From NCBI GenBank assembly GCA_002683215.1, contig NYSY01000100.1, forward strand, positions 1 to 64,000: a stretch of DNA of 64,000 bases. Direction: 5' to 3'. Below the pieces are notes generated by a model. That model saw only the letters and a program-made list of their open reading frames with translations, was not told the origin of the DNA and made no database searches. Below, one piece after another: positions 1 to 64,000 of the stretch. This DNA is from Planctomycetaceae bacterium (GTDB taxonomy: Bacteria; Planctomycetota; Phycisphaerae; Phycisphaerales; SM1A02). Every line of letters starts with the position of its first letter. Within the stretch, counting starts at the first letter, position 1. The translations under genes and the position numbers were made by a program.

Positions 1-39
1 GACGCGATCGAGATCGTCTCGATGGTCGGCGGCGGCTGA
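1..39 (+). CDS. thiS: C-terminal end of sulfur carrier protein ThiS (truncated by window start)
   Basis: Frame 1 reads DAIEIVSMVGGG* - typical ThiS C-terminal GG tail, immediately upstream of thiG. Confidence 0.75.
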   Translation, partial: DAIEIVSMVGGG

Positions 40-81
40 CCGACGAATCCGCCCACGGACGTGCCACGAGGAGTTTTCCGC

Positions 82-966
82 ATGACGACCTTCGATTCCA
101 TCGATACCACCCCCGATTCCACGCTGCCCGCGACGGCGCCGGCGCTGCGGGTCGGCCGTTTCGAACTCCGAAGCCGCCTCGTGGTCGGAACCGGAAAGTA
201 CCCGGACGCCCCGACCATGCAGTCGGCGCTGGCCGCCAGCGGATGCGACGCGGTCACCGTCGCGGTCCGGCGCGAACGCCTCGTCAACGCCGAGGGACGT
301 TCGCTCCTCGAGGATCTCGATCTCGACCGACTCACCGTTCTACCGAACACCGCGGGGTGCTTCACCGCCGAAGATGCGGTCCGGGTCGCCCGACTCGGGC
401 GTGAACTTCTCGACCAGCTGGACAACCCGGGGAAGCACTGGGTCAAGCTCGAGGTCCTCGGTGACCGCACCACGCTGCTTCCCGATCCGGTCGGAACCCT
501 CGAAGCGTGTCGCGAACTCGTCACCGATGGCTTCGACGTCCTGTGCTACTCCAGCGACGATCCGATCATGGCGGCGCGGCTTCGCGACGCCGGCGCCACG
601 AGCGTGATGCCGGCGGGCAGCCCGATCGGCAGCGGCCGTGGCATCTCGAACCCCGCGTCGATCCGAATCATCCTCGAGTTGCTCAAGGATCCGGCCCACG
701 GCGGCGACCCCGGCTACCCAGTCATCGTCGACGCCGGCGTCGGCACCCCGAGCGACATCACCATCGCCATGGAACTCGGCGCCGACGGCGTCCTGTTGAA
801 CACCGGGATCGCCCACGCGAAGCATCCCGTCGCGATGGCGAAGGCGATGCGGCTCGCCTGTGAAGCAGGCTGGATCGGATTCGGCGCGGGCCGGATCCCC
901 AAGCGGCTGCATGCGAGCGCCTCGAGCCCCTGGGAAGGCGTCATTTCGCACATTCCGGGCGAATGA
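82..966 (+). CDS. thiG: Thiazole synthase ThiG
   Basis: [10 protein letters not shown]...[11 protein letters not shown]...LPNTAGC...[14 protein letters not shown]...[15 protein letters not shown] 61..966, ATG at 82 preferred. Confidence 0.95.
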
Positions 967-1008
967 GGGCCTTCGGTGGCCCCGCCCGACCGGGGTCGCC
1001 GGCGGCCC

Positions 1009-2400
1009 TCAGGCCACGGGCTTCCCGAGCACGTCCTTGATCCTGCCGAACGCCGCGTCTCTGGCCGCCGCGTCGACCCCCTCGACGATGAGTCGCAGCA
1101 GCGGCTCGGTGTTGCTGGGACGGACGTTGAACCACGCGTCGCCGAGGTCGTAACTCACCCCGTCGAGGCGAGACGACTCCGCGCCGGAGAACTCGGCATG
1201 AACGCTTTCGAGCGCGTCCTCCGTCGATTCGACCTTGAAGTTGACCTCCCCGGTGGTCGCGTATCGCGTGAACGCGGCGATCCGGGTCGAGACCGGCCCC
1301 GTCCCCCTGGCGACGAGATTGCAGATCTCCACGAAGGTCCTGGCCCCGCTGTCGGTGCCGAAGTGATCCTCGAAATAGAAGTGCCCCGAAAGCTCCCCGC
1401 CCAGCGTCGCTCCGTGCTCGCGGAGCGCGGCCTTCATGAAGACGTGCCCGACGCGGGACTCGACCGGGGTGCCGCCACGCTTGGCGATGGTCTCCGGAAC
1501 CACGCGACTCGACCGTAGGTCGTAGACGAAGGCCCCGCCCTTCCGCGACCGCAGCCTCGCGTCCACCATCCAGGCGAAGAGGTGATCGCAACCGGCGGCG
1601 ACCCCCTGATCGTCGACGAGCCGGCACCGATCGGCATCGCCGTCGAAGTAGACCCCGAAGTCGGCTTCGTGCTTCAGCACCGCCTTTCGGAGCGGATCGA
1701 GGTTGGATTCGATGAGCGGGTTCGGCTCGTGCGTGAAGTCACCCGACGCTTCGAAGTCGAGCGGGATGATCTCCAGCCCCGAGACGCCTTCGAACACCTT
1801 CGGGAAGAGGACGCCGGCCATCCCGCCGGCGGCATCGACCACCACCTTCAGACGGCGTTCGCCATTGCGCAAGGCCGGCTCGAATCGCTCGAGCAGGAAG
1901 TCGCGATACGCCCCCCAGAGATCCCGATCCTCGCGACCGCCGCCGGCGGGCTGGATTCGCTGCCGATCCGCCATCGCCGCGAGGCGCTTGATCTCCTCGA
2001 GTCCCGATCCCGTGCCGATCGGCCGCGCGTCGCGGCCCGAGATCTTGAAGCCGTTGTACTTCGCGGCATTGTGGCTCGCCGTGACCTGGATTCCGCCCGC
2101 GGCGTCCAGGTGGTTGATGGCGAAGTAGACCATCGGCGTGTCCACGAGGCCCACGTCGACGACCCTCGCTCCGGCGTCCCGCAGCCCTTCGACGAGGGCG
2201 TCCCGCAGCGAGACGCTGCTCGATCTCATGTCCCGACCGACGACGATCGTCCGCCCCATCGGATCGAGCCGTCCCACCGCCGCGGTGGACCCCAGCAGGT
2301 ACTTGGCCGCGGCATGGCCGACCTGCCAGGCGATCTTCTCATTCAACGGACGGGGATAGATCGCCCGAACGTCGTACGCCTTGAAGACTTTGCCGATCAT
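1009..2400 (-). CDS. Phosphomannomutase/phosphoglucomutase
   Basis: MIGKVFKAYDVRAIYP...TASHNAAKYNGFK...YFDGDADRCRLVDDQG; true start inside the longer ORF 1009..2796. Confidence 0.92.
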   Translation of the reverse strand: MIGKVFKAYDVRAIYPRPLNEKIAWQVGHAAAKYLLGSTAAVGRLDPMGRTIVVGRDMRSSSVSLRDALVEGLRDAGARVVDVGLVDTPMVYFAINHLDAAGGIQVTASHNAAKYNGFKISGRDARPIGTGSGLEEIKRLAAMADRQRIQPAGGGREDRDLWGAYRDFLLERFEPALRNGERRLKVVVDAAGGMAGVLFPKVFEGVSGLEIIPLDFEASGDFTHEPNPLIESNLDPLRKAVLKHEADFGVYFDGDADRCRLVDDQGVAAGCDHLFAWMVDARLRSRKGGAFVYDLRSSRVVPETIAKRGGTPVESRVGHVFMKAALREHGATLGGELSGHFYFEDHFGTDSGARTFVEICNLVARGTGPVSTRIAAFTRYATTGEVNFKVESTEDALESVHAEFSGAESSRLDGVSYDLGDAWFNVRPSNTEPLLRLIVEGVDAAARDAAFGRIKDVLGKPVA

Positions 2401-2829
2401 GATTCGATGGGATCCGAGGGTGCTTTCGGGACAAGCGAGCAACGAGCCTACCGGAGACGTTTCGCGAGCAATCGCGTCCGGGAGTCGAAAACACGGCTTT
2501 TTCGACCCGCTTCGAAGAATGGGAGACGACCCTCCGTCACCGCTTACGGACATCTCGACGTTGCCTCCCCGCCCCGGTTCCGGTATCCTCGTCGTTTCTC
2601 TGGAACGTCGGCTTCTGGTCGATCCTCCGGAAAATCGGCGCCCTTGGCGAGCGCCGTTCGACCCCTCGGGGTCACTCGCGAATCCGATCGTGGATCGGAT
2701 CGCCTGACCGTCTCGGTAGAAGCGCCCTCGCGCGATTCCCCGGGCTGCGAATCGCGGCCTCGCCATCGGGATCGATCGCCGGTGCCGCTGCAGCAACGTC
2801 CGCCACCGCGGATCGGAAGGAAGGCCCTC

Positions 2830-3669
2830 ATGTCATTGGTGAAGGAACTCATTGAAGCAGGCATCCACTTCGGCCAGCGCCGAAGCAACTGGAACCCGAA
2901 GATGCGGCCGTACATCTTCGCGACTCGAAACCAGATCCACATCATCGACATCAAGGAGACCATCAAGGGCCTCCTCCTTGCACGGAAGCTGATCCAGAAC
3001 GTCACCGCACAGGGCAAGGACGTCGTCTTCGTCGGGACCAAGCGACAGGCTCAGGCCGCGATCGAGAAGTACTGCACCGACGTGAAGATGCCGTACGTCA
3101 CCGAACGATGGCTGGGTGGCACGCTCACGAACTTCCGGACCATTCGCGAACGACTCAAGCGACTCGAAGAACTCGAAGCCCTGATCGAGTCCGGCGAGAT
3201 CCGGAGCTACTCGAAGAAGATGGAATCCCAGCTTCTCCGCGAACAGAAGAAGATCTTCCGGAACCTCAACGGCATCCGGTCCATGAACAACCTTCCCGGC
3301 GCGATGGTCGTGGTCGACGTGAACCGCGAGCGAAATGCGCTGAACGAGGCCAAGAACCTGGGCATTCCGACCATCTGCCTCATCGACACCGACGGTGACC
3401 CGAACCTCGCGGACATCCCGATCCCCGGCAACGACGACTCGATGCGATCCATCGACGTCACCATCCGGGAGCTCTGTGCCGCGATCGCCGAGGGCAAGGC
3501 CAAGCGGGCCCAGCTCGCTCAGGAGAAGGCCGAAGGCAGCGCCGAGGACGACGCGTCCAGCGGCGGTGGCCGTCGGCGGTCCAGCCGAAGCCAGTTCCGG
3601 GCCGACGAGTCCGACGCCCCGAGCGACGGCGAGTCCACCCCCGAAGCGAGCGTCGCCACCGAAGGCTGA
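2830..3669 (+). CDS. rpsB: 30S ribosomal protein S2
   Basis: MSLVKELIEAGIHFGQRRSNWNPKMRPYIFATRNQIHIIDI...; in-frame ATG at 2830. Confidence 0.97.
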   Translation: MSLVKELIEAGIHFGQRRSNWNPKMRPYIFATRNQIHIIDIKETIKGLLLARKLIQNVTAQGKDVVFVGTKRQAQAAIEKYCTDVKMPYVTERWLGGTLTNFRTIRERLKRLEELEALIESGEIRSYSKKMESQLLREQKKIFRNLNGIRSMNNLPGAMVVVDVNRERNALNEAKNLGIPTICLIDTDGDPNLADIPIPGNDDSMRSIDVTIRELCAAIAEGKAKRAQLAQEKAEGSAEDDASSGGGRRRSSRSQFRADESDAPSDGESTPEASVATEG

Positions 3670-3792
3670 TTCCCCCATCGCATCACGCGATGGAACCCGT
3701 ATTCACCCGGACCGGCCCAGAGAACGGGGCCGGCTGCCGGAACCACGATCGGGCGATCCCCGATCTGACCACGCAAGGAAACGGAACGAACG

Positions 3793-4599
3793 ATGTCCAC
3801 CACCGACGTCAGCGCCAAGGACGTGATGGCTCTTCGCCAGAAGACCGGCCTGGGCATGATGGACTGCAAGAAGGCCCTGATCGCCGCAGGCGGGGATGCC
3901 GATGCCGCCGAGGCCGCGCTCCGCGAGAAGCTCAAGGGCAAGATGGATACCCGAGCCGACCGCGCCGCGGGCGAGGGCTGCATCTCGATCGCGATCGACG
4001 GAAGCAACGCCGCGATCATCGAAATGCGGGCGGAGACCGACTTCACCGCCCGGAACGACAGCTTCCGGGAACTCGCCGACCGGATCGCGACCAACGCCCT
4101 GTCGGGTCCCGACGGCGACGTCACCCTCGACGACGCGATGACCAAGGCGCTCGATGAGGTTCGAATCACCACCGGCGAGAACATCTCGCTGGCCCGTGGC
4201 TCGAAGCTGAGCGGTGGAAGCTTCGGCTCCTATCTCCATCACGACTCGAAGCTCGGGGTCCTCCTGCAGTTCGAGGGGGAACTTCCCGAAGATCTGGCCA
4301 CCGGCATCTGCCAGCACGTCGCGGCGAACGTCCCGACGCCCATGGCGGTCGACGAGCATGGTCTCCCGGGCGACCTCGTCGCCCTGAAGGCCGGCGAAGC
4401 CAAGGCGGAAGCCGAAAACAGCGGCAAGCCGCCCGAGATCGCGGCGAAGATCGCCGAAGGCAAGATCCGGAAGTTCTTCGAGGAAGTCACCCTCGTCGGC
4501 CAGAAGTACGTCCGGGACGACAGCAAGCAGATCGGCTCGCTCCTTCCCAAAGGCACGACGCTGAAGAACTTCGTCCGCCTTCAGGTCGGTGGCGACTGA
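3793..4599 (+). CDS. tsf: Translation elongation factor Ts
   Basis: MALRQKTGLGMMDCKKALIAAGGD...; follows rpsB. Confidence 0.97.
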   Translation: MSTTDVSAKDVMALRQKTGLGMMDCKKALIAAGGDADAAEAALREKLKGKMDTRADRAAGEGCISIAIDGSNAAIIEMRAETDFTARNDSFRELADRIATNALSGPDGDVTLDDAMTKALDEVRITTGENISLARGSKLSGGSFGSYLHHDSKLGVLLQFEGELPEDLATGICQHVAANVPTPMAVDEHGLPGDLVALKAGEAKAEAENSGKPPEIAAKIAEGKIRKFFEEVTLVGQKYVRDDSKQIGSLLPKGTTLKNFVRLQVGGD

Positions 4600-4638
4600 G
4601 CGAGTCCCACGGACGCCGTTTCTTGAATCGATCCCAGA

Positions 4639-4667
4639 GGATCCGGCCGCAAGGCCGGATCCTTTTT
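4639..4667 (+). terminator. Rho-independent terminator after tsf
   Basis: GGATCCGGCC-GCAA-GGCCGGATCC followed by TTTTT. Confidence 0.9.
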
Positions 4668-4697
4668 CGTCGTCGAACCGGATCGGCGATGCCCGCT

Positions 4698-5366
4698 TCA
4701 ATCGGCCGTGGAATCGGACTTCGCGGCATCGAGCGTTCCCGGCAGATCTTCGGTGGGGCCCTCGGGATCCCGTCGCCACCAACCCCGGAACCTGGACGCC
4801 GCTCCGCTCGCAACGACCTCGATCTCAATGTCGCTGCTCCCCGCAGGCAGAATCAAAACACCTGTTTCGAGCCTGCCGTCTCCGGCGATGGACGCGGTTT
4901 CGATCGGCTCCCCGCTCCGGAGAAACCTGACCTCGCACCCCTGCACGTCGGCCCCGAGGCTTGCGAAGGTCGTCTCCCCGAGATCGATGGGCACCCGATA
5001 CAACGCGGTGAAGGAATCCGCCTCGAACCCATCGAGCGGCGCTCGCCCCGCCGACAGATCGAATTCGACGCGTGGCACCACGCGGATCAGGGCTTCCTCG
5101 GCACCATCGATCTCCAGCACGATGCGACGCGGCCTCGCCCGGGCCGCCCCGGGCTCGATCGTGAGCGGCGAGAACCGAGGCGGGGACGGGAGGTTCGCAG
5201 CCCACCAGCCGACCAGCACCGACGTGGCGAGGATCGCCACGACCGCGACGACCCATTGGGACACCGATCCCCGGGGCGCGGCGGGCGGAAGTGATCGTTC
5301 GACGGGCAATTCGGGTTCTCCACGAGCTTCTGGATCGATCATCGTAGGCATCGCGCGCGGTCGCAC
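4698..5366 (-). CDS. Single-TM hypothetical protein (anti-sigma-like topology)
   Basis: N-terminal cytoplasmic stretch, TM WVVAVVAILATSVLVGWW, ~150 aa exported domain; ATG alternatives at 5342/5366. Confidence 0.6.
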   Translation of the reverse strand: MRPRAMPTMIDPEARGEPELPVERSLPPAAPRGSVSQWVVAVVAILATSVLVGWWAANLPSPPRFSPLTIEPGAARARPRRIVLEIDGAEEALIRVVPRVEFDLSAGRAPLDGFEADSFTALYRVPIDLGETTFASLGADVQGCEVRFLRSGEPIETASIAGDGRLETGVLILPAGSSDIEIEVVASGAASRFRGWWRRDPEGPTEDLPGTLDAAKSDSTAD

Positions 5367-5386
5367 GACCTGGGATCAGACAAGGT

Positions 5387-5869
5387 TCAGAGCGTCACGA
5401 CGAGCCGGCGCAGCACTTCAAGCCCGACCACCGACACGGCGATCCAGCCGAGCCAACGCAGCAGGCGGTACGGATCCTCCGCAGCCGCGACCGACTCGGC
5501 CTCCATCGGCCCGGGTAGATAGGCGTCCACGACCCGTCGGAGGGCCTCGACGTCGACTTCGTCGAACTGCGAAGCTGCCTGCTCCAGATGGCCACGGAGC
5601 GCCGTACGGGAACAATCGAGGGCGATCGCGGATTCCCGCTCCCCCCAACCGAGTACCGAAAGCAGGATCCACGCCTCGCGGATCCGATCGCCACCGGCTG
5701 GATCGGACTCCCGGTACGCGAAGATCGCGAGCCGACCACCTCGGGTTCGGAAGGCGTGGTGCTTCCGCACCGTTCGTGCGGTCCGCTCGGCATCGACGCG
5801 GTTCATGCCGAGGGCGAGCAGCAGACGGCAGGTTCGAACCTGTCCGGGATCCGGAGTCGCGTTCGGCAT
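5387..5869 (-). CDS. Sigma region-4/HTH-like protein with C-terminal TM helix
   Basis: REAWILLSVLGWGERESAIALDCSRTALRGHLEQA resembles sigma-70 region 4; C-term LLRWLGWIAVSVVGLEVLRRLVVTL hydrophobic. Confidence 0.5.
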   Translation of the reverse strand: MPNATPDPGQVRTCRLLLALGMNRVDAERTARTVRKHHAFRTRGGRLAIFAYRESDPAGGDRIREAWILLSVLGWGERESAIALDCSRTALRGHLEQAASQFDEVDVEALRRVVDAYLPGPMEAESVAAAEDPYRLLRWLGWIAVSVVGLEVLRRLVVTL

Positions 5870-5933
5870 GCCGGCATCGTAGTCGGAGACCTCCCGCGGG
5901 GGGCCCGCGGCTACACTGCTGCGGCACGCACGG

Positions 5934-7553
5934 ATGCGGAGAATCAGGATCTTGAAGACCTCACGACCACGCCGAATCCCAACCTGCTTCGCGATCCTTC
6001 TCGTCGCCGCGTGGACGTCCGCCGCGCCGACGCCGGGTGGCCCGTACGCCGCCGCCTCAAGCCCCGCGAGGATCACCGCGAGCGGCGATGACGCGCTCGT
6101 CACTCGCGTGAAGGCACTCGTCCGCGATGCGCGACGAAGCGACCTGAAGGGCGCCGAGATCGCCGTGAGCATCCGGGCGTGCGGCGAGGGCGGAGGCCCC
6201 GGAAGATCGATCGTCGCCATCGACGCGGATCGGCCGATGCTCCCCGCGAGCACCATGAAAGTGGTTGCGAGCGGCGCCGCCCTGCACACGCTTGGTCCCG
6301 ACTTCCGCTTCGAGACCCGCGTCGAACGGGTTCCGGGTGGTTACGTCCTGATCGGGGACGGCGACCCCTCGCTGGGCGATCCGGTCTTCTTCGATCGACT
6401 GAAGTACCGCGACGCCGACGGGGAACGACGGCAGCTCGACGAAGAAGCGATCCTCGGTTTCTGGGCGGATGCGATCGTCCGAAGCGCCGACGAGGGCCCG
6501 GTCGACATCCTCGTAGACGATTCGATCTTCGAATCCCGCCGCTGGAACGACGGCACCGACGGCCGTGATGGATGGAATCCGGAAGATCGCCTGAGGCGGT
6601 TCTCCGCGGAAGTGGCGGGCCTGAACTTCCACCGCAACACCCTTCACTTCAGACCGCGGACCGGCGGCGGATCGAAACCCGACTGGAACGATGTTCGACC
6701 CCGGATCGAGGGGCTCGTGGACTCGGCCCGAAACGACTCGAAGATCAGTGGTGACAAGCAGACCGCCTGGATCTACCGTCGACCGGGCACCAACGAACTC
6801 GTGTTCAAGGGACTGGTCCGCCGGCAACGATCGGGCCGTCCCGTGGTGCCACTCGAAGTCACGGTCCACGATCCGCCCCTGGTGGCCGCCGAGTTGCTGG
6901 CCGATCGGGTGAGGGACCGAGGCGTCGAGATCGGCCGGGTCGGTCGCTGGACCGGCGGTCCGCGGGAAGATGGCCCGGATGTGGGCCCGGTGGTCCGAAT
7001 GCCGATCACGGAGATCGCCGAACACTGCAACGAGGAGAGCCAGAACCTCTACGCCGAGTCCCTCTTGAAGCGGACGATCCACGAGACCACCGGCCGTCCC
7101 GGGGCCTGGAAGGACACGAACACGACCATCCGCCGAATCGCCGAAGCGCGGATCGGCGCGGGCGCGACCCACATCCTCGAAGGCACCTTCTTCGACGACG
7201 GCTCCGGACTCTCCCGACGAAACCGGGTCACCGCGGGATTCCTGACCGCCTGGCTCGACTCCTTTCAGGACGACCCGCGGCTCGGGACGATCTTCATCGA
7301 AAGCCTGGCTCGCGGCGGCGAAGAGGGCTCGCTGGAGTCGCGTTTCCAGAAATGGGGCGAGCGGTCCGCCCGCGTCGATGCGAAATCCGGCTACCTCAAC
7401 GGCGTCAGCTGCCTGTGCGGCTTCGTGACCGACGTGTCGGGCCGGCGGTGGGCGTTCAGCGTGCTCTGCAACGGCTTCAAGGGATCCTCGCAACCGGCCA
7501 AGCGACTTCAGGAGGCCATCGTGACCGCGATCGCCGACCTCGCCGCACCATGA
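5934..7553 (+). CDS. dacB: D-alanyl-D-alanine carboxypeptidase/endopeptidase, PBP4 (peptidase S13) family
   Basis: MLPASTMKVVASGAALHTLGPDFRFETRV (SxxK), EESQNLYAESLLKR, DAKSGYLNGVSCLCG. Confidence 0.88.
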   Translation: MRRIRILKTSRPRRIPTCFAILLVAAWTSAAPTPGGPYAAASSPARITASGDDALVTRVKALVRDARRSDLKGAEIAVSIRACGEGGGPGRSIVAIDADRPMLPASTMKVVASGAALHTLGPDFRFETRVERVPGGYVLIGDGDPSLGDPVFFDRLKYRDADGERRQLDEEAILGFWADAIVRSADEGPVDILVDDSIFESRRWNDGTDGRDGWNPEDRLRRFSAEVAGLNFHRNTLHFRPRTGGGSKPDWNDVRPRIEGLVDSARNDSKISGDKQTAWIYRRPGTNELVFKGLVRRQRSGRPVVPLEVTVHDPPLVAAELLADRVRDRGVEIGRVGRWTGGPREDGPDVGPVVRMPITEIAEHCNEESQNLYAESLLKRTIHETTGRPGAWKDTNTTIRRIAEARIGAGATHILEGTFFDDGSGLSRRNRVTAGFLTAWLDSFQDDPRLGTIFIESLARGGEEGSLESRFQKWGERSARVDAKSGYLNGVSCLCGFVTDVSGRRWAFSVLCNGFKGSSQPAKRLQEAIVTAIADLAAP

Positions 7554-9493
7554 CCATCACCGCACCCACCGACGCTTCCGAAGCGATCGACCCGATCGAT
7601 CGGGCCGAAACGTTGCTTCGCGATATCTGGGGCCACGATGAACTTCGAACGCTTCAGCGAGCGGCCGTCACCTCGGTGCTCGACGGGCGAGACACCCTGC
7701 TGGTCCTGCCCACCGGCGGGGGAAAATCGGTGTGCTACCAGCTGCCACCGCTGGTTCGCGATCGCCCGGCGATCGTCCTGAGCCCGCTGGTCAGCCTGAT
7801 GAAGGATCAGGTCGACAGCCTCCGCACGAACGGGGTTCCCGCGGCCGCCCTGCACGGACTGCTCAGCGAAGACGAGAAACGCAACGTCCTGCGTGAGTTC
7901 GTCCACGGCCGCGTCCCCGTCCTCTACCTGGCGCCCGAGCGACTAGCCCTGGGATCCCTGATCTCGATCCTGGCCGCCGCCGAACCCTGCCTGGTCGCGA
8001 TCGACGAAGCACACTGCATCAGCCAGTGGGGTCACGACTTCCGCCCCGACTACCGGCGGCTCGCGAGCCTCCGCGAGCAGCTTCCGGGGGTGCCGATGCT
8101 GGCCTGCACCGCGACCGCCACCCCGAGGGTTCGCGACGACATCGTCCAGCAACTTCGACTCGAGGACCCGGTTCGCGTCGTCGGTTCGGTCGACCGCCCG
8201 AATCTGATCTTCCGGGTTCGGCCGAGGACCAATGCCGTCGAACAGGTGATCGAGGTGCTGGAACGACATCCGAACGAAGCGTCCATCATCTACGTGCAGA
8301 CCCGGGCCGAGTCGGAACGGATCGCGAAGAAGCTGCTGGACCGCGGGGTGCGGGCCTCGTGCTACCACGCCGGCCTTCCCGCCGCGAAACGGGCCAAGGT
8401 CCACGAGGCCTTTCAGGCCGACCGACTCCCCGTGGTCGTCGCGACCGTCGCCTTCGGCATGGGCATCGATCGCAGCGACGTCCGCTGCGTGATCCACGCC
8501 AACATGCCCAAGTCCCTCGAGCACTATCAGCAGGAAGCCGGCCGGGCGGGCCGCGACGGGCTCGCCGCGGAATGCGTGCTTCTCCATGCGGCCTCCGACG
8601 CCGCACGGTGGCAGGGCCTGATCGAACGTTCGGCGGAAGAGGCCGTGGCCGAGGGCGGCGATCGGGCCTCGGTCGACCGGAACACCCGGGCACAACTCGA
8701 CCTGCTCGCCGAGACGTCGGCGTGGTGTCGCGGCCTTGGTTGCCGGCACCGCGCCGTGGTCGAGTACTTCGGACACGACTGGCATGGTGCCGACGAAGGC
8801 GAAGGCGGCTGCGGCGCCTGCGATGCCTGCCTCGGCGAGATCGAACGGCTCGATGACGCGACCACCGTGGCCCGGAAGATCCTCTCCTGCGTGGCACGGC
8901 TCGGAACCCACGGACAGCAGTTCGGCGCGGGGCACATCGCGGACATCATGGTCGGGGCGAACACCGAACGCATTCGTTCGATGCGGCACGAAGAACTCTC
9001 GACCTTCGGCCTGCTTCGCGACCTCACCAAGGGGCAGGTGACCGATCTCGTCGGACAGCTGGTCGCAATCGGATGCCTGGAGCGGACCGGAGGGGATCGC
9101 CCGGTGCTCGGACTTGCCGCCGAAGGGATCCCGATCCTTCGGGGCGAACGGGAGATCGAGCTGGCCAAGCCCGCCCGGGGACGCGTCCAGAGCACGACTC
9201 GAGCCTCGAAGGGGCGGGATGCCACGGACTGGTCGGGCATCGACAAGGATCTCTTCGAAGGGCTCCGGGAGCTGCGACGCGGCATGGCCGCGGAACGGAA
9301 GGTCCCCGCCTACGTGATCGCGAACGATGCGGTGCTCCGGGATCTCGCACGACGCCGCCCCTCGACCCTCGAGGCGATGTCTTCGATTCGGGGAATCGGC
9401 CGCAAGAAACTCGTCGAGCAGGGACCGCAGTGGCTGGAATTCCTCGGCGCCTGGTGTACCGAGAACGGCATCGCCCGCGACGTCGAGCCGTGA
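7550..9493 (+). CDS. recQ: ATP-dependent DNA helicase RecQ
   Basis: LPTGGGKSVCYQLP, AIDEAHCISQWGHDFRPDYRRL, QEAGRAGRDG, C-terminal HRDC-like region; ATGA overlap with the upstream gene. Confidence 0.95.
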   Translation: MTITAPTDASEAIDPIDRAETLLRDIWGHDELRTLQRAAVTSVLDGRDTLLVLPTGGGKSVCYQLPPLVRDRPAIVLSPLVSLMKDQVDSLRTNGVPAAALHGLLSEDEKRNVLREFVHGRVPVLYLAPERLALGSLISILAAAEPCLVAIDEAHCISQWGHDFRPDYRRLASLREQLPGVPMLACTATATPRVRDDIVQQLRLEDPVRVVGSVDRPNLIFRVRPRTNAVEQVIEVLERHPNEASIIYVQTRAESERIAKKLLDRGVRASCYHAGLPAAKRAKVHEAFQADRLPVVVATVAFGMGIDRSDVRCVIHANMPKSLEHYQQEAGRAGRDGLAAECVLLHAASDAARWQGLIERSAEEAVAEGGDRASVDRNTRAQLDLLAETSAWCRGLGCRHRAVVEYFGHDWHGADEGEGGCGACDACLGEIERLDDATTVARKILSCVARLGTHGQQFGAGHIADIMVGANTERIRSMRHEELSTFGLLRDLTKGQVTDLVGQLVAIGCLERTGGDRPVLGLAAEGIPILRGEREIELAKPARGRVQSTTRASKGRDATDWSGIDKDLFEGLRELRRGMAAERKVPAYVIANDAVLRDLARRRPSTLEAMSSIRGIGRKKLVEQGPQWLEFLGAWCTENGIARDVEP

Positions 9494-9535
9494 GCCGGCG
9501 AATGGCGTCGGCGTGAAGACGGCGGGGCCGAGGCC

Positions 9536-10390
9536 TCAGTCCGCGGAAACCGCGTCGTCCGCCGGCTGGCCGGGCTCTCCGCCCGCCTCCTCGTCCTCGA
9601 AGTGCATGACCCCGTCGTCCACGTCCCGATTCAACTCGAGCTGGATCACGCCGTCGTCCTCCTGGCGGACGAGCACCTTGCGTTGTCGGGCGAGTTCGAG
9701 CACCGCGAGGAAGAGACCGATCATCGCACCGCGGCTCCGGGCCTCGAACGCGTCCTGAAGCGTCAACCGGAAGTCGGGTGCATGGTTGATGCGGTCCAGA
9801 AGATCCTCCTGGTGCAGACTGATCGGCGTGTCGTCGTACTCGACCGCGTGCTCGCCGATCCGAGTCGGATCGATCGCCGCCATGATCCGCTCGAACGCGG
9901 CGAACAGATCCCCGGCGTGGACGTCGTCGAGCTCCAGCGCCGCGGATTCCCCGTCCTCTTCCTCGACGGCGTCCCCGATCCGGACCCGGACCGGCCATCG
10001 CGCCGCGAACTCCTCCCGGCGATCCTCGAGCCGGCCCGCCGCGGCCCGGTATCGCTGGTAGGCGAGGAGCTGGCGCACCAGTTCGTGCCGTGGATCGTGG
10101 GCCTCCTCCTCGACCGTTTCAGACTCGCCCTCCTCCGTCCGGCGAGGCGCAAGCGTTCTCGACTTCAGTTCCACGAGGGTGGCCGCCATGACGAGGAACT
10201 CGCCCGCGGCATCGATGTCGATCCGATCGTCGTCCCCGAGGCTCGCGATCGCGGTGAGGAACTGGTCCGTGATCTCCACGATCGGGATGTCGTGGATGTC
10301 CACCTCCGCCCGCCGGATCAGGTAGAGCAGCAGGTCGAGCGGCCCCTCGAAGGAACTGAGCCGGACTGTGTATTCGTCCTGAATCGCCAT
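9536..10390 (-). CDS. scpA: Segregation and condensation protein A
   Basis: YTVRLSSFEGPLDLLLYLIRRAEVDIHDIPIVEITDQFL. Confidence 0.93.
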   Translation of the reverse strand: MAIQDEYTVRLSSFEGPLDLLLYLIRRAEVDIHDIPIVEITDQFLTAIASLGDDDRIDIDAAGEFLVMAATLVELKSRTLAPRRTEEGESETVEEEAHDPRHELVRQLLAYQRYRAAAGRLEDRREEFAARWPVRVRIGDAVEEEDGESAALELDDVHAGDLFAAFERIMAAIDPTRIGEHAVEYDDTPISLHQEDLLDRINHAPDFRLTLQDAFEARSRGAMIGLFLAVLELARQRKVLVRQEDDGVIQLELNRDVDDGVMHFEDEEAGGEPGQPADDAVSAD

Positions 10391-10470
10391 GGGCCCACTG
10401 TACCGCCCGCCGGGCCCGGACGAGGCCCGTTTCCCGGGAGCGAATCGCGCCCGGGCCGTACAATCCCGAC

Positions 10471-11502
10471 ATGCCCACGAACCCCTCCCCTCGCCACTCG
10501 ACGACGGTCGATCCCGCCGCGGAGATCGAATTCGTCGTGGACGCCCTCCGCGCCGAGCGGGACGCCATCGAGCGGATCGCGGCGAACGCCGACGCCTCCG
10601 CCGCGGACTGGGCCGCCGCCATCGGCCTCGTCGCCGACTGCGAAGGCCACGTGGTGGTGGCGGGCATGGGCAAGTCCGGTCTCGTCGGCGCCAAGATCTC
10701 CGCCACCCTCTCGAGCCTCGGCCGCCCCTCGCACATCCTGCACCCCGCCGAAGCCGTGCACGGGGACCTCGGACGGATCCGACGAGGCGACATCGCCCTG
10801 TTGCTCTCCTTCAGCGGAGAGACCGAGGAGGTCGTCGCCCTCGCCTCGATCCTCCGTGCCGACGAGGTGCCGTGCATCGGGATCAGTCGCGACGCGGGAA
10901 GTTCGCTCGGACGGGCGAGCGCCGCTCATCTCACGCTGGGCGACGTCACCGAGGCGTGCCCCCTGCAACTCGCGCCCACCGCAAGCACCACCGCGATGCT
11001 GGCGGTCGGCGACGCCCTCGCCCTCGCCGCCTCGCGGCGACGCGATTTCGACGCCGATGCCTTCCACCGACACCACCCCGGAGGCATGCTCGGCGCGGGA
11101 CTTCGCCCCATCCTCGAGGTGCTGCGATTCCGAGTCGGGGACAACGTCGTGGTGGTCGCCGAGACCCACACCGTGCAGGAAGCGCTGGTCGCCGCCGCGG
11201 CCGACCGACGGGCCGGCGCGATTCTGCTGGTCGACGACGACGGCCGACTCACCGGCATCTTCACCGACGGCGATCTTCGCCGACTGGTGCGCACCGAGGG
11301 TGCGGACGGCCTGCAACGACGGATCATCGAAGTCATGACGGCGAACCCCCGGCGACTCGACGCCCAGTCCCTGGTCCGGGACGCGGTTCGACTCGTGCGC
11401 GAACGACGCGTGGACGAGATCCCCGTGGTCGACGAACGCGGCGCGCCGGTCGGAATCGTCGACGTTCAGGATCTCATCTCCATGAAGGCCGTCCAGGAAT
11501 AG
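10471..11502 (+). CDS. kdsD: KpsF/GutQ family sugar-phosphate isomerase (arabinose-5-phosphate isomerase) with CBS domains
   Basis: VVVAGMGKSGLVGAKISATLSSLGRPSHILHPAEAVHGDLGRI, LLVDDDGRLTGIFTDGDLRR. Confidence 0.92.
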   Translation: MPTNPSPRHSTTVDPAAEIEFVVDALRAERDAIERIAANADASAADWAAAIGLVADCEGHVVVAGMGKSGLVGAKISATLSSLGRPSHILHPAEAVHGDLGRIRRGDIALLLSFSGETEEVVALASILRADEVPCIGISRDAGSSLGRASAAHLTLGDVTEACPLQLAPTASTTAMLAVGDALALAASRRRDFDADAFHRHHPGGMLGAGLRPILEVLRFRVGDNVVVVAETHTVQEALVAAAADRRAGAILLVDDDGRLTGIFTDGDLRRLVRTEGADGLQRRIIEVMTANPRRLDAQSLVRDAVRLVRERRVDEIPVVDERGAPVGIVDVQDLISMKAVQE

Positions 11503-12202
11503 GCCCGCGACACGCCGTTCGAACCGGAGGCTCGACGTGGAGCTTCTGCTCGAAGCGATCGGCCACGGCCTCCCCGTGCTTCGTGCCGACGGCGGAATCA
11601 ACGGTGACAACGCCGAACAGATGGTCGTCGACGACGTCGTCAAGGTCGTCGACCGGGGCATCCCGGACTCAAGCGACCTGAAGGTCGCCTCCAGCGCGAG
11701 GCTCGCGGCCCTTCCGATGCTTCAGCGCCCGGGTCGCACCCACGGCGACGAGGCGAAGGTCGCCGCGGTCAACAGCATCGTCGCCCCGGTGCCCCGGATC
11801 ATCCGGCTGAGCGTGACCCTCTCCATTCACCCCGGACGCGAACCGGGCGAAGCTCGCGTGCCGCGGGGGCTGATTTCCGCCCCATCCAGGCCTGGAAGTC
11901 GGATCCCCCGCCCGCCCCGGACCCTGCGATCCACTTTTTTTCGGACAACGCCCGACACCACCCGGTGTGGTGGAGGGCGAGGCCGTACCACCATGGGGTG
12001 GGCACTTCGCCGCAAAGTCCGGAAAAATCACGATTCGGACGTGACGGTCTGGGTTATCCGGTCGACCCCGAGTGCAAGCCGTGCCGAAGACCTCTCCTGC
12101 CAGAGGGATGGAACGGTGCCGATACGAGCCCCGGCCCGCACCAACGCTCCGGCACGCGACGATTCCGATCTTCCCTTCCCGCAACCCTGGAGAGAACCGC
12201 CC

Positions 12203-12403
12203 ATGCCCGCCAAGGACCACCTGATCGAGGCCATTCGCGAATACAACGGTTCCGCCCGCCGCGACTGGCTCAGCCAGTTCGATGACGACTCCCTCCGTCG
12301 ATACCTCGATCACCTTCTCCACGGACAGGAGCCGCGTGGCGGCCAGAGTCGGTGGCGACGCCCCGATGATTCTCCGGCCATGCTGGTTCGAAACGCCGGG
12401 TGA
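12203..12403 (+). CDS. Small conserved-looking hypothetical protein (66 aa)
   Basis: MPAKDHLIEAIREYNGSARRDWLSQFDDDSLRRYLDHLLHGQEPRG...; ggagag RBS-like sequence just upstream; terminator downstream. Confidence 0.6.
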   Translation: MPAKDHLIEAIREYNGSARRDWLSQFDDDSLRRYLDHLLHGQEPRGGQSRWRRPDDSPAMLVRNAG

Positions 12404-12447
12404 TCCCGGCTCGGCCCGGCTGATGGACCGACCCTCCCGAATCAAAG

Positions 12448-12484
12448 CCGCCCCACGTCGCTCGACGGCGTGGGGCGGTCTGTA
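12448..12484 (+). terminator. Hairpin terminator, possibly bidirectional, between 66-aa ORF and response regulator
   Basis: CCGCCCCACG...CGTGGGGCGG then TCTGTATT. Confidence 0.6.
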
Positions 12485-12524
12485 TTCGTGGAGCCGAAGC
12501 ACCTGCTGGAGCGAGTGACCTCGT

Positions 12525-13013
12525 TCAGCCGTTCGACGCGTTCGGCCCGTCATTCAAAAGATCGGCGAGTCGCTTGCGAAGCAGTGCCACGCGGAGCAGG
12601 CTCGTGACGCGGGTGATCAATTCGAGTTTGTTGACCGGCTTCGACAGGAAGTCATCGGTGCCGCTCTCCACCGCTCGTTCATAGTCGGGCACCTCGTTGA
12701 GGGCCGTGACCATGATGATCGCGGTATCCCGCGTGTCGGGATTCGACTTGATCTTCTGACAGACCTCGAAACCGGACATCCGCGGCATCATGACGTCGAG
12801 CAGAACGAGGTCGGGACGATTCCGGGCCACCTGCTCCATCGCTTCGACCCCGTCCATCGCCGTCTCGGTCCGGCAGGGCAGATCATCGAGATAGGCCTGC
12901 ATGAGTTCGAGGTTCTGTTCGTTGTCGTCGACCAGCAGGACCACCGCGTCGTCCAACGGCACGTCGGCGTCGATGGAGGCGGCATCCGTTGAATTCCGGG
13001 CGTCGTTGCTCAT
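12525..13013 (-). CDS. Response regulator receiver-domain protein
   Basis: VVLLVDDNEQNLELMQAYL...PDLVLLDVMMPRMSGFEVC...IIMVTALNEV...FLSKPVNKLEL. Confidence 0.9.
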   Translation of the reverse strand: MSNDARNSTDAASIDADVPLDDAVVLLVDDNEQNLELMQAYLDDLPCRTETAMDGVEAMEQVARNRPDLVLLDVMMPRMSGFEVCQKIKSNPDTRDTAIIMVTALNEVPDYERAVESGTDDFLSKPVNKLELITRVTSLLRVALLRKRLADLLNDGPNASNG

Positions 13014-13038
13014 GAGATGGATGGTACCGACCCCAGCG

Positions 13039-14382
13039 TCAGACGACATCGTCCTCGTCGGTTTCGGGGGCGGGATCAGCACCCTCGAACAGGTCGAGAA
13101 TGTCCGACCGGAGCCGTTCCTCGGAACCGGGCCCGAAACCGGCCCTCACCGAGACGATCCGACCGTCGGCATCGATGATCACCGTGGTCGGCAGACCTCG
13201 GACACGATACGCCTCGGCCACCGCACCATCGAGATCCAGCACGACGTCGAGCCCCGCCACCCGGGGCCCCTGCTCGGCGAGAAACGCCCTGATCCGGTTG
13301 CGTCGGGCCTCGAGGGTCCGAGACTGCTCACTGGTGTTCACCGCCACCACGTCGAGCGGAAGGCCGTTGGCCTCGGCCCAGGCCGTGAGTTCGGCGAGGG
13401 CCGGCAACGCCGCCCGGCAGGGACCGCACCAGGTCGCCCAGAAGTCGAGGACCACGACCTTGCCGCGGGAGGCCTGCAGTTCGAAGCCGAGACCATCGAC
13501 CCCGGGAAGATCCACGTCGGGCGCGGTTCGACCCGCGGCGAGCCCACCGCCTCGAGGTCGCTCGCCGCCCGCCCGCGGAGCCGCCTTCACGAGGGCCGCG
13601 GCGCTGTCGACCTGCTGACGCGTCCCGATCGGAAGTTCGAACGCCTCGGCCTTCGGTTCGAACGGCTTGATGTCGTAGGTGTACGCGTATTCGAGCTCGA
13701 TCCCATCCTGCACGAAGATGCCACCGTGAATGCGGACGAAGGCTTCGATCGGGAGATTCGTCTTCGGGTCGACGTCGATCCGCATGTCCTCGAAGTCGCT
13801 CGTCAATTCGATGCGCCGGATCGCCCGCCCCCCCACGTCCACCGTCTTCACCGAAGTCGGCTGGAGCCAGGGAGCACGCGAGTGAAGCTGCATCGCGCAC
13901 TCTTCCGGGACCGGTTCTCCGAGCCCCAGCGCCAACGCCGGCCAGGGCAGATCGCTGAAGGTCGCGAGCAGGCCGTAGTACGGCGACCCATCGTCCTTCC
14001 GTTCGTGATAGAGCCCGTCGGAGGACTCGTGAACGGTTCGAATCGACCCGTCGGCGAGCCGGATGCGAAATCCATCGAACGCCGCGATCGCGCCTCGCTC
14101 GGGCACGATGGTCCAGAGCGCGGTGCGGGGCGCTGCGTCGGCGCGACGTTCGCCCTCGACCGTGGAGATCACGACCTGCTCCCGAACCTCGATCGGACTC
14201 GCCCGCATGGTCTCGATGACGGTACGCAACGCGTTCGACGCCTCGGGATCCGCATCACGCATCTGCGCCTCGGCCGGTCGGGCGAGCACCATCAGGGCCG
14301 CGACGACCACCATCATCACCGGCGCGAGGACGCGGCCCCGGAAAACAGTCGGACTCAGATGGAACCGATTCATGTCGTTCAT
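13039..14382 (-). CDS. Secreted TlpA/thioredoxin-like protein (DUF2092-like N-terminal region)
   Basis: Signal peptide; VVVLDFWATWCGPCRAALPALAELTAWAEANGLPLDVVAVN. Confidence 0.85.
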   Translation of the reverse strand: MNDMNRFHLSPTVFRGRVLAPVMMVVVAALMVLARPAEAQMRDADPEASNALRTVIETMRASPIEVREQVVISTVEGERRADAAPRTALWTIVPERGAIAAFDGFRIRLADGSIRTVHESSDGLYHERKDDGSPYYGLLATFSDLPWPALALGLGEPVPEECAMQLHSRAPWLQPTSVKTVDVGGRAIRRIELTSDFEDMRIDVDPKTNLPIEAFVRIHGGIFVQDGIELEYAYTYDIKPFEPKAEAFELPIGTRQQVDSAAALVKAAPRAGGERPRGGGLAAGRTAPDVDLPGVDGLGFELQASRGKVVVLDFWATWCGPCRAALPALAELTAWAEANGLPLDVVAVNTSEQSRTLEARRNRIRAFLAEQGPRVAGLDVVLDLDGAVAEAYRVRGLPTTVIIDADGRIVSVRAGFGPGSEERLRSDILDLFEGADPAPETDEDDVV

Positions 14383-14474
14383 GCCGTGACGCTCCTCGCA
14401 GTCGATGACCCCGGACGGCAGGCGACGAAACCGCCGCCCCCCCGGTCCTGATCACATGGTAGGTGCCAAAGACA

Positions 14475-14508
14475 CCGCCCGATCACGAATCTCCTCGCGA
14501 TCGGGCGG
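14475..14508 (-). terminator. Hairpin terminator downstream of the 14539..15831 gene
   Basis: CCGCCCGATC(acga)...GATCGGGCGG inverted repeat. Confidence 0.5.
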
Positions 14509-14538
14509 CGCCGATGGACCTCGATCCGGGGGCTTCGA

Positions 14539-15831
14539 TCAGCCCTTTTCGGCGGCGGCGGTCTTCAATTCGGTCTTCATGGTGTCGACCATCGAGGGAT
14601 CGAATCCCTGATGCACGACTTCGATCCTGCCATCCCGGCCGATGATGAAGCTGGTCGGGATGCCGGTCACGCCGTACTTGCCGACGACCGAATCATCACC
14701 GTCGAAGAGGCTCTGGAACGCGAAATTCTGACCGTCCCAGTACTGCTTCGCACCCGTGAGCTTCGCGGCGGGCTCGCCCTGTTCCCAGGCGTTGACGCCG
14801 AAGAACTTGACCGGAAGGCCTTCGGAGGCCGCCCACTTGACGACCTCGTTCAGCACCGGGAGACCACGCTTGCACGGGCCGCACCAGGTCGCCCAGAAGT
14901 CGAGGACCACCACTTGGCCACGGAGGCTGGAGAGCTTGACGGTCCCGCCGTCGAACGTCTTCAACTCGAAGTCGGGGGCTTCATCACCGACGGCCAGAGG
15001 CTGGGGGCCGAGCTGGTCGGGGGTGTCGACCCGGATCTTCCCAGCGGTATCGAACGCGATCGGGGACGCGAGGGCCTTCTCGATCTTGTTCTGGATCGTG
15101 AAGGCGACGTCGATGCCGGCGCCCGCGGGCATGCCGGGAGGCGTCACCTTCAAGTCGATTCGGTCGACGAGCCCGGTCTTCGCGTTCATCGAAACGACGG
15201 CCTTGCCCCCTTCGCCCTCCAGCAGGGCCTGGAAGCCGGTGTCGACGGTGCGGAATCCGGTCAGTTTCGGATCGACGATCGCGCCGAGGCCGAACATGCC
15301 CGGAATCTGCTCCGGCTTCAGCTTGGCAGGATCGCCCACCCGGAACAGATACGCCGGATCCGGAACGCCGCCACCGCCGGTCGCCGCGAGAACCGCGGAC
15401 TGGACGTCTCCGTCGACGATCTCCTGCGACATGAATCGCGACTCGTCCGACGGCATCAGCATGAAGAACGTGCTGCTGGTCGACAGCATCCGCATCTGGC
15501 CGTCCACCATGATGTCGAACGCGCCATTCGCGCCCCACTTGGAGTCGATCAGGGTCTTCTGCCGGCCCATCGGGGCCATGACGTCGATCACGATGTTCTC
15601 GACCAGCGCCGGTGCCTTGCGGTAGGCCTCACCCGTCCGGGCGAACTGTTTGATGCCGTTCGCGATCGCCTCCGCGGTGCGGTCCGCGTCGGTGAAGGAC
15701 GCGGCGTCCGCCTTCGTGAAACCGGCGGCGGGCGACGAGGCCTTCGGCGGCTTCGGCGGATCCTGAGCGACGGCGGGAAGGACGGTGGCGAACACGGCAC
15801 CGGCGGCGAGCGCGGCGGTCAACTGTCTCAT
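14539..15831 (-). CDS. Secreted TlpA/thioredoxin-like protein (DUF2092-like), paralogue of 13039..14382
   Basis: MRQLTAALAAGAVFATVLPAVAQ signal peptide; VVVLDFWATWCGPCKRGLPVLNEVVKWAASEGLPVKFFGVN. Confidence 0.87.
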   Translation of the reverse strand: MRQLTAALAAGAVFATVLPAVAQDPPKPPKASSPAAGFTKADAASFTDADRTAEAIANGIKQFARTGEAYRKAPALVENIVIDVMAPMGRQKTLIDSKWGANGAFDIMVDGQMRMLSTSSTFFMLMPSDESRFMSQEIVDGDVQSAVLAATGGGGVPDPAYLFRVGDPAKLKPEQIPGMFGLGAIVDPKLTGFRTVDTGFQALLEGEGGKAVVSMNAKTGLVDRIDLKVTPPGMPAGAGIDVAFTIQNKIEKALASPIAFDTAGKIRVDTPDQLGPQPLAVGDEAPDFELKTFDGGTVKLSSLRGQVVVLDFWATWCGPCKRGLPVLNEVVKWAASEGLPVKFFGVNAWEQGEPAAKLTGAKQYWDGQNFAFQSLFDGDDSVVGKYGVTGIPTSFIIGRDGRIEVVHQGFDPSMVDTMKTELKTAAAEKG

Positions 15832-15987
15832 GAGAACCAACTCCGGGAAGGTGACGCGTGAAGCGTCGAGGAGGGTGGGGACACGGGCCCAGGCCGAGCG
15901 GATCGGCCATCCGACATCGGGGCACACGCCACCGATCAGGTTGAGAATCGTACCGACCGACACCCCGAGAGGTTCGGGAATACGACC

Positions 15988-16494
15988 TCAGGCCGTCGAA
16001 ACCCCGCCGATGTCCGTCGAAACCGAGGAATCCCACGGTGCGGGATCGGGAAAAATCGCCCGAAGCGGCGTCACCACGAAGTCCCGGGACCACATTCGCG
16101 GGTGTGGAAGCTCGAGGCCGGGCTCGGAGATCCGCAGCTCGCCCACGAACAGAAGATCCAGATCGAGGGTCCGCGGCCGGCAACCCGGCCCCCGGCGTCG
16201 GCCGAACCCCGCTTCGATCGCCAGCAGACGGGAGAGCACCGGACGCGGCGCGAGGCGGGTCTCGCCACCGAACACGGTGTTCAGGTAGTCCGGATGCGGG
16301 GTGGTCTCGCCGGCCGGAAGAAGGGGTTCGGATTCGAGCAGCGGACCTCGCCGGAGGTCACGAACGCCGGGGGTTCGACCGAGAAGTTCGAACGCCCGAT
16401 CGATCTGACCACGCCGATCTCCGAGATTGGAACCGACCCCCACCGCGAAGGTCCGCCAGACGGCCGTCGACCGGGGTGCGTCACCGTCGCTCAT
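15988..16494 (-). CDS. folK: 2-amino-4-hydroxy-6-hydroxymethyldihydropteridine diphosphokinase
   Basis: VGSNLGDRRGQIDRAFELL...LLAIEAGFGRRRG...RTLDLDLLFVGE...LPHPRMWSRDFV. Confidence 0.93.
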   Translation of the reverse strand: MSDGDAPRSTAVWRTFAVGVGSNLGDRRGQIDRAFELLGRTPGVRDLRRGPLLESEPLLPAGETTPHPDYLNTVFGGETRLAPRPVLSRLLAIEAGFGRRRGPGCRPRTLDLDLLFVGELRISEPGLELPHPRMWSRDFVVTPLRAIFPDPAPWDSSVSTDIGGVSTA

Positions 16495-17750
16495 GACGCC
16501 TCCGTCCGCTCCCAGAGGAGCGATGCCTCGACGCCGGTGGCACGAAATCGAATCATCTGAAGCGCCATGGCCACCGTTCGGGATCGAACCACACCACGAT
16601 CACCCGGAAACCGGAAACATCGCGCCTCGACGTCACCGGCGTGCGAAACCGCGATCCAAACCGTGCCGACGGGCTTGTCCGCCGATCCGCCGTCCGGCCC
16701 GGCGATGCCGGAGGTCGCGATGCCGAGATCCGCGCCGGCGCGTTTCGCGGCACCGACCGCCATGGCCGCGACGACGGCCTTCGACACCGCGCCGTCCCGC
16801 TCGATGACCGAGGGATCGACGCCGAGGTCCTCGATCTTGCGACGATTCTCGTAGGTGACCCAACCACCTCGGTACCAGGCGCTGGACCCCGCGACGTCGG
16901 TGATCGCCCCACCGATCATGCCGCCGGTGCAGCTCTCCGCGGTGGCGAGCGTCAGATCGGCCCGGGACAGTTCGAAGCCGACGGCTTCCGCGAGCGTGAC
17001 GTCGCCCCGCCCGAACACGAACGGCCGCCAGGCCGACTCGATCGTGGAGGCCATCGTTTCGATTCGGCCTCGATCCCTTTCGTCACGCCCCCGGATCCGC
17101 GCGGACAGAACGCCCTGCGACACGGTGGTCGCGACCGGAAGGTCGTTGTCACGTTCCATCATCGATTCGATCAGGGACGCCGCATCCGATTCACCGATGC
17201 CGGAGGCCCGAACCACGATCATGGGTCTCGGGGTCGCGAGCGGCAGCGACTCGAGCACGCGCTCGAACATCGGATGCATCTCGCGCGGTGGCCCGGGCAG
17301 CACCACGATCTCGGTGTCACCGATCCGTCCCTGCAGACCCGGTGCGGTTCCGTTGGGGTTCGCAAGACAGATCGCGGCATCGGGTCGAAGGGCCTGTCGA
17401 AGGTTGCCGCCAGGCATCGGACGTCGTCGCCCGGCGTACCAGGCTTCGAGGTCGCGGCGCGCAGCCGCGTCCTCCACCAGCGGGGACCTCATGGCGTGAG
17501 CGACCGCGTCCCGCGACACGTCGTCGAGGGTCGGCCCGAGTCCGCCGGTGATCACCACGAGCCCGACGCGATTCGCGGCGTCGCGGATCGCCGCTGCGAT
17601 CGCGTCCGCGTCGTCCCCTTCCACGCGATGTTCCAGCACGCGACAGCCCCGGGCGGCGAGCGTTGCCGCAAGATGACGACCGTGCGTGTCGAGGGTCTCG
17701 CCCGCAAGCAGTTCGTCCCCGACGGAAATGGTCACGGCGGTGCGGATCAC
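16491..17750 (-). CDS. cinA: CinA-like competence/damage-inducible protein
   Basis: AVTISVGDELLAGETLDTHGRHLAATLAARG...VVITGGLGPTLDDVSRDAVA...TLATAESCTGGMIGGAITDVAGSSAWYRGGWVTY. Confidence 0.94.
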   Translation of the reverse strand: MIRTAVTISVGDELLAGETLDTHGRHLAATLAARGCRVLEHRVEGDDADAIAAAIRDAANRVGLVVITGGLGPTLDDVSRDAVAHAMRSPLVEDAAARRDLEAWYAGRRRPMPGGNLRQALRPDAAICLANPNGTAPGLQGRIGDTEIVVLPGPPREMHPMFERVLESLPLATPRPMIVVRASGIGESDAASLIESMMERDNDLPVATTVSQGVLSARIRGRDERDRGRIETMASTIESAWRPFVFGRGDVTLAEAVGFELSRADLTLATAESCTGGMIGGAITDVAGSSAWYRGGWVTYENRRKIEDLGVDPSVIERDGAVSKAVVAAMAVGAAKRAGADLGIATSGIAGPDGGSADKPVGTVWIAVSHAGDVEARCFRFPGDRGVVRSRTVAMALQMIRFRATGVEASLLWERTEAS

Positions 17751-19264
17751 GCGTCGGCCGACCCTTCCTCCTCCACCCGGAGGACGCCGAGCGCGTCCGT
17801 CGGCCGGTCGGAGTCCCGACCCGAGCCGTGGACGAACACGCAGGCGTCTCCGGCCACGGTGATGCCGGCGGCGAGCGCCTCCCGGACCGCGACCCGAAGG
17901 AAAGCCCCGCGACCGGAAACCGGCGGCACCACCAGCGGCCGCACCCCTCGCAACAGCCGCATCCGCCGGGCGAGTCGCGGCTCGCTGGTGAACACCACGA
18001 TCGGAATCTGGAAACGTTCGCGGCTCAGCAGCCAGGCGGTGTGTTCGTCATGGGACCACGCGAGCACCGCGACCGCTTCGATCTCGCGGGCGATCCGTCG
18101 CGCTCCGGCGGCGATCGCCGGCATCCACGGATCCGCCATCTCCACCAACGATGCCTCGGGCGAGTCGACCCGTTCGGGTTCATCGGCCCAGGCCTCCGTC
18201 GCGCGCGAGATCCGCCCGAGCATCTCGACCGCGAGGGCGGGATGCGATCCGATCGCGGTCTCACCGCTGAGCATCAGCGCGTCGGTTCCGTCGAGAATCG
18301 CGTTCGCGACGTCGGTCGCCTCGGCGCGGGTCGGCGTCGGCGCGTCGATCATGCTCTGGAGCATCTGGGTCGCGACGATCACCGGTCGGCCCGCCGCCAC
18401 CGCCGCCGCGACGATCCGCTTCTGGGTCACCGGCACTTCCGCGATGTCCATCTCCACCCCGAGGTCGCCCCGCGCGACCAGCACCGCATCGCTTGCCGCG
18501 ATCACGTCGACGATCCCGCGAACCGCCGCGGGTCGTTCGATCTTCGACACCAGGCCCGGGGCCACGCCGTCCTGCTCGAGCACGGATCGAAGCCGCCGCA
18601 GGTCGTCGCCGTCGCGGACGAAGCTCACCGCGATGTAGTCGACTCCGCCGGCCGCCATCGCCCGTGCGAGTTCGAGATCCCGCGGCGTCACCGCGGGAAG
18701 CTCCGGGTCGCTGTCGGGAAGGTTGACCCCCATTCGGGGGCGCAGCGGCCCACCGACGACCACCGAACATCGAATCGCCGGCCCGACCTCCGTTCGGTCG
18801 ATCTCGAACGCCCGAAGCCGGATGTTGCCATCATCGAGCAGCACGCGGTCGCCGACCTCGATGGCCTCCAGCACGTCGTCCGCATCGATCGCGATCGATG
18901 CGATCGATGCACCGGATGAGGACGCGGTTCCAGATGATTCAGACGATGCGGAGGAAGCACGCCCGCCCCGCAACATCACCTCGGCTCCGGTGACCACTTC
19001 CGGTTCGACCCGGAGCCCCAGCCGGATCTTCGGGCCCGGAAGATCCGCCATGATCCCGATCGGCCGATCGAGGCGGGCTTCGATCGATCGGATCCGCGAG
19101 AGCGTCGCCTGATGGGTCGCCAGGGTCCCGTGGCTCAGATTGAGCCGGAGCACGTCGGCCCCGGCGGCGACGATGGCCTCGATACCCTCTCCGGAGTCGC
19201 AGGCCGGTCCGACCGTGGCGACGACCTTCGTTCGGGCGGTCCGTGGACCTCGGGCCAGACTCAT
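17747..19264 (-). CDS. pyk: Pyruvate kinase
   Basis: RTKVVATVGPACDSGEGI...LRLNLSHG...DLPGPKIRLG...VARGDLGVEMDIAEVPVTQKRI...ATQMLQSMI. Confidence 0.95.
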   Translation of the reverse strand: MSLARGPRTARTKVVATVGPACDSGEGIEAIVAAGADVLRLNLSHGTLATHQATLSRIRSIEARLDRPIGIMADLPGPKIRLGLRVEPEVVTGAEVMLRGGRASSASSESSGTASSSGASIASIAIDADDVLEAIEVGDRVLLDDGNIRLRAFEIDRTEVGPAIRCSVVVGGPLRPRMGVNLPDSDPELPAVTPRDLELARAMAAGGVDYIAVSFVRDGDDLRRLRSVLEQDGVAPGLVSKIERPAAVRGIVDVIAASDAVLVARGDLGVEMDIAEVPVTQKRIVAAAVAAGRPVIVATQMLQSMIDAPTPTRAEATDVANAILDGTDALMLSGETAIGSHPALAVEMLGRISRATEAWADEPERVDSPEASLVEMADPWMPAIAAGARRIAREIEAVAVLAWSHDEHTAWLLSRERFQIPIVVFTSEPRLARRMRLLRGVRPLVVPPVSGRGAFLRVAVREALAAGITVAGDACVFVHGSGRDSDRPTDALGVLRVEEEGSADA

Positions 19265-20826
19265 CCGGCGCTCCCCTTCGATTCGATGATGGACTGGTAC
19301 ACGGACCGAAAGTGGGCCCGGGCGATGCGGCGAAGGATCTCCGTGGGATCACCCTCCGAAGGCCAGAGACCCTCGTCCGCCCAGCCCCGACGCAGCCAGC
19401 CCTTCTTCACGACGTCGAGGGCCGCGGGGTCGTCGAGGTCGTAGGACGTGTCCCCCGGTCCCGGAATCATCGGGAACGAATCGAACTCGACGAGCATCCG
19501 CCGGAGTTCGGGGTCGTCCACATCCTCGGCGGTGACGAGCCCCTTCGGATCGGCCGGATAGGCGGGGTGGCTGGTGATGGTCCGCCAGGCCGTTTCAAGG
19601 AGCTCCGCCTGATCGAGCGCCATCGCACGGAACAGCGGCGCGATGAACGCCCGCATCGCGCCGTTGGGTTTCTCGACCGCCGTCGCGATCGACCAGGGGT
19701 CGACCCGGTCGACGAATCGATCGAAGTCCGCGTCGTACATCGATCGCCGGATCGGAAGTCTCCGAAGTTCGAACTGACGAGGGCCGCGGCCGGCCTCGGT
19801 GACCGGAAACTGCCAGAGCGCCTGTCCGTCCTCGCTGAGCACGTAATCGATGAACCGTCGGGCGAGTTCCCGATTCGGCGCTCCAGTGAGCACCGCGATG
19901 GGATCGGGGTCGATGACGGTCTCACCGGGAGGATCGACGTATCCGACCCGTCCGACCGCATCGACTCCGGCGAGCCCGGCGCGGACCGCCGCGTCCTTGG
20001 TCCGCTGCGCCTCGTAACGCCCGTAGAAATCGATGCAGACCGCCGCCGCGGTCTCCCCCGCGGCGACCTCGATCGGCCCCTTGGTGCTGCTGCCGGCGAA
20101 GGACCGGGCGTTGGCCGCGAGCCGTCGCAGGATCCGCCAGCCGTCGTCCCAGCCGCGTCGCTGGAGGATCGCCTCGAAGGCGGTGGTCACCGATCCGCTC
20201 ATCCCCGGATCGACCATCGTGATCCAGCCCTCGTACTCCGGAACGGTCAGATCCTGCCAGGTGCCGGGCGTCTCCACCCCGAGCTGCTGGAGCACGTGTC
20301 GATTGAAGACGATGCCGAAGCTCGAGACCGCGGTCCCGAACCAGCGATGCCCGGGATCGAAGAGCGGCTGATCGGCGATCCGTCCGTCACCGTAGATCGA
20401 GGTGAGCCAGGCGTCGGTGACATCGACCTCCGAAAGCACCGTGGTCTCGCGGTCCTCGCCGTCGACCTTCACGCGGAGCGGCTTCGAGAGTTGCGTGAAC
20501 TCGTAGCTACCACCGCCCCAGAGAAGATCCGCGTTGCCGCCGGGCTCGATTCCGCCGTCGAGGGCCGCGGAATATTCGGAAATCAGGAGCTTTCGAATCT
20601 CGCTGGTGCCGCCCGGGGTGCTCCAGACGACCTGCACCGGGGCGCCGAACGTCGTCTCGTACCACTTCTCGAATCCGTGCTTGAATTCCCAGCGGATCTG
20701 CTCGTTGTGCGGGGTGACGATGACGAGCCTCGGCGCATCCGGATCCACCTCCTCGCCCTTCGGTTCGAGCAGGAAGGGACCGGCCAGCAGGATGACCAGG
20801 AACAGGATGGGGAGATATCGAAGCAT
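19261..20826 (-). CDS. ABC-type extracellular solute-binding protein
   Basis: N-terminal TM/signal MLRYLPILFLVILLAGPFLL; periplasmic binding-protein-like body (FGIVFNRHVLQQLGVETPGTWQDLTVPEYEGWITMVDPGMSGS). Confidence 0.8.
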   Translation of the reverse strand: MLRYLPILFLVILLAGPFLLEPKGEEVDPDAPRLVIVTPHNEQIRWEFKHGFEKWYETTFGAPVQVVWSTPGGTSEIRKLLISEYSAALDGGIEPGGNADLLWGGGSYEFTQLSKPLRVKVDGEDRETTVLSEVDVTDAWLTSIYGDGRIADQPLFDPGHRWFGTAVSSFGIVFNRHVLQQLGVETPGTWQDLTVPEYEGWITMVDPGMSGSVTTAFEAILQRRGWDDGWRILRRLAANARSFAGSSTKGPIEVAAGETAAAVCIDFYGRYEAQRTKDAAVRAGLAGVDAVGRVGYVDPPGETVIDPDPIAVLTGAPNRELARRFIDYVLSEDGQALWQFPVTEAGRGPRQFELRRLPIRRSMYDADFDRFVDRVDPWSIATAVEKPNGAMRAFIAPLFRAMALDQAELLETAWRTITSHPAYPADPKGLVTAEDVDDPELRRMLVEFDSFPMIPGPGDTSYDLDDPAALDVVKKGWLRRGWADEGLWPSEGDPTEILRRIARAHFRSVYQSIIESKGSAG

Positions 20827-21698
20827 CAGTCCGAACCCCCGGTCGAGTCGTTCACGATCCCGCGGATCGCACCCGCGAACTCGACCGCCGCGGCATTGAC
20901 GGAGGTCTTCCAGTCACCCTGCCGATCCACGAAGGCGTGGATGATCGAACGGCTCGCCGTGACGAGCACCCCACCTCCGCGAGCGTCGAGGGCGGCGCGG
21001 ACGCCGTCCGCACCCCCGCCCTGCGCGCCGTAGCCCGGGAGCAGGAACGGCGCCTCCGGCATGCTCGCCCGAAGCGCGGCGGCGGCCTCGGGCTTGGTGG
21101 CGCCGACCACGGCGCCGACCGACACCGGGCCGGTTCCTCCGTTGCCGCGACCGAGCCGATCGACCATGCCGGCGACGAGCCCGGCGACCGTGCCGTCACC
21201 AACCGCGGGCGCCTGGATCTCGTCGCCCGAGGGATTCGAGGTCCGCACGAGGACGAAGACGCCGAGGCCCGCATCGAGAAACGGCGTGATGCCGTCCTCC
21301 CCGAGGTAGCCGTTCAACGTGATCCAGTCGGCACCGGTCGCCGCGGCCCCGGCCGCGTAGTGCGTCGCCGAAATTCCGATGTCGCCGCGTTTCGCATCCA
21401 GGATCACCACGAATCCCGCGTCACGGGCTCGGGTGATCACCCGTTCCATCGCCGCCACCCCGAGGTGACCGTACCGCTCGAAACACGCCGCCTGGATCTT
21501 GACGCAGGGGACGACCCCGACCACCGCGTCCAGAACCCCGTTCGAGAACCGTTCGATCGCCTCCAACGGGTCGGAACCATCGATCGCGCCCGGCAGCCGG
21601 GTGGCCACGGGATCGAGACCGACACAGACCGGTGCGGCGTCTTCGAGTCTTGCCGCGAGCCGTTCGCCGGCGGTCGCCTTCGGGGTGGTGGTGTGCAT
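20826..21698 (-). CDS. pyrF: Orotidine 5'-phosphate decarboxylase
   Basis: VCVGLDPVATRLP...VKIQAACFERYG...VILDAKRGDIGISATHYA...LLPGYGAQGG. Confidence 0.93.
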   Translation of the reverse strand: MHTTTPKATAGERLAARLEDAAPVCVGLDPVATRLPGAIDGSDPLEAIERFSNGVLDAVVGVVPCVKIQAACFERYGHLGVAAMERVITRARDAGFVVILDAKRGDIGISATHYAAGAAATGADWITLNGYLGEDGITPFLDAGLGVFVLVRTSNPSGDEIQAPAVGDGTVAGLVAGMVDRLGRGNGGTGPVSVGAVVGATKPEAAAALRASMPEAPFLLPGYGAQGGGADGVRAALDARGGGVLVTASRSIIHAFVDRQGDWKTSVNAAAVEFAGAIRGIVNDSTGGSD

Positions 21699-21759
21699 CC
21701 CCGGATTCTACGGCCGACGCGGATCCGCCACCGCGGACGTCTCCGCATACCATCACGGC

Positions 21760-22098
21760 ATGGCCGTGGATCCACCCCCCCGACACCTGCACCTGGACCG
21801 AGCAGCAGGCCTCACCATCGAATGGCCCGAGGGCCGGACCGTGTTCTATCCGGTGGCCTGGCTCCGCCGGATGAGCCCCTCCGCGGACGCTCGGGAACTG
21901 CGGAAGGAGCTCGACCGGAATCCCCTGGCCGTCCTGCCCTCGGGCGGCGAGACCGGCCCGCTCCGGGCGGAGGGAATCGAAGCCGTGGGCAACTACGCGA
22001 TCAGGATCACGTTCAGCGACGGGCACGCCTCCGGAATCTACTCCTGGGGCTACCTCCGGAGCATCGAACCCGATTCCGAAGCGCCACTTCCATCATGA
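21760..22098 (+). CDS. DUF971 (GBBH-like N-terminal) domain protein
   Basis: LTIEWPEGRTVFYPVAWLRRMSPSADAR...AEGIEAVGNYAIRITFSDGHASGIYSWGYLRSI. Confidence 0.85.
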   Translation: MAVDPPPRHLHLDRAAGLTIEWPEGRTVFYPVAWLRRMSPSADARELRKELDRNPLAVLPSGGETGPLRAEGIEAVGNYAIRITFSDGHASGIYSWGYLRSIEPDSEAPLPS

Positions 22099-22589
22099 GC
22101 CTCCCCACCGTGCCATTCCGACCGTTCACCGGAACCCCGGCGGGTGATCTGCCCGTTCCCGCGGGAATCGCGTTCTGGGCGGAGATGACGGTTCCCGCCG
22201 ACGGCGTGAGCGACGGCGTTCCGCACGTGAACAACGTCGAATACGTTCGATGGGTCGACCGGCTCGCGGAAATGGCGACCGATGCGGCGGGCTTCACGCG
22301 AGCCCGACATCTCCGGGAGGGCACGATGTGGTTCGTGGCCCGGCACGAGATCGACTACCGGGGCGAGGCGTTCGCCGGAGACCGGATCCTCGCGGCGACC
22401 TGGATCGTCGACGCCACCCGAACCACCGTGCGGCGGGCGACGCTCGTCTTCCGACCGGCCGACGACCGAGTGATCTGCGAGGCGACGACGCGATGGGCCC
22501 TCGTGAACCTCGAAACCCGGCGGCCGCTCCGGATTCCTCAGGCGATCCGGGATGCCTTCGGCACCGCGGCCGAGGCCGACCCGGCATGA
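22095..22589 (+). CDS. Acyl-CoA thioesterase (hotdog fold)
   Basis: VPHVNNVEYVRWVDRLAEMATDAAGF...WFVARHEIDYRGEAFAGDRILAATWI; ATGA overlaps on both sides. Confidence 0.8.
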   Translation: MSLPTVPFRPFTGTPAGDLPVPAGIAFWAEMTVPADGVSDGVPHVNNVEYVRWVDRLAEMATDAAGFTRARHLREGTMWFVARHEIDYRGEAFAGDRILAATWIVDATRTTVRRATLVFRPADDRVICEATTRWALVNLETRRPLRIPQAIRDAFGTAAEADPA

Positions 22590-23656
22590 CGCTCCGTGCG
22601 GCCTTCATCCTCGACGCACCCCGGGTTCACCACGAACACGCCGCGTTCGCCCGGCTCGCGGTCGGTCTCGCCGCCGAGGGCATTCGCACCCTGCTCGCGC
22701 TCGATGGTGATCCGCATCACGCGATCGACGACCGGGACGCACCGATCCCGACCATCACGCTTCCGATCCGACTCCCCCTCTGGGTGCGGGAACGGGCGAT
22801 CGAGGCGACGCTCGACGCCTTCACCGAGGCAGGCATGGATCAGCTCGACGTGGTGGTCGCGGCCGGCACCGGAGGCATCGGGTTCGCGCGCCGGCTCGCC
22901 CGCCGACTCGAACGCCCGCTCGTGGTCGAAGTACGGAGTCGCGCCGAACTCCGAGCGGTCCCCCGGAATTCGGGAATCACCGTGGTCGCGGCGACGGACG
23001 GCCTCCGCATCCTCGCGGCCCGACGCCTCGGCGATGAGCGGTGCACCCATCTCCCGGTCCCGGTGCCTCGAACGCTACCGCTCCCGAGCGGCCCGCGCAA
23101 TCTCGGTGTGATCCTGGGGCCGGTCGCGAACGTCGCGACCTGGACCGCGATGATCGACGGCCTCGCGGGCCGGGATCGGCTCCCCGGCGGCCTCGAACAC
23201 GTGGCCGTCGAACTCGGTGACCAGCGTTCGGACGCCCGGATCTGGTCGCACCTTCGACAACGCGAGCTGCTCTCCAACGTGACGGCCTTCGACGATGCCG
23301 ACCGCCTTCGGGCCCTCCTGGCGGACGCCGCCATCGTGCTGCTACCGGAATCGGGCCAGCCGGTGCGGAGCATCGAGCGGCAGGCGATGTACGGTGGTGC
23401 GGTACCCGTCGCGGTCGAAGACCTTGACCGCACGGACCTCCGACCGTCGACCGACGCCGTGGTGCTCTCCGCGACGGAGGCCCGACAATCAGGGGCCTGG
23501 CGAACCGCGATCGAGCAGGCTCGGGAGGGCGGCTTCGACGAAGCCTCGAAGGCGGCGGCGGCCGATTCCCTCGTCTCTCGCGTCGCTCCGCGGTGGGCGA
23601 AGATCCTCGAAACCGTCGTCCACGGGGATGCGACGCCCATCGAACAGGGTGGCTGA
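22586..23656 (+). CDS. GT4-like glycosyltransferase-related protein
   Basis: Rossmann-like two-domain layout; VVVAAGTGGIGFARRLARRLERPLVVEVRSRAELR; VLLPESGQPVRSIERQAMYGGAVPVAV. Confidence 0.55.
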   Translation: MTLRAAFILDAPRVHHEHAAFARLAVGLAAEGIRTLLALDGDPHHAIDDRDAPIPTITLPIRLPLWVRERAIEATLDAFTEAGMDQLDVVVAAGTGGIGFARRLARRLERPLVVEVRSRAELRAVPRNSGITVVAATDGLRILAARRLGDERCTHLPVPVPRTLPLPSGPRNLGVILGPVANVATWTAMIDGLAGRDRLPGGLEHVAVELGDQRSDARIWSHLRQRELLSNVTAFDDADRLRALLADAAIVLLPESGQPVRSIERQAMYGGAVPVAVEDLDRTDLRPSTDAVVLSATEARQSGAWRTAIEQAREGGFDEASKAAAADSLVSRVAPRWAKILETVVHGDATPIEQGG

Positions 23657-23830
23657 GAAACGGCGAGGCATCGCCATTCTTCGGACGGGGCGCGTTCACC
23701 CGGCACGGAATCCGACTCAATGTCGAGATTTCCAAGAACCCTCCGTGATCGAGATTCGAACCTAGGAAAGGTCCTTCGGCCATCCGGTCGCCGGGCCGAC
23801 CTTCATCAGTCTTTCTCCCCTCCGCGACTT

Positions 23831-23861
23831 CGCCCCCCGATCGCTTGCGATCGACGGGGCG
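23831..23861 (+). terminator. Possible hairpin terminator in 400-bp intergenic region
   Basis: CGCCCCcCGATCG-CTTG-CGATCGaCGGGGCG followed by atgtcgtttt. Confidence 0.35.
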
Positions 23862-24063
23862 ATGTCGTTTTCGTCCGAACGACGAAGACTCCAGGGCCCC
23901 GGAACGACCGATGCCCGGCCCCGAGAAGGCCGCGCACCGGTGGTCGGATCTCCTCCAGAAAACCCGCCAAACCGGTCTCGACCGGTGCGTGGACGACGCC
24001 CGCCACGCCCATTTCGAACTCGCCGATCGGTGGATTCCTGCACAATGCGCGGCAGGAGATTCC

Positions 24064-26001
24064 ATGACTTCGATTCTGCTGCCTCTGATCCTGTCGCTCG
24101 CATCGTCTCCAGTCGTCGGCGACGACCCGGTTCCGGTTCCGCCCGACCTCGATCGCAACCGCGTGCTCGAGGCGGGCCGGTTCGAACTCGACGATGCCGG
24201 CCGCGCCCGCGACGGGCAACTCGTCGATGGGTCGGCCGATCGGGATCGAACGCTGCTCGCGATCCTCCCCGATCGCACCACGGGTGATGATCGGGGACTC
24301 GATCGGCTCCAGCGTGCCGTGCAGGATCTGGCCCTCCTCCGCCCCGACGCGGTCTTCTGCGTCGGCGATCTCGTCCAGGGCTACAAGCGCGACCTGGACG
24401 ACTACGACCGGGAAGTCGACGACTTCCTCCGCATCATCGATCCGCTCGACGCGGATTTCTGGCCGACCGCCGGAAACCACGACGTGATCTCCGGCGATCG
24501 AGACGCGTCCGATGATCGGTTCGCCGATCGCTATCGAGCTCGTTTCGGGCCGCTGCACTACGCGGTCCGCCTCGACCACGGCACGGTGGTCGTGCTCTTC
24601 AGCGACGAAAACCTCGACGGTGGCGACGTCGACATCTCCGACGCGCAGATCCAGTGGCTCGCGGGCGTGCTCGCCGCCGCCGACCGCGAGGAACCGATCG
24701 TGCTTCTCATGCATCGCCCGCTCTGGCGACAACGCGGCGTGAACTGGAACGACCGGGTGCATCCGCTCCTCGTCGAGCACGGCGTCGACGCGGTGGTCGC
24801 CGGTCACTTCCACGCCCTTCACCGTGATGCCGACCGGGACGGCATCGAGTACCACCTCCTCGGCGTCTGCGGCGGCGGCATCGACCAGCACCCCCTGACC
24901 GGCCAGTTCGACCACCTGACCCTCCTCGATCTCGGACCGGGCGATGACGTGCACCTGCGTCATCTTCCCGTGGGCGTGGTGCTTCCGGACGACTTCGTGC
25001 TCCGCGCCGATCAGGATCGGGCGTACGCCTTGAAGCGTCGCTCCGACGTCGTCAGCGTCGACGGCTCGGTCGCCGATCCGTGGCGGGGCGCGATCGAGGA
25101 TGAGATCGAGATCGGCATCCGGAATCCCATCGATCGACCGGTCACCTTCTCCTTCTCGCCCGCGGGGCCTGCCGAACCATGGCTGGTCGAGGGCCACGAG
25201 TTTCTCAGTCGAACGCCGGTCCGCTTCGAGAACCGCGTCCTCACCGACCTGGAGACGCCCTTCACCCTCGACCTTCCCGATTCGATCACCCTCGATCCCG
25301 GCGAGCGAAGAACCTTCGAGGTCTCGGTGACCGCCCCGCAGGTCGACGCCCCCGCCCTGCCACCGCAGTTCCAGGTGACCGCCACCTTCACCGATGATCA
25401 GGCACGGCGAGTCCCGCTCCGACTGCCCCGACGAATTCCGATCGACCGGCGGGATCCAGACGTGGGCGACGGCCACCCTCGCTGGCCCGTCACGGGCTGG
25501 GCCCACTCGGTGTACGAGACGCTCGAACCACTCGGTTTCCTGACGACATCCACCGATGCCGATTCGGGGGAGGTCGTGATCGAGCTGGAGATCGCAGACG
25601 ACCGGTTCGCCGATGACGATGCCCCGCCGGAGACCACGGTCGGCGCTCGTCGCAATCCACACGGCGATCTCGTCGTCATCACCGTGGGGACGACCGGTGG
25701 CCCCCGGTCGTTCCTGTTCGAACCCGCCGATCCCGACCGCCTCTTCGAATTCGATGCAGACGGCGGGATCGTGAAAGGCTGGTCCGAGGCGGTTCGACGG
25801 ATCGATTCCGGCGAAGCCGCCCCTGATCCGATCCGACGGACCTACCGGATTCGCCTTCCGGAAGTCCGCCCCAAGGCCCTGAAAGGGGTTCAAGTCGAGG
25901 TCGCGGACAATGACCGGGCGTACCACACGCAGTGGCGTCGACTCGCCCCCCGCGGCCGGATGCTCGAATTTGGTCCGATGTCCGCATCTGATCGGCCTTG
26001 A
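24064..26001 (+). CDS. Secreted metallophosphoesterase
   Basis: Signal peptide MTSILLPLILSLASSPVVG; PDAVFCVGDLVQG, PTAGNHDVISGD, LLMHRPLW, VVAGHFHALH. Confidence 0.88.
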   Translation: MTSILLPLILSLASSPVVGDDPVPVPPDLDRNRVLEAGRFELDDAGRARDGQLVDGSADRDRTLLAILPDRTTGDDRGLDRLQRAVQDLALLRPDAVFCVGDLVQGYKRDLDDYDREVDDFLRIIDPLDADFWPTAGNHDVISGDRDASDDRFADRYRARFGPLHYAVRLDHGTVVVLFSDENLDGGDVDISDAQIQWLAGVLAAADREEPIVLLMHRPLWRQRGVNWNDRVHPLLVEHGVDAVVAGHFHALHRDADRDGIEYHLLGVCGGGIDQHPLTGQFDHLTLLDLGPGDDVHLRHLPVGVVLPDDFVLRADQDRAYALKRRSDVVSVDGSVADPWRGAIEDEIEIGIRNPIDRPVTFSFSPAGPAEPWLVEGHEFLSRTPVRFENRVLTDLETPFTLDLPDSITLDPGERRTFEVSVTAPQVDAPALPPQFQVTATFTDDQARRVPLRLPRRIPIDRRDPDVGDGHPRWPVTGWAHSVYETLEPLGFLTTSTDADSGEVVIELEIADDRFADDDAPPETTVGARRNPHGDLVVITVGTTGGPRSFLFEPADPDRLFEFDADGGIVKGWSEAVRRIDSGEAAPDPIRRTYRIRLPEVRPKALKGVQVEVADNDRAYHTQWRRLAPRGRMLEFGPMSASDRP

Positions 26002-26136
26002 CCGCCGTAGGGTGGATCGGATCCAATATGGAGATCTGGCGCGAGGGTGCCGGTCGGGGCGTCGAGTTCGACGTCTCCAGATTCCATTTGATTCGGAGTC
26101 GTCCCCGACTCCTCCCATTTCAACGAGGGATATCAC

Positions 26137-26352
26137 ATGAACACCATGCTTCGCTGCACGCTCCTGCTCGCCGCCTCCACCCTCACCGTCGGCCTGCTCG
26201 GCTGTGATGGTGGCGACGAGGTCGTCGAAGTCACGCCTCGCAAGCAGCCCGCCAACCAGGTGAAGATCGACCCCGATGCGATGCCCGGCCAGGACGGCGA
26301 AAGCGGTATGACCAACGTCTCCGGCGAAGCCGCCAAGGACATCGGCAAGTGA
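26137..26352 (+). CDS. Small lipoprotein (71 aa)
   Basis: MNTMLRCTLLLAASTLTVGLLGC lipobox; strong terminator follows. Confidence 0.7.
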   Translation: MNTMLRCTLLLAASTLTVGLLGCDGGDEVVEVTPRKQPANQVKIDPDAMPGQDGESGMTNVSGEAAKDIGK

Positions 26353-26380
26353 TCGACTGATCACCGCGCACGAGCAACGC

Positions 26381-26421
26381 ACGCAGGTCGGAGGCGACGC
26401 CTCCGGCCTGCGTCGCTTTTT
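26381..26421 (+). terminator. Rho-independent terminator
   Basis: ACGCAGGtCGGAGGC-gac-GCCTCCGgCCTGCGT then cgcTTTTT. Confidence 0.85.
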
Positions 26422-26440
26422 GCGGCGGACTTCCTCGTAC

Positions 26441-27616
26441 TCAGCCGCCCCGAAGCAGATCGACGAGGATGGCGAGTCCCTCCCGAAGCACATTCTCGTC
26501 GACGGCGAAGCTCAGCCGTACGTGGGTGTCCCGGCCCGAGAAGACTCCGCCGGGAACGAGCAGCACCCGACGCTCGACCGCACGCTCCATGAATTCGGTG
26601 GCGGTCATGCCCAACGCCGGCGGAACTTCGAAGAACGCGTAGAACGCACCACCCGGTCGCACCACGTCCACGTGGGGGGAGAGCGCTTCCATCACCAATT
26701 GGCAACGTTCCGCATAACGGGCAACCTGCGCCGTGTTGTCGATGTCGAACGCCTCGATCACGCCCCACTGCAGGGGACTGGGGGCGCAGACGTAGGTGAA
26801 CTGCTGCAGCTTCCGCATCTGCTCGACGAGCCAGGTCGGCCCCGCGGCGTAGCCGAGCCGCCAGCCCGTGCAGCCGTAGGTCTTGCCGAAGCCTCGAATC
26901 ACCAGTGCCTGATGATCGAACCGGGCCGGCGACGGACAGGTCCCGTCCGGTCGCATCGAATCGGCGAACACGAATTCGTCGTAGATCTCGTCCGTCACCA
27001 ACTGGACCCCGCGGTCTCGACAGAGCGCGGCGAGATCACGCATCTCGTCGTCCGTGAGCACGACGCCGGATGGATTTCCAGGACTGTTGACCAGAACGAA
27101 TTTCGTTCGATCCGAGATCAACGGTTCGACGCGGGCGGCCGTCATCCGGAAATCGGGGTAGGTGTCGCACGCCACCATCGTGGCGCCGGTCAGATGCCCG
27201 AGCTGCGGATAGAGCACGAACCAGGGGTCCGGCATGATCGCTTCGTCGCCCTCGTCGAGCAGCGCCAGGCTCGCGAGGAGAAGCCCCCCGCTCGTGCCAC
27301 TGGTGACGACCGTCGAATACCCGTCGCCATCCCGGGACCATCCGAGATCATGCGCGAGATGGCGTCGGATGGACTCATGCAGGGCGGGGATGCCCTGGGT
27401 CACCGTGTAGCCGTTTCGATCCTCCTGGATGGCGTCGATCGCCGCCGACTTCATGGCGTCGGGAACCGGGAAGTCGGGCTGGCCGATCGAAAGATTGATC
27501 GGGTTTTCGAGCGTCGCCCCGAGTTCGAACGCACGGCGGATGCCGGAGGCGTCCATCGCGAGCGTGCGGCGGCTGAGGCGGGAAGTGGGATCGACGACGG
27601 GATCGTGGTTTGACAA
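26441..27616 (-). CDS. Class I/II pyridoxal-phosphate aminotransferase
   Basis: LSIGQPDFPVP...VTSGTSGGLLLASLALLDEGDEAI...FVLVNSPGNPSGVV...VTDEIYDEFVF...GFGKTYGCTGWRLGY; TTG start at 27616 suggested because a hairpin occupies the region further upstream. Confidence 0.9.
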   Translation of the reverse strand: MSNHDPVVDPTSRLSRRTLAMDASGIRRAFELGATLENPINLSIGQPDFPVPDAMKSAAIDAIQEDRNGYTVTQGIPALHESIRRHLAHDLGWSRDGDGYSTVVTSGTSGGLLLASLALLDEGDEAIMPDPWFVLYPQLGHLTGATMVACDTYPDFRMTAARVEPLISDRTKFVLVNSPGNPSGVVLTDDEMRDLAALCRDRGVQLVTDEIYDEFVFADSMRPDGTCPSPARFDHQALVIRGFGKTYGCTGWRLGYAAGPTWLVEQMRKLQQFTYVCAPSPLQWGVIEAFDIDNTAQVARYAERCQLVMEALSPHVDVVRPGGAFYAFFEVPPALGMTATEFMERAVERRVLLVPGGVFSGRDTHVRLSFAVDENVLREGLAILVDLLRGG

Positions 27617-27660
27617 GATCGGGCTTCCATCCGGCGGAATCGTCCGCTCGGTCGATGAAG

Positions 27661-27687
27661 AACCCCGCGGCATGCCACCGCGGGGTT
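27661..27687 (-). terminator. Hairpin downstream of small basic protein gene
   Basis: AACCCCGCGG-tggcatg-CCGCGGGGTT on minus strand, then CTTC; no long T tract. Confidence 0.5.
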
Positions 27688-27745
27688 CGAATGATCGAAT
27701 TCAGGACCGACGAGTGACCGTGGCGGCGCCCGGCCGCGAAGCGAC

Positions 27746-27970
27746 TCAGTCGTCGCTGCTCTCGCTCGCCGCATCCGGCCCCTTGGCCGGCTTCTTCTTG
27801 GCGGCGGCCACCTTGATGCTCCGAACCTTCGGGATGCCGAGCGGGGAGCTCTCACCTTGGACGAACTTGTTCTTGCCCTGCAGCTTCTCGATCCGCTCGG
27901 CGCGGGTCAGGACGTTTCGATGCTGGTTGAGGGCACCCGACTTGGTCTTGAGGCTGCTGTGAAGGCTCAT
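27746..27970 (-). CDS. PVC-type small basic protein (TIGR04137-like)
   Basis: MSLHSSLKTKSGALNQHRNVLTRAERIEKLQGKNKFVQGESSPLGIPKVRSIKVAAAKKK. Confidence 0.75.
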   Translation of the reverse strand: MSLHSSLKTKSGALNQHRNVLTRAERIEKLQGKNKFVQGESSPLGIPKVRSIKVAAAKKKPAKGPDAASESSDD

Positions 27971-28013
27971 GGTTCGTCTCGAGGCTGGGACCGAGGTGGT
28001 CGGTGGACTTTGT

Positions 28014-28679
28014 TCAGCCGGCCGGAGGCCGGAACGTTTCGGGGTACAGACTGTCGAAATTGTCGCTGGTGCGACCCGAGGCCTTCCCGAACTCCCGGCC
28101 GATCCGCTTGAGGTCGTTCATCAAAGACTCGACTGCGGGCGTCGACCGTTCCCCCGGGCGAAAACCCGGAAGGACGATGACTTTGGGAAGTCCTCCAGTG
28201 TCGCTCTTGACGACGATCGCGTCAAGGCCCCGCCCCCGGATGAAGCCGGCGACCTCCTCCGCTCGATCCTGCCGCGGCCGCATCACGACCCAGTAGTTCA
28301 TTCCCGGAATTCGCGGATCAGCAGCGCCGACCGACCCTTGGGGTGCCCTCGGAGGGGATGAAACGGGCTCTCGGACCCGTCCGGCCTCCTGGGCCGCCTC
28401 GAATCGAGCGGCATCGGCGGTGGCTGCGGACGCCTCCGCGGCGATTTCGCCTCGACTGAAGCCCAGCAGATAGGCGCCGATCATCAATCCAGCGACGAGC
28501 ACGACGCCCACCCAAGCGAACCCGACCGGCAGCCGGATCGATCGACCCGGGGTCAGCAACGTGGCGGCGGCGGGTCGCTCCGATTCAGGATTCCGGGTCC
28601 GGCGGCCGGGCGTCACCCGCGGCGTGGCCGGAGACTGGGACATGGCTTCGTAGAGGGTCGGCCCGCTTCGCTTCATCAT
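28014..28679 (-). CDS. Single-TM hypothetical protein with C-terminal globular domain
   Basis: TM WVGVVLVAGLMIGAYLLGFSRGEIAAEA; NYWVVMRPRQDRAEEVAGFIRGRGLDAIVV. Confidence 0.65.
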   Translation of the reverse strand: MMKRSGPTLYEAMSQSPATPRVTPGRRTRNPESERPAAATLLTPGRSIRLPVGFAWVGVVLVAGLMIGAYLLGFSRGEIAAEASAATADAARFEAAQEAGRVREPVSSPPRAPQGSVGAADPRIPGMNYWVVMRPRQDRAEEVAGFIRGRGLDAIVVKSDTGGLPKVIVLPGFRPGERSTPAVESLMNDLKRIGREFGKASGRTSDNFDSLYPETFRPPAG

Positions 28680-28686
28680 GAGTGGG

Positions 28687-29085
28687 TCATCCCTGCGGCT
28701 CGTCGCCGACCGCGATGACGCTGGCGATCGCGAGCTCGGCGGTGTGCGAGATCGAAATCCGCCAGGATGTGATCCCCAGCGTCGCCGCGAAATCGGCGGC
28801 TTCGCCGGTCAGAACGATCGACGGCGCTCCGAGGTCGTTGCGAACCACATCCATGTCCGTCCAGGAGATCCCCTCGCGAAGGCCGGTGCCGAACGCCTTG
28901 AGAATCGCCTCCTTCGCCGCGAATCGGGCCGCGTATCGTTCCGCCCGCACCCGGGGTGCCGACTCCGCATAGGCCTGTTCCCCGGCGGTGAAACAACGAT
29001 CGAGGAACGTAGGACCATGATCGGCCCGCATCCGTTCGATGCGGTCGATTTCCACGAGGTCGATACCGTGCCCGATGATGCTCAT
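28687..29085 (-). CDS. acpS: Holo-[acyl-carrier-protein] synthase
   Basis: MSIIGHGIDLVEIDRIERM...FTAGEQAYAE...ERYAARFAAKEAILKAFGTG...ISISHTAELAIA. Confidence 0.95.
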   Translation of the reverse strand: MSIIGHGIDLVEIDRIERMRADHGPTFLDRCFTAGEQAYAESAPRVRAERYAARFAAKEAILKAFGTGLREGISWTDMDVVRNDLGAPSIVLTGEAADFAATLGITSWRISISHTAELAIASVIAVGDEPQG

Positions 29086-29199
29086 GTGTCGAGCGCACGC
29101 TACCTTGGAGCTCGATCGTCTGCACGCCCGAGATCCCCCTGCGACCCCGTCGACCGAACATCTCGTGCCCTCATCCCCTTTTCCGTGGATCAGATCCCG

Positions 29200-29733
29200 A
29201 TGAGCGTTGAAAGCCACGAATCAGCCGCGAATCGCCGCGCCGAATCCGACCCGCCGCGACTTCACGCACTCACCGTGAGCGACACTCGGACCCGGTCGAC
29301 GGATCGCGGTGGAGACCGACTCGAGGCACTCCTGCGGGCGGACGGGCTCGCCGTGGTCCACCGCGACCTCGTCCCCGACGATCCCGATCGGGTCCGGTCC
29401 GCGATCAAGGCGGCCCTCGCCGACCCGAAGATCGATGCGATCGCCATCACCGGCGGAACCGGCATCGCACCCCGCGATGGAACCGTTGAAGTCGTTCGCG
29501 ATCTGCTCGACGTCGAGCTCGACGGCTACGGCGAGCGGTTTCGCGCGCTGAGCGTCGAAGCGATCGGGGTGGCCGGTCTGCTGAGCCGGGCGACCGCCGG
29601 CGTGGTGCGCCGCGATGCCGGTGGCGGACTGCTCGTCTTCTCGATGCCGGGTTCCGTGCACGCGGTCGAGACCGCCACGAGCGAACTCGTGATCCCGCTC
29701 CTGCGGCACGCGATCCACGAAGTCCGGCGTTGA
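29200..29733 (+). CDS. moaB: Molybdenum cofactor biosynthesis protein MoaB
   Basis: LTVSDTRTRSTDRGGDRLEALL...DAIAITGGTGIAPRDGTVEVV...FSMPGSVHAVETA. Confidence 0.92.
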   Translation: MSVESHESAANRRAESDPPRLHALTVSDTRTRSTDRGGDRLEALLRADGLAVVHRDLVPDDPDRVRSAIKAALADPKIDAIAITGGTGIAPRDGTVEVVRDLLDVELDGYGERFRALSVEAIGVAGLLSRATAGVVRRDAGGGLLVFSMPGSVHAVETATSELVIPLLRHAIHEVRR

Positions 29734-29748
29734 ACGCACCGAATCGAT

Positions 29749-30576
29749 TCAGACGGCCGAAAGCGTCGCGAGCGTTCGGCTGACGCCGAGGACGGGATCA
29801 GGCCATCGGCGGGCATCGATCACCGGCATCCCCTCGAATCCGCCGGTCCGCGCGGTCACGACGAGGCCGACGCCGTCGATGCGGCCATCCGGATCGCCGA
29901 CCGGGATCCGCATGCCGTCACGGGAAAGGTCCGCGAGCCGAAGCGCCGACACCCCGCGAGCCGCGGCGTCGATGCAATCGAGTCCGCCGACCAACCAGGC
30001 CGGCGGATCGATGCCGATCCCGAGACCGTCGATCGCCCGGGACCGCGCCGGATTCGAGGGCTGCACGGACGTCTCCACCGGATCGGGAAGGAGCAGGCCG
30101 CCGGGTTCTGGTCCGGCTTTCAACGTGCGCACGCTGCGACCACGAGGCGGCACGCCGTGATCGACGATCCGGACCCCGAGTCTGGATGCGCGGGCGAGCA
30201 TCGCCTCGATCGCGGATTCCCCACCTTCCTCCGGAAGCCGCATGGAAACCGGAACCCGGCCGAGATCGTGCGCCAGCTCGACCGCCTCGAGGGTCGCCGA
30301 CACCGCGGCGTCGACCCGCTCCGGATCGAGCAGCGTGGCCGGATCCAGCCAGGCATCGACGCCCACCACCTCGAGTTCGAGACGCCGCACCGCGACGACG
30401 AGATCACGCCGTCCGGATCCGTCCAGTTCCCGGGGGCGGGTACCCGTCTGGCCGGCGGAGATCTGCACGCCCGGAACGCTCAAACCGGCGACCACCCGGA
30501 GACCGGCGCGGGGATCCGCGGCGAGTGGTGCGAGGGTCAGTCCCAATCTGGCGCGGGAATCGTCGGTACCGGACAT
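29749..30576 (-). CDS. Hypothetical protein, possibly xylose-isomerase-like TIM-barrel fold
   Basis: MSGTDDSRARLGLTLAPLAADPRAGLRVVAGLSVPGVQISAG...; ORF-length and composition support coding; fold assignment weak. Confidence 0.5.
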   Translation of the reverse strand: MSGTDDSRARLGLTLAPLAADPRAGLRVVAGLSVPGVQISAGQTGTRPRELDGSGRRDLVVAVRRLELEVVGVDAWLDPATLLDPERVDAAVSATLEAVELAHDLGRVPVSMRLPEEGGESAIEAMLARASRLGVRIVDHGVPPRGRSVRTLKAGPEPGGLLLPDPVETSVQPSNPARSRAIDGLGIGIDPPAWLVGGLDCIDAAARGVSALRLADLSRDGMRIPVGDPDGRIDGVGLVVTARTGGFEGMPVIDARRWPDPVLGVSRTLATLSAV

Positions 30577-30615
30577 CTCCCCACGATATCGCGGTGGGTC
30601 GTCTAGGATTCCGGA

Positions 30616-31125
30616 ATGAACGGATCCGCTCCCGATTCCGAGCCTTCGCGACCGCAGGACCGCATCGACGTCGCCATCGAACCCGGCGGTCTCGTCCCGA
30701 GCGATCCCGCGACCTTTCAGCGGGAAGAGGAGGCGATCGGCGGGGAATGCGTGTTCCGTGGGCGGACCCGACCGGAGCTCCATCCCGAACACGGCGCCCT
30801 TCTCGCACTCGACTACGAGTCGCACCCCACCCTGGCACTCCAGAGTCTTCGCACCATCGCCACGGACGTCGTGACGACCTTCGGTCTGACCGCGTTGTCG
30901 ATCCGCCACGCCTCGGGACCGGTGGCGATCGGCGAGACCAGCGTCGAAATCGTCGCGATCGCGGGTCATCGGGACGCGGCGTTCGGGGGATGCCGCGAGG
31001 CGATCGATCGATTGAAGCGCGAGACTCCGATCTGGAAACGGGAACGCTGGACCGAGACCACGACCTGGTCCGACGCCGCCACGCCGATCGAATCCCCCGG
31101 CCACGAGCATGGAGAAAACCCTTGA
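30616..31125 (+). CDS. moaE: Molybdopterin synthase catalytic subunit MoaE
   Basis: GGECVFRGRTRPELHPEHGALLALDYESHPTLALQSL...IRHASGPVAIGETSVEIVAIAGHRDAAFGGCREAIDRLKRETPIWKRE. Confidence 0.88.
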   Translation: MNGSAPDSEPSRPQDRIDVAIEPGGLVPSDPATFQREEEAIGGECVFRGRTRPELHPEHGALLALDYESHPTLALQSLRTIATDVVTTFGLTALSIRHASGPVAIGETSVEIVAIAGHRDAAFGGCREAIDRLKRETPIWKRERWTETTTWSDAATPIESPGHEHGENP

Positions 31126-31136
31126 AGCCACCCGGA

Positions 31137-31712
31137 ATGATGATGACGCTCGCGACCGTGATCTGGTGGCTGACGCTGGTCGCCTGGATGGCGGCGATCG
31201 TCGCGCCGGCCGCCACCGCCATGAGCGCCTTCACCAACCTCATCGCGATGGAGGTCACGACGGACCAGATCGAACCGTTCTTCGGAGACGACACCGAAGG
31301 TGCAGGTCGCTTCATCGCCGGCTACGTCACCCATCCGGTCTTCCAGATGTCCGCCCGGGTGCAACTGGGCTGTGCGGTGATCGGGGTCGCGCTCCTCGCC
31401 CTGCGTCGAGGAGCCCCGGTCGGGCGTCCGAAGTCGTTCGCCCGACGATCCGCCACCACCACGATGCTCCTGTCCACCGCCGCCCTGTCGTGGTATCTCT
31501 TCGGCATCCTGCCCTCGGTCGAATCGAGCCTCGAAAGCTGGCGTGCGGCGGTCCTGGAAGGCGACCGGGACGCGGCGACCGCGGCCTATGCCGCCTTCGA
31601 TCCCGCACACCGGTCCGCGGAACGCGGCATGTCCCTGATCGTCGGGGCCGTCCTGCTCACCATCGTGACGAGCGGGGTGGGTTCCACGCCGCCCCGAAAG
31701 GTTTCGAGATGA
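31137..31712 (+). CDS. Integral membrane protein
   Basis: Multiple hydrophobic helices (LATVIWWLTLVAWMAAIVAPAATAM; QLGCAVIGVALLALR; TTMLLSTAALSWYLFGILPSVE). Confidence 0.65.
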   Translation: MMMTLATVIWWLTLVAWMAAIVAPAATAMSAFTNLIAMEVTTDQIEPFFGDDTEGAGRFIAGYVTHPVFQMSARVQLGCAVIGVALLALRRGAPVGRPKSFARRSATTTMLLSTAALSWYLFGILPSVESSLESWRAAVLEGDRDAATAAYAAFDPAHRSAERGMSLIVGAVLLTIVTSGVGSTPPRKVSR

Positions 31713-32413
31713 GAACACCTCCACCGGTCGGCGGCCCACGGGGCAAGTCCGGCTTCGATCTGCCGGAACGCGGCGAAGCGGACGTCCGCCGCGCCTCCCG
31801 GATCCTCGCCGCCCTGCGGAAGCGATATCCCGACGCCCACTGCGAACTCGACGCGACCACGCCGCACGAGCTCCTGGTCGCCACGATCCTCAGCGCGCAG
31901 GCGACCGACGTCGGCGTCAACAAGGCCACCCCGGGACTCTTCGCCGCCTTCCCGACCCCGGCGGACTTCGCCGCGGCCTCACCCGAGAAGATCGCCCCCC
32001 ACCTCCGCACCCTGAACTTCTGGCGCAACAAGTCCAAGAGCGTCCACGGCGCGATGACCATGCTGATGGAGCGGCACGGCGGCGCCGTACCCGACGACAT
32101 GGAATCGCTGCTCGCGCTCCCCGGTGTCGCGCGAAAGACCGCGAACGTCGTGCTCGGCAATGCCTTCGCCATCAACGTCGGCGTCGTCGTCGACACGCAC
32201 GTGGGGCGCATCTCGCAGCGATTCGACTTGACGACGGAGACCGATCCCAAGCGGATCGAACCACACCTGATGGCGCTCTTCCCGCGGCCCTCCTGGTGCC
32301 TGCTCAGCCACCTCTTCATCTTCCACGGAAGAAAGGTGTGCAAGGCCCGCGGCGGCAGTTGTGCCGACGACGCGATCTGCCGTCGCTACTGCGCGAACGC
32401 CGTCGCCGACTGA
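31709..32413 (+). CDS. nth: Endonuclease III
   Basis: HELLVATILSAQATDVGVNKATPGLF...LLALPGVARKTANVVLGNAF...VDTHVGRISQRF; 4-Cys cluster C...C..DAIC..YC. Confidence 0.95.
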   Translation: MRTPPPVGGPRGKSGFDLPERGEADVRRASRILAALRKRYPDAHCELDATTPHELLVATILSAQATDVGVNKATPGLFAAFPTPADFAAASPEKIAPHLRTLNFWRNKSKSVHGAMTMLMERHGGAVPDDMESLLALPGVARKTANVVLGNAFAINVGVVVDTHVGRISQRFDLTTETDPKRIEPHLMALFPRPSWCLLSHLFIFHGRKVCKARGGSCADDAICRRYCANAVAD

Positions 32414-32423
32414 CCGGCCCGGA

Positions 32424-34031
32424 TCAGGGCTTCGACGGCTGGGGGAGGCCGCCCGCCTCGCGCATCGATTCCTCGGCCTCCTCCGCCTCCTCGGGTCGGA
32501 CCCGCTGGACCAGGGCCGAGTCGGCCTCGGGATCCGGAACCGCCTCCGCGGTGCCGATTCCCCCGAACGCACTCACGTAGGCGACCTCGTTGCCCACCCG
32601 CGGACGAAACAGCCAGGCGACGGGCCCCTCCATCAGGATGGATCCGGTCGGACGGACTGCCGCATCTCGATACTCGAAGACGTCGACGCCTTCGTCGTGC
32701 CCGACCCAGACCCGTTCGTCCGCGGTCTCGAGGGTGTAGATGCGCCCTTCGTTGGGCGGCGACCATTGAAAATCGGAACCTTCGAGCGGCGTGATCGAAA
32801 GCGACTTCCGATCGTCACCGATCGCCGCCTCACCCCAGCTCAGCGTCACCCTCCTCGACCCCGCGGTGTTGCTCTGGAGATCCTTGTCCGAGAGTTCCAT
32901 CCGGCCCCCGATGCGATAGAGCCAGTTGCCCTCCTCGCTTCCCGCCAGCACCCGGCGGCCGTCGGTGATCGCCTGGACCACTCGACCGGGGGTTCGTTCC
33001 ACGGCGAGGAACTCGTCGGCGGCGCCACCCGAGTCGGCCTTGTACCGGTAGATGGCACGACCGAAGGTTCCGGCGACCGCGTAGTAGTTCGGCCGAAGCA
33101 GTCCGATGTCCCGCGCCCCCTTCACCGGGATGAACTGCGGCTCGACCATCCGCCCGGCGTCGTCGATCCGCCACGTGATCAACTCGTCCTCGCAGACCGC
33201 CCAAAGCCGATCGCCCACGATCCGTGCCATCCAGACCGTGTCGCCGAAGGTCTCCGAATCGAGCTGCCTGAAGTCCGGTCCCATCAGACCCACGGTGTTC
33301 GCGGCCGCCCCGCGAAGCACGAAGACCATGACCTGCTTGCCGAGCCGCGCGGACAATGCGGGCGGCACCGAGCGAAGATCCGAGGCCGCCCCGAGGTACC
33401 GACCATCTTCGACCGCGAGCACCTGCCGCCGATTGGTGATCACCGGGCCCGCCGGCATCTCGACCACGTGTCCGAACGAGGGTGGATCCGCGAGGTTCCC
33501 CAGTCGGACGACCCCGGGCTCGTCCAATCGGGCGAGTCCCTCCCGGCCGGAGACCCAGACCGTGCCCCCCGCGGCGGAGAGGTGGATCGGTCGAACGCCG
33601 AGATCGGCGCGGGTCCACGTCCGATCCTCCGTGGGCCGGCGTGCATTCGAAAGATCGAACCGGACGACGCGATCGTTGGCGTAGGCCACGTACAGCGCAC
33701 CGTCCGCGGCGAGCACCATGTCGCTGATCGACGGGATCGTGCCGAACGGACCGAGCTCGATCGTGCTGATCCGAAGGCCGTCCTCGGCGTCGATGATCTC
33801 GATCACCGGACCGAAGGACTGGTACCACTGCTCACCGTTGATGACGGTGACCCGCCGGGTTCCACCGTGGTGATCCTGGACCTCGAGGACTCGCGGACGA
33901 AGATCGATCGTCTGACGGGCGGAATATCCATCGTCACAACCGGCGAGGGCCAGACAGGAGGCGATCACGAGCGAGACCATGGCCGAAGCGGAGGGTCGCT
34001 GCCTGACATGGGGGTCGGTGGATGCGGTCAT
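32424..34031 (-). CDS. Lipoprotein, beta-propeller-like hypothetical
   Basis: MVSLVIASCLALAGC lipobox; repeated short beta-rich segments. Confidence 0.65.
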   Translation of the reverse strand: MTASTDPHVRQRPSASAMVSLVIASCLALAGCDDGYSARQTIDLRPRVLEVQDHHGGTRRVTVINGEQWYQSFGPVIEIIDAEDGLRISTIELGPFGTIPSISDMVLAADGALYVAYANDRVVRFDLSNARRPTEDRTWTRADLGVRPIHLSAAGGTVWVSGREGLARLDEPGVVRLGNLADPPSFGHVVEMPAGPVITNRRQVLAVEDGRYLGAASDLRSVPPALSARLGKQVMVFVLRGAAANTVGLMGPDFRQLDSETFGDTVWMARIVGDRLWAVCEDELITWRIDDAGRMVEPQFIPVKGARDIGLLRPNYYAVAGTFGRAIYRYKADSGGAADEFLAVERTPGRVVQAITDGRRVLAGSEEGNWLYRIGGRMELSDKDLQSNTAGSRRVTLSWGEAAIGDDRKSLSITPLEGSDFQWSPPNEGRIYTLETADERVWVGHDEGVDVFEYRDAAVRPTGSILMEGPVAWLFRPRVGNEVAYVSAFGGIGTAEAVPDPEADSALVQRVRPEEAEEAEESMREAGGLPQPSKP

Positions 34032-34112
34032 GTCCGGAGCGTAGCCGTTTCCAGCTCGAAGGACGACCCGAAGCCACTTGTCCTCGGCGACGATCCGACG
34101 GACAATCACGCC

Positions 34113-34433
34113 ATGCCCGAATCCGACCGACTCAACCGCCTGCTCAAGATGCTGGACGCTGAACCCGGCGATGCCTTCTGCCTCTACGGCATCGCGCAGG
34201 AGCACGCCAAGGCCGGCGAACACGATGTGGCCCTCGGTTGGTACGACCGGGCGATCACCGCGGATCCCGACGACGGCTATCTGCATTTCCACAAGGCACG
34301 CTCCCTCGAGTCCCTTGATCGCATGGAGGAGGCGTTGAAGACGGTGGACGCGGGGCTCGAAGCGGCGCGACGAGGCGGCGATGCACACGCACAGTCGGAA
34401 CTCGAAGCCCTTCGAATGGAACTCGACGGATGA
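34113..34433 (+). CDS. TPR-containing protein
   Basis: DAFCLYGIAQEHAKAGEHDVALGWYDRAITADPDDGYLHFHKARSLESLDRMEEALKTVDAGL. Confidence 0.8.
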   Translation: MPESDRLNRLLKMLDAEPGDAFCLYGIAQEHAKAGEHDVALGWYDRAITADPDDGYLHFHKARSLESLDRMEEALKTVDAGLEAARRGGDAHAQSELEALRMELDG

Positions 34434-35206
34434 GTCGGCCCCGACCCCGGGACGGACGACCCGATTCCGCGCCCGAACCCGAGCCGCCGAGTTCGGACGC
34501 GGCCCGGGTCACTGCGATCCGGGCCCATCCCGATCACCCCGGCCTCCTCACGCTGGAGATCGGCGGAACGGTCGCGGGCACCCTGCCGCGATCGGAGATC
34601 GACCCGGACGAGATCGTCGAGGGACTTTCCGCCGACGATCCGCGGGTGGTGGCGGCGATCCGGTCGATCCACGTCCGCGCCGCCCGCGCCCTGGCCCTCG
34701 ATCTGCTGGCGGCTCGCGCCCACGCCTCCGAGGAACTCGCCCGGAAACTCGAGCGGCGAAGTTTCACGGCGAACGTCGTGCGTGTGGTGATCGAGGAACT
34801 GCTCGAGGACGGCTGGCTCGATGATGCCGGCTTCGCGGCGACGAGGATCGCGGAATGGCGGCGGGCAGGTCGAAGTGATGCCGAATGCCGACGGCGTCTG
34901 GAGGCGGCAGGTCTCGTCGTCCCGAACATCGAGGCGGGATTCGAGACCGCCACCCCGTCTGCCACCCCCGACGGCGAACTCGACGCGGCGACCGAGACCG
35001 TCTCAGCGGAGCTCGGGGCGGCCATCACCGCCTTCCACCGACTCGAACGATCGGGGCGGATCGAGGACCCCGCCACGATTCGCCGCGCCGCCGCCAAACT
35101 CGCCCGCCGTGGATTCGACGCCGATACGATCCGATCAGCCCTCCGAGCATGCGGTGTCGACGACGCCCCGCTCGACGAGGATTGGACGCCCGAGGACGCC
35201 TCATGA
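34430..35206 (+). CDS. recX: Regulatory protein RecX
   Basis: ALDLLAARAHASEELARKLERRSF...VVIEELLEDGWLDDAGFAATRIAEWRRAGRSDAECRRRL; ATGA overlap. Confidence 0.85.
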   Translation: MSRPRPRDGRPDSAPEPEPPSSDAARVTAIRAHPDHPGLLTLEIGGTVAGTLPRSEIDPDEIVEGLSADDPRVVAAIRSIHVRAARALALDLLAARAHASEELARKLERRSFTANVVRVVIEELLEDGWLDDAGFAATRIAEWRRAGRSDAECRRRLEAAGLVVPNIEAGFETATPSATPDGELDAATETVSAELGAAITAFHRLERSGRIEDPATIRRAAAKLARRGFDADTIRSALRACGVDDAPLDEDWTPEDAS

Positions 35207-35931
35207 ACCCCGTGAACCCAGCGAACCCCGTGACCACGATGACCTCCGGGAACGGCCTGAACATCATCATGAACATGAACCAGCGCCACCAATCGACCAC
35301 CCGAGCCACCCTCGCCGGCCTCGCCGCCTGCATCACGCTCGGCGGCTGCGCCGCACCCTCTGCGCCCCCTCGCACCCGCTCCGACACGACGACGACGAGC
35401 GCATTCGAAGGTCAGTGGCAGACATCGCTCGATCGAGGCTTCGACCGAAGCGACTGGCGGCCGATCCGCTTCGATGTTCCGATGGCGTCCGTGCCGTGCA
35501 ACCCGACCTACGCCACCCCGGTCGTCCGCGACCACGGCGGGGTCGGTCGCCTGAACCAGACCGGCGCCTTCCCGACGATCGACACCGCGATGTCCACCGA
35601 GACGGATCGCGGAAGCGTCCGCTGGTCCGCCCTTGCGGATCCGTTCGTCGCCGCCTTCGATCTCGTCGCGGCCCCGTTCCGGATGTTCGGCACGCCGCCG
35701 GATTCGACGGTGATCGAGCCGTACGGCGACTGGATTCTGCTTCCCGGCGCCGACGTTCGTCCCGAGGCCGACGATGACGACGGTGAGATCGCGAAGATCG
35801 AGGTCACCGCCGAAACCGAAGCAGTCGGTGATCCGTCCCCGACCACGACCGACGATGTCGGCGGCTGGACGATCCGTCCGGTCTTCGATCGCCCCGCGGA
35901 TGCCGAAACCGCACCGGAGACCACCGAATGA
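35203..35931 (+). CDS. Hypothetical lipoprotein (alternative ATG at 35275)
   Basis: TTRATLAGLAACITLGGC lipobox; ATGA overlaps both sides. Confidence 0.65.
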   Translation: MNPVNPANPVTTMTSGNGLNIIMNMNQRHQSTTRATLAGLAACITLGGCAAPSAPPRTRSDTTTTSAFEGQWQTSLDRGFDRSDWRPIRFDVPMASVPCNPTYATPVVRDHGGVGRLNQTGAFPTIDTAMSTETDRGSVRWSALADPFVAAFDLVAAPFRMFGTPPDSTVIEPYGDWILLPGADVRPEADDDDGEIAKIEVTAETEAVGDPSPTTTDDVGGWTIRPVFDRPADAETAPETTE

Positions 35932-36266
35932 CCGCCAATCACCCGTGGGAGATCGCCCCCGACGAGCTGCAGACGCTCCGCACCGACGGTGAATCACCAC
36001 TCGTCATCGACTGCCGTGAAACCGCGGAGGTCGAGACCGCCTCGATCGATCGCACCCGACATGTGCCCATGGGCGAGATCAAGTCGCGGCTGCCGGAGTT
36101 GGAGGATCACGCGGACGATCTCGTCGTCGTGCTCTGCCACCATGGAATGCGCAGTCTTCAGGTCGTCGCCTTCCTCCGCGAGCAGGGATTCACCGATGCC
36201 CGATCACTCGCCGGCGGCATCGACCGATGGTCCATCGAGATCGACGCGGGTGTCCCCCGGTACTGA
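35928..36266 (+). CDS. Rhodanese-like domain protein
   Basis: VIDCRETAEVETASI...HVPMGEIKSRL...VVLCHHGMRSLQVVAFLREQGF...LAGGIDRW. Confidence 0.9.
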   Translation: MTANHPWEIAPDELQTLRTDGESPLVIDCRETAEVETASIDRTRHVPMGEIKSRLPELEDHADDLVVVLCHHGMRSLQVVAFLREQGFTDARSLAGGIDRWSIEIDAGVPRY

Positions 36267-36311
36267 AGCGACGGCGGCCCGAACCGATCGAAGGTCCCCG
36301 CGAGGAACCAA

Positions 36312-37172
36312 ATGCTTCGACAGCGATTGATCACCGGCCCGATCCTGATCGGCGTCCTCATCCTGCTGGTCTGGCTCGATGCCGCAGGCATCGCAGGCGC
36401 CCGCTCCGGCACCGTCTTCGCCGTCGCCTTCGCGATGCTGATTCCGCTCGCGGCGCGGGAGGCCGCCACCCTGGTCCGCGAATGCGGGACGCGATGCCCC
36501 GATTCCCTCGCGATCTTCGCCGCGCTGGCGATGTACTTCGCCGGCTTCGCGGCGTCGAGAATCACCGACCCGACCCTCGCGATCGGCGTGGCGATGATCG
36601 GGCCGGTCGTCGGATTCGGCGTGGCGATGATCGGACTCGCGTCGAGCCGGATCATTCCGGGCGCGTTCGTCGGCGCTGCCGCGATCGCCGGGGTCGCCAT
36701 CTGGACCGGCCTGCTCCCGGTGTTCTGGCTGCTCGCGATCGAAGTTCACGGCGCCTGGCTCGTGGCGGGCCTCGTGCTCGTGGTGAAGGCGGGTGACATC
36801 GGCGCCTACTTCACCGGCATGTGTTTCGGGCGTCGGAAGATGATCGAATGGCTCAGCCCCAAGAAGACGATCGAAGGGGGCCTGGGCGGGCTCGCCTTCG
36901 CCGCCCTCGTCGGTGCCGGCGTGGCGATGCTCTCCAAAGGTCGCCCCCCCGAAGCCGAATTGGGCCTTCTGGCGGGAATCATCGGCGGAATCGTGCTGGC
37001 CCTCGTCGGCGCGGGTGGCGACCTGCTCGAAAGCCTCCTGAAACGGGCGGCCGGTGCGAAGGACAGTGGATCGGTGCTCCCGGGAATGGGAGGCGTCCTC
37101 GACGTCCTCGATTCCCCGCTCGTCGCCGGCCCGGTCGCCTGGATCGTCCTTCGGCTGGGCACCGGCGGCTGA
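36312..37172 (+). CDS. cdsA: Phosphatidate cytidylyltransferase
   Basis: Polytopic; KAGDIGAYFTGMCFGRRKMIEWLSPKKTIEGGLGG...GDLLESLLKRAAGAKDSGSVLPGMGGVLDVLDS. Confidence 0.95.
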   Translation: MLRQRLITGPILIGVLILLVWLDAAGIAGARSGTVFAVAFAMLIPLAAREAATLVRECGTRCPDSLAIFAALAMYFAGFAASRITDPTLAIGVAMIGPVVGFGVAMIGLASSRIIPGAFVGAAAIAGVAIWTGLLPVFWLLAIEVHGAWLVAGLVLVVKAGDIGAYFTGMCFGRRKMIEWLSPKKTIEGGLGGLAFAALVGAGVAMLSKGRPPEAELGLLAGIIGGIVLALVGAGGDLLESLLKRAAGAKDSGSVLPGMGGVLDVLDSPLVAGPVAWIVLRLGTGG

Positions 37173-37247
37173 CCTCAGGGCCCGACCGGTTTCCCACCGC
37201 CCGGAAAACGCCGGAATGGCCCGCCGAGGGGTGCTACCATCTCTCAG

Positions 37248-37988
37248 ATGACCCTTACCGAAGATCTCATGTCGTTGTACCGGGTGGACAGTCAGCTGAG
37301 AGGCCTGCGAACGCGGGTCGAAAATGCGAGCGAACTGCTCGCGGCTCGGACCCGGAAGTTGCAGAAGCTCACCGCGGAACACGACGAGAAGGCCTCCCAG
37401 CTCCGGCAGTTGCAGGCCCAGCTCGCGAACCTCGAAGGCGAGTCGTCCGACTTCAAGGATCGGATCGAGAAGCTTCGAAGCGAACTCAATGCGTCGACCA
37501 ACGACAAGCAGTACCGCGCCATCCTCGCGGAGATGAAGTCGCTGGAGGCGCTGCGCGACGAGATCGAGACGACCCAGCTCGGCGAGATGGAGAAGATCGA
37601 GCGTGCGGAGGCCGAGGCGAACGCGATGGAGGAGTCGGTCTCGAACCAGACCAGACTCTGCGAAGCCGCCCGCACCGAACACGCGGAATGCGCCAACGCG
37701 GTGGGCGAACGGGTCGACGAACTCGAGGTCGAGCGGACCACCGCCGCGGCGCGGATGCCCGACGCGGTGCTGAAGATCTTCGAAGAGGTCGCGGAGACCA
37801 ACGACGGCGAGACCCTCGCCCCCGTCATCGAACTGAGCAAGAAGGATCGCGACTACACCTGCGGCGCATGCCATGTCACGCTCCCCTATCACCTCGTCGT
37901 GAATCTCCATTCGAACGACACCGGCATCCAGCAGTGTCCGAACTGCGATCGGATCCTCTACCTCGAGCCCGCCGAAGCCGAAGTCTGA
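37248..37988 (+). CDS. C4-type zinc-ribbon coiled-coil protein (DUF164/CT398-like)
   Basis: Long coiled coil then CGACHVTLPYHLVVNL...QQCPNCDRILY. Confidence 0.85.
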   Translation: MTLTEDLMSLYRVDSQLRGLRTRVENASELLAARTRKLQKLTAEHDEKASQLRQLQAQLANLEGESSDFKDRIEKLRSELNASTNDKQYRAILAEMKSLEALRDEIETTQLGEMEKIERAEAEANAMEESVSNQTRLCEAARTEHAECANAVGERVDELEVERTTAAARMPDAVLKIFEEVAETNDGETLAPVIELSKKDRDYTCGACHVTLPYHLVVNLHSNDTGIQQCPNCDRILYLEPAEAEV

Positions 37989-38000
37989 TCGCTTCCCGAC

Positions 38001-38060
38001 GCTTCGAGGCTTCCAGACCCGTCGAGGCTTTGAGGCTTCGAGGCTTTGAGGCCTTGAGGC
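38001..38060. repeat. Degenerate 8-bp tandem repeat GCTTYGAG
   Basis: GCTTCGAG GCTTCCAG ... GCTTTGAG GCTTCGAG GCTTTGAG GCCTTGAG GC. Confidence 0.8.
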
Positions 38061-38107
38061 ATGGATGCGAAGACGGCGCCCGCGGACCCGGATGACGCCG
38101 GACACGG

Positions 38108-38545
38108 TCAGGCGAATCCGAGGCCTTCGAGATCATCTTCATCGAGCCCGAAATGGTGGCCGAGTTCATGCAGCAGCGTGATCCGGATCTCCTCCCGGAT
38201 CAGATCAACGCCACCCCCCTCGATCATTCCTCCGTCCTCGTCCGACTCCCGCCACGGCGACCATCCGCCCGAGCAGGCCACGATCCCCTCGCGGTAGAGA
38301 TGAATCGCTTCCACCACTTCCGGGTGGGCGTCGACCGATCGCTCCGTCGCCATGGGACCGGTGTGCAAGCCGCAGATCTCATCGGCTTCCGAGGGGTCGA
38401 GTCCCATTTCGGCCAGCACGTCGTTGCTCGGCCGATCCTCGACGAACACCGGTTTTTCATCAAGCAGGTCCCGCATCTGACTCGGAAGCGCCTCGACCAC
38501 CTCGTCGACCAGCTCGTCGAATCGCGATCGCTCCCTCGGACTCAT
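38108..38545 (-). CDS. Zincin-like metallopeptidase family protein
   Basis: REEIRITLLHELGHHFGLDEDDLEGLGF (HExxH). Confidence 0.85.
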   Translation of the reverse strand: MSPRERSRFDELVDEVVEALPSQMRDLLDEKPVFVEDRPSNDVLAEMGLDPSEADEICGLHTGPMATERSVDAHPEVVEAIHLYREGIVACSGGWSPWRESDEDGGMIEGGGVDLIREEIRITLLHELGHHFGLDEDDLEGLGFA

Positions 38546-38558
38546 CCCGACCTCCCGC

Positions 38559-39491
38559 TCACGATTCGTATTCACCCACCAGGCCGTCGATCGTCTCGAC
38601 ACCCTGCCGACGAACCCATCCTTCGAGTCCATGCACGACGCGTTTCGGTGCTCCAGGATCGACGAAGAGACCGGTCCCGATACCGACCCCGGTCGCACCC
38701 GCGAGCACGAACTCCGCGGCGTCCGACCACGACTGCACGCCGCCGAGGCCGATGATCGGGACGAGCAATCCTTCGGTCGCGAGTCGCGCCCGGACGTCGT
38801 GGACGAGCTTCACCGCGATCGGATGCACGGCCGGCCCCGACATCCCGCCCGCTGCGCGACCGATCCGGCTTCGCCGGGTCTCCGGGTCGATCGACATGGC
38901 GGGATAGGTGTTCGCAACGGTCAGCCCGTCGGCGCCGGCCCGGACCGCGGCGACCGCGAGACCCACGACATCGGACTCCCCCGGCGACAGCTTGACCAGC
39001 ATCGGCTTGGAACCGAGCGCTTCCCGGGCCGCGGCGACCAGCGTCGCGAGATCGTCGGGATCCGATCCCAGCAGACGCCCGGTGGCGGTATTCGGACATG
39101 AGACGTTCAGCTCCACGATTCGCAGCACCTCGGCAGCCGCGCCGCCGAAGGCGGCCGCGACCTCGACATAGTCCTCGATCCGGTGGCCCGCGATCGAACC
39201 GATCATCACGGTGTCGAGTGCGTCGAGCCGGGGCAGGACCTCGCCCACGAATCGTTCGAGTCCGAGGTTCGCCAGACCGATCGCGTTCAACATCCCCGCC
39301 GGAAGGTCGGTGACCCGCCAGGGCGGATTCCCCGCCCTCGACTCGGGGGTGATGGACTTGGTGGTGATCGCTCCGAATCGCGTCGCCGGCACGACATCGG
39401 CGATCTCGGGCCCGTATCCCGCCGTGCCGGAGGCCGCGATCAACGGATTTCGAAGCGGAACACCGCACAGGTTGGTGGCGAGAACCGTCAT
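38559..39491 (-). CDS. pyrD: Dihydroorotate dehydrogenase
   Basis: GVPLRNPLIAASGTAGYGPEIADV...NAIGLANLGLERF...LNVSCPNTATG...VKLSPGESDVVGLAVAAVRAGADGLTVANTY. Confidence 0.92.
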   Translation of the reverse strand: MTVLATNLCGVPLRNPLIAASGTAGYGPEIADVVPATRFGAITTKSITPESRAGNPPWRVTDLPAGMLNAIGLANLGLERFVGEVLPRLDALDTVMIGSIAGHRIEDYVEVAAAFGGAAAEVLRIVELNVSCPNTATGRLLGSDPDDLATLVAAAREALGSKPMLVKLSPGESDVVGLAVAAVRAGADGLTVANTYPAMSIDPETRRSRIGRAAGGMSGPAVHPIAVKLVHDVRARLATEGLLVPIIGLGGVQSWSDAAEFVLAGATGVGIGTGLFVDPGAPKRVVHGLEGWVRRQGVETIDGLVGEYES

Positions 39492-39526
39492 TCGCTGCCA
39501 AGGGTAGCGGACCGCGACGACGGTCG

Positions 39527-40300
39527 TCAGGTGGAACGCACCACGTCGATCATCCCACGAAGACGTTCAGCCTCGACCTCGTCGAGCACCACGCCGTCAC
39601 CGTCGTTCGAAGCAACCCGACAACTCGCATGCAGATGCCCCGTCGCCGCCAGAAAACGCTCGCCGTTGTGGGCGCGGACGCCGCCGCATGGAACGACCGC
39701 GACGGGTGGATCGAGCCGCCTTCCGATCGCCGCCAGCGACTCGAGCCGCTCGCACCGGGATGCATCCGAGTGCCCATCCGTGTGGAAGCCCGACCCCCCC
39801 GCCGACAGCGTTCGAACCACGCCCGCCCCCGAAAGCCGGCCCAGAGACGCTTCCGGATCCGGGGTGAAGTCGAACGCCCGATGAAAGGCCGTCTCAAGGC
39901 CGTGCTCGCGATGCGCTTCGACCGCCTCGGCACAGCGCCCGACATCGATCTCGCCGTCGGCGCCGAGGAAGCCGATCACGATCGCGGAGACGCCTTGCGC
40001 GGCGTATCCCGGCAGGAGATCGTGGAGCCGACGTCGTCCGGCCGCGTCGACTCGAAAAACCTCCGACCCGCAACGCCGGCGGTCCAGCGGCGGTGCCGTC
40101 TCCTGAAAGAGCACCGTGAGTTCAGGGGTGGGACACCCCGCCGCCTCGATCGATCGGCGGATGCCGGCGACCGCCTCCACGGACGGGGTCAGTCCATCTC
40201 GGTCGAGCGCCCGGCAGATCTCCAGTCGATTCGCGAACCTGGCCGCGAGGACCGCGGTCCGGGGATCATCGATCGGAATCTCGAGCGATGCGTCACGCAT
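39527..40300 (-). CDS. cutC: CutC family copper homeostasis protein
   Basis: NRLEICRALDRDGLTPS...GVSAIVIGFLGADGEIDVGRC...ETAFHRAFDFTPDPEASL...VVPCGGVRAHN. Confidence 0.9.
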   Translation of the reverse strand: MRDASLEIPIDDPRTAVLAARFANRLEICRALDRDGLTPSVEAVAGIRRSIEAAGCPTPELTVLFQETAPPLDRRRCGSEVFRVDAAGRRRLHDLLPGYAAQGVSAIVIGFLGADGEIDVGRCAEAVEAHREHGLETAFHRAFDFTPDPEASLGRLSGAGVVRTLSAGGSGFHTDGHSDASRCERLESLAAIGRRLDPPVAVVPCGGVRAHNGERFLAATGHLHASCRVASNDGDGVVLDEVEAERLRGMIDVVRST

Positions 40301-40537
40301 TCGCGGATTGTCGCTCCACCTCGGGGTGGGAGCAATCCCGGCTGACGGCACTGCAGACGGGCATTCCAGGGAGCGCGTGATCAAATTCCGAGGTGGAATC
40401 CGAAGAAAGTCGTGAATCCCCGAATGGATGGGCGATTCAGGCCCCTTTCCCAAATGGTCGACACCCACTCGCTTCAACGGGGGAACGCGATTTCGTCGTC
40501 GGCAAGGGGCCGAGAGACGCGAAAGGAAATCAAAGAC

Positions 40538-41785
40538 ATGGCGAAGTCGGACTCACAGAGGCTGAAACTCAGTCGATTCGTCGATCTGGCGCGGATGTAT
40601 CGAGGATGGTCGCGCACCGAACTCTCCCGAGTGCTGGGCCGCGATCCGTCGAAGATCGTTCCAGAAAGCGGAAATCCCAAGCTGGATCTTCTGGTCGGAC
40701 TCGCGGATGCCCTCGATTGGAACGTCGGCGACGTCGCAGAAAGCGTCTGGAGCGACCAGGAGGCGTCAAGCCGGATCGAAACATGTCCTTTCCGCGAGCT
40801 CGGGCTCGAATCCCTGAAGGCACACGAAGCCGGGCGATACCAGGACATGCTCCAGATCGCCCGGCGAATGCGGTTGGTGGCCGAGACCCCGAGGGAACAC
40901 GCCATCACCTGCAATCGAGAGGTCGGTGCATGGGACGGGCTGGGGCGATATCCAAGGGCCCTTGAATCCTGCCAGGAAGGGCTCTCCGTGGGATGCCGCG
41001 ACAACGACGTGCAGTCGATGCTCCAGGCGAATCTCGCCAACGCGCATTACACCCTCTGGCACCTTCTGGAAGCGAAGACCGTCGCCAGGGATCTCATCGA
41101 ACGCCTCGATCAGGTCCCGAATCGAGGCGAAGCCACCAGGGTCGCGCTCGCACTCGCCCATTACGTTCGAGGCAACGTGGCGCGTCGCCAGCTCGACGAC
41201 GACACCACCGACCGATCGAAGATCGCTCGAGAATCCTCGGATCACCTTCGTCGATCCATCGAACTTCATCTCGATCTCGCTGCGGACTTCCCCAGCCCGG
41301 CCTACGAAGGCGTCGCGAACCCCGCACGCGGTGGCCTGCTGGAGGTCGAGGTGGCGATGGGCGTCGTCGAGCCCCGGGAAGCGATCGACCGGATCCTCGC
41401 CGGCATCGAGCGGGTGATCGATCCGGTGACGGCATCGTTGCCAGGTGATCTTCTCGAATCATGGGGCTGGTGGTCGATCTTCGGTTGCAACATCGCCCTG
41501 CGCCATCTGGACCAGACCACGATGCATCGTCCCATGGCGATCCTCACGAACAAGGCCACGGAAATCGCGAACGTGCTCGGCAACTGGGCCCTTCGGGAAC
41601 GTGCCTTCACGCTGGAGAACTTCCGTCGACAACGGATCGCGGATCTGACGGGCATGCAGCCTGACTGGTTCCTCGACGAGGAGGAGATTCGAACCATCAG
41701 CGGAACCATGGGCCGATTCCCCGGATTTCGCGAAGTGGGCTGGCGGATTCTCGATGCCGCCCACATCTTCGACACCACCAATTGA
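40538..41785 (+). CDS. XRE-family HTH regulator with C-terminal TPR-like helical repeats
   Basis: LARMYRGWSRTELSRVLGRDPSKIVPESGNPKLDLLVGLADALDWNVGDVAE (HTH) followed by helical repeats ALESCQEGLSVGCRDNDVQSMLQANLANAHYTL...; ORF track extends to 40412. Confidence 0.75.
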   Translation: MAKSDSQRLKLSRFVDLARMYRGWSRTELSRVLGRDPSKIVPESGNPKLDLLVGLADALDWNVGDVAESVWSDQEASSRIETCPFRELGLESLKAHEAGRYQDMLQIARRMRLVAETPREHAITCNREVGAWDGLGRYPRALESCQEGLSVGCRDNDVQSMLQANLANAHYTLWHLLEAKTVARDLIERLDQVPNRGEATRVALALAHYVRGNVARRQLDDDTTDRSKIARESSDHLRRSIELHLDLAADFPSPAYEGVANPARGGLLEVEVAMGVVEPREAIDRILAGIERVIDPVTASLPGDLLESWGWWSIFGCNIALRHLDQTTMHRPMAILTNKATEIANVLGNWALRERAFTLENFRRQRIADLTGMQPDWFLDEEEIRTISGTMGRFPGFREVGWRILDAAHIFDTTN

Positions 41786-41800
41786 GGAAAGGAGATATCG

Positions 41801-42133
41801 ATGACCAGCCTCTACTCACGCCTGTTCGGTCGGCCGCGACTCCGATCTCTTTCTCCGACCATGCTCATCCCGCCGCTTCTTCTGTTCGGTGCCATGCTGA
41901 CGGTACCGGTGAATGCCGCCGATGGACGTCGCAAGAAAGGAGTCGTTCGGTATCTGCACACGGGTCAGGGCGGCCTGATCGATGCCGCGGGATCCACCGA
42001 TTCGGATGAGCCTCGCATTCCTTACTTCAAGGGGACCATCCCCCCTCCGAAGTGGGCGACCGCCCCGATCCCACTCGATCTGTTGATTCCGATTCGATAC
42101 CTGAAACCAACTGCTCGACCACCCCGGCGCTGA
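41801..42133 (+). CDS. Small secreted/membrane protein (110 aa) with N-terminal signal-like segment
   Basis: RLRSLSPTMLIPPLLLFGAMLTVPVNAADG; gaaaggag RBS-like sequence upstream; 15 bp after the regulator gene. Confidence 0.65.
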   Translation: MTSLYSRLFGRPRLRSLSPTMLIPPLLLFGAMLTVPVNAADGRRKKGVVRYLHTGQGGLIDAAGSTDSDEPRIPYFKGTIPPPKWATAPIPLDLLIPIRYLKPTARPPRR

Positions 42134-42188
42134 AGCGGGGCGGATGCAAACGAGCAATCGACCTGAACGGACACCATGTCAGTACGAG

Positions 42189-42223
42189 GGCCAGTCGGGA
42201 ATCCTGAGGATTCCCGACTGGCC
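42189..42223. repeat. Perfect inverted repeat, 16-bp arms, 3-nt spacer
   Basis: GGCCAGTCGGGAATCC-TGA-GGATTCCCGACTGGCC. Confidence 0.95.
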
Positions 42224-42379
42224 ACGCATCATTCCGCCATCCGGCGGTCCGATTGGTGAGCACGAGCGATTCCCGAAAATATTTCCTTTTCGCCACCTGG
42301 ATCCGCTCGGTTTTCGCATGAGGTACCGGAGAGGTGGTGGGTAGACCGTACCCCCTTCCCGGAGAGGCAGCCAATCTCG

Positions 42380-42943
42380 ATGGATCGTCGGAGCATGGCG
42401 TGGGGATTTCGGCCCCGTGTCGGACACTCACGGATCGGACCCTTGATCAACAGCACCAACTCAAACGAAGAGTGGTTGAAACTCGATGATGCGGCGGCAC
42501 GCTTCGAGGTTTCCCGGAGGACCCTCGAGCGGCTTCGCAAGCAGGGCGTGTTGCCGGGCGTTCGAATCGGCCGGTATCTGAGCGTCCGAACGGTGGATGT
42601 CGAACGGGCGCTCGCCCGCCGGAGCCCCCTCCAGATCTATCGCCAACAAACGCAGGCGGACGCCCAACTGCCGACCCGGGAGTGGCTCCTCGGCTGGCGT
42701 CCGTTGCTCGAAGGCACCCCGAACCTGTCCTCGGCAAGAAGATGGGTCGATTGCGTCATCGACATGCACGGGGACACCAAGCTGGCAGACCTGACCGTCG
42801 GTGACGTGGTGGAAGTCGGCCGGGAGCTTCTCCTGAAAGAGGATGTGGCCCTGGCGTTCGAAGCACTTTCCGGGATCGCCCGCCAACGGAACATGCTGGA
42901 AACGACGCGGACCATGCTGAAGATTCTGGTTCCCGCCATCTGA
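42380..42943 (+). CDS. Excisionase/MerR-like HTH protein
   Basis: EEWLKLDDAAARFEVSRRTLERLRKQGVLPGVRIGRYLSVRTVDVERAL; start uncertain (42380, 42395 or 42443). Confidence 0.65.
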   Translation: MDRRSMAWGFRPRVGHSRIGPLINSTNSNEEWLKLDDAAARFEVSRRTLERLRKQGVLPGVRIGRYLSVRTVDVERALARRSPLQIYRQQTQADAQLPTREWLLGWRPLLEGTPNLSSARRWVDCVIDMHGDTKLADLTVGDVVEVGRELLLKEDVALAFEALSGIARQRNMLETTRTMLKILVPAI

Positions 42944-43048
42944 GGTTTCGCCCGACGGGCGGGCCTGAGAACCGATTTTGATTGCCTCGGGTCGTACTCA
43001 CGAGTTTGCAGCACCTCCACCGTCGCCGGCGAGGTAGCATGCCTCGCC

Positions 43049-43717
43049 ATGAGCAATCAAACCCCCCAATCTCCCGACGACCCCCGGCTCCTCGAGCGGA
43101 TCGCGCAGTTCGAGAACATGACGACCGCCGATCCCGACAACGAGATGGCGTTCTTCTCGCTGGGCAACGCGTACCTGAAGGCGAACCGGGCCGCGGAGGC
43201 CGCCTCCAGTTTCGAGCGGGTCACCGTCCTGAATCCGGACATGAGCAAGGCCTGGCAACTCGCCGGTGAAGCGATGATCGCCGCGGGGCTCGAGGACAAG
43301 GCCGTCCAGCACCTCGAACAGGGCCACGAAGTCGCGGTGTCGAAGGGTGACCTGATGGTTCGAGACGCCATCGTGGCCGCCCTCGAGTCGATCGGCCGAA
43401 CGGCGCCCGAAGCATCCGATGCCGCGAAGGCCGCAGCCGAGGAAGCCTCGCAATCCGGGACCTTCACCTGCGGCCGAACCGGAAAACTGGGAACCCAGAT
43501 GGAAGCCCCGCCCTTCAAGGGCCCCGTCGGCGGCTGGATCGGAGCGAACATCTCCTCCGAAACCTGGAACGATTGGATCGGCCAGGGGACCAAGGTCATC
43601 AATGAACTTCGACTCGACTTCAGCCGAGACGAGGACCAGGAGACCTACGACCGCCACATGCGGGAGTTTCTCGGCATCGACGACGATCTCCTTGAATCGC
43701 TTCGCAGCGGAGGCTGA
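43049..43717 (+). CDS. TPR domain fused to YggX-like Fe(2+)-trafficking domain
   Basis: N-term TPR (AFFSLGNAYLKANRAAEAASSFERVTVLNPDMSKAWQLAGEAMIAAG); C-term FTCGRTGKLGTQMEAPPFKGPVGGWIGANISSETWNDWIGQGTKVINELRLDF...MREFLGI. Confidence 0.82.
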   Translation: MSNQTPQSPDDPRLLERIAQFENMTTADPDNEMAFFSLGNAYLKANRAAEAASSFERVTVLNPDMSKAWQLAGEAMIAAGLEDKAVQHLEQGHEVAVSKGDLMVRDAIVAALESIGRTAPEASDAAKAAAEEASQSGTFTCGRTGKLGTQMEAPPFKGPVGGWIGANISSETWNDWIGQGTKVINELRLDFSRDEDQETYDRHMREFLGIDDDLLESLRSGG

Positions 43718-43776
43718 CCGACGCGTTCCGGGTCGGCCGCATGCGGATCGCCATGCTCATTCATGGATCCCCATGA

Positions 43777-45780
43777 TCAGCCGGCGGCCGACTGGCGTTG
43801 CCAGAGCCACCATTCGAGCATCATCAAACCGAGCGAGATCGCCAGCAGCCAGGGCCAGAAGTCCTGCCAACGGGTCCCGCCCGCGGCGGCCGCCTCGCCG
43901 GTGATGCGATCGAGGCTCAGTTCGATGGATTCCGCCGCCGCAGTACGCCGTTCGGTGGGATCGAGTTGATTCACCGCGAAGATCCTTCGTCGCAGCGAGT
44001 CGTCCCCGGGTTCCGTCCACGACAACTCGTACCGGCCCGCCCGCCGGACCGGCCCCCACGCGAACGTCACGGGATCCGCCGATTCGACGGCGACATCCGA
44101 GCCGTCCGGCCGTCGTATCCGCAAATCAGTCGCCTGCGCCGGAAGCCGGGCGATCAACGGGCTCCCGGGGGCGACACCGGCGGAGGCCACCGCATCGCCG
44201 AGACCGCCGAGATATTCGATCGCGTTCGGCACGAAGTTCACGAAGGACCGGAGATACGGCCAGTTGGAATCAAGCGGGTCGAACGTCGCGTGGATGATCT
44301 GGATGGATCCTCGATCGACCGAGACGATCATCGGGCCGTCCCCCGAATCCACGAGTGACTCCACCCCGACGCCGGTCGTGAGCTTCCGCATCGAGGACAC
44401 GAACAGCTCGTCGAGATTGACGTAGCGAAGGACCGGATGGTCCTCCGCGCTGCGACGGACCACGACCCCTTCGGCGCCATCGCCGAACTCGGTCAATCCG
44501 TCGATCGGGGGCGTCCGGCCGAATGAAAGATATCGACCGGGTGGAAGCGTCTCGACCGCCGCGTCGTCGAGCACGATCACGTCGTAGTCGTCGAGTCCGC
44601 CGGACTCGGCGAGCCGCGCGTAGCCGTCGAGCGTCAGCAGATCGAGCGACTCCAGCGGCATTCCCTCCAGGATCGACCGGAGCACGAACGATTCGGTGTC
44701 CACCAGCGCGACCTTCAGACGACGCGCGGGCGGGACCACGAGCATCGCCGCGTCGTCGGTGGGCTGGGCGTCCTCGTTGAGCAGCAGCACCTCGATCACC
44801 GCATCCCGTTCCTGCTCGAACGGTGCGAAGGCGAACTGCTTGCGACCGGGGATCTTCCCCAGCCCCGGCTCCTCGGTCTCGGGACCGATCTCGATGGGCA
44901 CGGGCGTGATCGCACGGACCACGCCATTGACGCTGAGCTGAAGATCGGTCTTGCGGGACTGGGCGGTGGGATTCTCCACCGCGATGAACACCTGGATCTT
45001 CCCCGGCTCGTCGTAGGGACGCTGAGCCGCGATCGATGCGATGCCGATGTTGCCCGCATCGACCGATCCGACACGGTGGTACTCCAGCCGTTCCCCTTCC
45101 CGAAGTACCTGCTCGTCGAGATCGTCGATCCGACCGTCCGACCAGAGCTCGACCGCGGCGGGGGTCGCCACCGGGCCGGTCTGCGAGTCCGGGTCGATCA
45201 CCGTGAGGTAGGCCCGTGCAAGCTGGAGGGCACCCCCGAGCCGGCTGGTCCCGTCCGTGGGCTCGATGCCACGGACCGCCTCGATCGCGGTCTGACGCGA
45301 GTCCGTGAACGGTGTTCTGATCTCGGCCTCGTCGTTGAACGCGACCACCATGATCTCCGCGGCATCGCCGCTGAAGAGCCCGCCGCCGTGCAGGGCCTCG
45401 ATCCGCTCGATGGCGGACGCCTTCGCGAACTCCAGCCTCGAGGTCTCGCCGGAATCGTCACCGTCGAGGACGTTCATGGACGAGGAGTTGTCGACGACGA
45501 TCACCGTCCGCCCCTCCCGCCGTTCGCCCGCGTCGAAGCGGGGCTGCATCAGCGCGATGCCGAGCAGGGCGAGAAAGAGCAGCTGCAGGAACAGGAGCAA
45601 GGTCGGACGAAGTCGCTGAAAGGGCGCGTTCGCCCGAAGGTCCTCGACCGATCGCTTCCAGAGCAGCGTGCTGGGGATCGCGCGACGGGTCCGCCTCAGC
45701 CGGAGAAAATACAGCGCGACCAACGGCGGAATCACCGAGGCGAGCACGATCCCACCGAACAACGGCGTCAGCCAGCTCAT
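43777..45780 (-). CDS. BatA-type VWA membrane protein
   Basis: LTPLFGGIVLASVIPPLVALYFLRLRRTRRAIPSTLLWKRSVEDLRANAPFQRLR...VIVVDNSSSM. Confidence 0.9.
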   Translation of the reverse strand: MSWLTPLFGGIVLASVIPPLVALYFLRLRRTRRAIPSTLLWKRSVEDLRANAPFQRLRPTLLLFLQLLFLALLGIALMQPRFDAGERREGRTVIVVDNSSSMNVLDGDDSGETSRLEFAKASAIERIEALHGGGLFSGDAAEIMVVAFNDEAEIRTPFTDSRQTAIEAVRGIEPTDGTSRLGGALQLARAYLTVIDPDSQTGPVATPAAVELWSDGRIDDLDEQVLREGERLEYHRVGSVDAGNIGIASIAAQRPYDEPGKIQVFIAVENPTAQSRKTDLQLSVNGVVRAITPVPIEIGPETEEPGLGKIPGRKQFAFAPFEQERDAVIEVLLLNEDAQPTDDAAMLVVPPARRLKVALVDTESFVLRSILEGMPLESLDLLTLDGYARLAESGGLDDYDVIVLDDAAVETLPPGRYLSFGRTPPIDGLTEFGDGAEGVVVRRSAEDHPVLRYVNLDELFVSSMRKLTTGVGVESLVDSGDGPMIVSVDRGSIQIIHATFDPLDSNWPYLRSFVNFVPNAIEYLGGLGDAVASAGVAPGSPLIARLPAQATDLRIRRPDGSDVAVESADPVTFAWGPVRRAGRYELSWTEPGDDSLRRRIFAVNQLDPTERRTAAAESIELSLDRITGEAAAAGGTRWQDFWPWLLAISLGLMMLEWWLWQRQSAAG

Positions 45781-46736
45781 CGCAGCAGACCTCGCTTCCG
45801 CAGGTAGTCGAGCAGCAGCTCGTCGAGATCGGTCGATGTGTCGACCAGGGTGTGCATGATGCTTCGGCGGATGCAGTAGTCGCGAAGCGAACCGCAGTAC
45901 GCGTCGAGTCGACGTCGATAGCCCCGAAGCACCGCGGCGTTGATCGTGACTTCGGCTTCGTCCTCGTCCTCCAGATCCACCAGACGCAGATCACCGCTCA
46001 TGCCGTGTCGACCGGGATCGATCTCCTGCGGCGCGAGGACCTGCATCGCGAAGACGTCGTAGCCGCGGCCCGCCACGTATCGGAGCCCCCGTTCGAAACC
46101 CTCCTTCTGCAGGAAATCGCTCAACACGATCATCACGCCGCGTCCCTGCCGGGTCAGGGCGATTCGTCGCATCGCCTCCTCGAACCCGCCGTCGCCACCG
46201 GGCTCCAGTTCGAGGAGCCAGCGGCCCATCTCGTGCGTGCGACGTCGGCCCCGGAGGTTCGAGATCCGCTGCAGGCCCGCGGACTCGCCTTCCGAATCGA
46301 GCCCGCCGAACGCCGCGAGCGAGACCCGGTTCTGGTTGACCAGCCCGATGTACCCGAGGGCCATCGCGAGCCGCCGCGCGTATTCGAACTTCGACGGATC
46401 GCCCCAGTGCATGCTGGAGGTCCCGTCCACCACCACGATGAGCGAGAGATCCTCCTCCTCGAGGAAGATCTTCAGGAAGAGACGATCGAGTCGGCCGTAG
46501 ATGTTCCAGTCGACGAATCGGAGGTCGTCGCCGTGGACGTAGGGGCGGAAGTCCGCGAATTCGACGCTCTGCCCGCGCCGCTTGCTTCGACGCTCGCCCT
46601 GGACGCGTCCATTGAAGATCTTCCGGCTCACCACGTCGAGGTGGTCGAGCCGGGCCATCAAGCGACTGTCGATGAGTTCGTCGACCTTCGTGGGTCGGCT
46701 CGAACGCGGCGGTGGCCCATCGGGGAAGCGACTCAT
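45777..46736 (-). CDS. DUF58 domain protein
   Basis: GRVQGERRSKRRGQSVEFADFRPYVHGDDLRFVDWNIYGRLDRLFLKIFLEEEDLSLIVVVDGTSSM. Confidence 0.92.
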   Translation of the reverse strand: MSRFPDGPPPRSSRPTKVDELIDSRLMARLDHLDVVSRKIFNGRVQGERRSKRRGQSVEFADFRPYVHGDDLRFVDWNIYGRLDRLFLKIFLEEEDLSLIVVVDGTSSMHWGDPSKFEYARRLAMALGYIGLVNQNRVSLAAFGGLDSEGESAGLQRISNLRGRRRTHEMGRWLLELEPGGDGGFEEAMRRIALTRQGRGVMIVLSDFLQKEGFERGLRYVAGRGYDVFAMQVLAPQEIDPGRHGMSGDLRLVDLEDEDEAEVTINAAVLRGYRRRLDAYCGSLRDYCIRRSIMHTLVDTSTDLDELLLDYLRKRGLLR

Positions 46737-47818
46737 CGAGACTCTCCCGCGAGGACCGTGCCGGCCGGCGGTCCGTCCTCCGGATGGTCGGCGTCCGCCG
46801 GGACCCGATCGAGCACGCCGCGCACGATCTCGTCCGCGTCGACCCCGTCCGCCTCCGCCTCGAAGGTCCGGACCAGACGGTGCCGGAGCGCGGGAAGGGC
46901 CACTCGGCGCACGTCGTCGAGACTCGCCGCGTACCGCCCGTCCATGAGGGCCGCGACCTTGGCCGTGGACACCAGCGCCTGCGCCGCCCGGGGACTGGCC
47001 CCGATCCGAATGTAGTGACGGAACTCGGGAATCTCGAACTCGCCCTCGGGATGGGTCGCGAGCACCAGCCGAATGGCGTAGTCCTTGACCGAATCCGCGA
47101 TCACGATGCGACGGGCGAGGGCTCGTCCCGCGAGCACGTCGTCGGCGTCGAGCACCGGCGTCACGCCGACCTCGCCCGGAACCGTCGTCCGTCGAATGAT
47201 CTCCGTGAGCTCCTCGCGGATCGCATACGGCACCGTGATCTTCAGCAGGAACCGATCGAGCTGCGCCTCGGGGAGTGGAAAGGTCCCTTCCTGTTCGATC
47301 GGATTCTGGGTCGCGAGCACTAGGAAGGGGTCCGGAAGCCGACGGGTCTCGGCACCGACCGAGACCGAGCGCTCCTGCATCGCTTCGAGCATCGCGGACT
47401 GGCTCTTCGGCGTGGCTCGGTTGATCTCGTCGGCGAGCACGATGTTCGCGAAGATCGGCCCCTCTCTGAACTGGAACGCCCGGCCGCCGAGGCCGTCTTC
47501 GACCACGATCGTGGTTCCGGTGACGTCCGCGGGCATCAGGTCCGGCGTGAACTGAATTCGGTTGAAGTCGAGCCCGAGGGAATCAGCGAGCGTCCTGACC
47601 AGGAGGGTCTTTCCGAGCCCCGGAACTCCTTCGAGCAGCACGTGACCGCCGGCGAACAGGGCGATCAAGGCCTGTTCGACCACCGCATCCTGCCCGACGA
47701 TTCGGAGCCCGACCCGTTCCCGCAGCGCCGTGAAGGCCGCGCGAAAACGATCACAGGCCCGCTGGACCGTTTCCACGTCGTCGAGACGTGTCCGCATTCC
47801 CTCGGCGAATTCACCCAT
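46733..47818 (-). CDS. MoxR family AAA+ ATPase
   Basis: GQDAVVEQALIALFAGGHVLLEGVPGLGKTLLVRTLADSLGLDFNRIQFTPDLMPADVTGT...DEINRATPKSQSAMLEAMQE. Confidence 0.95.
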   Translation of the reverse strand: MGEFAEGMRTRLDDVETVQRACDRFRAAFTALRERVGLRIVGQDAVVEQALIALFAGGHVLLEGVPGLGKTLLVRTLADSLGLDFNRIQFTPDLMPADVTGTTIVVEDGLGGRAFQFREGPIFANIVLADEINRATPKSQSAMLEAMQERSVSVGAETRRLPDPFLVLATQNPIEQEGTFPLPEAQLDRFLLKITVPYAIREELTEIIRRTTVPGEVGVTPVLDADDVLAGRALARRIVIADSVKDYAIRLVLATHPEGEFEIPEFRHYIRIGASPRAAQALVSTAKVAALMDGRYAASLDDVRRVALPALRHRLVRTFEAEADGVDADEIVRGVLDRVPADADHPEDGPPAGTVLAGESR

Positions 47819-50807
47819 CGGCCGCTCCGTCTTCGTTGCGACCGCTGGCTCGACGCTTCGCCCGGAGCAGCCGACTGGTCATGTCCTCCGGCGCCTCGTC
47901 CGACTTCGTCGCCTCTTCGTTGGAAAGCTCCCGCCGGGGCGGCCGGGTTCCTTCCTTCGCAGGCTCGGTGGCCGACAGATCATCGCTCACGGAGAAGTTC
48001 CCGTCGACGGTCTCGTCGGCGTCGAAACGCGTCGCCGCGTCCGGGTCGGAACCGCGGCCGCGATTGGCCCGCTTCCGCGCCGTCTTCCAGGCTTCGACCG
48101 TCGAATCCGCCGTGCTGGTTCCACTCGCCATCGCCTTCGCCGCCGCCTCGCGAGCCGCCCGCGAGTCGAAGGTGAGCCGCCGCACCGCCACGTCCACCAC
48201 GAAGAGTCCGGCGGCGATCACCACCAGCAGATCCCAGATACGGGTCGGCGACGACGGCATCTCCAACCCCGCTCGATCGAAGGGGTCGACGATCTCGAAG
48301 TCGGTGGAGGGACCGAACACCGTTCCGCCCGTCTTCGCCGCGATCGACTCGAGGAGCGCCCGGTTGTCCCGGACGGTCGAGAATTCCCGTTCGTAGGGCA
48401 CGCTGATCGCGGCCTGGATGCTCGCCGCGGATCGTTCGCTTCCGTCAGCCTCCGGGAACAGCACGTTGACCAGATACGCGCCCTGCTTTTCAAGATCGAA
48501 TTCGGTGCGGTACCGCCCGGGACCGATCTGTTGCAGCGACGCCGGGGCCGAGGCTCCCGTCGGATCGATGATCCGAGCCTGCCCCTGCAGGAAGTTCGCC
48601 ATCCCACCGTCCGCGCCCATCGCCTCGACCTCGACCACCGCGCGGCCGTCCTCGCCGGTGCTGGCGCGAATCATGAGATTGGGGGGTGACGACGGACGCA
48701 TCGACCAACGGACGATCTGCTCCCAGAACGGCTGGAAGCCGCCCCAACCCGGCCAGGTGGTGCTCCATCGCCCGCCCGCATCGCTGGTGAAGGCGACGCT
48801 CTTTCCCAGCCCGTAGTTCCAGTACGCGAGCAGGGGATCCTCGCCCTCCTCCGTCGGGACCACCATGGGGATCTTCACCAGCCCCTCCTTCGGGACGGTG
48901 AGCACGAATCCGCCGATGCCGGGCACCGATCCGACCCCGCGGGTGGGACCGTCGAGGGTCGCCGAGACGGACGGTTGGAAGTCGCCCTCCATCAGGAGCG
49001 TCCGGGTGACCAGCGTCGCCTCCTTGATGAAGATCTTGGGGAGCATCTTCGGATTGGTGACGTTGTAGAACGTGCCACCCGTGAACTCGGCGACGCCCTG
49101 CATGTTCTGTCGATCACTGGGCGTCCCGTGTCCACCGACCATCACCGTGGTCACGGTGATGCCGTCGGCGACGTACTGGTCGAGCAGGGTCTTGCTGGGC
49201 GGCACCGCATCACCATCCGAGATGATGATGACGTGCTTCTGGCCCGCATTCACGCCGTTGAGGCCCTGACGCGAGAGCGTCATGGACGCCCCGAAGTCAG
49301 GCATGTCGCCGATCACCATCTTCTTGGCGGCGGCGATCGCCGCGGACTTGTCACCCGCCGGCTGCATCGGAAAGGCCCACGAACAGCCGTTGACGCCCTG
49401 GCCTCCCTGCCCCCAGTTGAAGGTCACGATCCCGACGTAGTCGAGGCTGCTCAGGGCGTCGACCGCGGCGATCGCGGTCTGCTGTCCCCAGTAGTTCCCC
49501 TTCGCCATCTCGCAGGAGTGCATGATCAGGGCCAGCGCCCCCCGGACCATCTGTCGCTCCTGCGGCGGATCGAGTCGGACCGGCAGCACCTTCGCGGTTT
49601 CGGATTCGATCCAGCCCCCGGCACCGAACCCTTCGTCCCCCCCGATCATCACCAGTCCGCCGCCGAGGTCATGGACGTAGGACCGGAGGCTCCGATCCGC
49701 GTTCTGATCGATCGACCAGCGTGGAACATTGGCGAGGACCACGGTGTCGAAACCGTTCAGATACGCGATCCCGCCGAGCAGGCTCGAGGGTGGCTCGACG
49801 ACCACCTCGACGCCACCGTTCCGCAGCGCGGACACCAGCGCGGTGGTCTCGGTGCCGCCCTCGTCGATCACCAGCGCGCGGCCGTCGGAGGCGACGAAGG
49901 TCACCGATTCGTAGACGTTGTTCTCGAGAATCGCGTCCGAGTCCGGATCGTCGGGCGAGAACTCGGCGCGAAAACGCTGGGCGCCGCCGGACTCGAGGGT
50001 GACCGGAACGGAGACGGTGTTGCTTCCGGGCTCGAGTTCGATGCGGATCCCATCCGCGGTGGACCCGGGGTCGAGATCGATGAGGGCGTCGTTCTGAAAG
50101 ACCCGGAGCACGCCGGTCGTCTCGCTCGACGATCGCAGGAAGGCCCGCAGATCCACGGACTGTCCGATTCTGGCCCGGTTGGGAGCCCGCAGCTGCTCGA
50201 AGACGATTTCGCTGCCGTACTCGTATTCGATCGGAAGCACGTCCACCGGAATGTCGTTGGCCCGCGCCAGTTCCACGGCTTCCAGCAGGTTCGATTCGGT
50301 CTCGTTCCCGTCGGAGACGAGCAGGATCCGGTTCGCGGTGTCGGTGGGAAGCAGAGAGATCGCGGTCCGCATCGCGCCCGCGAGGTCCGTCGCGGCGAGG
50401 TCTCCCGCGTGATCGAGCTGGATCACCGCGTTCATGTCGGGGGTCTGGCGGATCTCGGATTCCTCGGCGACCGTGACCACACCGATCCGGTCCTCCTCGT
50501 TGCGCTTGGCATCGGCCACGCGTTCGAGGAAGCGACCGCTCTGCCGCTGCAGTTCCCGCGGGATCGATCGGCTGACGTCCGCGACGACCATCAGCGTGAC
50601 GCTTTCGCCCCGGTCGACGACCGACGGGCGGGCGAGCGAGACCGCGAGCAGGAGGATCAGGATCGTGCGGACCACGACCGAGCCGATGATCTTGCCTCGG
50701 CCCTGCCCCGCCGCCCCCATCCGGGCGAGCAGGATGATCGGCACGATCAGCAGGAGCACCAGCAGCATCACCGGATGTTCGAATTGGATGGGCAGATCAG
50801 CGAACAT
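47811..50807 (-). CDS. Large VWA-domain / glutamine-amidotransferase-like membrane protein
   Basis: TM helices at N-term; VTLMVVADVSRSIPREL; LVMIGGDEGFGAGGWIES; YVGIVTFNW...HVIIISDGDAVPP. Confidence 0.85.
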   Translation of the reverse strand: MFADLPIQFEHPVMLLVLLLIVPIILLARMGAAGQGRGKIIGSVVVRTILILLLAVSLARPSVVDRGESVTLMVVADVSRSIPRELQRQSGRFLERVADAKRNEEDRIGVVTVAEESEIRQTPDMNAVIQLDHAGDLAATDLAGAMRTAISLLPTDTANRILLVSDGNETESNLLEAVELARANDIPVDVLPIEYEYGSEIVFEQLRAPNRARIGQSVDLRAFLRSSSETTGVLRVFQNDALIDLDPGSTADGIRIELEPGSNTVSVPVTLESGGAQRFRAEFSPDDPDSDAILENNVYESVTFVASDGRALVIDEGGTETTALVSALRNGGVEVVVEPPSSLLGGIAYLNGFDTVVLANVPRWSIDQNADRSLRSYVHDLGGGLVMIGGDEGFGAGGWIESETAKVLPVRLDPPQERQMVRGALALIMHSCEMAKGNYWGQQTAIAAVDALSSLDYVGIVTFNWGQGGQGVNGCSWAFPMQPAGDKSAAIAAAKKMVIGDMPDFGASMTLSRQGLNGVNAGQKHVIIISDGDAVPPSKTLLDQYVADGITVTTVMVGGHGTPSDRQNMQGVAEFTGGTFYNVTNPKMLPKIFIKEATLVTRTLLMEGDFQPSVSATLDGPTRGVGSVPGIGGFVLTVPKEGLVKIPMVVPTEEGEDPLLAYWNYGLGKSVAFTSDAGGRWSTTWPGWGGFQPFWEQIVRWSMRPSSPPNLMIRASTGEDGRAVVEVEAMGADGGMANFLQGQARIIDPTGASAPASLQQIGPGRYRTEFDLEKQGAYLVNVLFPEADGSERSAASIQAAISVPYEREFSTVRDNRALLESIAAKTGGTVFGPSTDFEIVDPFDRAGLEMPSSPTRIWDLLVVIAAGLFVVDVAVRRLTFDSRAAREAAAKAMASGTSTADSTVEAWKTARKRANRGRGSDPDAATRFDADETVDGNFSVSDDLSATEPAKEGTRPPRRELSNEEATKSDEAPEDMTSRLLRAKRRASGRNEDGAADG

Positions 50808-50855
50808 GCCAAGGGGCTCCTGAAACGGGGTCGTGCCACGTTCGTGGTCGGACCA

Positions 50856-53303
50856 TCACGGAAGTTCTCCGACCTGCACTCGATCGTTGCCGGAATCCAG
50901 GACCGCCAGCAGTCCACCCCCGGCGTCGACTCCCCAAGGATACCGAAGTCGCCCCGCTTCGATTCCCGCGCCGCCCCAGACACCGAGACATTCACCGTCG
51001 ATCCGACTCAGTCGCTGGACTCGGTTGTTGCCGTACTCCGCCACCATCAGACTCCGGTCGCCGTCGAGCGTGATCCCGTACGGGTAGGCGAGTCGACCCG
51101 GCCCGTCACCGGCGCCGCCGAGCACGCGTCGCATCGATCCGGCTCGATCCGTGACCACGATCCGGTGATTCACCGCGTCGGCGATGTAGAGCTCCCCCGC
51201 CTCGTCGTCCCAGGCGATGGACTGCGGCCGAAGCAGCCCCGGGCGATCACCGTCATCGTCATGACCCATGAATCCGATCTCGCCGACCGGTCGGCGGTCG
51301 GCATCGAAGATCTGGACGCGGTCGTTGCCGCCGTATTCCGAGACGAACCAGGATCCATCGGCGGCGATCGCCACATCGGTCGGGTAGATGAACTGCCCCG
51401 GCCCCTCGCCGTACTCGCCGAACGTCTCGAGGAGCTCGCCTTCCGGCGAAAAGATCGCGATGCGATGCTCGTGCGTGTCCGCCACCACGACCCGGCCGTC
51501 CGCGGTGATGGTGACGCCCGTGGGTTTTCCATTCTCCGACTGCGGCATCGCCCAGGACCGCTCGAAACGCCCCTCGAGGTCGAAACGCTGGACCCGGGCC
51601 GTCTTGTCCAGCACGTACACGCGGCCCCGTTCGGCGTCGAGCCCGATCGCCCGCGGGTAGTCGAATCGCCCGTCGATGTTCCCGGCACGCCCGAAGACCA
51701 CCGTCGACGGCACCGGAACGACACCGCCCCCGACGCCGGCCTCCGAACAGCCGAAGAGGAGCACCGGCAGGGAGACGAGCAGCGGCGACACCGCTCGGAA
51801 CGTGACACCTCGCCGCCGGGGCACCGACCCGAGCGTGGCGATCAGGACCGCCGCGATCAAGGCCAGCGCCACGAGTCCGAAGACGGCCGGAAGCACCGAG
51901 TCGACGTATTGATAGTGCATGGCGTTCAGCAACGCGGAGGTCACGGTGGGAAATCCCGGCGGCTGGATCCGTGCGGTGACGGGGATCTCACCTGCGGCCA
52001 TCGCACCGGTCGCGAGCCCACCCACGAGAAACGCCCGGCCGAGCGTCGGCCCGATCCCGCGGAACACGTCGATCGCTCGCCGCGGCGCGTCCGACTCGAA
52101 GGTCGCCGGAACCCGACGTCCGATCACCGCCCCGACGAGGCACGCGACGAGTCCCACGCGGCCGGTCACCCCGAGCATCAGGCCGAGCGGTTCGTCGTAG
52201 ACCCAGCCGACGATCGCGTGGTTCCACGTCGCCTCGACCCCGACCGCGACCAGCGTCGCGGGAAGGAGAAGCACCACCGAGAAAGCGACGGTCGCCAGCC
52301 GGGCGGCCGTCCGACCGAGTCGATCCCGACCGATCATCGCGATGCCGGCGGCGAGCACGCCGCCGATCGCTCCCGCGGCGAGGAAGACCAGGAAGGTGTT
52401 GCCGATCGCGGCCCCGTGGACCTCGAAGGTCGCGGCGACGTCCGCAGAGGCCGCGCGACGAAGCAGGAATCCGAGTGGAAGCACCACCAACAGCGACACG
52501 ACGATCATCATCCAGACGCCACCTCGGACGCCGACCCGGGGTCGGGCGGCGGACCCTCCGCGCTGGCCGGACATGGAGGCGATCAGCGTTCCGGCGAAGA
52601 TCGCGGGTACCAGCGCCGGCAGCCCGGCCCGAAGCACGGTCGCGGGCGTCGCCCCCCGCGCATCGAGGGTTCGCAACTCGAACCCCCACGAAGCGACCTG
52701 CGCCAGATCGAATGGAACGGTCAAAGACGCGATCCACGCGAAGGTGATCGCCCAACCGAGCAGCAGCCCGCCACGGTCCCGGCGAAGACACGCTCGAAGA
52801 CGATCCAGACGCCGTGGCCGATCGAATTCAAGCAGCTCATCGTCGCCTTCGATGCCGCGAATCGCCACGCACCAGGCGACGATCGGCCAGGCCACGCACA
52901 CCAACCCGAGCGCGAGCACCATGGCCCGGAGTCGAGGGACCGCACCAGCCACGGCCGCCGCCCGTCCGATCGGGCCGTCGGGGCCGGTCTCCAGCCACCA
53001 GGCGTCGAAGAACAGCGACGGTGGCACCACCAGTGGCACGAGACTCGCGAGCATCGCCCAGCGGGCTCCGGATCTCGCCAGCAAGCGGCCCGGGCCCCAA
53101 CCGACAAGCACCGCGATCGTCGCGATACCCGCGGACCAGGCGGCGGAGACCGCGATCACCCGACTCGGGACGAACCCCAGCACCGCGGGCGACGTCCCGG
53201 ACCCGGCGATCGCGACCACGACCGGGACCAGCAGGATCGGAACGAGCAACAAGATCACCAGCCCGCCCCAGATCGCCGCCGGCCATCGAAGACCGGGAAT
53301 CAA
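50856..53303 (-). CDS. ABC transporter permease (Fe3+/thiamine-type) fused in frame to C-terminal NHL-repeat beta-propeller
   Basis: Polytopic N-terminal ~490 aa, then GRAGNIDGRFDYPRAIGLDAERGRVYVLD... NHL repeats; TTG start overlaps the upstream gene stop (TTGA). Confidence 0.75.
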   Translation of the reverse strand: MIPGLRWPAAIWGGLVILLLVPILLVPVVVAIAGSGTSPAVLGFVPSRVIAVSAAWSAGIATIAVLVGWGPGRLLARSGARWAMLASLVPLVVPPSLFFDAWWLETGPDGPIGRAAAVAGAVPRLRAMVLALGLVCVAWPIVAWCVAIRGIEGDDELLEFDRPRRLDRLRACLRRDRGGLLLGWAITFAWIASLTVPFDLAQVASWGFELRTLDARGATPATVLRAGLPALVPAIFAGTLIASMSGQRGGSAARPRVGVRGGVWMMIVVSLLVVLPLGFLLRRAASADVAATFEVHGAAIGNTFLVFLAAGAIGGVLAAGIAMIGRDRLGRTAARLATVAFSVVLLLPATLVAVGVEATWNHAIVGWVYDEPLGLMLGVTGRVGLVACLVGAVIGRRVPATFESDAPRRAIDVFRGIGPTLGRAFLVGGLATGAMAAGEIPVTARIQPPGFPTVTSALLNAMHYQYVDSVLPAVFGLVALALIAAVLIATLGSVPRRRGVTFRAVSPLLVSLPVLLFGCSEAGVGGGVVPVPSTVVFGRAGNIDGRFDYPRAIGLDAERGRVYVLDKTARVQRFDLEGRFERSWAMPQSENGKPTGVTITADGRVVVADTHEHRIAIFSPEGELLETFGEYGEGPGQFIYPTDVAIAADGSWFVSEYGGNDRVQIFDADRRPVGEIGFMGHDDDGDRPGLLRPQSIAWDDEAGELYIADAVNHRIVVTDRAGSMRRVLGGAGDGPGRLAYPYGITLDGDRSLMVAEYGNNRVQRLSRIDGECLGVWGGAGIEAGRLRYPWGVDAGGGLLAVLDSGNDRVQVGELP

Positions 53304-54480
53304 GGGCTCGGCTCCGTCGGTGAGACGCCTTCCGACGAGTCGTAGGCATCGGCGTCGCCGATCGAACGCCCGGGACCCGGCTTGCGCAGACTCCGGATCC
53401 GTTCGGGATCGAGCCGTTTCATCGCCCGGTCCACGGCGGGGTCCATGGCGGTCGCGACTTCGGAGACGCCCACCGCGAGCGGTTCCTCGACCCGCCACAT
53501 CGCATCGATCTCGATCTTCGGATGGGCGAGTGGAATGTTCCGGGACGTCGACTCGTGGAGCATCCGCTCGACCGTTTCGGAGGCGAGGAACGCGAGCAGG
53601 CGAGTGGCGCCCGCCGGATTCGAACCACCTCCGACGAGGCCCGCCGCGTTGGGGATGACCAGGGTTCCCGCGTTCTTCTCGCCCGGCAGTCCGTGTCTCG
53701 GCATCGATGCCGCCACCCGAAGTCCCCGACGCTGCGCCGCGACGACGTCGTCGGTGTCGGTCATGCCCACGAGCGCCTCGCCGCGGGCCACCGCGTCGAC
53801 CGTCGCCGCATTCCCACCGGGAAGCATCCGGACCCCGTTCTCGGCGAGCCCGTCGAGCCACGCTTCGAAGTAGCCCGGCATCGCGGTGCGATTCCAGAAC
53901 ACCGACATCGCGCCGAGGTGGCCACGGGTGGTTCCGAACCGGGGATCCGCCATCACCACGCGATCCTTGAATCTCGGTTCGACCAGCGAGGTCCAGCGCA
54001 CCGGCGCGTCGGCCGGGTCGAGCACCTCCGGGTCGTACACGATCACCCGCGCCCGGCCCGCGAAAGCGAACCATCGGCCGTCGGACCGACGCCACCGGGC
54101 GGGATGGGCCTCGAGTGCCGGATGCACCGCGGGCACGAGGATCTCCTCGCTCGCAAGTCGCTCGACCTCGAACGGTGCCGAGCTCCAGAAGAGATCGGCC
54201 CGGGGCCGGCTCACCTCGCGACGCAGGCGGCTCGCCAGGGCGGTGGTCTTGGTGGCTTCGGTGTCGTAGAGCGCCTCGACGGGAATTCCGGTCCGCGCCG
54301 TGAACGCGGCGAGCACGGGTCGCGCGATCTGCTCGTCGACCGAGACGTAGGCCACCACCGGCTGCGGTGTTCGGGCGTCGCAGCCGGCGAGCGGGCCGCA
54401 AGCGACGAAAGCGAAGAAGGCCACGAGTGGCATCAGCCACCGGAGCATCGGCTGGTACGGGTGCGTCATCCGCACTGGTC

Positions 54481-54484
<4 letters not shown>
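53300..54484 (-). CDS. Fe3+-type ABC transporter substrate-binding protein (lipoprotein)
   Basis: LVAFFAFVACGPLAGC; VVAYVSVDEQIARPVLAAFTARTGIPVEALYDTEATKTTALASRL...PRADLFWSSAPFEVERL. Confidence 0.87.
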
Positions 54485-56319
<1,835 letters not shown>

Positions 56320-56534
56320 CGGCGGTGGGTACCTCGGAGACGAATCGGTTGAATTTCAGCCCGCATGAAGGATAGCACCCTCATCCCCCCTCCAGAAGGC
56401 CCTTGCTTCGGGGCCAAGTACCGATGGACCCTGAAGTTGAGCGGGGAATCCGGTCGATTCCCAAACCGGCGGCCTGGTCCTACGTATCGGGCGGGTACCG
56501 TCCAAACCGCGATTCCGTGTCCGGAGAACCCTAC

Positions 56535-57338
56535 ATGCGTCTTCAAACCCGCCCTTTCCTCGCCCTCTGCCTCGGGCTTCTCGTCTGTGGCGTCAGCAGC
56601 CCCCGGGCTTTTTCGCAGGCCACCGATGAAGACCTCGTCCGGAAAAACGAACGGCTGCAGGCCCGGGGGATCGACCTCGAAACCGCCCTCGCGGCCGCCC
56701 TCGCCCGAATCGCGGATCTTGAGAAGTCTCTGGCCATGGCCGCCTCGGGCGGCAACGTCCCCCTGCCCGCCGCGACCCCGACCGCCATCGCCCCCTCGAC
56801 GAACAGCCCCGCGGGGCTCGCCGCCGAAATCCGAGCGGCATTCGCCGCGGCGGTCGCGAAGAATCCCGAACCGGCCCCCACCGCCAGTTCGAACGACGAT
56901 GAACGGGTCCGCTACGTCCGATGGCTGAACAAGTGGATCGCCTCGTCGAATCGGGCCTTCCGGGATCGGGTCGACTGGCCGGTGCGAATCACCGATCGTC
57001 GGCCCCGCTCCAACATCGATCAGTTCGTGACCTTCCAACCCTGGGACGTGAAGCGAAACGAGCCGGTGGGGAGCACCTTCGAGATCGCGGTGCCGAATCG
57101 GGCCCTCGAACGGGCGGATCGCCCCCGAGCCGATGACGAGGATCCCACCCTGCTGCTCGGCGGCGTCTTCATTCCGGCGATCCGTTTCAACGCGGATCGT
57201 TTCAGCCCCGGCCCCTTCGACAACCCGCCTTTCGTCGGCGCGATGGTCGAGCTGACCTGGCGGTTCGACTTCCAGGGACTCTCGCCTCGACTCGGGATCG
57301 CCGGCGCCGCCGATGACGCGGCGAATCCGAGCCCTTGA
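56535..57338 (+). CDS. Secreted hypothetical protein
   Basis: MRLQTRPFLALCLGLLVCGVSSPRAFSQ signal peptide. Confidence 0.7.
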   Translation: MRLQTRPFLALCLGLLVCGVSSPRAFSQATDEDLVRKNERLQARGIDLETALAAALARIADLEKSLAMAASGGNVPLPAATPTAIAPSTNSPAGLAAEIRAAFAAAVAKNPEPAPTASSNDDERVRYVRWLNKWIASSNRAFRDRVDWPVRITDRRPRSNIDQFVTFQPWDVKRNEPVGSTFEIAVPNRALERADRPRADDEDPTLLLGGVFIPAIRFNADRFSPGPFDNPPFVGAMVELTWRFDFQGLSPRLGIAGAADDAANPSP

Positions 57339-57374
57339 GACCGATCGATCGCGTCAGCCCCACGAGGAGCGAAC

Positions 57375-57677
57375 ATGGATCCGGATGATCACGTCTGCCT
57401 CTGCTTTCGCGTCAGCCTTCGCAAGGTCCGGACGTTCCTGAACCGCGAAGATCCACCGGTCGCGAGCCGCCTGGCCGACTGCCTCGGCGCGGGGACCGGT
57501 TGCCAGTGGTGCGTGCCGTTTCTCCGGAAACTCCATGCGCTGAAGCAGGAAGGCGAACCGATCGACCTGCCCATCTCGCCCGAGTCCTACGCCGCCCGCC
57601 GGGCGACGTATCGCCGGACCGGCACCCGCCCCGAGACATCCGAGCATCCATCAGCCGACGACGATCTCCTCGAGTGA
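57375..57677 (+). CDS. BFD-like [2Fe-2S]-binding protein
   Basis: [20 protein letters not shown]...[20 protein letters not shown] (CxC...CxxC). Confidence 0.85.
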
Positions 57678-58214
57678 GATCTCGGTGTTGGTGTAGATGC
57701 AAAGCTCTCCCGCGATCGTCATCGATTCCCGGCAGACCTCCGCCGGCCCGAGCTCGGTACAGCGCCGAAGGGCCCGGGCCGCGGCGAGAGCGTGATTGCC
57801 CCCGGACCCGATCGCCGCGACCCCGTCGTCCGGTTCGATGAGATCCCCCTGGCCGCTCACCACGAGCGTGCGTTCGAGATCCGCGACGATCATCATCGCT
57901 TCGAGCCGTCGCAGGGCGCGATCGGTCCGCCAGTCCCGTGCGAGTTCCGCGGCCGCCTTGAGCAGATTGACCGGCGACCCCTTCAGCTTCGCCTCGAACC
58001 GCTCCAGCAGTGCGAAGGCATCCGCGGCACCACCGGCGAAGCCGGCCAGCACCCCGCGACGCTCCGCTCCCACCTCTGGAATGCGACGAATCTTGCAGGC
58101 GGACGATTTCGCGACGACGTGCCCCAGCGTGACCTGACCGTCGCCGGCGATGGCGACGCCCCGCTGGTCACGGACGCAGAGAATGGTGGTGGCGTGGATC
58201 TTCGGAATGGACAT
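57651..58214 (-). CDS. hslV: ATP-dependent protease subunit HslV
   Basis: [39 protein letters not shown]...[23 protein letters not shown]...[16 protein letters not shown]. Confidence 0.95.
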
Positions 58215-58223
58215 GGGCTCAGC

Positions 58224-59975
58224 CTAACGGACCGCGGCCTCGCTGGATCCGTCACCGAGCGGCTTCTCGACCGCTTCCGGATTCGATCCCGGGTCGATTC
58301 GAATGATCCGACCGGCCGCCACGTCGTTCATGATCCGCGTCGAACCGTCCGGCCAGACGACCTCCAGCCGCCCGACCGAATCGACGTCACCGAGGCCGAA
58401 GTGCACCCGGGGATCCTGTGCCGTGAGATAGCTCGAATCCGTCCGGACTCGTCGCGTGACCACCCGATCCCCCATCTGCGCCCGGACCACCGCACCGATC
58501 GCGGGCGCGCCTCGGCCATCACGCACGTCGACCGTCAACCAGCCGCCCCGGGATGGCAGGACGTTTCGAAGAAGTCGGACCGGGCTTCCCAGATCGAGCA
58601 CCACCACGTCCTGACCGCCGTCGTTGTCGAAGTCGCCGAAGATCGCCCCACGACTGGTCCGGGCGGGCGTCGGCACGGTTCCACCCGCGGGACGGACCGG
58701 CCGGTACCGTCCCGCTTCGCCGCGCAGAAGCAGATCCGGCTCCGCGTACGGATCCACCGCTTCGGGGTCGTCGCTTGCGCCGACCCGACCGTTCGCGGCG
58801 TACAGGTCCAAGACCCCGTCGTTGTCGAAGTCGACGAACCCGAGTCCGAATCGCGTGAAGTGGCGACTCGCCGAACCGAGTCCGGACCGGTTGGTCGCGT
58901 CGATGAAACGCCCCCCGTCGTTCAGGTAGAACGAGTCCGACTCGCCGCCCAGATTGCACACGATCAGATCCGGATCACCATCGTCGTCGACGTCCTCCGA
59001 CGAGACGCCCATCCCCGCCTTCGCCACGCCGCTCAGATCGCGATCGCATCCGCGCTGCATCGCTTCCTCCTTGAACCGCAGCCCCCCCTGGTTGATCCAG
59101 AGGTGATCCGGCATGCCGTCGTTGGCGACGAAGACGTCCCGCCGGCCATCGCCGTCGAAATCGACCGCGACCACCCCGAGCCCGGTCCCGACCGCGGTGT
59201 TGATCCCGCTCTCCTCGGAGACGTCGGTGAACGTACCGTCGCCATCGTTCCGGTACAGGACGTCCCGGGTGGGCGCGTCGTATCGCGCCGGCGGGCAGTA
59301 GTCGAGCCGGCCGGTGCGGTTGCGGCACTCCAGTTCAGTCGCCTCGGACCAGTCGACGTAGTTCGTGACGTACAGGTCCGGATCACCATCCGCATCGGCG
59401 TCGAAGAAGGTGGCGCTCGCACCGAATCCGGGGTGACCGACGCCCGCGGTGTCCGTGACGTCGACGAATCGACCGTCGCCGTCGTTTCGAAAGAGCCGAT
59501 CGGCTCCGAAGTTGCTCACGAACAGATCCACGTCACCGTCGCCGTCGTAGTCGCCGGTCGCCGTTCCCATCGCGAATCCGACGTCCGCGAGCCCGCTGCC
59601 GTCGGTCACGTCCGCGAACCGACCGCCACCGAGATTCCGGAAGAGCCGATTGCCGCCATCGCCCGTGGCCTGGAGGAGGTAGAGATCCAACCAGCCGTCA
59701 TCGTCGAAGTCCAGTGCGGCCCCACCACCCGGCACGATCTCGGGAAGTCGGGGCGTCGTCGCCATCCCGGCATCGATCTGGAAGTCGAGGCCGCGTTCAG
59801 CCGCCGATTCCCGAAACCAGGGCGGCGAGGTTTCCAGCACCGGGTCGCCGCCGAACGTCAGGTCCGCCGCCGGTGTCACAGGGGCGGACGGTTCCGATTC
59901 CCCACATCCGGACAGGACGCCGGACGCGATCCAGGCGGCCGTCAGCCGGGCACCGATCTTCATCGCGACCCTCAT
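58224..59975 (-). CDS. CRTAC1/UnbV-ASPIC family FG-GAP lipoprotein
   Basis: ASGVLSGC lipobox; repeated DxDxDGxxDL (DFDDDGWLDLYL, DYDGDGDVDLFVSN, DFDGDGRRDVFVAND); C-term ASPIC domain. Confidence 0.92.
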   Translation of the reverse strand: MRVAMKIGARLTAAWIASGVLSGCGESEPSAPVTPAADLTFGGDPVLETSPPWFRESAAERGLDFQIDAGMATTPRLPEIVPGGGAALDFDDDGWLDLYLLQATGDGGNRLFRNLGGGRFADVTDGSGLADVGFAMGTATGDYDGDGDVDLFVSNFGADRLFRNDGDGRFVDVTDTAGVGHPGFGASATFFDADADGDPDLYVTNYVDWSEATELECRNRTGRLDYCPPARYDAPTRDVLYRNDGDGTFTDVSEESGINTAVGTGLGVVAVDFDGDGRRDVFVANDGMPDHLWINQGGLRFKEEAMQRGCDRDLSGVAKAGMGVSSEDVDDDGDPDLIVCNLGGESDSFYLNDGGRFIDATNRSGLGSASRHFTRFGLGFVDFDNDGVLDLYAANGRVGASDDPEAVDPYAEPDLLLRGEAGRYRPVRPAGGTVPTPARTSRGAIFGDFDNDGGQDVVVLDLGSPVRLLRNVLPSRGGWLTVDVRDGRGAPAIGAVVRAQMGDRVVTRRVRTDSSYLTAQDPRVHFGLGDVDSVGRLEVVWPDGSTRIMNDVAAGRIIRIDPGSNPEAVEKPLGDGSSEAAVR

Positions 59976-61396
59976 GGACGTCCCCGCCGAATCGCCGCAT
60001 CCGTCCGCGGAATACCGGGATGGTCGGGCAGAGCACGACGACACTGGTCGAGAATCGCGTTCGCTTCGTCGAGGCGACCGAACATCGCGAACGCCCGCGC
60101 CCGGACCAGCGCGGCATCGACGGAACGACCGAAGTCCCGGTCCATCGCATCGACGACCTCGACGCCGGCCATCGGATCCCCGGACCGGATGAGGGCGTCG
60201 GCCAGCTGGACGTGATGCCGCGCGATGAACGGCGCCAGTTCGACGCACCGACGATACGCCGTGGCGGCGTCGAGCCAGCGGCCCCTCGTGGCGGACGCCT
60301 CCCCCAGCAGTTCGTATCCCTCGGTCGCGCCTGGGGCGAGTTCGATCCCGGCGTTCGCCGCCGCGACGGCACGATCGACGCCCCCGGGATCCGCCGGGGT
60401 CACCTCTCGGGCGATCGCGAGCGCCGACTGGGCCTCCCGGAAACGCGGCAGGGCCCATGCGGGTTCATCCGCGACCAGACCGGGGACCGCCTCGAGGACT
60501 CCGGCGTGATCGCCTCGATTCGCGAGCACCACGAGCGCCGCGTAGCGAATCTCGCGACGCGGCCCGTACATCGCCGTCAACGAGTCGATCAGGACCATCG
60601 CCTCGTCGTGCCGATCCTGATTGGACCGCGTCTGAACATCGATGAGCCTGGCCGCGAGGTCCGATCGTCGGTTCGACAGTTCGTTGAGCCACGGATCGCC
60701 GAAGGTCGATCGTGCGTCCCCCGCGAGCCGGAGGTGTCTCGCCGACTCCTCGGTTCGCCCCAGGATCTGCTTCGCCCGCCCGAGCGTGTAGTGGGATCCG
60801 CGATCCTTCGGTCGACTCCGAACGAGTGGTTCGAGGAGCGCCACGCAATCCTCGGGTCGTCCCTGATCGAGCCGGATCGATGCCAGCATCCGAATCCCGT
60901 TGAGGTCCACGTCGGGGGGAACGATCGAAGCCTCCGCGAGGCGGGCCGCCGCTTCGAGCTCGCCCGCTTCGACGAGCCAGCCGGCGGCCCGCCACTTCGG
61001 GTGGGTGCTGGCCGGATCGAGTTCGATCACCCGCTCGATGTCGGCCCGAGCCGCGTCCAACGCCCCCTGATCATGATTCGCCCAGGCCCGGAGGTATCGC
61101 GGCCGCACGAGATCGGGCGCCAATCCCAGGCTTTCGTCGTAGCACCGGATCGCGAGGGCGGGCCGGTCATGTGCGAGGTACAGATCTCCCAGTCGCGCCC
61201 ACGCAGCCGGATCCGAGGTCGCCGCGCCGAGTCGCCCGAGTTCCGCGAGAATCTCGGTCCGGACGCCGACGTCGTAGCCGTCGAGATCGCTCGGCGTGGG
61301 AAGCGCCTGGCCCGCCCGGGCCGATTCCGGCCTGCCGGCGTCGCCGCACCCCGCGCACACCATCGCGATCGCGACGCCGAGCAGGATCGATCTCAT
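59972..61396 (-). CDS. TPR-repeat lipoprotein
   Basis: GVAIAMVCAGC lipobox; multiple TPR units; ATGA-type overlap with the CRTAC1 gene. Confidence 0.85.
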   Translation of the reverse strand: MRSILLGVAIAMVCAGCGDAGRPESARAGQALPTPSDLDGYDVGVRTEILAELGRLGAATSDPAAWARLGDLYLAHDRPALAIRCYDESLGLAPDLVRPRYLRAWANHDQGALDAARADIERVIELDPASTHPKWRAAGWLVEAGELEAAARLAEASIVPPDVDLNGIRMLASIRLDQGRPEDCVALLEPLVRSRPKDRGSHYTLGRAKQILGRTEESARHLRLAGDARSTFGDPWLNELSNRRSDLAARLIDVQTRSNQDRHDEAMVLIDSLTAMYGPRREIRYAALVVLANRGDHAGVLEAVPGLVADEPAWALPRFREAQSALAIAREVTPADPGGVDRAVAAANAGIELAPGATEGYELLGEASATRGRWLDAATAYRRCVELAPFIARHHVQLADALIRSGDPMAGVEVVDAMDRDFGRSVDAALVRARAFAMFGRLDEANAILDQCRRALPDHPGIPRTDAAIRRGRP

Positions 61397-61562
61397 CGGG
61401 GCCGGTCGCGATCGCGACGGGGTTCGAACGATCTTCGGTGACACGTTTCGCATCGGCGGGACTGATCTCCAGCGGGGCTCGAGTCGAATCGAGAACGCTC
61501 GCGTATCGTACGACCTGCAGCGTCGAACTTCGATCCCCAGAGGACGCTCAGGAGCCCAGTCA

Positions 61563-62174
61563 ATGTCGAATCGACGAAGAATCATCCTGTTCGGCATCAC
61601 GGTGGCGGTCGGGGCCGCGATCGCATCGCTCACCAGTTGCTCGACCTCCGTTCCGAACCGGGATCCGACCGGCTCGATGTTTCCAATCGTCCGAGGCGAG
61701 TCGCTCCAGCGGCAGGCCGTCGAGCTTCCCACCGCGGTGTCGGGTTCCCCCGCCATCCTGATGGTCGGCTATCTGCAACAGACCCAGTTCGATCTCGACC
61801 GGTGGACCCTCGGGTTCGGCCAGGCCGAGGCGAAGATCCGGGTGGTCGAAGTCCCCGCGATCGTGGGCTGGTTCCCGTCGACCTTCCTCCGCGGGACCAT
61901 CGACGACGGGATGCGGGCCGGCATTCCTTCCGAGGACTGGGGCGCCGTGGTCACGCTCTACGGCGAAGACGCCGAGCGGATCCAGGCCCTCACCGGCAAT
62001 GAAAACGGTGCCAACGGGAGGATCCTGCTCCTCGACGGCCACGGCGAGATCCGCTGGTTCTGGGATCAGGGCTACTCGTCGAAACGGCTCCTCGAACTGC
62101 TCGACGTCGCCCGCGGACTCGATGCGTCGACGTCCCCCCCGGAATCACCGGCCGTCCCCGACGACGCGGATTGA
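61563..62174 (+). CDS. Hypothetical lipoprotein, ATP10/thioredoxin-like
   Basis: ILFGITVAVGAAIASLTSC; ILLLDGHGEIRWFWDQGYSSKRLLELLDVARGL. Confidence 0.6.
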   Translation: MSNRRRIILFGITVAVGAAIASLTSCSTSVPNRDPTGSMFPIVRGESLQRQAVELPTAVSGSPAILMVGYLQQTQFDLDRWTLGFGQAEAKIRVVEVPAIVGWFPSTFLRGTIDDGMRAGIPSEDWGAVVTLYGEDAERIQALTGNENGANGRILLLDGHGEIRWFWDQGYSSKRLLELLDVARGLDASTSPPESPAVPDDAD

Positions 62175-62220
62175 GGGATCGGACCAGTCGCCACCCTCGT
62201 TCGCGTATGATCTCCGCTTC

Positions 62221-62700
62221 ATGAGCAACCACGAACCATTCAACGGCATCGAGATCCTCAAGGCATCCCCTCGGCGGGTCCACGAGTTTCTCGTGAACCT
62301 CGAGGAGCTCGTCAAGATCGTCCCGGGACTCGTCAAGAGCGAACGGACGAGCGACGACACCGTGAAGACCACGGTCCGGCCCGGATTCAGTTTCATCCGG
62401 ACCAACCTCAAGCAGGATTTCACGCTGGTCGAGCACGTCCCGCACGAACGCGTGATCATCGACGTGCACGCCAAGGGGATCGGCACCGCGTTCAGCGTGA
62501 AGTCGACCATGGACCTCTCCCCCCACGAGGACGGCGAGAGCACGAAGCTCCAATGGGAGGCGGAGATCATGAAGATGACCGGCCTCGTCGCGGCCCTCGG
62601 AACCACGATCATCCGCTCCGCCGCGGACCAGGTGATCAAGCAGGGATTCGAAGCCATGCGGATCGCGATCGACGAACAGGAAGACAAGACGTCGGCGTGA
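62221..62700 (+). CDS. SRPBCC/CoxG-like protein
   Basis: ILKASPRRVHEFLVNLEELVKIVPGLVKSERTSDDTVKTTVRPG... Confidence 0.6.
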   Translation: MSNHEPFNGIEILKASPRRVHEFLVNLEELVKIVPGLVKSERTSDDTVKTTVRPGFSFIRTNLKQDFTLVEHVPHERVIIDVHAKGIGTAFSVKSTMDLSPHEDGESTKLQWEAEIMKMTGLVAALGTTIIRSAADQVIKQGFEAMRIAIDEQEDKTSA

Positions 62701-62747
62701 CCGCCACCTCCCGATGCGCCCGACGCGCCCCCGAATGAAGCATGAAA

Positions 62748-62781
62748 ACGACCCCGCCGGAAGGCGGGGTCGTTCGTTTTT
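62748..62781. terminator. Hairpin terminator between convergent genes
   Basis: ACGACCCCGCC-GGAA-GGCGGGGTCGT then TCGTTTTT. Confidence 0.9.
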
Positions 62782-62808
62782 CACAGGGGTCGATCGCACA
62801 CGTTCCAA

Positions 62809-64000
62809 TCAGCCGAAGGCCGCGAACTCCTTGCCGAGCAGCGAGCTTGCGATCTTGAGCTGCATGATCTCGTCCGTACCTTCGTAGATGCGGCAGACGC
62901 GGACGTCCTGAAGATGCCGGAACGGACGATACAGTTCGCTCCAGCCTCGGCCACCGAAGATCTGAACCGCCCGGTCGACGGCTTCCCAGGCGGCGTTGCT
63001 CGCCCAGTACTTGGCTTCCGCGATCGCGAAATCCGCCCGGGCGAGTTCCTCCTTGTCACCCGGCGCCGCATCGGACTTGTCCTTCGCGAGCGCCGCCCGC
63101 TCGACGAGCGCGTCCGAGGTGGATCGCATCATCTCGATGCGGGCGATGTGCTGCTGGACGAGCTGATGCTTGCCGATCGGCTTGCCGTGCTGTTCACGCT
63201 CCTGGGCGTAGCGGAGGGATTCCTCCAGACAATCCTCGATCGTGCCGAGACAACCCGAGGCGACCGAGAGTCGACCCGAAACCAGGGTGTGCATCGCGAT
63301 TCGGAAGCCGTTGCCCTCTTCGCCGAGCATGTTGTCACCGCTGATCGGGTGATCGGTCATCTCGAACATCGCGGTGTCCGAGGTGTACATGCCGGGCTTC
63401 GCATGAAGCGCCTCCGCCTCGAAGGTGTCGCCGGCGGTGTCGACGATGAAGGCGCTCATCCGACGATCGGGCTGGCCTTCGGATCCTTCGGGGAACGCGA
63501 AGACGATGACCGCGTCGGCGACCGAGCCGTTCGAGATCAGGTACTTCACCCCGTTCAGGATGAACTTGTCGCCTTCGCGCCGCCAGGTGCAGGTGCCCTC
63601 AAGGGGATTCGAACCGGCATCCGGCTCGGTGAGTCCGAATGCGAGCGTGCAGTCTCCCCGGCAGGATGCGGGCAGATAGCGGTCCTTCTGCTCCTCGGTT
63701 CCGTACTTCAGGATCGGGTACTGCCCGATCGAAGTGTGGCCGGAGAAGAAGGTCCGGACACCGGTGCCTTCCCGGTTGATTCGAACGAGGGCCCGGGCGT
63801 AGGTGAGACTGTCGACCGCGCGGCCGCCGTACTTCTTGGGCATCGACATGCCGAGCATGTTGTACTTCTTCGCGAGCTCCCCGATCGCCGGATTCGGCTC
63901 GTGCTCGAGGTAGGCGATCTCCTCGATCGGACGGATCTCCTGGCAGTACGCCTCGACGTCAGCGACGAGTTGCGCGCACTCTTCGGGGGTCGCGGAGGAC
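62809..64000 (-). CDS. Acyl-CoA dehydrogenase (N-terminus beyond window end)
   Basis: ALVRINREGTGVRTFFSGHTSIGQYPILKYGTEEQKDRYLP...AFGLTEPDAGSNP...; frame stays open through 64000 (…EHEPNPAIGELAKKYNMLGMSMPKKYGG). Confidence 0.95.
   Translation of the reverse strand, partial: SSATPEECAQLVADVEAYCQEIRPIEEIAYLEHEPNPAIGELAKKYNMLGMSMPKKYGGRAVDSLTYARALVRINREGTGVRTFFSGHTSIGQYPILKYGTEEQKDRYLPASCRGDCTLAFGLTEPDAGSNPLEGTCTWRREGDKFILNGVKYLISNGSVADAVIVFAFPEGSEGQPDRRMSAFIVDTAGDTFEAEALHAKPGMYTSDTAMFEMTDHPISGDNMLGEEGNGFRIAMHTLVSGRLSVASGCLGTIEDCLEESLRYAQEREQHGKPIGKHQLVQQHIARIEMMRSTSDALVERAALAKDKSDAAPGDKEELARADFAIAEAKYWASNAAWEAVDRAVQIFGGRGWSELYRPFRHLQDVRVCRIYEGTDEIMQLKIASSLLGKEFAAFG

Follow-up and report, generated by a model that had tools for sequence, protein, structure and literature searches.

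A conserved HTH-TPR regulator and its tag-bearing secreted partner in Phycisphaerae: a candidate RRNPP-like cassette outside Bacillota

Introduction

RRNPP receptors carry an N-terminal XRE-type helix-turn-helix (HTH) in all members but Rap, and the hallmarks of these systems are proteolytic maturation, re-import by an oligopeptide permease and density-dependent target control. The described system closest to the locus presented here is PlcR-PapR of Bacillus (RRNPP/RRNPPA), in which an XRE-type HTH is joined to a TPR superhelix and the gene of a small exported precursor lies directly behind. In Rap-Phr, NprR-NprX, ComR-ComS, Rgg-SHP and AimR-AimP, too, a TPR receptor is encoded next to the gene of a secreted peptide. 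RRNPP-type sensing is treated as a Gram-positive trait, and the published RRNPP/RRNPPA surveys look no further than Gram-positive Bacillota, their plasmids and their phages (PMC9765709, PMC10075063, PMC12700828). The default precursor length in RRNPP_Detector is 100 aa (PMC10075063), and tandemly duplicated propeptides have been described in RRNPP-type systems (PMC11343458). No description of RRNPP systems or peptide pheromones in planctomycetes was found in the open-access literature.

Here we describe a pair of genes in the window, i.e. the whole stretch of 64,000 nucleotides that was analysed (contig NYSY01000100.1 of a Planctomycetaceae bacterium). The initial annotation had listed a regulator of about 415 aa followed 15 bp later by an ORF of 110 aa, and both ORFs are present exactly as claimed.

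Results

The first gene (40538..41785, + strand) encodes the putative receptor P0001 of 415 aa, and homologues starting at the equivalent residue support the start at 40538. In Pfam searches P0001 obtained a weak match to HTH_31 (E 0.02) and a TPR_2 stretch, whereas an NCBIfam search gave no match; no RRNPP subfamily model appeared among the results from either database, i.e. the protein is not placed in the RRNPP class at the sequence level. A profile of 81 regulator relatives matched consensus TPR proteins with an E-value of 2e-17. The AlphaFold2 model, computed from an alignment of 81 relatives, reached a mean pLDDT of 91.4 and consists of a clear HTH (residues 2-71) and about 15 antiparallel helices. 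The XRE-type HTH assigned to residues 1-72 (40538..40753, + strand) by this model and the weak Pfam match, and the C-terminal TPR superhelix assigned to residues 85-415 (40790..41782, + strand) by Pfam, model and profile search, are both traits of RRNPP receptors and had both been proposed from the sequence, the second as helical repeats to be checked by structure prediction. In the HTH, the residues R35, P47 and W61 are invariant across the family. When the model was compared with the PDB using Foldseek, the PlcR-PapR7-DNA complex (3u3w) was obtained at rank 2 (E 7.9e-5), and PlcR-PapR, Rap-phi3T with its pheromone, Rap-CSF and ComR followed at lower ranks. The other top matches were peptide-binding TPRs of eukaryotic LGN, which scored equally high. 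The fold is thus that of a peptide-binding TPR regulator; a fold match alone is no proof of an RRNPP ancestry.

The second gene (41801..42133, + strand) encodes P0002, a secreted partner of 110 aa and putative ligand precursor. It is separated from the regulator gene by an in-frame gap of 15 bp (41786..41800, + strand) carrying a strong ribosome-binding sequence (GGAAAGGAG) that stands just ahead of the second ATG (41801). Residues 1-39 (41801..41917, + strand) are predicted by a rule-based call, not by SignalP, to be a Sec signal peptide ending in AMLTVPVNA|ADG, in agreement with the signal-like segment previously seen before ADG; relatives keep the position of this signal, not its sequence. 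No match to P0002 was found in Pfam or NCBIfam. In the mature part, residues 53-57 (41957..41971, + strand) read HTGQG, a form of the family motif H[TS]xQ[DEG] described below (10-20-residue tag peptide: RYLHTGQGGLID), and the hexapeptide HTGQGG (residues 53-58) occurs once in its own genome, which is 69% complete. The basic C-terminus had been pointed out in the small ORF, and C-terminal fragments had been suggested for structure prediction with the regulator; conservation is found in this internal stretch instead, and a signal in the C-terminal fragment is not supported. Against close relatives, the small ORF of the window shows a dN/dS of 0.23-0.27 with unchanged motif, indicating purifying selection. 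Among close relatives in general, values of 0.14-0.35 were obtained for the partner, again with the tag unchanged, and of 0.01-0.11 for the regulator. Downstream of the partner gene, a hairpin with a perfect stem of 16 bp and a loop of 3 nt (42189..42223, + strand; shuffle z-score -4.7) occurs as a single copy within the window; it lacks a U run and is likely the end of the two-gene unit. An HTH_17 (MerR/excisionase-like) gene at 42380-42943 adjoins the cassette; its synteny is kept in the genus and sister genus, and it is fast-evolving (32-69% identity).

Of the 181 genomes in the GTDB family of the window, 149 contain the regulator, mostly as one copy each. The nearest regulators, 91-93% identical to P0001, come from MAGs labelled Phycisphaerae and Planctomycetia. 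In a search of 394 genomes of the phylum, G460 was the sole genome outside this family with a full-length relative; it belongs to a second family of the order and has the regulator together with an HTDQD partner. Further phylum-wide matches were generic TPR stretches and were ruled out as true relatives. An origin from a mobile element was likewise rejected, as 72,556 plasmid and 50,697 phage records contained no relative. In the genus of the window and a sister genus, the chromosomal setting of the locus is conserved, with cutC, pyrD and others upstream and the HTH_17 gene, a TPR gene and vWA/MoxR genes downstream.

Flanks were extracted for 121 distinct regulators, 118 of which had enough sequence for the partner to be counted. 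A signal-peptide-like ORF lies 3' of the regulator in 99 of these 118, with a median gap of 14 bp and, in some genomes, overlapping stop and start codons. In a smaller set, a signal-peptide ORF followed 62 of 84 regulator copies versus 22 of 256 other genes at the same loci. The synteny check suggested by the initial annotation thus finds the small secreted ORF conserved beside homologous regulators across the family. The partners are 86-218 aa long in nearly all pairs, with lengths of up to 507 aa. Five loci (L038, L041, L042, L068, L207) contain, directly upstream of the main regulator, an additional, diverged copy lacking its own partner. In a clade of eight regulators (genus g29: L050, L083, L090, L168-L172) the next gene encodes a cation diffusion facilitator (cation-efflux) and no partner ORF is present. 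The predicted groove residues of these eight regulators are fully intact, and a search of the genus for an unlinked tagged partner gave nothing convincing; we expect either a ligand encoded elsewhere or an orphan receptor in this clade.

The secreted partners are hardly alignable with one another outside a short segment. H[TS]xQ[DEG] is found in 78 of the 99, versus 0.2 expected from shuffled mature parts, and is located about 24 residues past the predicted cleavage site. Its forms include HTNQD, HSNQD, HTGQD, HTVQE, HSMQE, HTMQE, HTGQG and others, and the last letter (D, E or G) changes only 5 times on the regulator tree. Ten partners contain two copies (e.g. FHTNQD...AHTNQD). The tag also occurs near the N-terminus of larger secreted proteins of 340-507 aa (L054, L057, L062), and thus behaves as a portable unit. 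In the genomes of several relatives, HTNQD/HTAQD sites away from the regulator were in wrong frames or in unrelated proteins and are attributed to chance. About one partner in three has a PEP-CTERM-like tail at its C-terminus, a feature of surface proteins, and one of these partners exceeds the cut-off of TIGR02595.

A different situation was observed in G002, which contains more than ten dispersed regulators of the family. Nearly every full-length regulator fetched from this genome has a secreted ORF of its own behind it, in most cases with the stop codon of the first gene overlapping the start codon of the second, which identifies the pair as the unit of duplication. The RRNPP trait of a small exported precursor that lies next to the receptor and is conserved with it is therefore seen both in the 99 of 118 regulators and in this co-duplication. 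The secreted ORFs of G002 form a paralogous family with a common C-terminal segment in place of the tag; partners at L061 and L254-L266 share PPPSPxLxPxLPxF...FaxWvxxNGxxDP instead of H[TS]xQ. These pairs possibly represent a diversified set of signals.

To relate the tag to the regulator, residues of the TPR groove were compared between pairs with and without it. Helix A of a TPR lines the concave face, and its positions 2, 5, 9, 12 and 13 contact peptides (PMC1261162). The Pfam TPR_2 match sets the register (residue 134 = position 13), so that N126 and G130 (40913..40927, + strand) correspond to positions 5 and 9 of TPR2, while H96 (40823..40825, + strand) was placed at position 12 of TPR1 by the conserved G-x-Y landmark; the three residues belong to the predicted ligand groove. 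Columns conserved in tag-bearing pairs were scored in 21 tagged and 13 untagged lineages, which are not fully independent, and each lineage was left out in turn. Retention of helix-A residues was 0.94 in tagged versus 0.78 in untagged lineages, whereas the HTH (0.93 versus 0.92) and the C-terminal part (0.95 versus 0.92) hardly differed. The helix-A-specific drop was significant in this leave-lineage-out comparison (Mann-Whitney p = 1.5e-4), and the same test gave a null result for the HTH and for the C-terminus. At the pre-set positions 2, 5, 9, 12 and 13 of TPR1-3, retention was 0.63 in tagged and 0.44 in untagged lineages (p = 8e-5). Since the remaining helix-A positions fall as well without the tag (from 0.67 to 0.58), the contrast between ligand positions and other helix-A positions reaches just p = 0.06.

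Individual residues follow the same pattern. All 80 tagged pairs have Gly at G130, versus 6 of 20 untagged ones, and H96, N126 and G130, picked after the fact, are all intact in 70 of 80 tagged versus 3 of 20 untagged pairs. One of these three exceptions, L049, has SSMQE at the place of the motif. T262, which is conserved in 78 of 80 tagged pairs, is Pro in the regulator of the window. A tree-aware paired test yielded 5 independent pairs on well-supported branches, too few for per-column significance. The decay of groove residues where the tag is absent supports a cognate receptor-ligand pair, and this co-loss lends support to a ligand contact on the concave TPR surface, for which the fusion model described next shows no docking.

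An AlphaFold prediction was also performed for regulator and partner as one read-through chain, in which the TGA was read as Trp (100 alignment rows, 17 of them paired). No docking was observed in this fusion, and the whole partner including the tag remained at a pLDDT of about 29 (mature part 26-39). Because the partner regions align poorly, we take this result as missing support and not as refutation.

Upstream of the regulators, an AT-rich half-site/dyad, TTTTC-N9..14-GAAAAAAGGCA, was detected in 16 of 120 cases versus 2.0 in shuffles; examples are L026, L027, L046, L053, L079, L091 and L203. In the window no such dyad is evident, and hits elsewhere across the genome revealed no clear regulon. 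In the relatives, the motif hints at a possible operator and at autoregulation. OppA-type binding proteins were found in 28 of 30 genomes, which makes peptide import possible and nothing more.

Discussion

We consider it probable that the two genes form a cassette of a cytoplasmic HTH-TPR receptor and a Sec-exported ligand precursor, which works in an RRNPP-like manner outside Bacillota. The HTH-TPR protein would act as a DNA-binding receptor in the cytoplasm, and the partner would leave through Sec with the tag (HTGQGG here) in its mature part. The TPR groove would recognise the H[TS]xQ[DEG] segment, presumably by direct binding. The most likely course would be the RRNPP route, in which export of the precursor is followed by proteolytic release of a tag-bearing fragment; after presumed re-import, this fragment in the cytoplasm would switch DNA binding at putative target genes. 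Partner length, the PEP-CTERM-like tails, the LGN scores, the g29 clade without a tagged ORF, the missing docking, the contrast of p = 0.06, the small number of 5 independent pairs and the post hoc choice of H96, N126 and G130 speak against the cassette reading. The earlier proposal of a peptide-sensing cassette outside Firmicutes consequently stands in part: co-duplication and co-loss support a cognate receptor-ligand pair, while the fusion did not dock and no RRNPP model matched.

A more far-reaching interpretation, which we put forward tentatively and with less confidence, is that these pairs are a peptide-sensing class of their own in Phycisphaerae, not descended from RRNPP. A portable H[TS]xQ[DEG] tag would be carried by varied exported proteins close to their N-terminus, and cells would sense the release or export of surface proteins; lineages would have changed tag and groove together, and one genome would have multiplied the pair more than tenfold.

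The main rival explanation accounts for nearly the same data as the exported-ligand reading, and we regard it as rather unlikely. Here the TPR domain would bind the tag on the unexported cytosolic precursor, and the regulator would thereby monitor the cell's own capacity for export and not an extracellular signal, comparable to TPR chaperone-regulators or secreted anti-activators. The tag is located near the N-terminus of the mature part and therefore present in the precursor too, the genes are adjacent, some with overlapping stop and start codons, and the co-loss of groove and tag fits such a secretion-coupled feedback equally well. Tagged secreted proteins of 340-507 aa, odd as pheromone precursors, also fit. 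However, the feedback has no need of the two tag copies in 10 partners or of the frequent PEP-CTERM-like tails; the OppA proteins are present but do not discriminate.

It is improbable that control of an adjacent secreted surface protein is all that the regulator does, with the tag acting outside the cell in anchoring, assembly or cleavage and the TPR domain sensing something else. The tails on about every third partner, the tag on larger secreted proteins and the fusion without docking would agree with this, but an extracellular role does not predict that specifically helix-A residues decay without the tag, and in the genomes checked, secreted proteins encoded away from the regulator carried no HTNQD-type tag. 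That the small ORF is a chance ORF or gene-calling artefact, as might be suspected from the high GC content of the genome and its numerous spurious ORFs in every frame, is refuted by purifying selection, the strong ribosome-binding sequence, the occurrence in dozens of genera and the common tag, and we give it hardly any credence.

If the exported-ligand reading is true, the design of an HTH-TPR protein with an exported peptide works across two membranes, in a diderm phylum and as a mostly single-copy pair of wide distribution, and planctomycetes gain a candidate peptide signalling system. It is directly testable, as the tag is a defined segment of five residues and the groove residues are named.

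With PEP-CTERM/exosortase surface proteins the partners share the tail seen in about a third of them; unlike in these proteins, the tail is absent from the partner of the window and from its relatives in the genus. In architecture and logic the pair looks like RRNPP, with the HTH-TPR receptor and adjacent exported precursor known from PlcR-PapR, and Rap-CSF, Rap-phi3T and ComR are among the structural matches. It differs from PlcR-PapR in its host, a member of the Planctomycetota, and in the lack of a sequence-level family match in Pfam or NCBIfam. While the precursors of PlcR-PapR are under 100 aa, most partners described here exceed the RRNPP_Detector default (PMC10075063). Finally, the conserved segment lies inside the protein instead of at its C-terminus, a PEP-CTERM-like tail occurs in some partners, and the regulator is single copy in most genomes.
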